Origin: Candidatus Poribacteria bacterium
GTDB lineage: Bacteria; Poribacteria; WGA-4E; PCPOR2b
Direction: 5' to 3'
DNA length: 40,961 bases
NCBI GenBank assembly: GCA_022822785.1
Contig: JAJEAL010000011.1
Location: forward strand, 1 to 40,961
Each line of letters begins with the position of its first letter. Positions within the stretch are counted from its first letter, which is position 1. Under the pieces are notes generated by a model, which saw nothing but the letters and a program-made list of their open reading frames with translations, searched no databases and was not told the origin of the DNA. Positions 1 to 40,961 of the stretch are shown here, piece after piece. The position numbers were made by a program, and so were the translations under genes.

Positions 1-2178
1 CATCCACTCTATATCCTTGGACTGATATATAAGATGGATATAGGTCGTCTCGGGATGTTTGAATGCTGATTGACAGCGATTAAAAAAGGTTAAATGCTGG
101 GGTATAGGGTGACAGAAAACGATGTGAGCAATTTGCGGCAGGTTAGACAAAGTACAACTAGAGGCAATTACGTGTAAATCACCACATGCCAATTTGTCTG
201 TGACTTGTGTTTTTTCAGCGTCGGTCATATCGGCTTCGCACCGCCCAATCTTTTCTGATGAATCTACTATCCCAAAGAGTTGGTCTAACGCTTTTCCGTC
301 TCGCACATACAGTAAAGTTGGTTCTTCTCGCTTGAGGAGATCGCATAGATAATTCTGCTTGCTGTCTAGTCCTCTGCGATCAACAATCCTGGCAGGGCTT
401 TTCTCTTCATACGTTGGGAATATTCCGTTAGGGATATGTCGTTCGAGCGTGTGGAGGTGCAGATCGTCAATCTTTAGTTGGACGCGACGGGCATTGTTCC
501 ATTCATTAATCTCTGGCTTAAAAACCAGATCTAATCGAATGTTCTTGTTCTTCAAGGCGATGAGGTAATCTGACATTCCCCACCCAACTGCTTCGAACGT
601 TTGTTCTCCAGCAGTCACGAATAGCTTGAGGTGGTTCTTTTCCTTGCCCATTACCCTCGGAGCTCCTTGGAGACGGAGATTGCACATCATGAGGCGTGGT
701 GCTGGATTATCTTCTCCGAATGGTTCAAGCTGCTGCAATTCTTCTATGGCTTGCAACGTCAAATAAGAAGATTGCGCCTCAAGATCGACTGCTAATTTGG
801 GGGTTAGATCTTCATCAGAGAGATTTTCACAAGCATATTGATCAAATCGGGCAGCAAATTCATCAAGGTTCTCCGTTTTGATTGTTAGCCCTGCAGCGGC
901 TTGATGTCCACCATGTGTGACTAATAGATTGCTACATGCGTTTAAGCTGTCAGCGAGATTCATTCCCTCAATGCAGCGTCCCGAACCGTGTGCTTTGTCG
1001 CCTTTAACTGCTAGCACAAACACTGGGCGATAATACTGATCGACTAGCCGCGAAGCGACAATCCCAACGACCCCCTGATTCCACGCTTCATTGTCTTTAT
1101 TGTAAACAACCAATCCCTTCTTTTTTAGATGATCGTTGTTTTTTTCAATCGTAGCGGCTGCCTGCTCCCGAATTCTGTTTTCCGCTTCCCGCCGCTTTAG
1201 GTTGTGGTCATCAAGTTCTTTCGCAATTGGTATCACGTCATCATAGGACTCACTAGTTAGTAATTTGACTACCTTACCCGCATCCTCCATCCGGCCCGCG
1301 GCATTAATTCGGGGGCCTAAGACAAACCCCAGTGTATGTCCAACAATTTGCTTGCCGGCATCATAGTTTGCGACATCACAAAGTGCCTTGATCCCCGGTC
1401 GTTCCCGCTTATTGAGTTCTACTAAACCCAGGCTCGAGATTACCCGATTTTCCCCCGTTAGCGGAGCGATGTCTGCAACAGTGCCGAGTGCGACTAGGTC
1501 TAGTTGGGATTGCAGAAACGGGTCCAAGTCGCCACCACCCATCAACCCGTGCGCTAACTTGAACGCTAGGCCGACCCCTGCAAGTCCATCATATGGATAT
1601 TCGCTTTCCGGCATTTTAGGCGTGATTATCCCAATCGCTGGTGGTAGTGCATCGGGACGTGGTTGATGATGATCGGTGATAATGACATCTATACCACGTG
1701 TGTTGGCAAACTCTACTTCCTCGATCGAGGTGATCCCACAATCAACGGTAATCAACAAATCACAGCCGTGCTCGTTCAACTTCTGAATAGCTTTTTTGTT
1801 GAGGCCATATCCCTCGTCAAAACGGTTAGGAATATAAGACTTCACCGGATAGTCGAGATGTTGGAAAGTATTTATGAGTAACGAGGTCGCTGTCGTACCA
1901 TCTACGTCATAATCACCAAAGACCCAAATCTTTTCACCACGTTTCATCGCTAAACGGATGCGCTCGACCACTTGTTCCATCCCGTACATCAAGAATGGGG
2001 AATGTAGCTGATCAGGTGTTGGATATAAATACGCACGCGCTGCGTCTTCCGTTTCAATTCCGCGATTGATGAGAAGCTGTGCCACCAATTGTGAAATGCC
2101 AAGCCTCACTGCCAGCCGTGAGCTTTTCTCAATGTCGGGTGTTTTAGGTTCCCAGGTCTTCTGTTGCCGTTCTTTCAT
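1..2178 (-). CDS. recJ: Single-stranded-DNA-specific exonuclease RecJ (3' end cut by window edge)
   Basis: RecJ degrades single-stranded DNA 5'->3' in recombination and repair in the cytoplasm. The minus-strand frame is open for 726 codons from ATG at 2178 and leaves the window without a stop. DHH-phosphoesterase motifs are visible in order: GDYDVDG (residues 88-94), VDCG (145-148), DHH (169-171) and GTVADIAPL (232-240). They are followed by GPRINAAGR and by the DHHA1 signature GGHQAAAGLT, so the metal-binding core is intact. About 200 residues after the DHHA1/OB region continue past the minimal RecJ core, as in the longer Bacillus- and Deinococcus-type proteins. It probably forms its own transcript, since the next minus-strand gene stops 116 bp upstream. 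Identity is secure; the C-terminal length cannot be seen. Confidence 0.95.
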   Translation of the reverse strand, partial: MKERQQKTWEPKTPDIEKSSRLAVRLGISQLVAQLLINRGIETEDAARAYLYPTPDQLHSPFLMYGMEQVVERIRLAMKRGEKIWVFGDYDVDGTTATSLLINTFQHLDYPVKSYIPNRFDEGYGLNKKAIQKLNEHGCDLLITVDCGITSIEEVEFANTRGIDVIITDHHQPRPDALPPAIGIITPKMPESEYPYDGLAGVGLAFKLAHGLMGGGDLDPFLQSQLDLVALGTVADIAPLTGENRVISSLGLVELNKRERPGIKALCDVANYDAGKQIVGHTLGFVLGPRINAAGRMEDAGKVVKLLTSESYDDVIPIAKELDDHNLKRREAENRIREQAAATIEKNNDHLKKKGLVVYNKDNEAWNQGVVGIVASRLVDQYYRPVFVLAVKGDKAHGSGRCIEGMNLADSLNACSNLLVTHGGHQAAAGLTIKTENLDEFAARFDQYACENLSDEDLTPKLAVDLEAQSSYLTLQAIEELQQLEPFGEDNPAPRLMMCNLRLQGAPRVMGKEKNHLKLFVTAGEQTFEAVGWGMSDYLIALKNKNIRLDLVFKPEINEWNNARRVQLKIDDLHLHTLERHIPNGIFPTYEEKSPARIVDRRGLDSKQNYLCDLLKREEPTLLYVRDGKALDQLFGIVDSSEKIGRCEADMTDAEKTQVTDKLACGDLHVIASSCTLSNLPQIAHIVFCHPIPQHLTFFNRCQSAFKHPETTYIHLIYQSKDIEWM

Positions 2179-2294
2179 AGTAGATAGGCTATCACGAATA
2201 CAATTTTGGGTCAAGAGATTAAGATTGAAAAATCCGCAAAAAGCACAATTTACTTGGAGGGACTGTTACAATATTTCAATAGATCAATAGCGTC

Positions 2295-3395
2295 TCAGAA
2301 ATTGTAGACGAAGCTAAAGCGATGACTGCCTGATGTATCCCGAATGCCACCGATTGGGAATAGAAAGCCGTAATCGATTCGGAGGCTTGTGAACGGACGA
2401 TAGCCGGCGCCGAGTGTGAGGTTTGTTCCCCATGCCAGATTTTCTAATCGGAATCCCCCGCGCAGGGCTAAGCTGTTTTCATAAAACCGAGACTCAATGC
2501 CGACCTTGACGTCGACCTCACTCTCTCTGAAAACGAGGTCCATGCCCCATGTGGAGTTTTGAGCAACAATACCAATTCCAAGTGTTGCTTGTAATGGGAG
2601 AGTCTCTGTAACGAGCGAATTAGTGGAAGCGATATTAGGGGTGTTTAGGTTCTGAAGCGATAGAGCTATCGGAATATTTTGAGATGGACGAAAAATCATA
2701 CCAACATCCAGAGCCAATCGACTCCGCCCCGGTAGGTCCTCCACTATCAAACCATCCGCTCCAATTGTCGGAGCCGTGTCCCAATTTAACAGTTTGACGG
2801 CACCGCCGAGTGAGACGCGCCGTTTTCGGTCCGCGCCTAAGTCGTAACTTTTGCTCAAACCGACAAGGAGATAATTTTCTGAGTACAGTTGACCGGCATT
2901 GAACTGTTTCCAGAGAATCCCCACAGCTCCCAGCGTGGGACGGGAATAGGCATAACTGAGTAAGTTTTGAGAGATTGACGTCTCGTCGCTTAACCCGACA
3001 TGTAATCTTGCTGCTGTCGCCGATAACTGTTGCGTGGAGTGGTGCGAATCTAGTTGATCCTTCAAGTTTGCAATTGATGCGGGATTAGCTAACAGTCCAT
3101 CCGATTCATCTCCAATGGCGGTAAATGCCCCTCCCATTGCAGAAGCACGTGCACCGATAAATCCATCTTCAAATGCGGCATATGTCTGCCTATTGAGTCC
3201 CACCAAGCCAACTCCAATCAATATAAGGAAAAGAGTTAGCTTAAGAGGGAAACAGAAAAAAGGCAGAAGGAAACGGGAGGTCAAAGCATAGGAACGGTCA
3301 TCATCTGAGATTGGGAGATTACAGTAGCGAGAAATACCGGAATCCCACAATCTGCCTACGTTTCCATCTTGTCCGCCAATAGGGACGCTACTCAT
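2295..3395 (-). CDS. PorV/PorQ-family (UPF0164-like) outer-membrane beta-barrel protein
   Basis: A hydrophobic segment about 45 residues in (FLILIGVGLVGL, then QTYA and AFEDGF) looks like a signal peptide. It is followed by the family hallmark GARASAMGGAFTAIGDESD and NPAS, then amphipathic beta strands ending in an aromatic C terminus (FSFVYNF), as expected of a barrel. The frame is open back to 3491, but everything upstream of 3395 lies inside the response-regulator gene. I therefore take the ATG at 3395, which overlaps the regulator stop by 8 bp and suggests translational coupling. The N-region before the hydrophobic core is then unusually long, so a later non-ATG start is possible. Relatives serve as type IX secretion components or fatty-acid-transporter-like barrels; which role applies here is not visible. 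Confidence 0.75.
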   Translation of the reverse strand: MSSVPIGGQDGNVGRLWDSGISRYCNLPISDDDRSYALTSRFLLPFFCFPLKLTLFLILIGVGLVGLNRQTYAAFEDGFIGARASAMGGAFTAIGDESDGLLANPASIANLKDQLDSHHSTQQLSATAARLHVGLSDETSISQNLLSYAYSRPTLGAVGILWKQFNAGQLYSENYLLVGLSKSYDLGADRKRRVSLGGAVKLLNWDTAPTIGADGLIVEDLPGRSRLALDVGMIFRPSQNIPIALSLQNLNTPNIASTNSLVTETLPLQATLGIGIVAQNSTWGMDLVFRESEVDVKVGIESRFYENSLALRGGFRLENLAWGTNLTLGAGYRPFTSLRIDYGFLFPIGGIRDTSGSHRFSFVYNF

Positions 3396-4086
3396 CGGTG
3401 AATTTATAGCCGACTCCCCAAACGGTTTTAATGTACTGGGGGTGACTCGCATCTGTCTCAATTTGTTCTCGCAGTCGGCGGATGTGCACATCGACGGTAC
3501 GTGCTCCTACGAAGCTATCCTGCCCCCACACAGAATCGAGTAGATAATCGCGCGAATAGACGTGCCCCGGATGTCGCATTAGAAATAATAGGAGATCGAA
3601 TTCCTTCATTGTAAGTTTCAACAATTTATTCCCAATGGTTGCCCTTCGGCGCTGGATATCGATGGATAAATCTCTATATTCCAGCGCTACCGTCTGATCA
3701 TGGGGTTGATAGTCTTGCTGATAGGTTCTTCGCAAGATTGCTTTTACGCGCGCCACCAATTCGCGCGGATTGAAAGGCTTAGGTATATAATCATCAGCAC
3801 CAATTTCTAGCCCGACGACTTTATCCACATCGCTATCTTTCGCTGTAACCATTAAAATCGGGACAGTTGATTCTGCCCGTATTTTCTTACATACCTCAAA
3901 ACCATCCAACCCCGGCATCATAACATCGAGGATAACAAGATCTGCCGGGCTTTCTCGCATTTTACCAAGGGCTTCAATTCCGTTGTAGGCACCAATAATT
4001 TCATATCCTTCGCCCGTTAGATAATCACCGATGAAATCAACGATATCGACTTCATCATCAACAACTAGAATTTTATAAGTTTTCAT
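3388..4086 (-). CDS. OmpR/PhoB-family response regulator (orphan)
   Basis: The N-terminal receiver domain has the acidic pocket D10-D11, the phosphoacceptor D54 (LVILDVMMPG), T81 and K103 (PKPF), so it should be phosphorylatable. Residues about 127-231 form a winged-helix DNA-binding domain with the usual ending (TVDVHIRRLREQIE, then IKTVWGVGYKF). At 232 aa it is standard length. No histidine kinase is adjacent; instead its stop overlaps the start of the PorV-like gene, suggesting co-transcription with an envelope protein. A TTGACT-18-TATAAT promoter lies about 180 bp upstream on the same strand. Target genes are unknown. Confidence 0.93.
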   Translation of the reverse strand: MKTYKILVVDDEVDIVDFIGDYLTGEGYEIIGAYNGIEALGKMRESPADLVILDVMMPGLDGFEVCKKIRAESTVPILMVTAKDSDVDKVVGLEIGADDYIPKPFNPRELVARVKAILRRTYQQDYQPHDQTVALEYRDLSIDIQRRRATIGNKLLKLTMKEFDLLLFLMRHPGHVYSRDYLLDSVWGQDSFVGARTVDVHIRRLREQIETDASHPQYIKTVWGVGYKFTDE

Positions 4087-4271
4087 TACGGTTGTTCGCC
4101 TTGAAATTGTCTATATGTGTATGATTTTCTGGGTTGGTGCTGTAGGCATGGGTTATTAAAAACAACGCTATCGCTAACCGCCAGAAAAATCTTTAAGGAG
4201 CACAGTCTAGAGCGTGAGATATGAGGAGCAAAATGCGAGGGCAGTTTCCTTTACGTGTCAATATTACGATT

Positions 4272-4301
4272 ATTATACTTTATGTGCCTATCCATAGTCA
4301 A
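4272..4301 (-). promoter_or_regulatory. Sigma70-type promoter for the response regulator gene
   Basis: On the minus strand TTGACT (4301-4296) is separated by 18 bp from a consensus TATAAT (4277-4272). It points at the response regulator and would give a leader of about 180 nt. No other gene lies between. Confidence 0.55.
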
Positions 4302-4456
4302 ATTCCATGTTGGTCAGTAATGGACTAAAATTACCGGAAGCTGGCATGTTTGTTTTGTAAACTCCATAAAAATTGGGATATAACTATCAGTGTTAAGGAA
4401 GTAGCTCTGTGATTATCTATTCAGCGAAATTTGTTCCCTGACATGCGGATAAGCAC

Positions 4457-4485
4457 TTGATCTCTGCTCTCTTTTTTGTTATAAT
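4457..4485 (+). promoter_or_regulatory. Sigma70-type promoter for the sulfite reductase fusion gene
   Basis: TTGATC (4457-4462), a 17-bp spacer, then a consensus TATAAT (4480-4485). The predicted transcript starts near 4492 and has a leader of about 250 nt before the chosen ATG at 4746. Confidence 0.6.
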
Positions 4486-4491
4486 AATCCT

Positions 4492-4745
4492 ATGACCTTG
4501 ATCTAAAGGGGTACCGAAACAGATTTTTTGCAGTAAAGCTGCAAGATTGGACAGAAAATTGGACTATGTGGCTAGAGCTTAAGGACAACTGAACGAAAAA
4601 TTTGGGTTCTCAAGTATAGGCGATAACCCGAACCGTAACATTTCACTGAAGTATGATTATCGAGAATAGCGCAATAGATACTAGACCGCATTAGAGATTG
4701 CGTTGTTCGTACAAACCCTTCAACCCAATCGGGAAGGAACCAATA
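4492..4745 (+). promoter_or_regulatory. Long, possibly structured 5' leader of the sulfite reductase gene
   Basis: The predicted transcript has about 250 untranslated bases. Visible elements are a perfect 6-bp stem TTGCAG-TAAAG-CTGCAA, a GGGTT...AACCC hairpin near 4611-4630, and two direct copies of ATTGGAC about 11 bp apart near 4547-4564. It matches no riboswitch consensus that I know. The ribosome binding site GGGAAGGA lies just before the ATG at 4746. The regulatory role is inference from length only. Confidence 0.3.
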
Positions 4746-7184
4746 ATGGCGACAGAAAGTTTAGCACCTTTTAACGCGGATGCAATATCTCCGGAGGATG
4801 CCCGTGCAATTGAAATCTATGAGATGCAGCTAGAGCGCGTCCAAGCGGGCCAAATGCCAGAAGAGATTTTCCTCGAATTCAGACTCCGTCATGGTGTTTA
4901 TGGACAGCGCGATGACGGTTCACAGATGATTCGCGTGAAAATTCCATTCGGAGGTCTTAACGCGGCACAACTGGAAATGCTCGCTGATATTGCCGAGGAG
5001 TTTTCGGATAATATCATTCACATTACGACCCGCCAAGATGTACAATATCACTATGTGGATATTAGCAACACGCCAGAGTTAATGCGCCGGTTGGCATCGG
5101 TTGGCATAACAACCAAGGAGGCATGCGGTAATGTAGTTCGGAATGTCACTGCTTGCCCCCTTTCAGGTGTGTGTAACGATGAATCGTTTGATGTGACACC
5201 TCACTCTAAGGCGTTGTCCGCCTTCCTGTTAGGACATCAGGATGCACAAGACTTCGGACGTAAGTTCAAAATCGCCTTTTCTGGCTGCCATGAACACGCC
5301 TGCGGTCTAGGCTATATGCACGATATCGGTGCAGTAGCGGTAACAAAAGAAATTGATGGAAAACCGAAACGGGGGTTTAAGTTACTGGTCGGTGGCGGTC
5401 TCGGTGCGGTACCGCATCAAGCAAAAGTCTTTGACGAGTTTGTGCCTGAAGAGGAATTGTTGCCAATTTCACAAGCAATTTCGAGGGTATTCACCCGTCT
5501 CGGAGAACGCAAGAATCGCAACAAAGCACGGATGAAATTTGTTGTGGCAAAACTGGGGATTGAAGAATTTCGTCGCCTTGTGCTAGAGGAACGCGAACAG
5601 TTGCGCCATGATCCTGCGTGGACCGCTTATCTCGACAATCTAGACGCGTATGACGAAACACCGCTGAGGCCGCCAACCCAACTCAACGGTGCATCGAAAC
5701 CCGAAGGATTTGATGAATGGCACGCCACAAACGTGCGTTCCCAACGACAGCCGGGATACGCCGTTGTCAATATCACGTTACCGCTCGGAGACATCACGGC
5801 GGATCAGACACGGGCATTGGCTGATATTTCACGCAAGTATGTGAAGGATACTATCCGCACAACTGTTGAGCAGAATCTTGTTTTGCGTTGGGTCAGCATG
5901 AGCGATTTGCCTGCGCTCTATGAGGAGCTCAAGGCAATTGGTCTAGGCGCGTCGGGTGCTGAGAGCACGGTTGATATTACTGCTTGCCCCGGCACTGATT
6001 CCTGCAAGTTAGGTATTTCATCTTCTCGTGGGTTAGCCGCTTACTTGCGGAATTATTTCACGGAAACCGGTGTGAATGAAGAGATTCAAGATCTGCGAAT
6101 CAAGATCAGCGGTTGTCCCAACTCATGTGGTCAACACCATATCGCGAACATTGGGTTCTTCGGTTCATCACGACGTATGGGGAAACATATCGCTCCATAC
6201 TATCAAGTTATGTTGGGCGGTCACGCTATCGAGAATGCGAGCGCTTATGGACTTGCTGCTGGGAAGATTCATGGCAAGAATATCCCACAATTCATCGAGC
6301 ACCTGACCGGAAAGTATCTTGAGGAACGAGGCAACGATGAGTCTTTCACCGACTACATTGCCAGACTCGGCAAGGTCGAGATTAAGGCAATCCTCCGCGA
6401 GTATGATAAGATTCCTTCCTTCGAGGAAGATCCCAGCTACTATATCGACACCGGCGACACGAAAGAATTTCAACTCAAGACGGGTGTTGGTGAATGTGCA
6501 GGACAGTTGGTGGAATTGGTATCATTCATACTTGAGGAAGCGGACCGGCTGATCTATGAGGCGGGGGTTGATCTGGAAAATGATCAATATGAAGATTCCG
6601 CTCAGCACGCTTATGAAGCGATGATCAAAGCCGCGGACGCATTGCTAACGACCGAAGGGCTGCAGCACATTGACGACGAAACGACGGCTAGGGAATTCCG
6701 CACTCGGTTCTTTGAACCGGGAATTGTCTTCCCCGGTTTTGGGGCGCATATATTTAAGGCGGCCGAGGAGGATACTAGCACCTTTGATAGGGAGCTAACC
6801 CATCGCCGCGTTGAGGAAGCCACCCTCTTTGTTGAAGAAGCGCATAATGTCTACGGACGGATGCGGATCCGGCAGGAGGAGGAATCGAGCACTAAGAAGC
6901 GCGAAGCCAGGCCGGCGCGTATTCCCAAAGCACCGCCGAAAGCGGAGCCAGTTGAGGAGATTGTTGACAGCCTTGATCTCAAAGGTGTGGCATGTCCATT
7001 CAATTACGTACAAGCCAAGATTCGTTTGGAGACAATGGAGATTGGTCAGCTGTTGGAAATCACGATTGACGATGGTGAGCCGATTGAAAATGTCCCCACG
7101 AGCCTAACGAATGACGGACACGAGATTACCGACACCAAAAAGGTCGGTCAGCATTATCGACTCGTAATTCGTAAAGGTGAATAA
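4746..7184 (+). CDS. Siroheme nitrite/sulfite reductase fused to a helical (HEPN-like) segment and a TusA domain
   Basis: The first ~560 residues are a ferredoxin-type siroheme/4Fe-4S reductase with the usual two-fold repeat. The cluster ligands are C414-x5-C420 (ACPGTDSCKLG) and C457-x3-C461 (SGCPNSCGQHH). The N-terminal half repeats this as C137-x5-C143 and SGCHEHACG. Residues about 580-705 are strongly helical and resemble a HEPN-like bundle. Residues about 737-812 are a TusA/SirA-like sulfur-carrier domain with the reactive cysteine C750 (GVACPFN), though the second proline of CPxP is lost. An in-frame TTG at 4698 would add 16 residues; I prefer ATG 4746 because GGGAAGGA sits upstream. 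The enzyme likely reduces sulfite (less likely nitrite), with the product or persulfide passing to the TusA domain. It is monocistronic, with its own promoter and terminator. Confidence 0.88.
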   Translation: MATESLAPFNADAISPEDARAIEIYEMQLERVQAGQMPEEIFLEFRLRHGVYGQRDDGSQMIRVKIPFGGLNAAQLEMLADIAEEFSDNIIHITTRQDVQYHYVDISNTPELMRRLASVGITTKEACGNVVRNVTACPLSGVCNDESFDVTPHSKALSAFLLGHQDAQDFGRKFKIAFSGCHEHACGLGYMHDIGAVAVTKEIDGKPKRGFKLLVGGGLGAVPHQAKVFDEFVPEEELLPISQAISRVFTRLGERKNRNKARMKFVVAKLGIEEFRRLVLEEREQLRHDPAWTAYLDNLDAYDETPLRPPTQLNGASKPEGFDEWHATNVRSQRQPGYAVVNITLPLGDITADQTRALADISRKYVKDTIRTTVEQNLVLRWVSMSDLPALYEELKAIGLGASGAESTVDITACPGTDSCKLGISSSRGLAAYLRNYFTETGVNEEIQDLRIKISGCPNSCGQHHIANIGFFGSSRRMGKHIAPYYQVMLGGHAIENASAYGLAAGKIHGKNIPQFIEHLTGKYLEERGNDESFTDYIARLGKVEIKAILREYDKIPSFEEDPSYYIDTGDTKEFQLKTGVGECAGQLVELVSFILEEADRLIYEAGVDLENDQYEDSAQHAYEAMIKAADALLTTEGLQHIDDETTAREFRTRFFEPGIVFPGFGAHIFKAAEEDTSTFDRELTHRRVEEATLFVEEAHNVYGRMRIRQEEESSTKKREARPARIPKAPPKAEPVEEIVDSLDLKGVACPFNYVQAKIRLETMEIGQLLEITIDDGEPIENVPTSLTNDGHEITDTKKVGQHYRLVIRKGE

Positions 7185-7202
7185 CGGATAAGCGGTTGTT
7201 AG

Positions 7203-7250
7203 AATAAAGCGTGGTGGACTGAAGTTGGGTTCGTCACGCTTTATTTTTTT
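7203..7250 (+). terminator. Rho-independent terminator after the sulfite reductase gene
   Basis: A perfect 11-bp stem, AATAAAGCGTG (7203-7213) and CACGCTTTATT (7235-7245), with a 21-nt loop runs straight into a T tract (to 7250), 18 bp after the stop codon. Confidence 0.9.
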
Positions 7251-7347
7251 AAGATAAGAAAACGATCCACACTGAGATTTCGATTGTAAGATTGTGGGGA
7301 AAGATTTTGTCTAGTCTCAAGTTCTGACTGGATATGATGGAGAAAAA

Positions 7348-7968
7348 TTGGCGGAGCACAGAATTACTTGTCCTTTTTGTATGGAAAAAGGCAATTTTGA
7401 AACTGAATTTCATGCAGAAAAGAAAAAACCCAGCTCAGATAAAAAACTGAATTTCGATACGCTCCGGTGTGGTAACTGTGCAGGATATGTGATGGTGCTC
7501 TGGTCTGCTAGTGAGTTCGCAGGTATCCGTGGTCTTCACGACTATCACAGTTTACCATGGGCATTGAAACTAAGCAATTATCCTGAGTATTTGCCAGATG
7601 TGGTTGGGAGGCACTGGCTCCAAGCTCAAAGAAGTATTCAAGGTGAAAATTGGGATGCCGCTGCTCTAATGGCACGAAGTGCATTGCAGGCAGTGCTGCG
7701 AGATCATCAAGCACAAGGTCGTAGTCTGAAATAGGAAATTGATGATTTAGCATCAAAAGGAATTTTACCACCGACGATGAAGGATTGGTCTGATCATGTA
7801 CGAGAACTTGGCAATGATTCGGCACATCCAACTCCGGGACAAGATCCTACAAAGCCACAAGATGCACGCGACATTGTAGACTTCTTAAATTTTCTACTGG
7901 AGTATCTTTATTCCCTCCCCCATCAGATTCAACAATACAGAACGCGTCAAAAAAAATGCCTGAGTTGA
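7348..7968 (+). pseudogene. DUF4145 protein with N-terminal zinc ribbon, interrupted by an in-frame TAG
   Basis: A TTG start at 7348 is placed by TGGAG a few bases upstream; no ATG fits the frame. The protein opens with a zinc ribbon (CPFC and CGNC) and continues into a DUF4145-like helical domain (ALMARSALQAVLRDHQ, then HVRELGNDSAHP, then DIVDFLNFLLEYLY). A TAG at 7732-7734 interrupts it after 128 codons, but the same frame stays open and family-like to a stop at 7966-7968. One change, for example CAG to TAG, explains the break. DUF4145 proteins are HEPN-like and often sit in defence or restriction loci. It may be a recent pseudogene, a suppressed amber codon or a sequencing error. Confidence 0.75.
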
Positions 7969-8154
7969 GGAGATTGTAAAATATTCGGAAGAACGGTACT
8001 TTGATACCGCAACGGGTCATCGGATTGTAATCGAGCATTGTGACAGGAGGCTAGTCATAGTAGTCAAGATTTAATCACGCCGATAACAATTCATGCAACA
8101 ACCCGTCAACAGATTCGATTCCGTATTCAGACCGGGAGGTATACTCTTGAATAA
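7922..8154 (+). pseudogene. Decayed DUF4258-type toxin-like gene
   Basis: Two frames together spell a DUF4258-like protein. The first (7964-8071) reads VEEIVKYSEERYFDTATG followed by HRIVIEHCDRRLVIVV. After a shift near 8055-8065 the second frame reads LITPITIHATTRQQIRFR and IQTGRYTLE, stopping at 8152-8154. Upstream of an in-frame TGA at 7961, the first frame (from about 7922) still has weak N-terminal resemblance and overlaps the end of the DUF4145 gene. At least one frameshift and one stop make it non-functional as it stands. Its end overlaps the DUF2283 start by 8 bp, the usual arrangement of such pairs. The core is a fairly confident assignment; the N terminus is uncertain. Confidence 0.55.
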
Positions 8155-8317
8155 GACAAAGATGGCATATTTTGAGCAAGAGGACGTATTGCATTTGGAG
8201 ATTTCTGATGAACTAGAAAAGGGAAGCATTGAACTGAGTCCCAATATTACGGCAGAATTGAATGACCATGGAGAACTAATCGGTATTGAAATTCTAAATG
8301 CTAGTGCCTTCATTTGA
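8147..8317 (+). CDS. DUF2283 small protein (probable partner of the DUF4258 remnant)
   Basis: The 56-residue product has the DUF2283 pattern: YFEQEDVLHLEI, then GSIELSPNITAELND and ELIGIEILNASAFI. I take TTG at 8147 because GGGAGG lies 7 bp upstream and because the start overlaps the end of the DUF4258 remnant, as in intact pairs. ATGs at 8093 and 8162 are in frame but worse placed. In related genomes DUF2283 proteins are encoded next to DUF4258 in toxin-antitoxin-like pairs. Here only the antitoxin-like half is intact. Molecular activity is unknown. Confidence 0.7.
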   Translation: MNKTKMAYFEQEDVLHLEISDELEKGSIELSPNITAELNDHGELIGIEILNASAFI

Positions 8318-8387
8318 GATTCAATTTTGGAATCTGTACAAGCAAAGATACTTTCGCTTGGTAAATGAAGCCAATTAGGAGCCTGCT

Positions 8388-8618
8388 ATGCAACAGATAA
8401 TTGATGATAAAAATCAACTCAAGGAAGTATTCAAACAGGCATTCACCGAATTGCTACAGGAACGGAGAGATCTATTGTATGATGTTTTTACTGAAGTTCT
8501 TGAAGATATAAGTTTGGTGAATGCAATCAAAGAAGCGGAAGAAACTGAGATTGTCTCCAGAGAGCAGGTCTTCAAAATCTTAGACGGTAATGGGGGGCTT
8601 CACTGCCCTCCGGCGTAA
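8388..8618 (+). CDS. Small helical antitoxin-like protein
   Basis: The 76-residue, highly charged, all-helical product contains ELLQERRDLLYDVFTEVLED followed by LVNAIKEAEETE and VSREQVFKIL. This resembles small antitoxin-like proteins usually found directly before a RelE/ParE- or PIN-type toxin. The tail GGLHCPPA looks atypical, and no RelE-type gene follows. The next genes are an AbiU2-like protein and a VapC-type PIN protein, so it may be the antitoxin of that set. GGAGCC lies a few bases before the ATG. Function is inferred from size and context. Confidence 0.55.
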   Translation: MQQIIDDKNQLKEVFKQAFTELLQERRDLLYDVFTEVLEDISLVNAIKEAEETEIVSREQVFKILDGNGGLHCPPA

Positions 8619-8650
8619 CATCACTTTTCCATTTGAGAAGGTATTGAACC

Positions 8651-9469
8651 ATGAACTCAGAATTTAAGATAAGCCCAAAACTGAAAAAGTGGCTCAAATG
8701 GATGGAGACTATCCAGAGCGAGATTCAAAAGCTGCTGCGAGATACAAACATGTTCTGGGAAGTCCAAGACATCATCCGTGAGAACTCGCGGATTCAAAAG
8801 CCCAGTGTTTTCTATAGCTACCTTGGGAGAACCTATCTTTCTCATGCGTTAGCAGGGCTGCGGCGGCAAATTAAACCGCAGAAGGACAGCATATCTTTTG
8901 TAGGATTGCTTGATGAGATTGCTAAAAACCCGGAAGAGCTGTCTCGCAGCTACTACCGTTCACTCTGTACTTATCCTGATGGACCTGACATCAGCCAAAT
9001 TGAGATGGAGGGTAGGCAGGAACTTGAAGCGGTAGGGATTACTGATAATTCTCAACTGAAAGATTTGATACAGATGGCTGATTTTGCACCATACACAGAT
9101 GCCAGCGGAGAGCACGTTTGTCCCAAGATGGTGAAAGGCGATTTGAATGCACTCAAATCAGTAGTAGAAAAACATGAGGAATTTGCTGATAAAAGGATTG
9201 CACATTGGGATAAGAGCGAGCCAGAAGTTATACCGACATTCGGGGAACTGGATGACTGCATTAAATTACTGGATAAGACGTATGTGAAGTATCACCTCCT
9301 GTTTTATGCTGAGTCTATAGATACGTTGATGCCAACCTATCAATATGAGTGGAAGAAGATTTTTTTGGAACCGTGGTTAAAGGCTGTCGCTGGAAGTGCG
9401 AAAGGGCTGATTCACATCCGTGAAGATTTTGACGATGAGCTTCCAGGTTTCAAAGAGTACATGGAATGA
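8651..9469 (+). CDS. AbiU2-like HEPN-superfamily protein
   Basis: The 272-residue helical protein carries YLGRTYLSHALAGLRRQI and DSISFVGLLDEI near residues 57-90, and EEFADKRIAHWDK near 177-188, the pattern I associate with AbiU2-type HEPN proteins. In many HEPN members the last motif is R-[ND]-K-x-x-A-H. Here the first Arg position is Ala (F-A-D-K-R-I-A-H), with R182 and H185 present, so RNase activity is uncertain. GAGAAGG precedes the ATG. Its stop overlaps the PIN-domain gene by ATGA, so the two are translationally coupled. Likely a toxin-antitoxin or abortive-infection component; exact role unknown. Confidence 0.6.
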   Translation: MNSEFKISPKLKKWLKWMETIQSEIQKLLRDTNMFWEVQDIIRENSRIQKPSVFYSYLGRTYLSHALAGLRRQIKPQKDSISFVGLLDEIAKNPEELSRSYYRSLCTYPDGPDISQIEMEGRQELEAVGITDNSQLKDLIQMADFAPYTDASGEHVCPKMVKGDLNALKSVVEKHEEFADKRIAHWDKSEPEVIPTFGELDDCIKLLDKTYVKYHLLFYAESIDTLMPTYQYEWKKIFLEPWLKAVAGSAKGLIHIREDFDDELPGFKEYME

Positions 9470-9852
9470 GATATTTTCTGGATACAAATGCGCTGCTTTG
9501 GTTCCTTGCTAACGACAAAAAACTGAGCCACAGAGCACGACAGTTAATTGAGAGTTCCAGCAACGAGAGCTGCCTCAGCATTGTCAGTCTATGGGAAATA
9601 GCAATTAAAACGGCGTTAGGGAAACTTGATTTAGCCGAACCGTTTGAACAGATGTTCCCAAAACAACTACAGCTTAATCGCATCGAGGTGTTGGATATCA
9701 CAGTTGATAACCTCGTAAAGCTGACCATATTACCTTTTCATCACCGCGATCCGTTTGACCGTTTGATAATCGCTCAAGGGCTTGTTGAAGAACTTCCAAT
9801 AACTAGTGCAGACACAATCTTTGATGCTTACGGCATAAATCGAAAATGGTGA
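9466..9852 (+). CDS. VapC-type PIN-domain ribonuclease toxin
   Basis: The 128-residue PIN domain has all acidic residues of the active site: D6 (FLDTNALLW), E44 (VSLWEIAIK), D95 and D98 (HRDPFDRLIIAQ) and D116 (SADTIFDAYG). PIN toxins of this type cleave RNA in a Mg2+-dependent way and are normally neutralised by an antitoxin encoded directly upstream. Here the ATGA-overlapping upstream gene is instead the 272-aa AbiU2-like protein, and the nearest small antitoxin-like gene is one position further up (8388-8618). Intact and likely functional. Confidence 0.88.
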   Translation: MRYFLDTNALLWFLANDKKLSHRARQLIESSSNESCLSIVSLWEIAIKTALGKLDLAEPFEQMFPKQLQLNRIEVLDITVDNLVKLTILPFHHRDPFDRLIIAQGLVEELPITSADTIFDAYGINRKW

Positions 9853-9974
9853 CAATGCGACAAATACGGAACTAGCATTACAGTCTATAGGGACTTCAGT
9901 TTCTCTAATGTTTTTGGTGTTAATAGTGAAAGGTTTCTGATATGCTTTTACGCTAACCTGTGAGGAGGTATGAC

Positions 9975-10633
9975 ATGCGAATGCAGGCATTTCACGACGG
10001 TCAGATACTGAAGGGGTTGTAACCATAGCAATACTCGTCACAATCAGTCTATTAGGCTGTGGCGATTCACCCGTTTACGATGAAGGCATAGCTACACCTA
10101 TAGAACAGTTACGCGATCCGAATGTAGAGGTACGTTTCCAAGCAGCGGATGTGCTTGTCGATATTGGTGAACCAGCGGTTCCAGCGTTGATTGACGAACT
10201 AGACGGAAGTTGGCCCTACGAATTAGCAACCTCTGCGAGTGGTGTTTTGGCACGGATTGGGGAACCGGCAATACCAGCGTTGGTTAAGGCATTAGATGAT
10301 AAAGAGGTGCTCACTCGGCACGGTGCGGTTCTCGCGCTGGGAAACATGCGAGGGGATACCAGTCCGGCGGTTCCGGCGTTGATAAAGCGGCTAGATGATA
10401 AAATCCTTCTAATTCGTTCGGGTGCTGCAATAGCGTTAGGAAGGACTGGAGTAACGAATGAAGACGCAGTTTTAGCATTACTCGATGTCATGAGCGATGA
10501 ATTCATGCACGGATACGCGATGACAGCGTTCATGGAAATGGGCGCACCGGTCGTGCCGGAGTTGACAAAAGCAACGAACCATAAGAATCACCATATTCGC
10601 GAAAATGCAGCTGCTGTGCTACGGTGGTTTTAG
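9975..10633 (+). pseudogene. HEAT-repeat lipoprotein with a frameshift in its signal peptide
   Basis: GAGGAGG (9962-9968) precedes ATG 9975, which reads 15 codons (MRMQAFHDGQILKGL) to a TAA. One extra base in the G run at 10013-10016 would continue into VVTIAILVTISLLGCGDS, a classical lipoprotein h-region with lipobox LLGC. The frame then stays open to 10633 through HEAT repeats (VRFQAADVLVDIGEPAVPAL, then GVLARIGEPAIPALVKAL and more). The long downstream frame has an internal GTG at 10151, but that would delete the signal peptide. The intact ancestor was therefore a periplasmic-facing HEAT lipoprotein of about 220 residues. Whether the gap is real, phase-variable or a sequencing error is open. 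Confidence 0.7.
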
Positions 10634-10679
10634 TACCCGGTTGCAAACCAGCGATAGTGATCTGGCTTCGCCGTTGCAA

Positions 10680-10708
10680 TTGATGGCAGAGCACTATAGT
10701 TTTATAAT
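10680..10708 (+). promoter_or_regulatory. Sigma70-type promoter upstream of the small membrane protein
   Basis: TTGATG (10680-10685), a 17-bp spacer and a consensus TATAAT (10703-10708), 24 bp before the ATG at 10733. Confidence 0.5.
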
Positions 10709-10732
10709 ACCAACAAGCAGGAGGAAGGATAT

Positions 10733-11122
10733 ATGTTTTTTGCCTTATTGTTGGTCACATTCGTCTTAGCGGCGGTTGTCTCATTTTGCGTTATAAAGGT
10801 CTTCGATAAGCCAATATCGGCTATCTTCAGGCGCATTATTCAGGACGAGATCAGCAGCGCGTGGCATAAATATGTGAAATTTGCTGCTTATGTGGTTGGT
10901 ATTTCCGGAGGAGTGAGAGTACATCAGCTAGAAAGATACATAAGTGCACCTGCTAAAGATTCTCAGATTTTAGAGTTGAATGATAAGCGGTGGATACTAG
11001 AAGTATATCGAACTATCATCGAAACCCTTCAAGCGATCGCTTGGATGTACTTAGTGGTATTTATATTTGCCTTAATTGCATACGTTATAGTTAGGGCGTT
11101 TGAGTTAAGGAGCTCTAAATAA
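10733..11122 (+). CDS. Unknown inner-membrane protein with two TM segments
   Basis: The 129-residue product has hydrophobic segments at about residues 2-23 (LLLVTFVLAAVVSFCVI) and 102-122 (AWMYLVVFIFALIAYVIV). The soluble segment between them contains a weakly hydrophobic stretch near 50-60. A strong GGAGGAAGG precedes the ATG. I do not recognise a family. It appears to be transcribed alone from the promoter at 10680-10708; the next gene starts 75 bp downstream. Confidence 0.65.
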   Translation: MFFALLLVTFVLAAVVSFCVIKVFDKPISAIFRRIIQDEISSAWHKYVKFAAYVVGISGGVRVHQLERYISAPAKDSQILELNDKRWILEVYRTIIETLQAIAWMYLVVFIFALIAYVIVRAFELRSSK

Positions 11123-11197
11123 AAGTAAATGCCCCCTAACAAGTGTGGTAGGTAGGGCTAATCTCCTGTAGAAAGGATTTTACGGTTATAATTACCT

Positions 11198-11776
11198 ATG
11201 GATCTACAACAGATTAACATCAAGGTCTTCACCACAGAAGACAGTCATATCAATTATGAAAATTTCATCAGGGTATTCAACAGGTGGATGGCAGAAGGAG
11301 AACCAGACGAGTACTTGAATTACGCTGATTATTCGTTTACCCATGCAGGTCCCGGCGTTTTGCTAATTTCCAAAAGCACGAATTATAGCATAGATGCGGC
11401 CAGCAATCGTCACGGCTTTCTCTATAATCGGAAGCATAAGGTAGAAGGAGAGAATCGCGAAAAGATTCGTCAGGCGTTCACCGAAACGCTTCAAAGATGC
11501 GTCCGTTTAGAAGAGGCCGACGAACTAGAGAACGCTGTACATCTAAACGGAGATGAGATTCTGTTCTTTATTAACAACCGCCACATCGCGCCGAACACAC
11601 AAGAGATGTTTGAGGCAATTCAGCCGGACTTGACCGCGGTACTTGAGCAGATGTACGGTGGGAACAGTTTCACGGTTGAACGTGCATCTGAAGATGTGCG
11701 GGAACGGTTTGCGGTTCAAATCTCTGCATCTTCAGGCAAAGGAATTTCGGATCTGCTGGCAAACTTAGAAAAATAG
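11198..11776 (+). CDS. Conserved-looking hypothetical protein upstream of MoeB/ThiF
   Basis: The 192-residue soluble product has no signal peptide, TM segment or motif I recognise. It has a mixed alpha/beta appearance, with VLLISKSTNYSIDA, EILFFINNRHIAPNT and a tail ISDLLANLEK. A TATAAT at 11187-11192 lies only 5 bp before the ATG and no good ribosome binding site is adjacent, so a leaderless transcript is possible. The MoeB/ThiF gene begins 41 bp downstream on the same strand, which hints at a shared sulfur-transfer or cofactor role. That link is context only. Confidence 0.6.
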   Translation: MDLQQINIKVFTTEDSHINYENFIRVFNRWMAEGEPDEYLNYADYSFTHAGPGVLLISKSTNYSIDAASNRHGFLYNRKHKVEGENREKIRQAFTETLQRCVRLEEADELENAVHLNGDEILFFINNRHIAPNTQEMFEAIQPDLTAVLEQMYGGNSFTVERASEDVRERFAVQISASSGKGISDLLANLEK

Positions 11777-11817
11777 TAAGAATCAATTCGTGTAGTTTAC
11801 AATGAGGGAATTTTTAG

Positions 11818-12624
11818 ATGCACAATTTTAGCAATGAACAGATTGAGCGATATAGCCGGCACATCATCCTCAAAGAGGTCGGGGGGCTGGGTCAAACCAA
11901 ACTGCTTGAGTCGAAGGTGCTTCTCATCGGGGCAGGCGGGCTTGGATCACCTGCGGGACTGTATCTCGCCGCAGCCGGTGTCGGAACACTCGGAATCGTT
12001 GACGACGACGTTGTGGATGTGAGTAACCTCCAACGACAGGTTCTTCACGGGACGAGCGATGTAGGCAAGCCGAAAACAGAGTCCGCAAAAGAGACGATTG
12101 CGGACATCAATCCCGATGTTAAAGTCGTCACGCATACCGAGAAGATTGTGTCGGCAAATGCTTTCGATATCCTTGGGGGTTATGACCTCATTGTTGACGG
12201 GTGTGATAATTTACCGACCCGCTATCTACTGAATGATGCTAGCGTAATGCTTGGGAAACCAATTGTGCATGGCAGCATTTTTCAGTTTGAAGGACAAGTA
12301 ACAGTTTTTCATCCTGGTAGGGGACCGTGCTATCGTTGCTTATACCCATCGCCGCCACCGCCGGATATGGTCCCGAGCTGTCAGGAAGCCGGTGTGCTTG
12401 GTGTGTTGCCCGGCATCGTCGGGAATGTACAAGCCGTTGAGGCGATCAAAGTCTTACTTGATATTGGGAAACCACTGATTGGTCAGCTGCTTCTATTTAA
12501 CGCTTTGTCAATGGAATTTAAGAAGCTGACGCTTCGGCAAGATCCTGAATGTCCTGCCTGTGGTAAAAATCCGACGATTCACGAACTGATTGATTATGAG
12601 GAGTTCTGTCAAGTACGTTGGTAA
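11818..12624 (+). CDS. MoeB/ThiF-family sulfur-carrier adenylyltransferase (no rhodanese domain)
   Basis: This E1-like enzyme activates the C terminus of a ubiquitin-like sulfur carrier (MoaD or ThiS) with ATP. The 268-residue protein has the nucleotide loop GAGGLGS (38-44), R73 in NLQRQ, the catalytic cysteine C188 (MVPSCQEAGVLG), and structural zinc ligands C171/C174 (CYRC) and C245/C248 (CPAC). It ends at LIDYEEFCQVRW, where longer homologues continue into a rhodanese domain. No moaD, thiS or other cofactor gene is adjacent, so the pathway cannot be assigned; MoeB is slightly favoured by the zinc motif and tail. A terminator follows 22 bp after the stop. Confidence 0.85.
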   Translation: MHNFSNEQIERYSRHIILKEVGGLGQTKLLESKVLLIGAGGLGSPAGLYLAAAGVGTLGIVDDDVVDVSNLQRQVLHGTSDVGKPKTESAKETIADINPDVKVVTHTEKIVSANAFDILGGYDLIVDGCDNLPTRYLLNDASVMLGKPIVHGSIFQFEGQVTVFHPGRGPCYRCLYPSPPPPDMVPSCQEAGVLGVLPGIVGNVQAVEAIKVLLDIGKPLIGQLLLFNALSMEFKKLTLRQDPECPACGKNPTIHELIDYEEFCQVRW

Positions 12625-12646
12625 TCTATCACCCTTACTCTATCCG

Positions 12647-12688
12647 AGCCCCAAGACACAGAAGTATGAAATCTTTGGGGCTTTTTTT
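12647..12688 (+). terminator. Rho-independent terminator after the MoeB/ThiF gene
   Basis: AGCCCCAAGA (12647-12656) pairs with TCTTTGGGGCT (12672-12682) with one bulged base, followed by a T tract to 12688. The following ~130 bases up to the next promoter hold nothing that I recognise. Confidence 0.85.
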
Positions 12689-12820
12689 ATGCGACCAAAG
12701 GCATGTTTTAGAACATTATGTTTGTGCTTGACAGCACTTATGATGGGTGCTATACTTAAGCCTATTCTAAAAATAGTTCTACCCGCAATAAACCCTATCG
12801 GACAGTAGAAATGAGAAGAT

Positions 12821-12849
12821 TTGAACCTATAAACTAAGCATAATATAAA
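12821..12849 (+). promoter_or_regulatory. Sigma70-type promoter for the Ycf48-like gene
   Basis: TTGAAC (12821-12826), a 17-bp spacer and TATAAA (12844-12849), 24 bp before the ATG. GAAAGGAG provides the ribosome binding site. Confidence 0.5.
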
Positions 12850-12873
12850 GGCTGTGAAAGGAGCTACTGAATC

Positions 12874-13914
12874 ATGTTGAAGAAAAGTGTAGTTGTATTG
12901 GGACTAGTTGTATTGACCGTTGTGTTATTAACAACCCTGATCCATGCCGCTGGACAATGGAATATTTTGCAACAAATGGACCCAGAGGATGTTAGGGACT
13001 ATAATGGCGTTGCCTTCATCAGTCCCAATGAAGGTTGGGTGGCTGGTGTTTCAGCTTTAGATATGGACAGTCCGGGATATATTGGGCACACCAGAGACGG
13101 TGGCAGCACGTGGGAAAAAGCGGAAGTTACTATCTCTCAAATGCTTACGGATATTTACTTTGTCGATGAAAAACATGGCTGGGCAGTTGGTCAACAGGGG
13201 CTGATTGTCGGCACAACAGACGGCGGTAAACGCTGGGATATTCAAACGAGTAAGGTAGGGAATTGGCTTAAAGGGGTCCACTTTGTCAGTCCCGAGGTCG
13301 GTTTTGCAGTTGGAATGGAGGAAACCATCGTTCAAACTGACAACAGTGGAAGACAGTGGCATGTGCTTCGCGGCGGTGAAGTCGCCTCTGCTGTTGGAGA
13401 TGAAGAAACGATTGTCCTGAACGCTGTTCAATTTATTGATGAATCCACTGGCTGGGTAACCGGAGTAAGGATTAGTCCTGAAACTGGAGGTCAAGACGGT
13501 CTCGTCCAAAAGACAACTGACGGGGGACAAAATTGGGTCGATCAACCCACAAATATTCCAGATATTCTCGAAGACATCTTCTTTGTAGATGCCAATAACG
13601 GTTGGGCGGTTGGCGAAAATGGCATTGTCTTGCACACTGCAAATGGAGGCGAGAGCTGGGATATTCAAACGAGCGGAACAGAAGAAAAGCTGTTGAGCGT
13701 CGGCTTTGCCGATAACAATACCGGTTGGGCAGCAGGGGGTGGATTGGGTGTCAGCGTTCTTATTCATACAGCTGACGGTGGAGCAACCTGGGAAGCGCAG
13801 ACTATTGATGACCCCATCATCAGCAAGGTCCCTGCCAACGATATTTTTGTCCTAGATGCTGATAACATCTGGGTCACCGGCAATAACGGCTTTATTGTCT
13901 CATCGTCGCAGTAA
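12874..13914 (+). CDS. Secreted Ycf48/Hcf136-like beta-propeller protein
   Basis: The 346-residue product starts with a clear signal peptide (LVVLTVVLLTTLIHA, cleavage near residue 26). It then has repeated blades with the Ycf48/BNR signature GW-[AV]-G, T-x-DGG-x-x-W, for example GWAVGQQGLIVGTTDGGKRW and GWAVGENGIVLHTANGGESW. The whole mature part is propeller, without extra domains. Chloroplast and cyanobacterial relatives assist photosystem II assembly, but nothing here suggests photosynthesis. Non-photosynthetic bacteria have many such exported propellers of unknown role. The aminotransferase gene starts 62 bp later on the same strand. Confidence 0.88.
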   Translation: MLKKSVVVLGLVVLTVVLLTTLIHAAGQWNILQQMDPEDVRDYNGVAFISPNEGWVAGVSALDMDSPGYIGHTRDGGSTWEKAEVTISQMLTDIYFVDEKHGWAVGQQGLIVGTTDGGKRWDIQTSKVGNWLKGVHFVSPEVGFAVGMEETIVQTDNSGRQWHVLRGGEVASAVGDEETIVLNAVQFIDESTGWVTGVRISPETGGQDGLVQKTTDGGQNWVDQPTNIPDILEDIFFVDANNGWAVGENGIVLHTANGGESWDIQTSGTEEKLLSVGFADNNTGWAAGGGLGVSVLIHTADGGATWEAQTIDDPIISKVPANDIFVLDADNIWVTGNNGFIVSSSQ

Positions 13915-13976
13915 CACGAATCAGTTTGAGCACAACCTTAAGTTAGGAGAATCTATTTTTAAGATTGAGGTGATAG

Positions 13977-15143
13977 ATGAATTTTGCAGATCGAATGGAC
14001 CGTCTAGGAACGGAATCTGCCTTCGAGGTACTTGCCAAAGCCAAAGGACTAGAAGCACAAGGAAAAGATATTATCCATCTTGAAATTGGTCAACCCGATT
14101 TCATTACCCCTGCGAATATTTGTGAGGCTGCCTTTAAGGCAATGAAGGATGGTCACACTGGATATGGTCCGTCCGCGGGGGTATTAGAATTTCGTGAAGT
14201 TATCGCTGAACATATATCGCAAACACGAGGGATAACAATCCATCCGGATGAAGTCACCGTTACGCCCGGCGCCAAGCCCATCATTTTCTTTACTATCTTG
14301 GCACTTGTCAATGAAGGAGATGAGGTCATCTATCCTAATCCTGGATTCCCAATCTATGAATCGGTTGTCGATTTCATTAACGGGAAAGCGGTGCCGCTTC
14401 CACTGCGTGAGGAGGTCAATTTCCGTTTTAGGATTGAGGATCTTGAGGCGTCCGTCTCAGATCGCACAAAACTGTTAATTATCAACTCGCCCCAAAACCC
14501 GACGGGGGGCACCCTAGCAAAAAGTGATTTAGAAGCAATCGCTGAGCTAGCAATTAAGCACGATTTTTATGTATTAACAGACGAGGTCTATTCACGCATC
14601 CTTTATGAAGGTGTACATGATAGCCTCATTGGTCTCCCGGGCATGAAGGAGCGGACGATTCTACTTGAGGGACATTCCAAGACCTATGCCATGACTGGCT
14701 GGCGATTGGGTTACGGAATAGCGCCGATAGAATTGGCGGATAAGATTACACAGTTGACCATCAACTCTAACTCGTGTACGGCAACTTTCACCCAATTTGC
14801 AGGGATTGAGGCTTTGACAGGTCCACAAGATTTTGTCCACGAGATGGTAACAGAGTTTAGAAAGCGGCGTGATGCAATCGTTGACGGTCTCAATGCGATT
14901 GACGGTGTGAGTTGCGTTAACCCCCTTGGTGCTTTCTATGTGTTCCCAAATGTTACACAGCTCCCTCTTTCGTGCCAAGCGCTATCGGACTATCTGCTAG
15001 AAGACGCGGGGGTCGCGGTTCTACCGGGTACTGCCTTTGGTGAATACGGTGACGGCTACTTGAGACTGTCGTATGCAAATTCGTTGGAGAATATTCAGGA
15101 CGCCTTAGCCCGGATGGATTCGGCCATTTCAAGAATTCGGTAG
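13977..15143 (+). CDS. PLP-dependent class I/II aminotransferase (aspartate aminotransferase-like)
   Basis: Fold-type I aminotransferase of 388 residues. Visible cofactor residues are N174 (NSPQNPTGG), D202 and Y205 (LTDEVYS), the Schiff-base lysine K235 (GHSKTYAMTGWRLGY) and R243; the C-terminal carboxylate-binding Arg lies in GYLRLSYA. The N terminus (EIGQPDF, then GYGPSAGVLEFR) is typical of the AspC/alanine aminotransferase subgroup. GAGGTGATAG precedes the ATG. It lies 30 bp before homoserine kinase and may share its transcript, suggesting a role in aspartate-family amino acid synthesis. Substrate is not determined by sequence alone. Confidence 0.9.
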   Translation: MNFADRMDRLGTESAFEVLAKAKGLEAQGKDIIHLEIGQPDFITPANICEAAFKAMKDGHTGYGPSAGVLEFREVIAEHISQTRGITIHPDEVTVTPGAKPIIFFTILALVNEGDEVIYPNPGFPIYESVVDFINGKAVPLPLREEVNFRFRIEDLEASVSDRTKLLIINSPQNPTGGTLAKSDLEAIAELAIKHDFYVLTDEVYSRILYEGVHDSLIGLPGMKERTILLEGHSKTYAMTGWRLGYGIAPIELADKITQLTINSNSCTATFTQFAGIEALTGPQDFVHEMVTEFRKRRDAIVDGLNAIDGVSCVNPLGAFYVFPNVTQLPLSCQALSDYLLEDAGVAVLPGTAFGEYGDGYLRLSYANSLENIQDALARMDSAISRIR

Positions 15144-15173
15144 TGGCTCTTAATTTTCGCAGGTACGCGCTAA

Positions 15174-16082
15174 ATGCCCAATAAAGCAACCGCTCGTGTT
15201 CCAGCGAGCACCACAAACTTAGGACCGGGTTTTGATGTCCTTGGGCTTGCCCTACAACTCTATAGTACGATTTCGCTTGAAGAAATTGATAATGGAACCG
15301 AAATTGAAGTTGTCGGCGTTGATGTAGATAAGATCGCCAACGACGAACGTAATATTGCGTACCGAGCTGCAGATCTCGTTTTCAGTAAGTGCGGCTATAA
15401 GCCGAAAGGATTGCGATTGCTTCTAACAAATGGCATTCCTGCAATCCGGGGATTGGGCGGTAGCGGCACCGCAATACTCGGGGGCTTATTGACGGCGAAT
15501 GCTTTACGTAATGAACCGTTTTCTCGTGCTGAGCTGCTCGATCTTGCCACGGAGTTTGAAGGACATCCTGATAATGTTGCCGCATCGCTGCTAGGCGGTT
15601 TGGTCGTATCTATGGTGCAGGGAAATCGTGTCCATTCAATCCAATTGGACTGCGACTCAAATCTGTGGGTGGTACTAGCAATTCCTAATTTTTCGCTGTC
15701 AACCAAAGCAGCCCGCAGTGTTCTGCCTCAAACAGTTGATTTTGCTGATGCTATCCACAACGTGAGTTGTTCTTCAATGCTAGTCGCAGCTGTCGCGACC
15801 GGCAAGTTAGAGATGCTATCGCTTGCTATGGCAGATCGACTTCATCAACCGTACCGAACTTCCCTTGTCCCTGGATTTGATGATGTAGCTGAATCCGCCA
15901 TGCGAGCTGGGGCATTAAGCGTGGCTCTGAGTGGTGCAGGTCCCAGTGTTGCAGCCTACTGCACAAAGTCAACTGAGAAAGTCGGTTTGGAAATGAGCCG
16001 AGCATTTGAGCGTAATCAGATTTCTTGCGACATCAAGGTGCTAGCCATTGATTCCGCCGGTGCTACCGTACAGATGAGCTGA
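15174..16082 (+). CDS. thrB: Homoserine kinase (GHMP family)
   Basis: Phosphorylates homoserine with ATP, the step before threonine synthase. The 302-residue protein opens with the ThrB signature RVPASTTNLGPGFDVLGLAL. The GHMP ATP-binding loop is at about 88-101 (IPAIRGLGGSGTAI), written GLGGSG where GLGSSG/A is usual, and the C-terminal motif is ALSGAGPSVAAY. The length is normal. Threonine synthase is encoded 4.7 kb downstream rather than adjacent, so the pathway is split across the window. Confidence 0.93.
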   Translation: MPNKATARVPASTTNLGPGFDVLGLALQLYSTISLEEIDNGTEIEVVGVDVDKIANDERNIAYRAADLVFSKCGYKPKGLRLLLTNGIPAIRGLGGSGTAILGGLLTANALRNEPFSRAELLDLATEFEGHPDNVAASLLGGLVVSMVQGNRVHSIQLDCDSNLWVVLAIPNFSLSTKAARSVLPQTVDFADAIHNVSCSSMLVAAVATGKLEMLSLAMADRLHQPYRTSLVPGFDDVAESAMRAGALSVALSGAGPSVAAYCTKSTEKVGLEMSRAFERNQISCDIKVLAIDSAGATVQMS

Positions 16083-16207
16083 ATCTAACCAGCCAATCTG
16101 TTGATTTTCTCCAGCCTATCCCCTATTTTCTGTTTTGTTCCCCTGTTTTCCATCCCTCCCAGGAACGCAGGGGGTATACAACGGTTCCACAACCAAACAG
16201 GGAGCAA

Positions 16208-17506
16208 ATGATGAATACAGACACTGCAAAAATCTACGCAAAAGGCGGCAGAGGGGGAAATGGCTGCATCAGCTTTCGCCGAGAAAAGTTTGTGCCACGA
16301 GGCGGCCCCAATGGTGGCGATGGTGGCCGGGGCGGAAGTGTTATTTTAGAGGTCGCCGAGGGACTGAGCACACTTATCGATTTTCGTTACAACCCTCATC
16401 AGGTAGCGGACGGTGGTCAACACGGCATGGGAAAGCTGATGCACGGGGCAGATGCCGACGACCGAATCGTTAAAGTTCCTGCGGGAACGATTGTAAGGCT
16501 GCCGGGGATGAATGAGGTTATCGCCGATCTGAAAGCAGTGGGCCAGCGTGCGGTTATCGCACGCGGTGGGATTGGCGGCAAAGGAAACGCACGTTTCAAA
16601 AGCAGCACATTCCAAACACCGCGCGTCGCTGAAAAAGGAGAGCCGGGAGAGGAACGCACTATCGCCCTAGAAGTTAAGCTGATTGCAGACGTTGGCTTGG
16701 TTGGTTATCCAAATTCAGGGAAATCGACGCTGCTCGCACGGACTTCTGCGGCTAAACCGAAAATTGCGGACTATCCTTTTACAACACTGACCCCTAATCT
16801 GGGCGTTGTCCGAGTCGATCTTGAGCACAACTTTGTACTTGCAGATATCCCGGGACTTATCGAGGGGGCACACGAAGGATTAGGACTTGGGCATGATTTT
16901 CTACGGCATATCGAACGGACGAAAATGCTCCTCCACGTTATTGATGCGGCTGCTATCGATGGACGTGATCCAATTGCCGATTACGAACAGATCAACACGG
17001 AACTCGAACGGTACAACTCTCGCTTAGCCCGTATACCACAGTTAATTGTCCTCAATAAAATCGATCTTCCTGATACACAGGTTAACTTGCAGCGACTCAA
17101 AGATTATTTCGGGAGACGCCGTGTCTTTCCAATCTCTGCGGTCACGGGTACAGGAGTAGACCGGGTGGTACGGGCAACCTACCAACTCCTGCAGCGAATA
17201 AATGAACGCATTCGTGAGCGGCAAGAGATTACGGAGTCTCAACCTACCTTCCATATTCCCAAACCTGATGAACGATTTGAACTGATTACGAAAAATAATC
17301 GTTTTATTGTGCGTGGCGAGGAACCGCGTCGTGCTGTTCTGATGACCGATATGGAAAATGATCAGGCACTTGTTCTCCTCCATCGAAAGCTGCAAAAAAT
17401 AGGTGTCCTGAATGCACTGATCAAAGCTGGTATCACGGAAGGCGATACTGTTCAGGTTGATGCCTTCGAGTTTACGTATAGCCCTGATGAAATCAACACA
17501 CATTGA
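16208..17506 (+). CDS. obg: Obg-family GTPase (ObgE/CgtA)
   Basis: Essential ribosome-associated GTPase, 432 residues. It has the glycine-rich OBG fold (KGGRGGNGCISFRREKFVP, then GGPNGGDGGRGG), a G domain with P-loop GYPNSGKST (166-174), switch TT at 192-193, DIPGLIEGAHEGLGLGHDFL from about 213 and NKID, and a C-terminal OCT-like domain (FIVRGEEPRRAVLMTDMEND). GGGAG precedes two adjacent ATGs (16208 and 16211); either may be used. The 125 bp upstream are pyrimidine-rich without an obvious promoter. The proB start overlaps its 3' end by 20 bp. Confidence 0.96.
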   Translation: MMNTDTAKIYAKGGRGGNGCISFRREKFVPRGGPNGGDGGRGGSVILEVAEGLSTLIDFRYNPHQVADGGQHGMGKLMHGADADDRIVKVPAGTIVRLPGMNEVIADLKAVGQRAVIARGGIGGKGNARFKSSTFQTPRVAEKGEPGEERTIALEVKLIADVGLVGYPNSGKSTLLARTSAAKPKIADYPFTTLTPNLGVVRVDLEHNFVLADIPGLIEGAHEGLGLGHDFLRHIERTKMLLHVIDAAAIDGRDPIADYEQINTELERYNSRLARIPQLIVLNKIDLPDTQVNLQRLKDYFGRRRVFPISAVTGTGVDRVVRATYQLLQRINERIRERQEITESQPTFHIPKPDERFELITKNNRFIVRGEEPRRAVLMTDMENDQALVLLHRKLQKIGVLNALIKAGITEGDTVQVDAFEFTYSPDEINTH

Positions 17507-18635
17507 TCCCCGCCAATTGTTGGCACGTACTCGGCGAGTTGTCGTAAAGGTTGGTAGCACAACCGTTTCGACGAACTTCGATCTTGATTCGGACCGCATA
17601 GATGCGTTAGTGCAAGATCTCGCATCCGTGAAGCAAAAGGGCAAAGAGGTTATTCTGGTAACTTCTGGTGCAATTGCCGCGGGCACGGGGAGATTGGGAT
17701 TAACGCAGCGCCCGCAAACACTTCCTGGGTTACAGGCGGCAGCAGCAGTTGGACAGACCCGTTTAATGCACGCTTACGAGCATCGTTTCTCACAATATAA
17801 TCAGATTACAGGGACAATGCTGCTGACGCAGGATGACTTCAATTTTCGGGAACGCTACACGCATATGAGCAATACGCTAGGCGCTCTTCTCCGACTTAGT
17901 GTCCTTCCAATAATCAACGAAAATGATACCGTTGCAGTGGAAGAGATTAAGGTCGGTGATAATGATACGTTAGCGGCTTATGTGACAAATCTTGCGGAGG
18001 CAGATCTGTTAATTATATTATCAGATCAAGATGGGTTTTATACCGCAGACCCCCGGGAAGATCCGTCGGCAAAATTGATAAGTGTTGTCTATGATATCAC
18101 TGATGAGCTCAAACGGGCGGCGGGAACTACGGGTAGTGAGAGTGGTACTGGCGGTATGACTACGAAGCTCGGTGCTGCCGACATTGTAACCGGATCGGGC
18201 GAGATGATGGTGCTTGCGAACGGTACCGAGCCGCAGGTTGTCAACCGGATACTCGCCGGTGAAAAGATTGGTACGTTATTCCTCCCACGTGAACGGATGT
18301 CCGGCAGGAAAAGATGGATTGCGTATTCACGCCCTCCAAAGGGTCGCCTGTTCGTGGACGATGGGGCACGTCGTGCGCTGGTCCACCAAGGCAGAAGCCT
18401 ACTACCATCGGGGATCCAACGGATAGAGGGAAGTTTTCGGCGCGGCGACACTGTCTCTTGTCGAGACGAAGACGGGGTTGAACTTGCTAGAGGCCTTGTG
18501 AATTTCAATACCCACGAGTTGAAGCGAATTATGGGCAAACAGACCAGAGAAATCGAAAATATCTTGGGGTATTACGATTATAGCGAAGTGATTCATAGGG
18601 ATAATTTAGTCGTGATGCACAAGGCAGAAACGTAA
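17487..18635 (+). CDS. proB: Glutamate 5-kinase with C-terminal PUA domain
   Basis: First step of proline synthesis, ATP-dependent phosphorylation of glutamate. The amino acid kinase domain shows VVVKVGSTTVST, LVTSGAIAAGTGRLGL, INENDTVAVEEI, GDNDTLAAYVTNLAEAD and GTGGMTTKLGAA. The last ~75 residues are a PUA domain (GRLFVDDGARRALV, then SLLPSGI). The frame extends to 17457 as TTG, but ATG 17487 gives the normal N terminus and overlaps obg by 20 bp, so the two are probably co-transcribed. proA, the usual partner, is not in the window. Confidence 0.95.
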   Translation: MKSTHIDPRQLLARTRRVVVKVGSTTVSTNFDLDSDRIDALVQDLASVKQKGKEVILVTSGAIAAGTGRLGLTQRPQTLPGLQAAAAVGQTRLMHAYEHRFSQYNQITGTMLLTQDDFNFRERYTHMSNTLGALLRLSVLPIINENDTVAVEEIKVGDNDTLAAYVTNLAEADLLIILSDQDGFYTADPREDPSAKLISVVYDITDELKRAAGTTGSESGTGGMTTKLGAADIVTGSGEMMVLANGTEPQVVNRILAGEKIGTLFLPRERMSGRKRWIAYSRPPKGRLFVDDGARRALVHQGRSLLPSGIQRIEGSFRRGDTVSCRDEDGVELARGLVNFNTHELKRIMGKQTREIENILGYYDYSEVIHRDNLVVMHKAET

Positions 18636-18724
18636 AAAGAACGTATTCCCCAATCAGCTTTAAGGCTATAAACTCCCGCTCATTCTATGCGTAGGGCAAA
18701 GTTAGCGTGATGAGAGGGCGGTAT

Positions 18725-18766
18725 TAAAAAAAATGGGCATCAAAGATTATATCTCCGACGCCCATT
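18725..18766 (-). terminator. Rho-independent terminator of the peroxiredoxin gene
   Basis: Read on the minus strand, AATGGGCGTC (18766-18757) pairs with GATGCCCATT (18741-18732) as a 10-bp stem with one G-U pair, followed by a T run (18732-18725). The G-U pair is a mismatch on the plus strand, which supports minus-strand use. The rest of 18636-18805 shows nothing else. Confidence 0.8.
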
Positions 18767-18805
18767 GACAACTCTAGTATTTCAACTTGAAGTTCGGATA
18801 GCAAT

Positions 18806-19273
18806 TTAATTCAATTTATCGAGTTCGCTGAGTACCTGATTCACTGCAAGGGTGTTGTCCGGGGGTGCATCCTCAACATGCTTGAAAACGATATTGCCTT
18901 CCGCATCAATGATAATAACGCCACGGTTCGTAATGCCAACCTCTTCAAGTGCCATCCCAAACTGTTTTGATACCTCAAGGTTCATGTCCGCTAACAACGG
19001 GAACTTAACGCCGCCTAGGTCCTCGCTCCACGCTTTATGTGCAAACGCCGAATCACGGTTTATCGCGACGATTTCAGCGTTCTTCGCTCGAATCTCGTCA
19101 GCCTTTTCATTAAAATCGGGGATTTGTACCGAGCATACCGGCGAAAAGTCAAGCGGATAGAATATCACCACTAGATTCTTCCCTTTGAAATCGCTCAAAG
19201 AGACCTCTGTATCCTCTGAGTCAAGAACGCCTGCGAGTGTAAAATCAGGTGCAGCACTTCCTACATCTGCCAT
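18806..19273 (-). CDS. Peroxiredoxin, 1-Cys AhpE/BCP-like
   Basis: Thiol peroxidase of 155 residues in the AhpC/TSA family. The peroxidatic cysteine is C47 in FYPLDFSPVCSVQIPDF. The Thr of the usual PxxxTxxC motif is Ser (S44), a tolerated variant. No second cysteine is present, so it is a 1-Cys enzyme that needs an external thiol for recycling. The glutaredoxin-like gene 160 bp upstream on the same strand is a possible partner. GGGAGG lies 8 bp before the ATG. Confidence 0.9.
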   Translation of the reverse strand: MADVGSAAPDFTLAGVLDSEDTEVSLSDFKGKNLVVIFYPLDFSPVCSVQIPDFNEKADEIRAKNAEIVAINRDSAFAHKAWSEDLGGVKFPLLADMNLEVSKQFGMALEEVGITNRGVIIIDAEGNIVFKHVEDAPPDNTLAVNQVLSELDKLN

Positions 19274-19434
19274 TAAATATACCTCCCTTGAAATATTTGA
19301 TGCTGTAAACTAATAGCTGATAAGTTATTTTGGCATCGGAAAGTCTATCACAAATTCAGAGCAGTGTCAAGCGAAGAGTAGAAGCAGCTCTTACTTAACC
19401 GCCACATAACAAAAATAACACGGTAGACCTGTTG

Positions 19435-19728
19435 CTAGACTATTTTTTTCGTCCACCCTTTATCTGTAAACCAGCGCCGCCACCGCTCCCACATCAATTT
19501 TCGTTTGAGAGAATTCACATGGATCTGATGCACAAACAACCGTTTTCCGTCTAACTCTAGCACAGGAATCAGCTCTTTATATTTTGTAAACAACCCTAAG
19601 TTCGTCGTTATGTCAATTTCTTCAATTTGAATCGGAAACTGTGCTGCGAGTGATGCGAGCGATTGCTTTGCTTTTTCGCAAAGTGGACAATCGACTTTGG
19701 TGTAAAGTTGGAGTTTGATTGCATCCAT
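19435..19728 (-). CDS. Glutaredoxin-like (DUF836-type) protein
   Basis: The 97-residue thioredoxin fold has a CPLC active site near the N terminus (LYTKVDCPLCEKAKQSL) and the cis-proline segment LIPVLELDGKRLF. This matches small DUF836/glutaredoxin-like disulfide reductases. It carries an unusually basic and Trp-rich tail (KRKLMWERWRRWF). It lies upstream of the peroxiredoxin gene on the same strand, so an electron-donor role is plausible but unproven. Confidence 0.8.
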   Translation of the reverse strand: MDAIKLQLYTKVDCPLCEKAKQSLASLAAQFPIQIEEIDITTNLGLFTKYKELIPVLELDGKRLFVHQIHVNSLKRKLMWERWRRWFTDKGWTKKIV

Positions 19729-19857
19729 TGGAAGCGTCCCTCAAGTTATAGCTGCGTGCCGGATTGATTGAGACATGGTCAGATAGGTAACAATCATGAG
19801 TATGTCTATTTTCGCAGAAGTATGTATTAGCGTCAAACTTTTTTGGCGCATTCTGGC

Positions 19858-19886
19858 TTGACATGCGGACTGCCATGCAGTATAAT
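19858..19886 (+). promoter_or_regulatory. Near-perfect consensus sigma70-type promoter
   Basis: TTGACA (19858-19863), exactly 17 bp, TATAAT (19881-19886). Both hexamers match the consensus fully. Predicted start near 19893 gives a 25-nt leader to the carbamoyltransferase gene, with GAGGAAC as ribosome binding site. Confidence 0.75.
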
Positions 19887-19917
19887 CATGCTTTTCTAAC
19901 CTGTTGAGGAACTCATC

Positions 19918-20832
19918 ATGAATCTTGTTTCACTAAAAGATTGGTCTACGACCGATATTATTGAGGTTGTCGAGGGCAGTATCGCGGTCAAGAACAATCC
20001 AGAAGGATATGCGAATGCTACGAGTCGGCGTAGTCTCGCCATGCTTTTCCAAAAGACTTCAACCCGGACGCGCTGTGCCGGGGAGGTCGGCATGACTCAA
20101 TTGGGGGGGCATTCAGTTTATTTGGATTGGCGTACCACGAATTTCGCACTGGCCGATCTACGCGATGAAATTCGTGTGCTATCAGCCTATTCCGACGCAA
20201 TCCTAGCGCGTTTCCTCAAACACAGCGATGTCGTGCAGGCAGCGGAGAGCGCAACGGTTCCGCTTATTAACGGTTGCTGTGACCGCTACCATCCGACCCA
20301 AGCCCTCGGTGATTTAATGACGATACAGGAAAAATGTGGACGTATCGAGGGGGTTAAGCTCACCTATGTGGGGGTGCACAATAATGTCTGTAATTCGTTG
20401 ATTACTGCTGGGTTAAAAACGGGCATGGAAGTGACTGTTGTTGCACCGGAGATGAATCCTGCCGCTGTTGATGAGGAGCTCTATGAAGCGGCGCGTAAAG
20501 CAGGCACTTATACGGTGTCAGATCAACTCCACCAAGCGATTGTGAACAGCGATATTGTTTATACAGATACCTGGGTTGATATGGAGTTTTTCACGGATCC
20601 AGCGTTTAAGGAGGAGAAGGAACGACGTATTGAGACGCTTTCTCCCTATCAGTTAAACGCGGAATTACTCGTAGGTCAGGATGTTCTAGTTATGCACTGT
20701 CTACCGGCCCATCGTGGCTATGAAATCTCCGGTGAAATTGTTGAGGACCCACGATCGATTATGTTTGACCAGTCGGAGAACCGACTTCACAGTATGAAAG
20801 GGCTGATACTGAAACTACTGGGAGCATTATGA
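19918..20832 (+). CDS. Ornithine carbamoyltransferase-like enzyme with an atypical substrate loop
   Basis: The carbamoyl-phosphate site is intact: FQKTSTRTR (44-52), HPTQ (125-128) and the catalytic HCLPAHRG (260-267). The 304-residue length is typical of OTC. The second-substrate loop, D-x-W-x-S-M-G in ornithine carbamoyltransferases, reads DTWVDMEFF (217-225) here, so the SMG residues that contact ornithine are absent. Either this is a divergent ArgF or the amine acceptor differs. Transcribed from a consensus promoter and joined by an ATGA overlap to the threonine synthase gene. No other arginine genes are in the window. Confidence 0.8.
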   Translation: MNLVSLKDWSTTDIIEVVEGSIAVKNNPEGYANATSRRSLAMLFQKTSTRTRCAGEVGMTQLGGHSVYLDWRTTNFALADLRDEIRVLSAYSDAILARFLKHSDVVQAAESATVPLINGCCDRYHPTQALGDLMTIQEKCGRIEGVKLTYVGVHNNVCNSLITAGLKTGMEVTVVAPEMNPAAVDEELYEAARKAGTYTVSDQLHQAIVNSDIVYTDTWVDMEFFTDPAFKEEKERRIETLSPYQLNAELLVGQDVLVMHCLPAHRGYEISGEIVEDPRSIMFDQSENRLHSMKGLILKLLGAL

Positions 20833-21977
20833 GTTATTTTACTCACCTCGAATGCAGCCGTTGCACCGAAACTTACGATCCCGACGTTCCACAGAACCTG
20901 TGCACCAACTGCGGAAAGCCGTTATTTGCGCGTTATGCGCTGGATAGAATTGCTCAAAGTTGGGATAAATGTTCCCTATCGGATCGTGAGCCATCAATGT
21001 GGCGATATGCTGAACTCCTCCCCGTAATGGATACGCAGCATATTGTTTCCCTCAACGAGTCAATGACGCCGTTGTTGCCAGCACAACGGCTGGCCGCTTT
21101 CTTAGGGCTCGAAGCGTTGTGGGTGAAAGATGAGTCTCGCCTGCCGACCGGTAGCTTTAAGGCACGTGGGTTAGCAATGGCCGTTTCTAAAGCGAAAGAA
21201 CTCGGATTGACTAAGCTCGCAATTCCGTCTGCTGGTAATGCGGCGACTGCGCTCTCCAGTTATGCAGCCCAAGCAGGAATGGAAGCGTACATATTTATGC
21301 CTAAAGATGTTCCCCCTTTTAATCGTACCACCTGTCAGCTCACAGGGGCGAATGTTACCCTTATTGATGGATTAATTACGGATGCAGGAAAAATTGTTGC
21401 GGAGCGCAAGGAGGCCGAGGGGTGGTTTGACGTATCAACACTCAAAGAACCCTACCGTGTTGAAGGCAAAAAAACGATGGGGCTGGAGATTGCGGAACAA
21501 TTCAATTGGGAACTGCCGGATGTCATCATCTACCCAACAGGTGGAGGCACCGGAATTGTTGGGATGTGGAAAGCGTTTCAGGAGCTAGAGACCATCGGCT
21601 GGATTGGTGGGAAGCGTCCGCGCATGGTATCCGTACAGGCAGCGGGTTGTGCACCGATTGTCAGAGCGTGGCAATCGGGGGCAACTGAAGCTGAACCGTG
21701 GGTAAACGCACATACGAGCGCTGCAGGATTGCGGGTGCCACAAGCTGTTGGCGATTTCTTAATTCTAGAGGCTATCTACCAGAGCGGTGGTGCTGCAATT
21801 GCCATCACAGACGATGAAATCCGGGAGGCAATGACCACCCTTGGGGCTCACGAAGGGATTTTGGCTTGCCTAGAGGGTGCGGCAACGGTTGCTGGACTTC
21901 GCAAGTTAGTCGCCGCTGGAGAAATTCAGCCAGAAGATAGGGTGGTATTATTCAATACGGGTGGATACCAGGCGTGA
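20829..21977 (+). CDS. thrC: Threonine synthase (PLP fold-type II)
   Basis: Converts O-phosphohomoserine to threonine; 382 residues. It has an N-terminal zinc ribbon (C9/C12 CSRC and C25/C28 CTNC), the Schiff-base lysine K111 in RLPTGSFKARG, SAGNAATALSSYAAQAG for phosphate and substrate contacts, and the PLP-phosphate loop PTGGGTGIVG. All are usual for bacterial ThrC. Its ATG overlaps the carbamoyltransferase stop (ATGA), implying translational coupling with an enzyme not in the threonine pathway. Together with thrB it suggests a working threonine branch. A related PLP lyase with another substrate cannot be excluded given the partner. Confidence 0.85.
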   Translation: MSYFTHLECSRCTETYDPDVPQNLCTNCGKPLFARYALDRIAQSWDKCSLSDREPSMWRYAELLPVMDTQHIVSLNESMTPLLPAQRLAAFLGLEALWVKDESRLPTGSFKARGLAMAVSKAKELGLTKLAIPSAGNAATALSSYAAQAGMEAYIFMPKDVPPFNRTTCQLTGANVTLIDGLITDAGKIVAERKEAEGWFDVSTLKEPYRVEGKKTMGLEIAEQFNWELPDVIIYPTGGGTGIVGMWKAFQELETIGWIGGKRPRMVSVQAAGCAPIVRAWQSGATEAEPWVNAHTSAAGLRVPQAVGDFLILEAIYQSGGAAIAITDDEIREAMTTLGAHEGILACLEGAATVAGLRKLVAAGEIQPEDRVVLFNTGGYQA

Positions 21978-22023
21978 ATTTTCCTGTTGACTTTTTAAGA
22001 AGCTAAACTTTTGGATAAGTTTA

Positions 22024-22032
22024 TGGTATAAT
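22024..22032 (+). promoter_or_regulatory. Extended -10 promoter upstream of livG
   Basis: TGGTATAAT (22024-22032) is an extended -10 element (TGnTATAAT); no good -35 sits at the normal distance. It would give a leader of about 140 nt before livG. The rest of 21978-22178 holds nothing that I recognise. Confidence 0.4.
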
Positions 22033-22178
22033 CCTACCAAGAGTAAAGAAAACAGGCAACTTAGATTCATTTGTAGCTTGGTTTGCCCACCATCTGAAGA
22101 TGGCGCTGCTGTCAGCAAAGGGCTTTATCTACCTTCATGTGATACCTACCGACTTTCTATTTCAATTCCGTAAAAACT

Positions 22179-22964
22179 ATGAACGCAACAACACCAATCC
22201 TTGACATTGCCAACTTAAGTAAGCGTTTTGGCGGCGTGACTGCGGTGTCAAATGTCGATATATCAGTGCAACAAGGACAGATTGCCAGTCTTATTGGACC
22301 CAACGGTGCGGGCAAAACGACACTTTTTAACTGTGTCACAGGGCTAGAACCTCCAACTGACGGAAGCGTCAAGTTTCAAGATCAAAATATTGTCGGTCTG
22401 CGCCCGGATCAGATTGCGGAGACTGGCATGGCGCGGACCTTTCAAAACATCCGCCTATTCTCTCAGCTAACAGTTTTGGACAATATAAAAATCGGCATGC
22501 ACTGCCGCTCAAAAAGTCGCCTTTGGAACTCAATCAGTCGTAACCAAAAACAGCGTCAAGAAGAATCCCACATCACATCGTATGCGTTTCAGCAACTCAG
22601 CTTCGTTGGACTAGAAGGGGTGAGAGATCAGCTTGCTGGAAATCTGTCTTATGGTGATCAGCGTCGAGTTGAAATTGCCCGGGCATTGGCGATGGGGCCA
22701 ACACTACTTCTTTTAGATGAACCTGCGGCCGGCATGAATCCACAGGAAACACAACGGTTGATAGAACTCATCCATGCAATCCGTGAGCGAGGCATTACAA
22801 TTTTGCTAATTGAACACGACATGAAAATGGTTATGCAGATTTCAGACTGGGTCACTGTAATTGCCCAGGGAGAGAAAATTAGTGCGGGTGAACCTGAAGC
22901 TGTCCAGAACGATGATCGTGTAATCAAAGCTTACCTTGGAGAGTCCTACGATGCTCAAGCTTGA
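22179..22964 (+). CDS. livG: Branched-chain amino acid ABC transporter ATP-binding protein LivG
   Basis: The 261-residue ABC ATPase has Walker A GPNGAGKTT, a LivG-type signature YGDQRRVEIARAL (in place of LSGGQ), Walker B LLLLDEPAAGMNP and the H-loop IEHDM. The insertion after TFQNIRLF and the ending GEKISAGEP are typical of LivG rather than LivF. It powers uptake of branched-chain or related amino acids with LivF and two permeases. Those permeases (livH, livM) and the binding protein are encoded about 9-13 kb downstream. Confidence 0.93.
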   Translation: MNATTPILDIANLSKRFGGVTAVSNVDISVQQGQIASLIGPNGAGKTTLFNCVTGLEPPTDGSVKFQDQNIVGLRPDQIAETGMARTFQNIRLFSQLTVLDNIKIGMHCRSKSRLWNSISRNQKQRQEESHITSYAFQQLSFVGLEGVRDQLAGNLSYGDQRRVEIARALAMGPTLLLLDEPAAGMNPQETQRLIELIHAIRERGITILLIEHDMKMVMQISDWVTVIAQGEKISAGEPEAVQNDDRVIKAYLGESYDAQA

Positions 22965-23655
22965 TGGAATTCATACCTACTATGGTAATATTCGCGCCAT
23001 CAGGGGTGTCTCACTTCATGTTGAAGATGGGGAAATGGTTTGTCTGATTGGAGCGAATGGAGCAGGAAAATCAACGACGTTGATGACAATATCGGGCATC
23101 CATAGCCCGGTGCAAGGCACAATTACCTTCGAAGGAGAAGACTTAACCACTACGTCGGCAGAAAAGCGGGTTGAATTGGGTATTTCGCAAGTGCCCGAGG
23201 GGAGATTAATCTTTCCTGAAATGACAGTGTTAGACAATCTTGAACTTGGTGCCTTCCTGCGCAAGGATACCCCCATCATTAGAGAGGATCTTGATCGGGT
23301 ATTTGATCTTTTTCCCGTTTTGCGTGAACGAAGAACGCAGCAAGGCGGAACGCTAAGTGGCGGCGAACAGCAAATGCTAGCTATCGGTCGTGCACTAATG
23401 TCGCATCCTCGTCTCCTCCTGTTAGATGAACCCTCGCTTGGACTTGCCCCAATTCTGGTGGAACAGATTTTTGATATTATCCAACAGATCAACAAACAAG
23501 GAACCACTATCCTTCTTGTCGAGCAGAATGCTTACCTCGCTCTACAGACTACCCATCGCGGGTATGTTATGGAAACTGGCGAGATAGCTATTGAAGGTAC
23601 ATCGGTTGAACTTCTCAACGATGTACGAGTCCGGCAAGCATATCTGGGAGAGTAG
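22951..23655 (+). CDS. livF: Branched-chain amino acid ABC transporter ATP-binding protein LivF
   Basis: The 234-residue ABC ATPase starts MLKLDGIHTYYG, the usual LivF opening, with Walker A GANGAGKST, signature LSGGEQQMLAIGRAL, Walker B LLLLDEPSLGLAP and VEQN. A TTG at 22936 is in frame, but ATG 22951 with GGAGAG upstream fits the family. It overlaps livG by 14 bp, so the two are translated as a unit and probably form the ATPase heterodimer. Confidence 0.93.
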   Translation: MLKLDGIHTYYGNIRAIRGVSLHVEDGEMVCLIGANGAGKSTTLMTISGIHSPVQGTITFEGEDLTTTSAEKRVELGISQVPEGRLIFPEMTVLDNLELGAFLRKDTPIIREDLDRVFDLFPVLRERRTQQGGTLSGGEQQMLAIGRALMSHPRLLLLDEPSLGLAPILVEQIFDIIQQINKQGTTILLVEQNAYLALQTTHRGYVMETGEIAIEGTSVELLNDVRVRQAYLGE

Positions 23656-23710
23656 AAGTCGGTAGGAATAATCCATTTTAGCAAACGACCCTCCAATTTA
23701 GTTTTTCACG

Positions 23711-24688
23711 TCATTTAACAGGATTTCTATCCGCAAGCCGCGCCCACCCCCGTCCGGGATTATATGCTCCCGCTCCTTGAAACCGCTCTCGTATTCTACG
23801 GAATTCTTCGGGACTCCTCACCTCTTGCTCTGGGTTTTCCGGATTACGCAGGACAAAGTCGGCTTCTGGAGGGTAACATGCCATCGTAACAGGTTCTCGT
23901 TCCGGTGTATAGGATTCAGGATCTTCGTCTGCGTTGTTTGGGGCTTCAGCACTTTGATAGCGCAGGCCTACACTCCAACGCACCAGCTCGCTGTGATTTT
24001 CAAACGAAGCGTGCGGTGTTAGGTTGGTCATGAACAGCACATCCCCTGCCTTCATTTCCATCGGAATTGCCCCTGTGTTTGGAAACTCATCTGTCGGTAC
24101 TTCAAGGTATCCACCATGTCCCCCAGTATAATGTTGAAACACCCCTTCTCGATGCACCTTCGGCATGACATAAAGACAACCGTTATGCTGAGTCGCATCA
24201 ACCAGAGGAATCCAGCAGGTAACAAGCAGGTGTTGATCACAGTGGGGGAGGAAATAGCCGGAATCTTGATGCCACGGTACCTCACCACGTTCCCATTCCG
24301 GCAGCTTTGGACGGATGCGGTATGCCGACGCACCGATAATGGTGGGACCGATAAGACTTTCGACGCAGGACAGTAAGGGAGGATGGGTGAGCATGCCGAA
24401 CATTGATGCACCATTAAAGCCACCACCGCCCGGTCCCATGACAACTCTGGTAATCTCTATTGCAGCATCGAGGTTGGATTTTCTGATATGTCCCAGACGA
24501 TTGCCGAATGGCTCGTTTGCATAAATGTCCTCCAACGCACCCTCCGATTGTAACCGTTTTGCTTCCGAATCGACAATTTCGCTGAGTGCCTGCTGAATCG
24601 GTTTTAGCGCTTCCGCTGAAAAGACAGCAGGTTTTACTACATACCCTTGCTCATTAAATTGTTGCAGCTCGGTGCCAGTGAGTCCCAT
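23711..24688 (-). CDS. Phytanoyl-CoA dioxygenase (PhyH) family Fe(II)/2-oxoglutarate oxygenase
   Basis: The 325-residue product has the PhyH iron triad H140-x-D142 (VPWHQDSGYF) and H226 (LTPHASFEN), with R237 (LVRWSVGLRY) as probable 2-oxoglutarate ligand. I use ATG 24688 because GGAGGAGA lies 7 bp upstream; an in-frame extension to 24739 lacks such a site. Such oxygenases hydroxylate varied small molecules, and the substrate cannot be told. It faces livF convergently. The upstream 24689-24840 region has a weak TTGACT on its strand but no convincing -10. Confidence 0.9.
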   Translation of the reverse strand: MGLTGTELQQFNEQGYVVKPAVFSAEALKPIQQALSEIVDSEAKRLQSEGALEDIYANEPFGNRLGHIRKSNLDAAIEITRVVMGPGGGGFNGASMFGMLTHPPLLSCVESLIGPTIIGASAYRIRPKLPEWERGEVPWHQDSGYFLPHCDQHLLVTCWIPLVDATQHNGCLYVMPKVHREGVFQHYTGGHGGYLEVPTDEFPNTGAIPMEMKAGDVLFMTNLTPHASFENHSELVRWSVGLRYQSAEAPNNADEDPESYTPEREPVTMACYPPEADFVLRNPENPEQEVRSPEEFRRIRERFQGAGAYNPGRGWARLADRNPVK

Positions 24689-24840
24689 CAGTATCTCCTC
24701 CAAAATTGGTTTAGTCCACTTAGTGGTCTTTTGTAACAATTAAAGACAAGTGTACCAAAGTCAAAGCAAAAAAGGCAAGCGGGAAAATATAGGGTTGGAA
24801 AAGACATCGGCTGTCATGGTTATGCGGGACGTTACGGTTT

Positions 24841-25020
24841 CCAGCGGTCAACCATCGGATGCGTGTCGATATTTGTCGCAGCAATTTTCCGAACTTTGAC
24901 ATCAATCGCACCACGGACAAACCGCATGATAGACAGTGGCGCATGACGGAAAATATCGTCTATCACGAGATGAACCACGCTTCCTGTATCGTGCTACCCA
25001 TATACCCACTTGATTCTTAA
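24841..25020 (+). pseudogene. 3' remnant of a CocE/NonD (X-Pro dipeptidyl-peptidase-like) hydrolase gene, copy A
   Basis: The frame encodes a typical C-terminal end of CocE/NonD hydrolases: HRMRVDICRSNFPNFDINR, then WRMTENIVYHEMNHASCIVL and PIYPLDS, stopping at 25018-25020. Nothing upstream encodes the catalytic alpha/beta-hydrolase part, so only about 60 codons remain. Its stop overlaps a minus-strand FIST remnant in the palindrome CTTAAG. A second, diverged remnant of the same end lies at 28275-28430, on the far side of the accessory island. Confidence 0.65.
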
Positions 25021-25055
25021 GTCTCGGAACAGAGGACAAGTGCCCCTGTGTAGGC
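24926..25055 (+). repeat. 130-bp imperfect direct repeat, left copy
   Basis: Aligns without gaps to 28336-28465 with 23 mismatches by my count (about 82% identity). It contains a 23-bp identical block (24971-24993) and a 47-bp block with one mismatch (25009-25055) across the convergent stops. Mismatches elsewhere are often synonymous in the CocE frame. Confidence 0.85.
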
Positions 25056-25058
25056 TGT
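25017..25058 (-). pseudogene. 3' remnant of a FIST-domain gene, copy A
   Basis: On the minus strand this reads AYTGALVLCSET and a stop, identical to the C terminus of the intact FIST protein at 28427-29602. Family resemblance is lost immediately upstream. It shows that the CocE-end/FIST-end junction is present twice. Confidence 0.6.
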
Positions 25059-25116
25059 ACAAGTCCGAGAGAAACCTTCCGTTTCATCAGAATCCCGATT
25101 TATTAGGACGCAACCG

Positions 25117-25162
25117 GGGGATGTCCCCGCCTACGGTGTAGAGGGTAGGCCTCTGTCTACCC
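25117..25162. repeat. Short hairpin-forming repeats in the island's left border
   Basis: GGGGATGTCCCC (25117-25128) and GGGTAG-8 nt-CTACCC (25143-25162) lie in a GC-rich stretch, overlapped by an alternative AGAGG/CCTCT pairing. It resembles REP- or MITE-like debris. I see no second copy in the window. Confidence 0.45.
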
Positions 25163-25171
25163 ACCAAAATG

Positions 25172-25246
25172 GTCAAGAAAACAGAAAACTAAACACCCCT
25201 ATTTCCCATCTGTTTTCTTGACTGTTTTTGCTAAATGTGTTATATT
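25172..25246 (+). promoter_or_regulatory. Promoter with a 13-bp inverted repeat overlapping the -35 box
   Basis: GTCAAGAAAACAG (25172-25184) and its exact reverse complement (25210-25222) flank a 25-nt centre. The right arm contains the -35 TTGACT (25218-25223), followed by 17 bp and TATATT (25241-25246). This looks like an operator that could repress the island operon. The hairpin followed by TGTTTTTG could alternatively be a weak terminator. Confidence 0.6.
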
Positions 25247-25270
25247 TTCGCAGTTGATGGGGAGGCTAAC

Positions 25271-25343
25271 AGGGACAGCACATAGAGCTCACAAGTTGAT
25301 TGACTTTATAAGGGACGTTTTTATAATGATCTTTACTGTCCCT
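25271..25343 (+). promoter_or_regulatory. Second promoter of the island flanked by AGGGAC repeats
   Basis: TTGACT (25300-25305), 16 bp, TATAAT (25322-25327). AGGGACAG (25271-25278) and its reverse complement CTGTCCCT (25336-25343) flank it, and a third AGGGAC lies in the spacer (25311-25316). A short leader of about 100 nt leads to the first island gene. Confidence 0.5.
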
Positions 25344-25438
25344 TACCTATGACCACTATCCGCAGACAATGGCAAACGATTCTGATAAACCTTAAAGGCA
25401 ATTCTTTATGGCCCCTACAGTTTATAGCGAGGTAGTAT

Positions 25439-25825
25439 ATGGGATGTGTCTATATCTTGAAAAATGAAGCAATGCCGGATTTAATAAAAATCGGCTATAC
25501 AGCAAAAGCTGCCGAAGAACGAGCAGATGAACTTTATACAACGGGGGTCCCAATGCCCTTTGAAGTAGCACACCAGTACCCTTGTGAAGATCCACAGAAA
25601 CTTGAACGCGAAATCCATAGGAAACTTACATCTCACCGTATTAACCAGTATCGAGAGTTTTTTAAGTATCCGGCGGATGATGCGTTCCAACTGCTCCAAG
25701 AACTTCACCAAATTAGCAGCTCCGTCTGGTGGCGAAAATGGACATCACATTTTTTAACGCGCTTCAGAAGAAAGATCGATACGAGAGCAGATATAGTTGA
25801 GAGCGAAATGCCAACGCCTCAATAG
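25439..25825 (+). CDS. T5orf172 (GIY-YIG superfamily) nuclease-like protein
   Basis: The 128-residue product begins with the T5orf172 pattern MGCVYILKNE, then DLIKIGYTAKAAEERADEL. It continues with PFEVAHQYPCEDPQKLEREI, HRKL and REFFKYPADDAFQLLQEL. This family belongs to the GIY-YIG fold, found as nucleases or DNA-binding modules in phage and defence genes. GAGG precedes the ATG. First gene of a tight three-gene operon; the next begins 11 bp after its stop. No extra DNA-binding domain; the C-terminal tail is basic. Enzymatic activity is not certain. Confidence 0.75.
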   Translation: MGCVYILKNEAMPDLIKIGYTAKAAEERADELYTTGVPMPFEVAHQYPCEDPQKLEREIHRKLTSHRINQYREFFKYPADDAFQLLQELHQISSSVWWRKWTSHFLTRFRRKIDTRADIVESEMPTPQ

Positions 25826-25836
25826 GAGAAAGCTCA

Positions 25837-27375
25837 ATGAATGATGGACATGGAAATGGAGTGAACCCGAGCTTGAACGGTAGACCTTACCATAGCGCTG
25901 ACAACGGATTTGCTTGTGCAGCAGCAGGCAGAGGGGTCACAGAAGCATTGCAAGAACACCTCAATGTAATTATCCGTAATGAGGAATTAGAAATAGAAAG
26001 AAGTCATTCACAGATTCAAGCAGACATAAAGGCCTTGGTTGAGGATAAGGAACGACTTGAAGAACGGAAACTCGATTTGCAAGACAACATTAAGACCTTG
26101 GCCGAAGAACACTCTGCGAAAGAGGTGAAGCTTTCTGAATTAACAACAGAATTGGAAGCACCCGTAACACCTGATTCGGCTCCACCAGACCCGCGTGTTG
26201 AGGCGTTGAAAAGTGAAATTGATGAGAATACTTCAGCATTAGAAGAAAAGCAGGTCGCCCGCGTTAAGATCGAAACCGATCTAGAGGCACCAACAGAGGT
26301 CGAATTAAAACCGCCGTCTGTTGACAAAGCTCCAGTTTCACGATTTTCCGCTCTTGATAAGGGCTTCGCAGGTTTAACCGCCTTCGTTCTTGTGGGGCTA
26401 GTTTTCTACCTCTTCATCTTTTATGCTTCAGTAGGAGATAGAACTTTCACAGAAGGCATCGGAACTAACCTCGAAAAGCAACATATTATTATTCCTCATG
26501 CTTTATCCAAGGCGTGGGAATCATCACCCAAAAATTGGTTCGTCCTCACGTTCCCTTTTATTTTTCTAACGCTTGCAATTATCTTCTACTTTTTTGACGA
26601 ACACTCAGAAAACAAGTGGTCTAAGTTCTGGGTACTTGGACCTACTCTGCTAATCGATAGTGTAATTGCAGTCAAGATCTCACAACAGATGCATGAGTTT
26701 AAGGAAGGAATGGAAACAAAATATGTATGGAGCGAAAATTGGATAGAAATCTTATCCGTTCTCCTTTTAGGTTTCGGAGTTTCACTACTTCTAGGTTATG
26801 GTTTGTCTTGGGTTATGAGGGTGTGGAATAGAGGAAAACAACCCCAAGGCGAACCAGAACAATTAGAAAGGCTAAAAAGAGTAGAACAGAACAACCGCTG
26901 GGTTGAACTAGCCGCTTTAACCCAAGAAATACAACACTTGCAGAACAGAATTGACGGTCTAAAGCAAGAGAGAGAAACTTGCGAAAGAGGTATTGAGGAG
27001 GCTTCCAAGCAGCAGCTAGACGCACACTCTGAAGCCCACAAGCACCCAATTCAGGTAGAAATTGCCCGCCTGAATGCCGAAAAAGAAAACCTGCAAAACC
27101 AGATTGCTGAATGCAATGAGCAGGTTGAAAGTATTCAAAAGGAAATAAATCAGTGTGAAGCTGAAATCGAGGCTCTGTTAAAGCGTCAACGCGAAAGGGT
27201 CATTGATGTAAAGAAGTTGGAAGCACAGGCAAACGAGTTCGTGAGTGGCTGGTGTCGATATGTAGCCCAGAGTAAAACCCAGTTACCTGCTGATATCACG
27301 ACCCAAATTAAAGATATTCAGCACCTAGCACATGAGACACTTGAAACATACAAAGTATCTCTCGCAACAGTCTAA
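25837..27375 (+). CDS. Four-TM membrane protein with two long coiled coils, unknown family
   Basis: The 512-residue protein has coiled coil 1 at about residues 45-150 (rich in E, K, L with heptads), TM segments near 177-199, 235-253, 264-280 and 303-325, then coiled coil 2 at about 340-465. With an even number of TM segments both coiled coils lie on the same side, probably the cytoplasm. No peptidoglycan-binding, MotA or ATPase motif is visible. GGAGAAAGCTCA precedes the ATG. It sits between the GIY-YIG-like and vWA-like genes with 11-bp gaps on both sides, so the three are probably one functional unit. I do not recognise the family. Confidence 0.7.
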   Translation: MNDGHGNGVNPSLNGRPYHSADNGFACAAAGRGVTEALQEHLNVIIRNEELEIERSHSQIQADIKALVEDKERLEERKLDLQDNIKTLAEEHSAKEVKLSELTTELEAPVTPDSAPPDPRVEALKSEIDENTSALEEKQVARVKIETDLEAPTEVELKPPSVDKAPVSRFSALDKGFAGLTAFVLVGLVFYLFIFYASVGDRTFTEGIGTNLEKQHIIIPHALSKAWESSPKNWFVLTFPFIFLTLAIIFYFFDEHSENKWSKFWVLGPTLLIDSVIAVKISQQMHEFKEGMETKYVWSENWIEILSVLLLGFGVSLLLGYGLSWVMRVWNRGKQPQGEPEQLERLKRVEQNNRWVELAALTQEIQHLQNRIDGLKQERETCERGIEEASKQQLDAHSEAHKHPIQVEIARLNAEKENLQNQIAECNEQVESIQKEINQCEAEIEALLKRQRERVIDVKKLEAQANEFVSGWCRYVAQSKTQLPADITTQIKDIQHLAHETLETYKVSLATV

Positions 27376-27386
27376 GGAATTTTTAT

Positions 27387-28274
27387 ATGAGAAAAATGAA
27401 AATTTTTGTAGTTGTGTGCGCAGTATTTTTTTCCCTCTTAAACGCAAACAAATTGGACGGACAAGAATCAGCTTCGCTTAATGTCTTAAATATCATTGTA
27501 ATCCTTGACACATCAGACCGAACGACGCATCCCAACCAAATAAGAAGGGACATCGAAATTGTGAGAGGTATTGTTACCGAGTTTGAAAAGGTTGTTAGGG
27601 GTCATATTAACAATTCTGTCAATCTTGAGTATAAAGATTCTCTCGCTGTTGTTGTCCCAGAACAGCCGTCAGTGCCTCCAATTCCATGGGCGATTATGGA
27701 GAAACTCACAATTGAGGATCCAGGAGAACATAGGAGCCTTGAAGGTAGTTCCGGTATCTTTACTGATTTGGAAAAACAGATACAGGTATTACTTGATGAA
27801 ATGCCTAAACTATACAAATTTGTCGAGCAACACGAGCAACCTGGGTCTGACATTTGGAGTTGGTTCAAATATGAAGCCGAGGATTATTTCTCAAGCGATC
27901 ATCAGAACCTTATTATCTGCCTTTCCGATGGCTACCTTTATTTTGACCGAAACATTGAAGGGAGACGTCTCCCAGGCACATACATGCAGGTCCGCAAATT
28001 ACGCGATGATCCGAACTGGCAACAGAGAATACACGACAGTGAAGGCTTATCCTCAATCGGAAAAGATTTTAGCCCTTTCAATGTGAAATTCCTCATGGGT
28101 GAAATCACACTTCAAGATGATAGCTCCGGTATTCCTTATCAACAAGACTTTGATATTATCAAAGAATATTGGGGAACATGGTTAAATTCAATGGGAATTC
28201 AGCATATCGACTTCAGGAGACGTCTTTCGCTACAAAGGATTAAATCTTTTATTTCCGGGGAGGACGGACCATGA
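27387..28274 (+). CDS. Secreted vWA-like protein with degenerate MIDAS
   Basis: The 295-residue product has an N-terminal signal peptide (KIFVVVCAVFFSLLNA). A vWA-like fold is suggested by LNIIVILDTSDRT (D41; the usual DxSxS reads D-T-S-D-R) and by NLIICLSDGYLYFD. The metal site is therefore incomplete. No lipobox or C-terminal anchor is visible, so it is probably periplasmic. Last gene of the island operon. Its stop is directly followed by the right-hand CocE remnant. Function unknown; it may sense or bind an envelope partner of the coiled-coil membrane protein. Confidence 0.65.
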   Translation: MRKMKIFVVVCAVFFSLLNANKLDGQESASLNVLNIIVILDTSDRTTHPNQIRRDIEIVRGIVTEFEKVVRGHINNSVNLEYKDSLAVVVPEQPSVPPIPWAIMEKLTIEDPGEHRSLEGSSGIFTDLEKQIQVLLDEMPKLYKFVEQHEQPGSDIWSWFKYEAEDYFSSDHQNLIICLSDGYLYFDRNIEGRRLPGTYMQVRKLRDDPNWQQRIHDSEGLSSIGKDFSPFNVKFLMGEITLQDDSSGIPYQQDFDIIKEYWGTWLNSMGIQHIDFRRRLSLQRIKSFISGEDGP

Positions 28275-28430
28275 ATAAACTCTACTCCAGCGACCCTCCC
28301 GAAATTCTACGCGACTCGTAACACCGGCGATCCAAATGATAGGCGATGGCATATCGCTGAAAACACCATCTACCATGAACTGAACCACGCTTCCTGTATC
28401 GTGTTGCCTACGCACCCGCTTGATTCTTAA
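28275..28430 (+). pseudogene. 3' remnant of a CocE/NonD hydrolase gene, copy B
   Basis: Starting right after the vWA-like stop, the frame reads LPKFYATRNTGDPNDRRW, then HIAENTIYHELNHASCIVL and PTHPLDS to a stop at 28428-28430, the C-terminal end of a CocE/NonD hydrolase. The upstream hydrolase part is missing and replaced by the island operon. The stop overlaps the FIST stop on the other strand. Confidence 0.65.
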
Positions 28431-28465
28431 GTCTCGGAACAGAGGACAAGTGCTCCTGTGTAGGC
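28336..28465 (+). repeat. 130-bp imperfect direct repeat, right copy
   Basis: Partner of 24926-25055 (gap-free alignment, offset 3410 bp). Here the right part lies within the 3' end of the intact FIST gene. Confidence 0.85.
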
Positions 28466-29602
28466 GTGTGCGAAATTCCGACTACCGATTGGAGCAAATT
28501 CGGCATTTCCGAAGAAACCGATAATCGGTAGATCTGGAAATTTTTCCTTGATAATCTGAATATCGTGATTTGGTTCACCGTATAACCCAGTACCCCTGCC
28601 CAAGCAGTTGAAGTAAAGCCCAAAAGCTGGCGGATGTGCCTGCGTTTTCTCATGCAACCGATTCACGATAGCCCGAATATCTTCGGCGGCGGCAAAAGGA
28701 TTGCGCAGATGAAATTGCACAATCTGTCCTGTTTCGATCCGCTCCGCAACGCCAACGGCAGCACTTTGCGGATCAATACCTGTGATATTGCGAATCAGGT
28801 AATCACCCGGTCTTGGTAACCTATTCGAGGTATCCATTGCGATGCCTATGAAAATCATCCTGCCTGAACGCTGTATATCTTCCTCGGTCAGCAATGCAAT
28901 CGATTCTTGCAGCACCTCAACGGCTTCTCTGCCATCCAATTCAAAAATGAGATTGTCTTCTGCGCGGGTAATTTCAATGGGACTTCCAATAGGTTGGCAG
29001 CCTTGTGCAACACCGATTTCGGCATGAAAATTCCCGGTTAATAACGCCCCTGCTACGCTCGATTCTGTTATTTCTGTTCCACACCATTGATGCATTTGCC
29101 CGCTTATTGGATCTCCCGAAGCAGCTCCACCTACGATGGGAAGTACTTCTCCACTTCCTCCAATCTGCTGGACAAGTTCGGCAGGTTGGGCACACCGTAC
29201 ATCAGGCAATACGACCAAGAGTGAATTGTCACGCACTTCCGATTGTATGTGACTGCGAATAGTAGTACCAATAGGCAATCTGTCATCTTCGGAAACGCAG
29301 AAGGAGAGAACAGATAACTGGTCTGAACGGAGTACAAGAACAGCAACAACGGAGGTCCCTTCAAACTCACCGTCCGACGTGAGGACACCCATCCCACTAC
29401 AACCGATTAGGTGATCGCACCCCGATATTCTTTGTACTGCTTCACAGAGCTGTGTATACTCGTTTCGGTAGTCTACGGTTGCGAAAACAACCGCGAGATC
29501 TGCTTTTGCCAATTTTGCTTTGCCCATAGCCACTGTGGCTGCGTGTTCAGCGGCTTCGGGTCCTGAAGTACTCAGGCTATGTCCAACACCAGCGCGTATC
29601 AT
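28427..29602 (-). CDS. FIST-domain sensory protein (FIST_N and FIST_C)
   Basis: The 391-residue soluble protein has the FIST N domain (LIGCSGMGVLTSDGEFEG, PIVGGAASGD) and C domain (GLYFNCLGRGTGLYG, then IIGFFGNAEFAPIGSRNF and AHAYTGALVLCSET). FIST domains bind small ligands, thought to include amino acids, and are usually coupled to signalling modules. Here the protein stands alone. It lies 89 bp downstream of the ATP-grasp ligase on the same strand. Its last codons overlap the CocE remnant on the plus strand. It is intact, unlike copy A. Confidence 0.88.
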   Translation of the reverse strand: MIRAGVGHSLSTSGPEAAEHAATVAMGKAKLAKADLAVVFATVDYRNEYTQLCEAVQRISGCDHLIGCSGMGVLTSDGEFEGTSVVAVLVLRSDQLSVLSFCVSEDDRLPIGTTIRSHIQSEVRDNSLLVVLPDVRCAQPAELVQQIGGSGEVLPIVGGAASGDPISGQMHQWCGTEITESSVAGALLTGNFHAEIGVAQGCQPIGSPIEITRAEDNLIFELDGREAVEVLQESIALLTEEDIQRSGRMIFIGIAMDTSNRLPRPGDYLIRNITGIDPQSAAVGVAERIETGQIVQFHLRNPFAAAEDIRAIVNRLHEKTQAHPPAFGLYFNCLGRGTGLYGEPNHDIQIIKEKFPDLPIIGFFGNAEFAPIGSRNFAHAYTGALVLCSET

Positions 29603-29691
29603 TAATCCTAACCTAGCCTTTCTGTCACTCAGAAGTTAGTATTTTTCGATAATATTTTCGCTGCCCTGCATTGTAACAGAGAAAGCTATAG

Positions 29692-30939
29692 TCACCCCGT
29701 GATGACGAATTCTAGGCGACGGTACGCCTCGCGCAGAGCAATTTCGACCTGTTCTGGGGTACTGCATCTGGCAAAGATAAAGCCAAGATACCGTGCACCC
29801 TCCGGCAAAGGCAACACCTCTCGTCCGATCGGTATGCTTATGGTAATCTCCTTGACGCCGGCAACCTGATTTGCATCTGTTTTCCCTTTTATTTGTCGCA
29901 AAATTCCGGCACGTGGGATAGGGATCATCATCACACCAGCTGGCTGCTGTTCACGTTGCAACGATTCAACGTCCATCCCGATAGCATGTCGAATGATGAG
30001 TTCTTCAAGCGAAATGCCTGTGCCAAAGCGCAAGGTCCGTGCACAGAGCCCGCCGATCGACCGGGCAGCAATTTCGATTATCCATGCACCATGATTGTTG
30101 ATTCGTAGCTCTGCGTGGACAGGTCCCTCTCGCAATCCGATCGCCTCTGCTGCCTGAGATGTGCATGAGATAATATCTTCTTGAATCTCAACCGGCAACC
30201 GGGAGGGAGTGATGTAGAGTGTTTCCTCAAAGAAGGGGCCATCTAACGGATCAGGTTTATCAAAGATAGCGAGCACCTTAAGCTGTCCGCGAATTAGGAT
30301 TCCTTCAAGCGCTACTTCTACTCCCGGTATAAAATCTTCAACAAGAATCTGTTGCGTTCTAGGGTCGTTGCGTGCTCTCACGTCAGGCAAGTCTAAAATG
30401 CTAACAATTGTCCGAAATGCTTGCCTAAATTCCTTGAAGTCGTTCGCCCGGATGACGCCCCGGCTCGCTGACAAAGAAAGCGGCTTGAGGACACATGGAA
30501 AGTTTATGCGACTCGCGACCCTCGCTGGATTGGTGTTGATCGAAACTGGCTCGAAGCGGGGTGAAGGGATGCCTGCGGCTGCCAGCACTTTCCGCATCTG
30601 ATATTTGTTTCGGGTGATGCGAGCAGATTCCACAGAATTATACGGCAGGGAAAGTGCCTGCGCTGCCATCGATACCAAAACTGTCGTATCGTCATCGACC
30701 CCAACAATTGCGTCAATCGGATGGGTTTGTGCAAACGCCACAATCGTTTTCGTTGCCTCTTCGGGTCTGCTAAAGTCGATGACAAAGGATTTTCGAGGTG
30801 AAAGCTCGGACAAGGTCTGAAGCTGATCTGACCCAACCACGACCGTTACGCCTAGTTGCGATGCAGCTGAGAGAAATGCTTCCGCGCGATATGTCTTGGT
30901 AGGCAAAAGTAGGAGGAGGCGTTTTTTATTTTTTTTCAT
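29692..30939 (-). CDS. ATP-grasp family carboxylate-amine ligase
   Basis: The 415-residue protein starts with a pre-ATP-grasp Rossmann-like part (RLLLLLPTKTYRAEAFL, then VGVDDDTTVLV). The ATP-grasp core follows: KYQMRKVLAAAGIPSPRF, FPCVLKPLSLSASRGV, ILVEDFIPGVEVALEG, GPVHAELRIN and WIIEIAARSIGG, which includes the Mg-binding residues. The layout matches L-amino-acid ligases, carnosine-synthase-like and BtrJ-type enzymes that join a carboxylate to an amine through an acyl phosphate. The substrate is not predictable. It is the first gene of a probable two-gene operon with the FIST protein. Confidence 0.88.
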   Translation of the reverse strand: MKKNKKRLLLLLPTKTYRAEAFLSAASQLGVTVVVGSDQLQTLSELSPRKSFVIDFSRPEEATKTIVAFAQTHPIDAIVGVDDDTTVLVSMAAQALSLPYNSVESARITRNKYQMRKVLAAAGIPSPRFEPVSINTNPARVASRINFPCVLKPLSLSASRGVIRANDFKEFRQAFRTIVSILDLPDVRARNDPRTQQILVEDFIPGVEVALEGILIRGQLKVLAIFDKPDPLDGPFFEETLYITPSRLPVEIQEDIISCTSQAAEAIGLREGPVHAELRINNHGAWIIEIAARSIGGLCARTLRFGTGISLEELIIRHAIGMDVESLQREQQPAGVMMIPIPRAGILRQIKGKTDANQVAGVKEITISIPIGREVLPLPEGARYLGFIFARCSTPEQVEIALREAYRRLEFVITG

Positions 30940-30987
30940 AAAATGTCTTCCAGCTAGGCAGATAATTCCTCAGAGTATGTTTGACAA

Positions 30988-31016
30988 ATTATACAGGACA
31001 TATGAAGCTAAAGCAA
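30988..31016 (-). promoter_or_regulatory. Promoter for the ATP-grasp/FIST operon
   Basis: On the minus strand TTGCTT (31016-31011), 17 bp, TATAAT (30993-30988), about 50 bp before the ATP-grasp start. Confidence 0.45.
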
Positions 31017-31041
31017 TCGGAAAAAAGCAGATAGAATGCAA

Positions 31042-31070
31042 TTGCAATTACCTACGTTCTGTGTTAAACT
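31042..31070 (+). promoter_or_regulatory. Possible promoter for the Tyr/Arg-rich lipoprotein gene
   Basis: TTGCAA (31042-31047), 17 bp, TAAACT (31065-31070). The -35 overlaps the palindrome TGCAATTGCA (31038-31047). Leader about 120 nt. Moderate match only. Confidence 0.3.
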
Positions 31071-31198
31071 ATAGCAGTTTTAGGTAGATTTAAGTAATTA
31101 TTGAAACACCACCAATACCGCGTTATCCATCAATGCTGATAAGTTAATCATAGTTTAGGTGTTGAAAATCCCTAATCCCCAATTTTAAGGAGCCAAAA

Positions 31199-32008
31199 AT
31201 GATATACCGAAACTTTTTAGGTATCTTTGCCCTTATCACGCTCATCAGCATTCTGGTAGGCTGTGCGCCAAAGCCACAGATTGAAATTTACATGGAACCT
31301 GTTATGGGAAGAGAAGGTGCCGAAGTTGATGCACAAGCAGGTTTTGTCTCTGTGGAACAGCACGATGTCCAAATTACACTTGAACCACTCGATGAAGTAA
31401 AGTTGTTTGAATTAACAGAAGATCCACGGACCAATCCGTACATCGGGATTGACCGTTGGGGTAATGTCGAGTCGCTGTATACCGTTTTTGGTATCCACGT
31501 CGAAAACAGGTCCAATTCGCGCGTCATTGTTGATCCAACAGCAATTTTGGTTGATCTAAACGGCGAACAGTATGCCGCTCTCCCCTACGATTACTTCAAA
31601 GAGCTATACGAGAACATAAGACCAAGAACGGTTGCATTCTACGCCCCCGTACATCGATACCGTTATCCACGTGCTTACTATCGCAGTCCCTACCGTTATT
31701 ATCATCACCCGTATACTTATCGTCTAGGTTACCGTCGTCCTTACACACGGTATAGGGTATACGATTATTACCCAGATCCAGCTGCTGCACATCATGAACG
31801 GCTAGTTGCACGTGAAACTGTATTCGATGGCGGTCAACTATTTGCTGGTGCACAACGTGAGGGGCTCCTGGTCTTTGATAGACTTGACATTGATACAACA
31901 GATGTGAAGGTTATCTTACCGGAAGTCCAGATTATCAATAAAAAGAAAAGACGGTCGAAATCTGATTTTGTGTTCGATTTTCGACAAGTTGTCAATGTAA
32001 AAGAATGA
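31199..32008 (+). CDS. Lipoprotein with a Tyr/Arg/His/Pro-rich central segment
   Basis: The 269-residue product has a signal peptide with lipobox ILVGC (C22), then two beta-rich parts. They are separated by a low-complexity stretch at about residues 147-198 made mostly of Y, R, H and P (for example RYRYPRAYYRSPYRYYHHPY). AAGGAG precedes the ATG. No catalytic motif is visible and I recognise no family. Such aromatic-basic stretches can mediate surface or polymer binding, which is inference. It is followed by a terminator and so is transcribed separately from livJ. Confidence 0.75.
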   Translation: MIYRNFLGIFALITLISILVGCAPKPQIEIYMEPVMGREGAEVDAQAGFVSVEQHDVQITLEPLDEVKLFELTEDPRTNPYIGIDRWGNVESLYTVFGIHVENRSNSRVIVDPTAILVDLNGEQYAALPYDYFKELYENIRPRTVAFYAPVHRYRYPRAYYRSPYRYYHHPYTYRLGYRRPYTRYRVYDYYPDPAAAHHERLVARETVFDGGQLFAGAQREGLLVFDRLDIDTTDVKVILPEVQIINKKKRRSKSDFVFDFRQVVNVKE

Positions 32009-32040
32009 AACCTTTGACAAGATTAGGCAGAATCACTTAG

Positions 32041-32087
32041 ATTGTCAGCAATGAACAGGTTGTCGTGATGTCGTTGCTGACAATTTT
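32041..32087 (+). terminator. Rho-independent terminator after the lipoprotein gene
   Basis: A perfect 11-bp stem, ATTGTCAGCAA (32041-32051) and TTGCTGACAAT (32074-32084), followed by a short T run. The T tract is weak. Confidence 0.7.
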
Positions 32088-32120
32088 CTGTCTAAGGTGA
32101 ATCAATCAGGGAGGTAAATT

Positions 32121-33293
32121 ATGAAGAAAAGCAGAGCCTTTTCAACTGTATTGTCTGTTATTTGTGCCGTAGCGTTTTTCACGATTTTAAGTTTTACACT
32201 CACCAGCTGTGAAACTAGAAATGAGATTAAGATTGCTGTTGCGGGGCCCTTTACTGGTCCTGTTGCTGCTTTCGGGGAGATGATTAAACGTGGTGCCCAG
32301 CTCAAGGCAAAAGAGATTAATGCTGCAGGTGGCGTCAACGGCAAAACACTAACGCTTGTTTTTGAGGACGATACCGGCAAAGATAAAGAAGCCAGTTTAG
32401 TTGCAGAACGAATCGCTAGCAATCGGCAGATCCTTGCAGTCGTTGGACACTTTAATAGCTCTTGCACGTTAGCTGGTAAGCCCATCTATAAACGCGCTGG
32501 TATTGTCGAGCTCTCGCCCGGCTCAACCAACGTCCGCGTTTGTGTGGGAAGTGACTGGACATTCAGAAATTTGTACCGTGACGATTTTCAGGGCGCGTTT
32601 GTGGCGAGATATATCAAGAATGTACTGGGAGATATTCAAAAGATTGCCATCTTTTTTGATAACGATGACTACGGACGCGGTCTTAAAGATGGTTTCACGT
32701 CCGTTGCTGAAGACCTGGGGCTGGAAATCATTGCAGCCGAGGCGTACGATCGCGACAACACTGACTTTAAGGCGCAGTTGACAAGCATTAAGGCGAAGAA
32801 CCCCGACTTAATTTTTCTTTCAGGTTTGTATAGCCAGGCGGGTTTAATCGTATCACAAGCCCGTGAGGCAGGCATCACCGCCCAACTTTTTGGTGCGGAC
32901 GGTGTTGACTCTCCTGATTTCCTTACAATCGCAGGTGATGCGGCCGAAGGCACCTATGTCTCGACACCGTTTGTGTTTGAACTTGGCGGTCCCGAAGCCC
33001 AAAGGATGGCGGTGGCATTCGAGGAAATGCATGAGGTTGCTCCCGATACTTGGGCAGCACTGACCTATGATGCGGTCGGTATGATTATTGAAGCAATCGA
33101 AAAAGGTGGTGAAAATCGCACAGCTATTCGCGACCATTTAGCGTCAATTAACAGTCCTGAAAAAGGGTACAACGGCATCACAGGTTTGACCTATTTTGAT
33201 GAAAATGGAGATTGCACCAAACCGGCTTATGTTAAAATTGTCAAAGATGGTCAGTTTGTTCCTGCTGAAGGACAGATGCTTAGTACGGAGTAA
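32121..33293 (+). CDS. livJ: Branched-chain amino acid ABC transporter substrate-binding lipoprotein (LivJ-like)
   Basis: The 390-residue periplasmic-binding-protein fold type I is preceded by a signal peptide with lipobox LTSC. Typical features are IKIAVAGPFTGPVAAFGEMI, AGGVNGKTLTLVFEDD, VVGHFNSSCTLAGKPIY, IFFDNDDYGRGL and GADGVDSPDF. It delivers the ligand to LivH/LivM. Family members bind branched-chain amino acids, amides or urea, so the ligand is not certain. It precedes livH by 113 bp on the same strand. AGGGAGG lies before the ATG. Confidence 0.92.
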   Translation: MKKSRAFSTVLSVICAVAFFTILSFTLTSCETRNEIKIAVAGPFTGPVAAFGEMIKRGAQLKAKEINAAGGVNGKTLTLVFEDDTGKDKEASLVAERIASNRQILAVVGHFNSSCTLAGKPIYKRAGIVELSPGSTNVRVCVGSDWTFRNLYRDDFQGAFVARYIKNVLGDIQKIAIFFDNDDYGRGLKDGFTSVAEDLGLEIIAAEAYDRDNTDFKAQLTSIKAKNPDLIFLSGLYSQAGLIVSQAREAGITAQLFGADGVDSPDFLTIAGDAAEGTYVSTPFVFELGGPEAQRMAVAFEEMHEVAPDTWAALTYDAVGMIIEAIEKGGENRTAIRDHLASINSPEKGYNGITGLTYFDENGDCTKPAYVKIVKDGQFVPAEGQMLSTE

Positions 33294-33406
33294 TGTGCAC
33301 GATATTGTCTCACGCGGCTGCTGTGAAACCTTGCACCGCGTCTTATTGATTCGCTCGTTGACATATTATATTTCACACCTAATGTCGTAGGAGCTCTTGA
33401 TTTTTT

Positions 33407-34300
33407 ATGGCCCAATTTCTGGAACAGATTATTAATGGACTCGTGCTTGGCGGCATTTACGCCCTAATAGCCGTGGGTTATACGATGGTTTACGGCATCA
33501 TCCAACTCATCAACTTTGCACACGGCGAGATTTTTATGTTTGGGGCGTATTTTGCTTTCTTATGCGTCACCACGTTTGGACTGTCATTTTGGGTCGCATT
33601 ACCGCTTAGCATGGGCATGTGCGCTTTGATGGGAATGCTGATTGACTTCGTCGCCTACCGCCCACTCCGTGACGCCCCACGCCTATCCGCGCTGATTACT
33701 GCTATTGGCATGTCTCTGGTGCTACAGAATCTTGCTCGCTTGATCTGGGGGGCAAGATGGCGCAAATTTCCCGCCGACGCAACACCTACACTTTTGACAG
33801 GAAATGCTATTCCCTTACCCGGCGGGGCACAAGTTTCATTCCTTGATGTTTTTATCATCTTGCTTGCTGTGGGCTTGATGATTGGCTTAAACCGGTTAAT
33901 TCACTTAACGAAAATTGGAAAAGCGATGCGGGCTTGCGCTCAAAATAGGATTGCAGCAAGCCTGATGGGCATTGATACCAATCGCGTAATCACAGTAACC
34001 TTTGCGATTGGATCTGCGCTGGGAGCTGTTGCGGGTGTCATGGTCGGGCTGCGTGAGGTCACAGAACCGGCGATGGGGTACTACAAAGGGGTCGCAGCCT
34101 TTGCCGCCGCTGTGCTTGGAGGGATTGGTAACATTACCGGCGCAATGCTCGGCGGCGTGGTACTCGGCGTTGCGGAAGCCCTCGGTGCTGGCTATATCTC
34201 CTCTGAGTACCGCCTAGCGATCGCATATATCATTATGATTCTCGTTATTATCTTTCGCCCATCTGGGCTGCTAGGCAAATCAACAGCGACCCGGGCTTAA
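33407..34300 (+). CDS. livH: Branched-chain amino acid ABC transporter permease LivH
   Basis: The 297-residue multi-spanning permease shows the LivH opening LVLGGIYALIAVGYTMVYGI with INFAHGEIFMFGAY, the coupling region KAMRACAQNRIAASLMGID and the ending RPSGLLGK. Length is normal. It is followed 14 bp later by livM, so both are one transcript. Confidence 0.93.
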   Translation: MAQFLEQIINGLVLGGIYALIAVGYTMVYGIIQLINFAHGEIFMFGAYFAFLCVTTFGLSFWVALPLSMGMCALMGMLIDFVAYRPLRDAPRLSALITAIGMSLVLQNLARLIWGARWRKFPADATPTLLTGNAIPLPGGAQVSFLDVFIILLAVGLMIGLNRLIHLTKIGKAMRACAQNRIAASLMGIDTNRVITVTFAIGSALGAVAGVMVGLREVTEPAMGYYKGVAAFAAAVLGGIGNITGAMLGGVVLGVAEALGAGYISSEYRLAIAYIIMILVIIFRPSGLLGKSTATRA

Positions 34301-34314
34301 TCCAAAAAACCAAC

Positions 34315-35301
34315 ATGCCGAAAAAGCTATTTACTCCAAAAACTATTATTTTTGTCGTGGCAGTGTGTCTTTTTCCGCTGCTAGCCTACGGTTCAGACCG
34401 CATTGTCGATCTGTTATATGAACGCGGCCTCCTCCTACCGCTACCAAGCGCACGCTACATCCTCCGAGTCGTCGTGATGGCTTGCCTTTATATGCTGCTA
34501 GCTCTAGGGCTCAACATTGTGCCGGGATTCACAGGCCTCCTGGACCTGGGATATGTTGGATTTTACCTCGTCGGCGGGTATACGGCGGGCTTGTTGATGG
34601 CAAGGCTCGGTTGGAGTTACTGGATTGTGCTGCCGCTTGCCGCAATTCACGGCGCACTCTGGGGCCTACTACGCGGTGCCCCTACCCTGCGTTTGACAGG
34701 AGATTATTTTGCCATCGTGACCTTTGGGTTCTCGGAACTCCTATTCAGAATCGTGAAAAATGAGGAGTGGCTGATCGGCGGTCCCAATGGATTTGTCAAT
34801 GACATTCCAGCTCCTAACCTTTTTGGACTTGAACTCTACAAATACTGGCAACAGTATTACCATATCCTGATCTTGTTAGGTCTTACAGTTATCGTTGTGC
34901 ATCGTCTGCAGAATTCGCGCGTTGGGCGAGCATGGGCAGCGATCCGAGAGGACGAACGCGCAGCAGAGAGTATGGGGATTAACCTCCGTGAATACAAATC
35001 GCTTGCCTTTGCTGTGAGCGCGGCAATCGGAGCCGTTGGAGGCGCATTCTTCGCTCAATTTCAGGTTAATATCAGCGCAGGTGCGTTTGAATTCTGGGAA
35101 TCTATTTTCATCTTATGTATGGTCGTGCTCGGTGGAATGGGAACCATCAAGGGATCAGTTATCGGTGCCGGTATCCTAGGGGTTTTAGGAGAACTCTTAC
35201 GTCCATTCGGTGGAGCGCGCTATCTGATTTTCGGAATTATCCTAATCCTCATGATGCGTTTTCGTCCAGCAGGCTTACTATCAGCGAGAGAGCAAGACTA
35301 A
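34315..35301 (+). CDS. livM: Branched-chain amino acid ABC transporter permease LivM
   Basis: The 328-residue permease has LLALGLNIVPGFTGLLDLGY and VGFYLVGGYTAGLL, the LivM core TLRLTGDYFAIVTFGFSEL, the EAA-like loop RVGRAWAAIREDERAAESMG and the tail FRPAGLLS. In most genomes livG and livF follow directly; here they are 11 kb upstream and the gene downstream is an unrelated convergent oxidoreductase. Confidence 0.93.
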   Translation: MPKKLFTPKTIIFVVAVCLFPLLAYGSDRIVDLLYERGLLLPLPSARYILRVVVMACLYMLLALGLNIVPGFTGLLDLGYVGFYLVGGYTAGLLMARLGWSYWIVLPLAAIHGALWGLLRGAPTLRLTGDYFAIVTFGFSELLFRIVKNEEWLIGGPNGFVNDIPAPNLFGLELYKYWQQYYHILILLGLTVIVVHRLQNSRVGRAWAAIREDERAAESMGINLREYKSLAFAVSAAIGAVGGAFFAQFQVNISAGAFEFWESIFILCMVVLGGMGTIKGSVIGAGILGVLGELLRPFGGARYLIFGIILILMMRFRPAGLLSAREQD

Positions 35302-35334
35302 CTCCAAACTCAGCTCGCTGCGTTGGTAAAGGAA

Positions 35335-36432
35335 TTAACCTGATAGCAGCGGTAACTGCACCGGCTGCCCAGTCTCATAACATTGCAGAGCGGCGAAAGC
35401 AATCTCATGCGTTTTAATCGCATCTTCCAGGTTGCAGTGTGATTCTCTGTCGCTTAAAATACAATCAACGAAGTGATCCATCTGCCCTTGGAACGGATGG
35501 TGCGTAACATCAGCACTGTCCGGCAGGATCGCAGGTATTTCGACCCATCCATTTTGTCCGGGATACTTATGTGACCAAATCCGGTTGTCCTTAATAGATC
35601 CACGGTTGCCAAAAATCTCAATGGGAAAGGTGTAGGGCATGATGCAGCCGTAATTGACGGAAACTTTGCCCAACACCCCATTAGAGAATTTGACAAGGCA
35701 AATTTCAAAATCATCATATTCCAGCGGAGGTGCTTCCTGCCATCGCGAGGTGAAGTAGTCATACTCCTCTGAAAGCCCTTTGCGGTAACCACCGGAATAA
35801 GCGAACACTTCAATCGGATTAGCAGCTTCATACTCACCTTTGGCGGCAAACCAGCGAAGCGAATCAGCAGCATGGCAGCCGCCCGTGATCATGGCGCTTA
35901 CCCCTGTTGATATCTTCCGCGCATCTTCGTAGCCAGTCCACCAACTTGCGATATCGTGCTGATAGTCTGTTTCCACAAAGTAAGGGTCACCAATTGCGTT
36001 GTCAGCAATCATCGCCTTAAGGGTCTCAAAGAGAGGATTCCACCGCAAGACGAAGCTGACTATCGTCTTCACGCCTGCAAGTCGGACCGCATCGCGCATT
36101 GCTTTGATTTCCGCAAGATCATTAGCAATCGGTTTTTCGATAACAACATGCTTACCCCTCTCTGCTGCTGCAATGGTATTCTCTGCGTGTAAGTATTGGG
36201 GTGTACAAACGGAAACGATGTCCACACCGTCATGCTTGAGGGCTTGTTCATAATTATCATAAAGCCCAGTACCCTCTAATCCCGCTTCTGCTGCACGGGC
36301 TTTGCAGCTTGTCAATTTTCGGCTGGAGATTGCAACCACTTCCGTGTGCGGATTCGTCTCGAACGCTTTAATATGTTGTGTTGAGACCCAGCCCGCTCCG
36401 TGCACTAGCACTCCTAACTTGCTTTCTGCCAT
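35335..36432 (-). CDS. Gfo/Idh/MocA-family NAD(P)-dependent oxidoreductase
   Basis: The 365-residue protein has an N-terminal Rossmann fold (LGVLVHGAGWVSTQHIKAF), the family motif EKP at 99-101 (VVIEKPIAND) and a C-terminal alpha/beta domain with GGCHAADSLRWF, the region carrying the usual catalytic His. I use ATG 36432, preceded by GGAGG at 8 bp; the in-frame extension to 36456 runs through that site. Enzymes of this family oxidise sugars or inositols. The divergent SelA-like gene may act on a related substrate. Confidence 0.9.
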   Translation of the reverse strand: MAESKLGVLVHGAGWVSTQHIKAFETNPHTEVVAISSRKLTSCKARAAEAGLEGTGLYDNYEQALKHDGVDIVSVCTPQYLHAENTIAAAERGKHVVIEKPIANDLAEIKAMRDAVRLAGVKTIVSFVLRWNPLFETLKAMIADNAIGDPYFVETDYQHDIASWWTGYEDARKISTGVSAMITGGCHAADSLRWFAAKGEYEAANPIEVFAYSGGYRKGLSEEYDYFTSRWQEAPPLEYDDFEICLVKFSNGVLGKVSVNYGCIMPYTFPIEIFGNRGSIKDNRIWSHKYPGQNGWVEIPAILPDSADVTHHPFQGQMDHFVDCILSDRESHCNLEDAIKTHEIAFAALQCYETGQPVQLPLLSG

Positions 36433-36559
36433 TTTAACTTCCTCCTTCCGTATCATAGCTCGACAAAATCATAAGACAATCGGTCACTTAAGTCAACTCT
36501 TTTTTTGAGTCATCATAGGCAGCTTCGTACCCAGAAACAGCTTGGATAATACTTTCTCA

Positions 36560-36587
36560 TTGACACGGATTCGAGAGTTCGTATAAT
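36560..36587 (+). promoter_or_regulatory. Strong sigma70-type promoter for the SelA-like gene
   Basis: TTGACA (36560-36565), 16 bp, TATAAT (36582-36587), both perfect hexamers, about 100 bp before the ATG. Nothing else that I recognise in 36433-36694. Confidence 0.65.
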
Positions 36588-36694
36588 CACACCAAATTCC
36601 AGATTCACTTTCAAGCGAATAAACACGAGGTGCACTAGTTCTCTCTTGAGGGAACTCCACAGGCACGTCTATCTATATTCTAGAGGAGGACCGG

Positions 36695-37951
36695 ATGGCT
36701 TATCCAATCGAGCAGCCGATAATACAAGAAACAGACCATAGCTTTGATACCAATGTTTATACCCGCCTAGGCGTCAAGCCACTTATCAACGCTAACCTTC
36801 CATTTACGTTTCTGAGTGCAACAGTAGTATGGCCGGAGGTACGTCAAGCGATTGATGAAGCGGCACACTATATGGTAGATGTGGTCGAACTCCAACGAAG
36901 CGTTGGTAGGCGTCTTGCACAGATTTCGGGCGCAGAGTCTGGCATGATTTCGTCCGGCGCCGCTGGATCGATGGCACTAGCGACCGCAGCGTGCATCGCA
37001 GGCACTGATCCAGAGAATATATGGCAACTACCTGACACCACTGATCTCAAAGATCAGGTCATTATGTGGGGCGGACGTAGTATCTTTGATAGCGCCCTGC
37101 GACTAGTAGGTGGCAAGCCGGTAGTGGTTAATTCACTAGACGCGCTGCGTTGTTCCATAAATGACAGGACGGCTATGCTTTGCACCGGCTATTCTGCGGA
37201 TCCAGTGCCGATTGATCCCCCGCCTTTAGCAGAGATGGTGTCGATCTGTAAGGCTGCGGGTGTTCCTGTATTTGTTGATGCAGCCGGTGGCATCCCACCT
37301 ATCGACAATATTCGAAGGTATGCGCGTATGGGGGTAGATCTGTATGGATTTAGTGGGGGAAAGGGATTGCGGGGCCCTCAAGCGAGTGGCCTATTGCTCG
37401 GACGGAGTGACTTGATTGAGGCGGCGCTCGCGAATGCAGCGCCCGTTGAGGGAGCGATATGCCGCGCAATGAAGGTTGGCAAGGAGGAGATTATCGGTTG
37501 CATGGCTGCGCTTGAAAAATGGCTGACCATTGACCTTGATGCACTGTATTACAAACAGACGGCAATGCTGCAGAAAATCGCAGCGGTTGTGGAGTCGGTC
37601 CCCGGTGTTGAAACAAAGATTGAACTTCGCACCGGTAGTAACCGGTTTATGCAGATGATTGTGCGGTGGGATGAAGAAGCATTTGGATTGACTGTAGACG
37701 AGTGCGGAAAAAAGTTGCGAGAGAGCGATCCACCCATATCAGTGCTGTGCGGCTATAACCCTTACGTGACGCGCGTTCAGGAATTCAGCTCTCCTATCTC
37801 CCGCGATGGAGAACCAGTCAAACGTCAGGGCAGCCCATTAACAATTTTCTCTCTTAGCCTTCAGCCGGGCGAGGAACAGGTTGTAGGAGAATCTCTTCGT
37901 GATGTTCTGAGACAGCACTCAAGGCGGATTCTCCGCGCTGACAAGAGATAG
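36695..37951 (+). CDS. SelA-like PLP-dependent enzyme (D-glucosaminate-6-phosphate ammonia-lyase/DgaE-like)
   Basis: The 418-residue fold-type I PLP enzyme has RLGVKPLINA near the N terminus, ESGMISSGAAGSMALATAA for phosphate contacts, D195 (VPVFVDAAGGIPP) and the Schiff-base lysine K223 in LYGFSGGKGLRGPQASGLL. This pattern is shared by selenocysteine synthase SelA and by DgaE-type sugar-acid lyases. No selB, selD or tRNA-Sec is nearby, so a lyase or epimerase role in sugar or amino acid breakdown is more likely. GAGGAGG precedes the ATG. It is transcribed divergently from the Gfo/Idh/MocA gene. Confidence 0.82.
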   Translation: MAYPIEQPIIQETDHSFDTNVYTRLGVKPLINANLPFTFLSATVVWPEVRQAIDEAAHYMVDVVELQRSVGRRLAQISGAESGMISSGAAGSMALATAACIAGTDPENIWQLPDTTDLKDQVIMWGGRSIFDSALRLVGGKPVVVNSLDALRCSINDRTAMLCTGYSADPVPIDPPPLAEMVSICKAAGVPVFVDAAGGIPPIDNIRRYARMGVDLYGFSGGKGLRGPQASGLLLGRSDLIEAALANAAPVEGAICRAMKVGKEEIIGCMAALEKWLTIDLDALYYKQTAMLQKIAAVVESVPGVETKIELRTGSNRFMQMIVRWDEEAFGLTVDECGKKLRESDPPISVLCGYNPYVTRVQEFSSPISRDGEPVKRQGSPLTIFSLSLQPGEEQVVGESLRDVLRQHSRRILRADKR

Positions 37952-38055
37952 AAGGTCTCTTCATATCCCACTAGTCCACAATTTCGGGTAGCACTTCGGC
38001 GGATTTGCAAATTACAGCTTGATTGGGATAACAGAACGGTATGTAGGAGCTACTT

Positions 38056-40806
38056 TCAGCGCCGTCGAATCGTGAGGTTCAAGGGGAAAAACAATAGAAC
38101 AACACAAAATGCTAGTATCCATTGCCATTCTTTGAAAAGTGGGGCAAAACCAAATATGCGTTGCGTTGTTGGCAGATAGACGATTGATAAATGCAGCGCG
38201 GCACATGCCAGAACGGTAAAACATAAGGGCAGGTTTGCCTTAATTCGTTGGAAAACCGACTCCCAGAAAAGACGATGGCACTGGAAGTTTGAAATCAATA
38301 GTCCTAGAATCAGCGTCGTGCATGCTGCTGTTTGCGCCGTGGTATGCGAGTCCTGCTGCGTTGCCGCCAAACTCACAAATGTAAGAATGAAGCTAAAAAT
38401 AGTCATCGATGCGATGACAAGACTGCGCAGCAGCACATCATAGAAATCGGCTCGTGAGAGGAAGGGCGGAATCTGTTGAGGTTTGCTATACCTGAAATCT
38501 CCGCGGATGGCATCACAGCCTAGACTCATAAGGGGTATCAGATTTACGAGCAGATGAACCCAGCAGAGCTGGAGCAAGCTCAATGGCATGGGCAAGTCAC
38601 GGAGCAGCGGGAAGAAGCTGATATAGGGCAACACGCTTCCAATAATAAGGGTGATAAGCTGTGCAAGGCAGCAAGAAAGCAACCAGCGCATCGAGCTTCT
38701 CAAGTTCATATAAGACTCCCGGACCTGACGTATGAGTTCTGCGATGACGTTAAAACCCGGCTTAAACACTAGGCACGCCGCACGATGCTGAACGATATGT
38801 GATGATCGATCTACAGCGGCAAAACTGACATCAGCCATTCGCATTGCTCTTAAATCGAGAGGTGATTTCCCCCAGAATCCGACGGCATGTCCAAGGCGTT
38901 TTAGATGTTGCACGAGATTCTGTTTCTGCGTGGTGGAAGGATTGGAATACACAAGCAAGCGATTTACAACGGACTCATAGTGTTCATCACTGAACTCATC
39001 CAAATCTTCTTGTGTAACAACACTATATTTATCCTGGACAATAGCAAAATCTTTGGCAATATCTAGAGCGGCATTTCGGTCTCTATCCGTTATGGTGATA
39101 ATTTTAATCCCTGCGTCGAGGCAAGATTGGATGACCTCCTTTGAATTGGGATACTCTAGCTCGGCAAAGGTGACGAAGCCCAAGAAAGTCATGTTGTGTT
39201 GCGTTTCATCTAGCGAAGGGGGAGTGTTCAGGTTTCGGTAAGCGATGGCAACGGCACGAGTTCTACTATTTGATAGGTATTCAATTGCTCGGAGTGTCAG
39301 CTGTTTCTGATCAAAATTCATGTAATTGGCAGCCCCATCAATTTGAATACGATGACACGCTTGCAGGATTGATTCTGCATCTCCAAACATCAACTTTAAG
39401 AATTTGCCATCTTGAAGGGCGAAAATAAGGGTTTTGTACGGGTGTTCGGCGGTCGGAGCCTGTTCGTCAATTTTAGTGAAAGCTGCATTGTAACGTTCTA
39501 AATCGAATCCAATTCTTTCCGCTATGTGATTTAGCGTACCACCTATGCTCGCTTCTGCTACGGTCGAAATTTCATCTAGGCTACTCCTATCATTATCATC
39601 AGCACAGCGACTTGCGAGTAAGATTAGTAACGGAAATTCCGCAGGTACGTCTGAATCTGGTAATGCAGTTGCAATTGTATCGGCGTTCACTTCATCTGCT
39701 GTATCCTCATAGTGAGTTTCTAACCATGCTTCCCACTGTTCCCGATCAACGAGGGTATCGCCCACAAAAATGTGTGAAGCAGCCATCTCTCCCTTCATAA
39801 AATTACCAGCTTCGTCAACACAGGTCGCCGTGAGTTTGCTCAACCTCTCTAGATTGACAAGATTTCGAATTGCCACGCCTTTGTTGATGAGTCTATAGGC
39901 ATGTTGAGCAAGTATTGCCCGACTTGTTGAGACAATCCCTTCGGGAATTGACGCGACGAGAAAAGCAAATCCGAGAAACAGAAGTTCGCTCCAGTGGTTA
40001 CTTTTATCTTCAAACAGCCATGCTGCAAGAACCGCAGCTGCGCCCAACACAACCCCAGCCATCCGGAAATAATCGTAAAAAAAGCCCATTTGTACTTCGG
40101 CCTCGGCATCTAGATCAACAATTGGAGGGGTACGCTGCTCGGATTTGTTTATCTCTCGCCGATCGCCCGTTGCAACAACAATTGCCCGTGCTTCCCCCTC
40201 AAGGACGTACGTTCCAGCAAAAATCATATTACTTTGCTTTTCCGGTGGCAGATTCGGAGTAGAGATATCCTCATCAGTCTTCTGTGTGTATGTCGCCGTA
40301 CCAAATACCGGTGCTTCATCAACAAGTAGCGCATCCGCTTCAACAATACGGGCATCAGCAGCAATATAGTCTCCTTCCTTCAGGAACAACAGATCGCCGG
40401 GGACAATCGCCGTCGGGGGCAATTGAATAACACGTTCATCTCGAACAACGGATACAGTGACCTCTAGGTGTGCGCTAATAGATTGAAGCTGGTAGTGGGT
40501 CCTTCCAGCCTGAATAAATCGCCAGAGAACGTGAAAACAGAGGATAGACGAAAACACAAAAATCTCGTGAATCGCCCGTTGAAAATAGAAAAGGAAGCAA
40601 ATAATAATAAGCAGGAAAACAACCGTAAAGTTAGTGCACTGTTTCAATAGAATAATGAAAAGTGAGTTTTCCTGAGATTGCAGAGCTACATTGTTCCCAT
40701 ATTTGTTATGTTGGGTAGTCGCTTCCTCACTACTTAAGCCACGTTCGAGGTCTGTCTTGAATTCATGCAGGAGATGTGGAATTTTTTCAGCATACCAATT
40801 TAACAT
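38056..40806 (-). CDS. P-type ATPase homologue with degenerate catalytic motifs (pseudo-ATPase)
   Basis: The 916-residue frame has the layout of a P2-type cation ATPase: cation-ATPase N domain, actuator domain, TM segments, PEGL-like SIPEGIVS (287-294), P/N domains and C-terminal TM segments. The catalytic motifs are altered. DKTGT reads DEAGN (331-335), TGES reads FGTAT (168-172), KGAPE reads FGDAE (474-478), TGDxxxTA reads TDRDRNAA (573-580) and GDGxND reads WGKSPLD (645-651). The aspartate D331 is kept but the Lys/Thr around it are lost, so phosphorylation and turnover look impossible. The frame is intact with no stops, which argues for selection rather than decay. No strong ribosome binding site precedes ATG 40806. 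The ion or role is unknown. Confidence 0.85.
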   Translation of the reverse strand: MLNWYAEKIPHLLHEFKTDLERGLSSEEATTQHNKYGNNVALQSQENSLFIILLKQCTNFTVVFLLIIICFLFYFQRAIHEIFVFSSILCFHVLWRFIQAGRTHYQLQSISAHLEVTVSVVRDERVIQLPPTAIVPGDLLFLKEGDYIAADARIVEADALLVDEAPVFGTATYTQKTDEDISTPNLPPEKQSNMIFAGTYVLEGEARAIVVATGDRREINKSEQRTPPIVDLDAEAEVQMGFFYDYFRMAGVVLGAAAVLAAWLFEDKSNHWSELLFLGFAFLVASIPEGIVSTSRAILAQHAYRLINKGVAIRNLVNLERLSKLTATCVDEAGNFMKGEMAASHIFVGDTLVDREQWEAWLETHYEDTADEVNADTIATALPDSDVPAEFPLLILLASRCADDNDRSSLDEISTVAEASIGGTLNHIAERIGFDLERYNAAFTKIDEQAPTAEHPYKTLIFALQDGKFLKLMFGDAESILQACHRIQIDGAANYMNFDQKQLTLRAIEYLSNSRTRAVAIAYRNLNTPPSLDETQHNMTFLGFVTFAELEYPNSKEVIQSCLDAGIKIITITDRDRNAALDIAKDFAIVQDKYSVVTQEDLDEFSDEHYESVVNRLLVYSNPSTTQKQNLVQHLKRLGHAVGFWGKSPLDLRAMRMADVSFAAVDRSSHIVQHRAACLVFKPGFNVIAELIRQVRESYMNLRSSMRWLLSCCLAQLITLIIGSVLPYISFFPLLRDLPMPLSLLQLCWVHLLVNLIPLMSLGCDAIRGDFRYSKPQQIPPFLSRADFYDVLLRSLVIASMTIFSFILTFVSLAATQQDSHTTAQTAACTTLILGLLISNFQCHRLFWESVFQRIKANLPLCFTVLACAALHLSIVYLPTTQRIFGFAPLFKEWQWILAFCVVLLFFPLNLTIRRR

Positions 40807-40928
40807 AACTCAAAATTCTCATCTGAAAACTTGGAAGGTATAGGAATTCGCTGAAAATTCAGCTGAATCAAAGCCCTTTGCTCCAGGGGTGAAACCTATT
40901 TTAACATGTAATAGCACGTCTGAAAACA

Positions 40929-40957
40929 GAAAAAGCCTCGCCTAATGACGAGGCTTT
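40929..40957 (-). terminator. Hairpin terminator, probably for a minus-strand gene beyond the right edge
   Basis: AAAGCCTCG (40932-40940) pairs with CGAGGCTTT (40949-40957). On the minus strand the stem is followed by TTCTG after further T's, a better terminator than on the plus strand. It would isolate the ATPase-like gene from upstream transcription. The 40807-40928 gap shows no clear promoter. Confidence 0.65.
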
Positions 40958-40961
40958 CAAT

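Follow-up and report, generated by a model that had tools for sequence, protein, structure and literature searches.

A cassette of three genes in a 40,961-nt window (the whole stretch of DNA that was analysed, from Candidatus Poribacteria) appears, on balance, to be a defence element that moves horizontally and stops incoming DNA at the inner membrane, and it probably represents a previously undescribed barrier to such DNA, for instance phage genomes. This reading draws on the co-occurrence of genes 2 and 3, on fusions that join each neighbouring gene pair, on the exchange of nuclease types, on patchy presence combined with displacement of an S15 hydrolase gene, on outside relatives that lie among cas genes, and on the precedent of SNIPE as set out in the cited part of its description (PMC13190303).

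A conserved three-gene cassette in Poribacteria

The cassette consists of three plus-strand open reading frames of 128, 512 and 295 amino acids, separated by gaps of 11 nt. It lies in the window with the following flanking features:

24845..25055, plus strand: left remnant, 3′ end of a Peptidase_S15/PepX_C hydrolase gene (congener comparison, direct repeat)
25166..25228, no strand: inverted repeat, possible operator, with 20-nt arms and a 23-nt spacer (repeat search)
25218..25246, plus strand: promoter-like site TTGACT-17-TATATT (consensus match only)
25300..25327, plus strand: promoter-like site TTGACT-16-TATAAT (consensus match only)
25439..25825, plus strand: gene 1, 128-aa protein with a GIY-YIG (T5orf172/MUG113) nuclease domain (Pfam, PADLOC, kept motif residues)
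25837..27375, plus strand: gene 2, 512-aa membrane scaffold (hydropathy, family alignment, all-helical AF2 model)
27387..28274, plus strand: gene 3, 295-aa exported vWA-fold protein with a degenerate MIDAS, DxSxR (hydropathy, AF2, alignment)
28316..28465, plus strand: right remnant, second copy of the S15 hydrolase gene 3′ end (direct repeat, congener comparison)

A preliminary description of the window had proposed a conserved trio of genes with 11-bp gaps—a GIY-YIG-like nuclease, a double coiled-coil four-TM protein and an exported vWA-like protein with a degenerate metal site—that together span cytoplasm, membrane and periplasm. The layout and all three identities held up on closer analysis, the proposed span was supported, and homologues do co-occur elsewhere: every genome positive for gene 2 also carried gene 3 (23 of 23, among 97 examined), and the two genes adjoin each other wherever contigs allow. 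Both were found together in 22 of 84 Poribacteria genomes, a patchy distribution. Poribacteria are sponge-associated bacteria, or sponge symbionts.

No relative was detected in viral contigs or phage records, and the sole relative in plasmid records was that from Runella (see below). Searches of 147 genomes around G090, 39 of its phylum and 392 around G174 gave no further full relative; the same was true of 386 genomes around the source of the window, with one weak match (8.5e-5, G083). TIGR04183, tried as a pointer to Bacteroidota genomes, proved non-discriminating, and G178 (from a phylum with one genome) and G174, taken as guesses at such genomes, were of no help, so that Bacteroidota were thinly sampled in these searches.

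The cassette displaced a resident hydrolase gene

The gene remnants noted earlier on either side of the cassette are indeed duplicated: a direct repeat of 167 nt, 77% identical (24889-25055 and 28299-28465), corresponds to the 3′ end of the hydrolase gene. In four of five congeners, the S15 hydrolase gene is intact and the cassette is absent at this site. The cassette has displaced a resident S15-type hydrolase gene, whose 3′ end now stands on both sides, in support of the earlier view of the trio as mobile cargo.

The cassette had also been credited with operator-like promoters of its own. An inverted repeat (arms 25166-25185 and 25209-25228, 90%) and promoter-like sites are present, the repeat overlapping the site at 25218-25246; the six promoter-like sites found are no more than chance would give, since 5.1 were expected in shuffled sequence. 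DNA similarity to other loci mostly begins about 17 nt before gene 1—in L041 alone it extends from 25369—arguing that the upstream region is not a conserved part of the cassette. This comparison across loci ruled out the operator as a conserved component.

Two unrelated nuclease folds occupy one slot

Gene 1 matched MUG113 (E = 5.3e-17, 62.6 bits) and T5orf172 (E = 4.8e-16, 59.5 bits) in Pfam, exceeding both curated cut-offs (22.3 and 20 bits, respectively), and in PADLOC it matched PDC-S57 (E = 1.4e-32) and PD-Lambda-1 (E = 3e-9). Against the sequences of solved structures, it gave a chance-level match only. The residues VYI, KIG, R and REFF—which we take to be the GIY-YIG motif, with the catalytic residues presumably among them—were retained in all 17 aligned GIY-YIG copies.

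Across a set of 24 Poribacterial loci, a GIY-YIG domain was present in 17, as a separate gene in 11 and fused to gene 2 in six. Five further loci carry, likewise fused to gene 2, an HSDR_N_2 domain of the PD-(D/E)XK type, which is unrelated to GIY-YIG (E between 6.5e-10 and 6e-9 in four loci; in the fifth, E was 3.8e-5, which narrowly misses the cut-off), and for the remaining two the nuclease type was unassignable. The scaffold is shared to 68.9% and gene 3 to 81.6% between loci L036 (GIY-YIG) and L040 (PD-(D/E)XK), which have no nuclease in common. On the gene-3 tree, nuclease type switches about four times, with at least three switches forced by well-supported branches, and the split or fused state switches once. 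Two unrelated nuclease folds occupy the same slot, and the nuclease has been swapped between copies.

From the fusions and from hydropathy, the cassette nuclease is predicted to be held at the inner membrane and to act in the cytoplasm. The same anatomy would serve abortive infection, in which the membrane complex senses envelope damage and the nuclease, once released or activated, degrades the DNA or RNA of the host and halts the cell instead of cutting the DNA that enters. We consider this unlikely: in 11 of the 24 loci the nuclease is encoded as a small protein of its own, which could be released, but in 11 others (both nuclease types taken together) it is fused to the membrane protein, which favours tethered action.

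A predicted membrane scaffold and its putative periplasmic vWA partner

On the evidence of hydropathy, family alignment and the AF2 model, gene 2 begins with a coiled coil, continues with about four TM helices and ends in a second coiled coil, which carries a conserved F-V-x-G-W-C-R-Y segment in the family alignment. In the window copy, hydropathy placed three TM segments at about residues 182-200, 235-253 and 305-323, and a fourth, near 264-282, rose above the chosen threshold in homologues only. The AF2 model was all-helical (mean pLDDT 74, pTM 0.37); a fold search with this low-confidence model matched only coiled-coil rods. Family libraries gave no domain above cut-off for gene 2, and weak matches to SMC, Rad50, LmuB and JetC were set aside as coiled-coil matches.

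Gene 3 starts with an N-terminal hydrophobic, signal-like segment. Its AF2 model (pLDDT 88.8, pTM 0.85) is of a Rossmann-like vWA fold, with VIA matches to proteasome, TFIIH, COPII and integrin I-domain chains (best match, Z 12.2, rmsd 3.1 over 173 residues). By sequence, gene 3 had no Pfam match, nothing above cut-off in the family libraries and no relative among solved structures. The canonical MIDAS motif, DxSxS, is absent across the gene 3 family, in whose alignment DxSxR replaces it and D181 is kept; position 152 is T in homologues and P in the window copy. The metal site is thus degenerate family-wide, a point against the entry-barrier reading.

The top Foldseek match of the gene 3 model was the pilus adhesin SpaC (E = 5.5e-4), and membrane, nuclease and periplasmic parts would also fit an apparatus for DNA uptake or processing that imports or trims transforming DNA. 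vWA domains are, however, frequent in many roles, and patchy accessory distribution, nuclease swapping and a position among cas genes would be odd for uptake machinery; we hold this alternative to be improbable.

Distant relatives lie among cas genes

Outside Poribacteria, we found only two relatives, both located among cas genes and both without a recognisable nuclease domain. One, DTQ70_RS30435 of Runella sp. SP2, resides on the plasmid pSP2_2 within a type III-B locus, 30 nt before CAPP-cas2-cas1. Here, genes 2 and 3 are fused, and the membrane segment preceding the vWA domain occupies the position of the signal-like segment of gene 3. The other follows Cas_APE2256 and Cas6 genes. Both have CARF proteins nearby and sit on long branches of the gene-3 tree. 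Library searches detected no CARF or other cyclic-oligoadenylate sensor domain in genes 2 and 3 or in the two distant relatives, which in PADLOC were matched by coiled-coil models only.

Cam1 and Csx23 are reportedly type III CRISPR effectors that act through the membrane, and the cassette could have begun as such an effector or as an adaptation aid, later freed from CRISPR and secondarily equipped with nucleases in Poribacteria. The setting of the two outside relatives and their want of a nuclease domain speak for this origin, as does the close spacing in Runella. Yet genes 2 and 3 lack a CARF domain, such loci number only two and lie on long branches, and in Poribacteria Cas_APE2256 did not co-occur with the cassette (present in six of 23 genomes that have gene 3 and in 16 of the 61 that lack it; Fisher p = 1), so that we judge it quite unlikely. 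The same PF09651 co-occurrence test left a dependence of Poribacterial copies on type III CRISPR unsupported. Inspection of N-termini by eye and PADLOC revealed no cas genes in the flanks of the Poribacterial loci; the single Cas12f-type member called there by PADLOC fits an IS605-type transposase gene. Since the CRISPR-linked relatives have no nuclease domain, they bear only indirectly on the nuclease-carrying form.

Few defence genes surround the cassette

Enrichment of the cassette near known defence genes, proposed earlier as a test, was not shown. In 101 flanking ORFs from Poribacterial loci, matches to defence genes were scattered—a type I specificity subunit, TmtA, three PbeA-like helicases and a few others—with no clear defence islands. 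The scan covered 101 of 107 ORFs (five near-repeats of the L039/L040 flanks and one L044 cassette ORF were dropped), in a set that left out five loci and comprised cassette flanks only. The lack of clear defence islands and of CARF linkage in Poribacterial copies, of Cas_APE2256 co-occurrence in the phylum and of viral or phage relatives counts against the entry-barrier reading.

With few defence genes nearby, the trio might instead be an operon for envelope maintenance or signalling, unrelated to foreign DNA, with a nuclease that acts on host RNA or is regulatory. The displaced resident gene, the CRISPR linkage elsewhere and the presence of two unrelated nuclease folds with motif residues kept in one slot all argue otherwise, making this the least probable of the alternatives. 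Nuclease swapping and the CRISPR-linked relatives render a defence role likely, and we infer an anti-invader function for the cassette.

Relation to known systems

SNIPE, according to the cited part of its description, is a GIY-YIG nuclease that is bound to the membrane and cleaves phage DNA as it is being injected; a form without the TM is toxic (PMC13190303). It is a single protein composed of DUF4041 and a C-terminal nuclease, and members of its homologue set have two TMs, one or none (PMC13190303). The cassette resembles it in its predicted membrane-anchored GIY-YIG nuclease, and the PADLOC PD-Lambda-1 models, which represent SNIPE, matched the gene 2 coiled coil weakly (E = 6.1e-4) in addition to gene 1. 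Unlike in SNIPE as described there, the cassette nuclease is a separate gene or N-terminal, rather than C-terminal on the same chain, and the cassette features some four TMs, a vWA partner on the periplasmic side and an alternative PD-(D/E)XK nuclease. The Pfam matches of the window gene 2, taken up to E = 1, comprised 17 families, and DUF4041 was not one of them; nor did it appear among the best 25 of 33 families listed for 17 homologues.

Zorya, in the portions of the reports cited, combines ZorA/ZorB with ZorC/ZorD or ZorE (PMC11890865, PMC12904381). As predicted for the cassette, a complex sits in the inner membrane, extends a long tail into the cytoplasm and also has a periplasmic part, and a single core takes different nuclease modules; the cassette differs in that its periplasmic part is a vWA protein and in having no helicase. 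With Pfam at E up to 1, gene 2 lacked the MotA/ExbB domain of ZorA, and gene 3, whose fold is vWA, the OmpA-type peptidoglycan-binding domain of ZorB. Zorya also lends a precedent to abortive infection, its population-wide immunity having been described, in the part cited, as proceeding via host chromosomal DNA damage, with ZorE as a nickase (PMC11890865). The best reading is that the cassette works like SNIPE or Zorya and belongs to neither.

Kiwa (KwaA/KwaB), compared by description, likewise pairs a sensor embedded in the membrane with a partner that acts on DNA where phages inject it, but KwaB binds DNA without cleaving it, as outlined in the cited passages (PMC12904381). The conserved trio includes no MoxR AAA+ ATPase, which in the vWA-MoxR-VMAP ternary system is encoded with the vWA protein, as far as the cited parts describe (PMC10910872, PMC12839542). 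A terascale survey of 2023 reported, in the sections cited, vWA-related systems together with transmembrane proteins beside CRISPR loci, and it linked adaptation modules to transmembrane proteins and to primase-polymerases (PMC10910872). Those sections name no GIY-YIG or PD-(D/E)XK partner for these CRISPR-linked groups, one of which may include the Runella locus (PMC10910872).

The best PADLOC model for the window, the candidate PDC-S57, matched gene 1 at residues 2-91 and covered only about 90 of 212 model positions; no PADLOC model matched genes 2 or 3 beyond coiled-coil matches. In the open-licence PMC literature, we found neither a paper describing the three-gene composition nor a study of such a system in Poribacteria. 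The earlier claim that no system of this composition has been described therefore stands for the libraries searched, whereas the idea of a membrane-tethered GIY-YIG nuclease directed against phage has been published as SNIPE, in the part cited (PMC13190303).

A putative barrier at the point of DNA entry

Under the entry-barrier reading, the three proteins would form one complex. Gene 2 would serve as a scaffold in the membrane, its long coiled coils reaching into the cytoplasm. The nuclease, encoded by gene 1 or, at other loci, by the N-terminal domain of gene 2, would be held at the cytoplasmic face of this scaffold, and the vWA protein would be attached at the periplasmic face. There, the vWA protein might bind part of what a phage uses for injection, some other device for DNA transfer or an envelope that has been disturbed, and its binding would bring the nuclease to entering DNA, while the membrane tether would keep the nuclease off the chromosome.

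More tentatively, the cassette could represent a new immune-scaffold family, in which a core of four TMs and a periplasmic vWA senses DNA entry and serves exchangeable nuclease modules in Poribacteria or type III CRISPR adaptation or signalling modules in Bacteroidota and another phylum, such that entering DNA would be cut or spacer-sampled at the membrane; we regard this wider reading as possible, though doubtful. Membrane-sited nucleases that meet phage DNA at entry, such as those of SNIPE and Zorya in the cited accounts, are a recent theme, to which the cassette, if the entry-barrier reading is true, would add a further scaffold, one whose nucleases are interchangeable and whose periplasmic part resembles a sensor. 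Should the CRISPR-linked relatives act alike, the place of DNA entry would be tied to type III CRISPR, and DNA capture at the membrane for immunity would become testable.

The three-gene cassette and its insertion site

The cassette consists of three plus-strand genes with gaps of 11 nt between genes 1 and 2 and between genes 2 and 3; the sequence analyzed is one entire contig of its assembly. The cassette lies between two copies of the 3′ end of an S15 hydrolase gene:

24845-25055: 3′ end of S15 hydrolase gene, left copy
25439-25825, +: gene 1, T5orf172/MUG113 GIY-YIG domain protein
25837-27375, +: gene 2, membrane region with a coiled coil on either side
27387-28274, +: gene 3, hydrophobic N-terminal segment followed by a vWA fold (confident model)
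28316-28465: 3′ end of S15 hydrolase gene, right copy

In alignments, compared with the MIDAS motif, the gene 3 metal site is altered family-wide (DxSxR, with T and D at the later positions), and the later T is a P in the window copy. A lipobox-like Cys follows the signal segment in five copies by strict pattern (L027, L029, L040, L042, and L044) and, by eye, in L036–L039; unlike this part of the family, the window gene 3 has none.

Four of five congeners (G002–G005) carry an intact 610-aa gene at the window's site, without the trio and bounded by a phytanoyl-CoA dioxygenase gene and a FIST gene; in G003 its product comprises Peptidase_S15 and PepX_C (Pfam). Only the 3′ end of this gene is left in the window, on either side of the trio. 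The trio, or a pair, is present in G002, G003, and G004, but at other sites. Between the window's two repeats we saw no integrase or transposase gene, and our guess is that the repeated 3′ end allowed the cassette to move by homologous recombination. At the counterpart site in G001 (L088:12180-12490), the hydrolase gene is gone although the cassette is absent there; all that remains is ~75–110 nt resembling its 3′ end.

Distribution

The genome sample (n = 97) comprised 84 members of the window's phylum and 13 additional genomes. Gene 3 turned up in 25 of them. Full-length or long copies occur in 22 genomes of the phylum, and G030 and G068 have fragments, that of G068 located where its contig ends. 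The remaining genome, G090, belongs to another phylum. The gene 2 profile detected the same 22 plus G090, such that gene 2 was always accompanied by gene 3 in the same genome (23/23; 97 searched). Two additional gene 2 copies (G036:C27 and G044:C307) run into contig edges.

Exchange of the nuclease

We compared the surroundings of genes 2 and 3 at 24 Poribacterial loci, counting the window and L043, which is cut by a contig end. A separate GIY-YIG gene directly precedes gene 2 in 11 of them (window, L024–L026, L028–L034), while six have GIY-YIG fused to the gene 2 N-terminus (L035–L038, L041, L045). Five others carry HSDR_N_2, of the unrelated PD-(D/E)XK type, in this position (L023, L027, L040, L042, and L044, the match in L044 falling slightly below Pfam's cut-off). 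L039 (interrupted, with a weak GIY remnant) and the cut L043 were left untyped. The catalytic motif residues are retained in both nuclease types in our alignments.

On a 26-row gene 3 tree, nuclease type changes four times, at least three of these being forced by well-supported branches, and the separate versus fused state requires one change. The clearest pair is L036 and L040, with 68.9% scaffold and 81.6% gene 3 identity and unrelated nuclease domains. Judged by eye from neighbor N-termini, PD-(D/E)XK loci L027 and L040 occupy the same chromosomal site as GIY-YIG locus L037, and L026 (GIY-YIG) shares a site with L044 (PD-(D/E)XK). The window's own genome holds one copy of each type.

At L039:9600-12500 (G060:C65), an apparent IS3-type insertion (transposase assigned by visual inspection of the ORF) splits gene 2; gene 3 is undamaged and the weak GIY-YIG remnant persists upstream.

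Genes flanking the Poribacterial copies

As far as seen, no cas genes lie near Poribacterial copies, and gene 3 did not co-occur with PF09651 (Cas_APE2256; 6/23 genomes with gene 3 versus 16/61 without, p = 1). A flank scan of 101 of 107 ORFs returned only scattered defense matches, counted in these flanks alone.

Several individual neighbors were observed. In the window's own genome, a gene upstream of the PD-(D/E)XK copy encodes a TPR protein with an MTES_1575/DUF559 restriction-endonuclease-like domain (L023:8089-8703); the two short genes next to it belong to no known family. Upstream of the GIY-YIG cassette of L034, a seemingly truncated lipoprotein gene (L034:11960-12290) with a DASAS-type vWA-like start (by eye) is a second extracytoplasmic vWA candidate, and the Methylase_S-type specificity subunit of a type I restriction system is encoded less than 3 kb from the cassette (L034:7258-7905). 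An IS605 OrfB/TnpB-type gene immediately follows the trio in G004 (L041:17515-18633). In L027, L037, L039, and L040, gene 3 is followed by a helicase-like and then a DUF790-like gene (the latter by eye); three flank ORFs at this site, occupied by GIY-YIG or PD-(D/E)XK versions, match PADLOC PbeA.

CRISPR-linked distant relatives

On plasmid pSP2_2 of Runella sp. SP2, a single 704-aa protein unites gene 2-like and vWA parts in the order coiled coil, four membrane segments, coiled coil, fifth membrane segment, vWA domain; its second coiled coil has a GW-R-Y segment similar to that of gene 2. The gene lies within a type III-B locus (cmr1, cas10, cmr3–cmr6, csx2) that also encodes a CARF-RelE protein; starting 30 nt downstream of the gene come CAPP type B, cas2, and cas1. 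CAPP type B proteins are reported mostly from type III operons and, with hardly any exceptions, from Bacteroidetes (PMC8211822). The Runella locus (L072:9016-18350) also contains Csx20, a WYL regulator, and another CARF gene resembling Csx1; next to the CAPP-cas2-cas1 operon is a PDC-M16B/TOTE S1-CSD gene.

In G090, a 4.3-kb contig, too short for assigning a CRISPR type, carries homologs of genes 2 and 3 downstream of genes for Cas6 and Cas_APE2256 (CARF-RelE-like). Neither relative showed a recognized nuclease domain or a PADLOC or NCBIfam family match. Both distant relatives (2/2) thus come with cas genes, a striking but small number from a search that covered Bacteroidota sparsely.

Novelty and proposed function

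The CRISPR-linked form may already be catalogued, unstudied, in a 2023 survey, since that survey mentions vWA-related systems with transmembrane proteins close to CRISPR loci, as well as transmembrane proteins associated with adaptation modules (PMC10910872). For the nuclease-bearing form we found no description in the literature searched; we rate it as new, and its broader kind—membrane-localized DNA-targeting defense—as already known.

Fusions join gene 1 with gene 2 in Poribacteria and gene 2 with gene 3 in Runella, and the simplest picture is therefore one complex, which would hold the coiled coils and nuclease on the inside and the vWA domain on the outside. SNIPE, described as a membrane-bound GIY-YIG nuclease that cuts phage DNA during injection and is toxic without its TM, is a precedent that a membrane-held nuclease design works (PMC13190303). 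Zorya combines a membrane core, a periplasmic part, and differing nuclease modules (PMC11890865, PMC12904381). Sequence tests for SNIPE and for Zorya, however, assigned the trio to neither. A membrane-held nuclease with outside contact would fit a barrier to DNA entry.

Follow-up and report, generated by a model that had tools for sequence, protein, structure and literature searches.

A P2-type ATPase fold conserved across Poribacteria is very probably a pseudo-pump without catalytic and cation sites

P-type ATPases are defined by a phosphorylated Asp. The nearest precedent for the protein described here is the contested eukaryotic ER protein TMEM94/ERMA, which has a P-type fold without TGES, with GSSANL in place of GDGVND and with a modified phosphorylation loop (PMC12134183, PMC13322241). 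Its activity and function are disputed: one study detected no ATPase activity (PMC12134183), whereas another claimed ATP-dependent Mg2+ uptake that requires its Asp (PMC13322241). The membrane domain of TMEM94 holds lipid, and a charged vestibule is formed by L67/M7, L89 and M10 (PMC12134183). No bacterial pseudo-P-type ATPase was found in the literature searched, which omits many subscription papers.

The poribacterial protein resembles TMEM94/ERMA in combining a P-type fold and the absence of TGES with altered Mg2+ and phosphorylation loops. TMEM94, however, keeps the Asp and the Lys (DKQGIL), is eukaryotic and carries a large extra cytosolic region, whereas the poribacterial family has lost the Asp in several branches and has replacements of its own (E332, F168 and F474). 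TMEM94 was not among the best 60 profile matches listed for the protein, the best being SPCA and LMCA1; these matches, together with a DEAGN loop whose Asp is dispensable, place the protein outside the TMEM94/ERMA family. Its full domain order and fold are those of the P2A-type Ca2+-ATPases (SPCA/PMR1, LMCA1 and SERCA), which provide the best PDB, NCBIfam and fold matches, but it lacks their catalytic motifs and cation-site residues, scores far below the equivalog cutoffs and has its constraint redistributed to M7-M10. The P1B copper pump CopA of the same genomes belongs to the same superfamily and is under purifying selection of the same strength, but has all canonical motifs intact and differs in subfamily and topology.

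The gene lies near one end of the window, by which we mean the whole 40,961-nucleotide stretch of Candidatus Poribacteria DNA that was analysed:

38056..40806, (-) strand: pseudo-P-type ATPase gene, 916 aa, stop codon included, identified by its open reading frame, domain matches and AF2 model

The frame is intact, with an ATG start and no internal stop. Three Pfam domains score above cutoff, Cation_ATPase_N (7e-11), E1-E2_ATPase (3e-26) and Cation_ATPase_C (2e-18), and the HAD hydrolase (phosphorylation) domain falls below its curated cutoff (16.6 vs 26.4 bits). The top NCBIfam model, a PMR1/SPCA-type Ca2+ pump, reaches 222 bits against a cutoff of 798, and the nearest PDB sequences are human SPCA1 and Listeria LMCA1. 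An AF2 model built from 40 sequences (pLDDT 84.5, pTM 0.78) matched SERCA, SPCA and Na,K-ATPase in the PDB by Foldseek; TMq was highest with E1 states (best 0.81, a SERCA E1 structure), although the conformational preference of AF2 is weak evidence and the E1-like state may stem from the method. L085, a member of the family with Asn at position 331, also adopts a P-type fold in its model (pLDDT 81.4; TMq 0.73 to SPCA1 E1). With the N-terminal, E1-E2 and C-terminal domains in order and a P-type fold, the protein is a P2-type ATPase by homology, and an earlier note on this DNA, which had read a P2-type domain order and topology preserved over 916 codons without a stop, is borne out by Pfam, the reading frame and the AF2/Foldseek comparison. 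A defence gene was also considered and rejected, as PADLOC gave no match for the pseudo-pump.

Every catalytic signature is rewritten at the following positions:

40291..40305, (-) strand: A-domain loop, residues 168-172, FGTAT for TGES; F168 is present in 71 of the 71 order members that cover the site
39802..39816, (-) strand: phosphorylation loop, residues 331-335, DEAGN for DKTGT; E332, where canonical pumps have Lys, is present in 68/70
39379..39387, (-) strand: ATP-pocket loop, residues 474-476, FGD for KGA; F474 is present in 67/70
39082..39090, (-) strand: hinge, residues 573-575, TDR for TGD, from alignment with canonical pumps
38854..38871, (-) strand: Mg2+ loop, residues 646-651, GKSPLD for GDGVND; G646 and D651 alone are kept

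The earlier note had aligned all of these changes correctly (TGES to FGTA, DKTGT to DEAGN, KGA to FGD, TGD to TDR and GDGxND to GKSPLD). F168 occupies the position of the Thr in TGES and F474 that of the Lys in KGA, and the canonical ATP-pocket residues (R517, the PF motif and the Lys of KGA) are replaced. The protein therefore has none of the features of a functional P2-type pump: a phosphorylatable Asp within DKTGT, the TGES loop, the nucleotide-pocket residues and the TGD and GDGxND loops. The possibility that the motifs are merely displaced in the alignment was rejected, because the canonical forms are absent from the entire length of 80 sequences; no DKTG, TGES, M[IV]TGD or GDG[VI]ND occurs anywhere in the 80 poribacterial relatives extracted, which comprise 72 from the order (including two contig-end fragments) and eight from elsewhere in the class or phylum. 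By comparison, among 67 relatives from other phyla TGES was found in 63, DKTGT in 63, KGA in 65, TGD in 67 and GDG[VI]ND in 63. More distant members of the class show intermediate motifs (DPRGV, TGIS, SDY and GRQLYD). The survival of D331, also pointed out earlier, is correct for the window protein and does not extend to the family: position 331 in 70 order members is N in 42, D in 25, and Q, H and S in one each, so that the phosphorylated Asp is lost in 45/70, and at least six switches between Asp and another residue are seen on a tree of 42 rows. The replacements themselves are conserved (E332, F168 and F474), which is not expected from decay.

The membrane cation site has fared similarly. 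In M4, one stretch remains recognisable:

39934..39945, (-) strand: M4, residues 288-291, PEGI; almost every member of the family has the proline, and the Glu occurs only in the window's own genus and in family f4

The PEGL-like proline that had been reported as kept is thus indeed present (P288) and common to almost the whole family. At the other positions of the window protein, the M5 Asn has become Cys, the M5 Glu Gln, the M6 Asn His and the M6 Asp Asn. Across the order, Thr replaces the M5 Asn in 62/71 and Leu or Gln the M5 Glu in 71/71; at the M6 Asn position 69/71 have Gln or His, and no member has Asp at the M6 Asp position. The cation-coordinating residues of M4, M5 and M6 are therefore missing as a set, the sole survivor being the Glu of PEG(I/L) in the window's genus and f4. 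The loss of these membrane residues, the conservation of some of the replacements and the spread of the family over nearly the whole phylum all go beyond the earlier note.

Of 85 genomes of the phylum, 84 gave an orthologue or relative (match at E <= 1e-10), and the one exception is 81% complete; across the order, fragments and split matches aside, the reading frames are open. An assembly artefact was rejected, since the pattern recurs in dozens of independent genomes, some of them single-contig. Set against 19 canonical pumps, the pseudo-pumps form one clade, separated by a single split (SH-aLRT 98), and the gene appears to have been inherited vertically through the main class of Poribacteria. 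No canonical P2 pump was detected in the class; the one P2-like match per genome is the pseudo-pump itself (E <= 1e-10). Two genomes outlying in the phylum differ: G060 has a canonical pump only (L060), and G059 has canonical-looking pumps (L061 and L065) beside a degenerate copy, L057, whose motifs read TGVS, NKKGI, RGT, TED and GKNSSD. The presence of L057 beside canonical P2 pumps possibly reflects an early stage in the origin of the pseudo-pump by duplication. In other phyla, the relatives checked were canonical or mostly canonical in a scan of genome contigs and 199 Planctomycetota genomes, which was not exhaustive and does not prove restriction to Poribacteria.

Within the genus, pairs had an NG86 dN/dS of 0.09-0.15, and the remaining close pairs 0.07-0.20; dS is above 1 in some comparisons and approximate there, but the closest pair (dS 0.23) gives 0.126. 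The ratio is uniform over the protein, at 0.10-0.18 for all nine domains, and matches the value for the genuine CopA of the same genomes (0.095-0.12). The earlier note had proposed a pseudoenzyme under selection and had named in advance what would speak for decay instead, namely canonical orthologues or a dN/dS near 1; both were sought, and the class contains no canonical orthologue and the ratios lie at 0.07-0.20. A decaying or lone mutated copy was accordingly rejected, on the strength of the orthologues and of a dN/dS equal to that of CopA. The family thus combines a homologous fold, lost catalytic residues and purifying selection, as a pseudoenzyme does.

The distribution of constraint has shifted. 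Column entropies, converted to ranks, were set side by side for 16 non-redundant pseudo-pumps and for samples of canonical pumps of equal size (mean identity 0.40 and 0.42, respectively), the canonical set being broader and hence not an ideally matched control. Relative constraint was lost in M1-M2 (p=2.5e-8), M3-M4 (p=0.009) and P1 (p=0.006) and was unchanged in the A domain and M5-M6. The region from L67 to M10 was relatively more conserved in the pseudo-pumps (p=5e-11):

38059..38511, (-) strand: L67 and M7-M10, residues 766-916, the region that gained constraint

Conserved residues specific to the family in this region are D790, R794, C829, Q842, R845, W848, E849, R854, P908 and N910; by topology, D790, R794, R845, W848, E849, R854, P908 and N910 are placed on the cytosolic side of M7-M10. 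In other P-type ATPases, M7-M10 is the docking region for the beta and FXYD subunits of Na,K-ATPase and for the CDC50 subunits of P4 flippases.

The surroundings of the gene differ between the window's genus and most other families:

40931..40958, (-) strand: strong terminator-like hairpin of 12 pairs with a T-rich tail, 125 bp before the start codon, at the contig end
12874..16082, (+) strand: YCF48-like propeller, aminotransferase and homoserine kinase (thrB), a cluster that immediately precedes the pseudo-pump in most other families and is apart from it here

In families f1 (genus g2), f2, f3, f4, f6, f7 and f8 the pseudo-pump lies behind thrB in the same orientation, in most cases 7-130 bp away, and the gene order in most poribacterial families (loci L039-L054) is SppA, Pcm, PorV-like, FlgD/CHU_C, YCF48-like propeller, aminotransferase, thrB and pseudo-pump. 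In the window's genus the gene has been relocated behind RNase E/G and rpmA, with the hairpin lying between it and these genes in the window, which suggests a separate transcription unit in this genus. Because the gene has left the thrB cluster in this genus, its function is independent of that cluster. The neighbouring genes thrB, aminotransferase, YCF48-like, PorV-like, Pcm and SppA, which make up a stable cluster, were also searched for a hint of function and gave no clear one. Two further observations concern these neighbourhoods: downstream of the pseudo-pump in eight f3 loci, the opposite strand codes for a DUF6785/DUF6784 membrane protein (L047:11095-13071, (-) strand), and in the window's genus a response regulator receiver fused to a PglZ domain lies two genes upstream of rpmA (L033:14104-15675, (-) strand).

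We conclude that the gene product is very probably a conserved pseudo-pump, a P2-type (SPCA/SERCA-like) fold from which the catalytic and cation sites have been lost. Since every part needed for ATP use and ion binding has gone and selection is nevertheless strong, the protein must have another job; the earlier note had offered that of a sensor, scaffold or regulator, and we too infer such a role. On balance, we slightly favour, as the best overall explanation, a conserved pseudo-pump that acts as an inner-membrane scaffold or regulator. It also seems slightly more probable than not that the only P2-type pump of the class was converted into a non-transporting membrane protein, with an ATP site plugged by conserved aromatics, a phosphorylation loop inverted in charge (Lys to Glu) and a new interface at M7-M10. 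For the mechanism itself, an ATP-independent scaffold or regulator that docks through M7-M10, our proposal is tentative. The canonical pocket would bind no nucleotide and no aspartyl-phosphate would form, so that ATPase activity is predicted to be absent; the M4-M5-M6 site would bind no cation. Working without ATP, the protein may be held near one, E1-like, conformation, with the A and P domains serving as a conserved cytosolic platform and a partner docking where the support helices face the cytosol (L67/start of M7, L89 and the end of M10). No partner was identified, and none of the conserved neighbours thrB, aminotransferase and YCF48-like propeller readily suggests itself as a client.

A passive or lipid-handling protein, whose membrane domain would be an ATP-independent channel, facilitator or lipid binder as in the lipid-containing TMEM94, appears unlikely, though it has the most to recommend it among the alternatives. 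The membrane fold is complete, the new charged residues D790, R794, R845, E849 and R854 lie on the cytosolic side of M7-M10, and TMEM94 offers the parallel of a lipid in the membrane domain and a charged vestibule of L67/M7, L89 and M10 (PMC12134183). However, relative constraint has fallen in M1-M4, the pathway helices in P2 pumps, and the charges along the pathway in M5 and M6 have been neutralised. A pure channel, moreover, would need no conserved A, P and N domains, yet dN/dS in these domains is no higher than in the membrane part. Somewhat less likely still is a ligand or nucleotide sensor, in which a non-canonical ligand would bind the altered P/N or A domain and signal through P-type domain movements to the membrane or to a partner. 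Conserved new residues do stand at the old active sites (E332 in 68/70, F168 in 71/71 and F474 in 67/70), and the cytosolic domains are strongly constrained; nevertheless, the canonical ATP-pocket residues (R517, the PF motif and the Lys of KGA) have been replaced, the aromatics at 168 and 474 resemble plugs more than ligand contacts, and relative constraint has fallen in the coupling helices M1-M4.

The earlier suggestion of a regulator of a true pump did not hold for a P2 partner: at E <= 1e-10, a threshold at which canonical P2 pumps should also be picked up, genomes of the order and class show the pseudo-pump alone, and with no canonical P2 pump detectable in the class, it cannot be regulating one there. 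What is left of this idea is regulation of another P-type pump in the same cell, for which the candidate is the P1B copper pump. The canonical P-type ATPases sampled in the same genomes are of this type, with a CPC motif, DKTGT and TGES, and occur in most of them, but the copper pump adjoins the pseudo-pump in none of the loci examined and no pairing between P1B and P2 pumps is known, which makes the idea improbable.

An active pump with unorthodox chemistry, phosphorylated for instance on E332 or another residue as has been claimed for ERMA (DKQGIL), is more improbable again. E332 is conserved where canonical pumps have Lys, and Mg2+ transport has been claimed for ERMA without TGES and GDGVND (PMC13322241); yet ERMA keeps and needs its Asp, which is absent here in 45/70 with at least six changes, and the hinge, the Mg2+ loop, the ATP pocket and the cation site have all gone. 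Simple decay of a dying pump gene, stop-free by chance in the window genome, agrees with the joint loss of all motifs in the window copy but has a negligible chance of being right, given relatives in 84/85 genomes of the phylum with frames open apart from fragments and split matches, a CopA-like dN/dS of 0.07-0.20 and replacements that are themselves conserved.

If the class did convert its only P2-type pump into a non-transporting membrane protein, proteins with a P-type fold would include a functional class distinct from pumps. A large and old bacterial family retains the whole pump architecture without requiring the phosphorylated Asp, and its roughly 80 diverse natural variants with a dispensable Asp provide a direct, testable counter-example in the TMEM94/ERMA dispute over pumping. 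The label "cation-transporting ATPase" is probably a misannotation of this gene in almost all poribacterial genomes, and a sponge-associated bacterial group retains a full-size pump-like protein under strong selection. A second, milder group of altered P2 pumps was seen in gut Clostridia (L099, L107, L111 and L151), with TGDD, TGVE, TGEA or TGAE in place of TGES, DKTGV or DKTGL, and GDSVxD or GDSIAD. These resemble the poribacterial family in their altered TGES and GDGVND but, unlike it, keep DKTG, KGA, TGD and PEGL, and may still be active.
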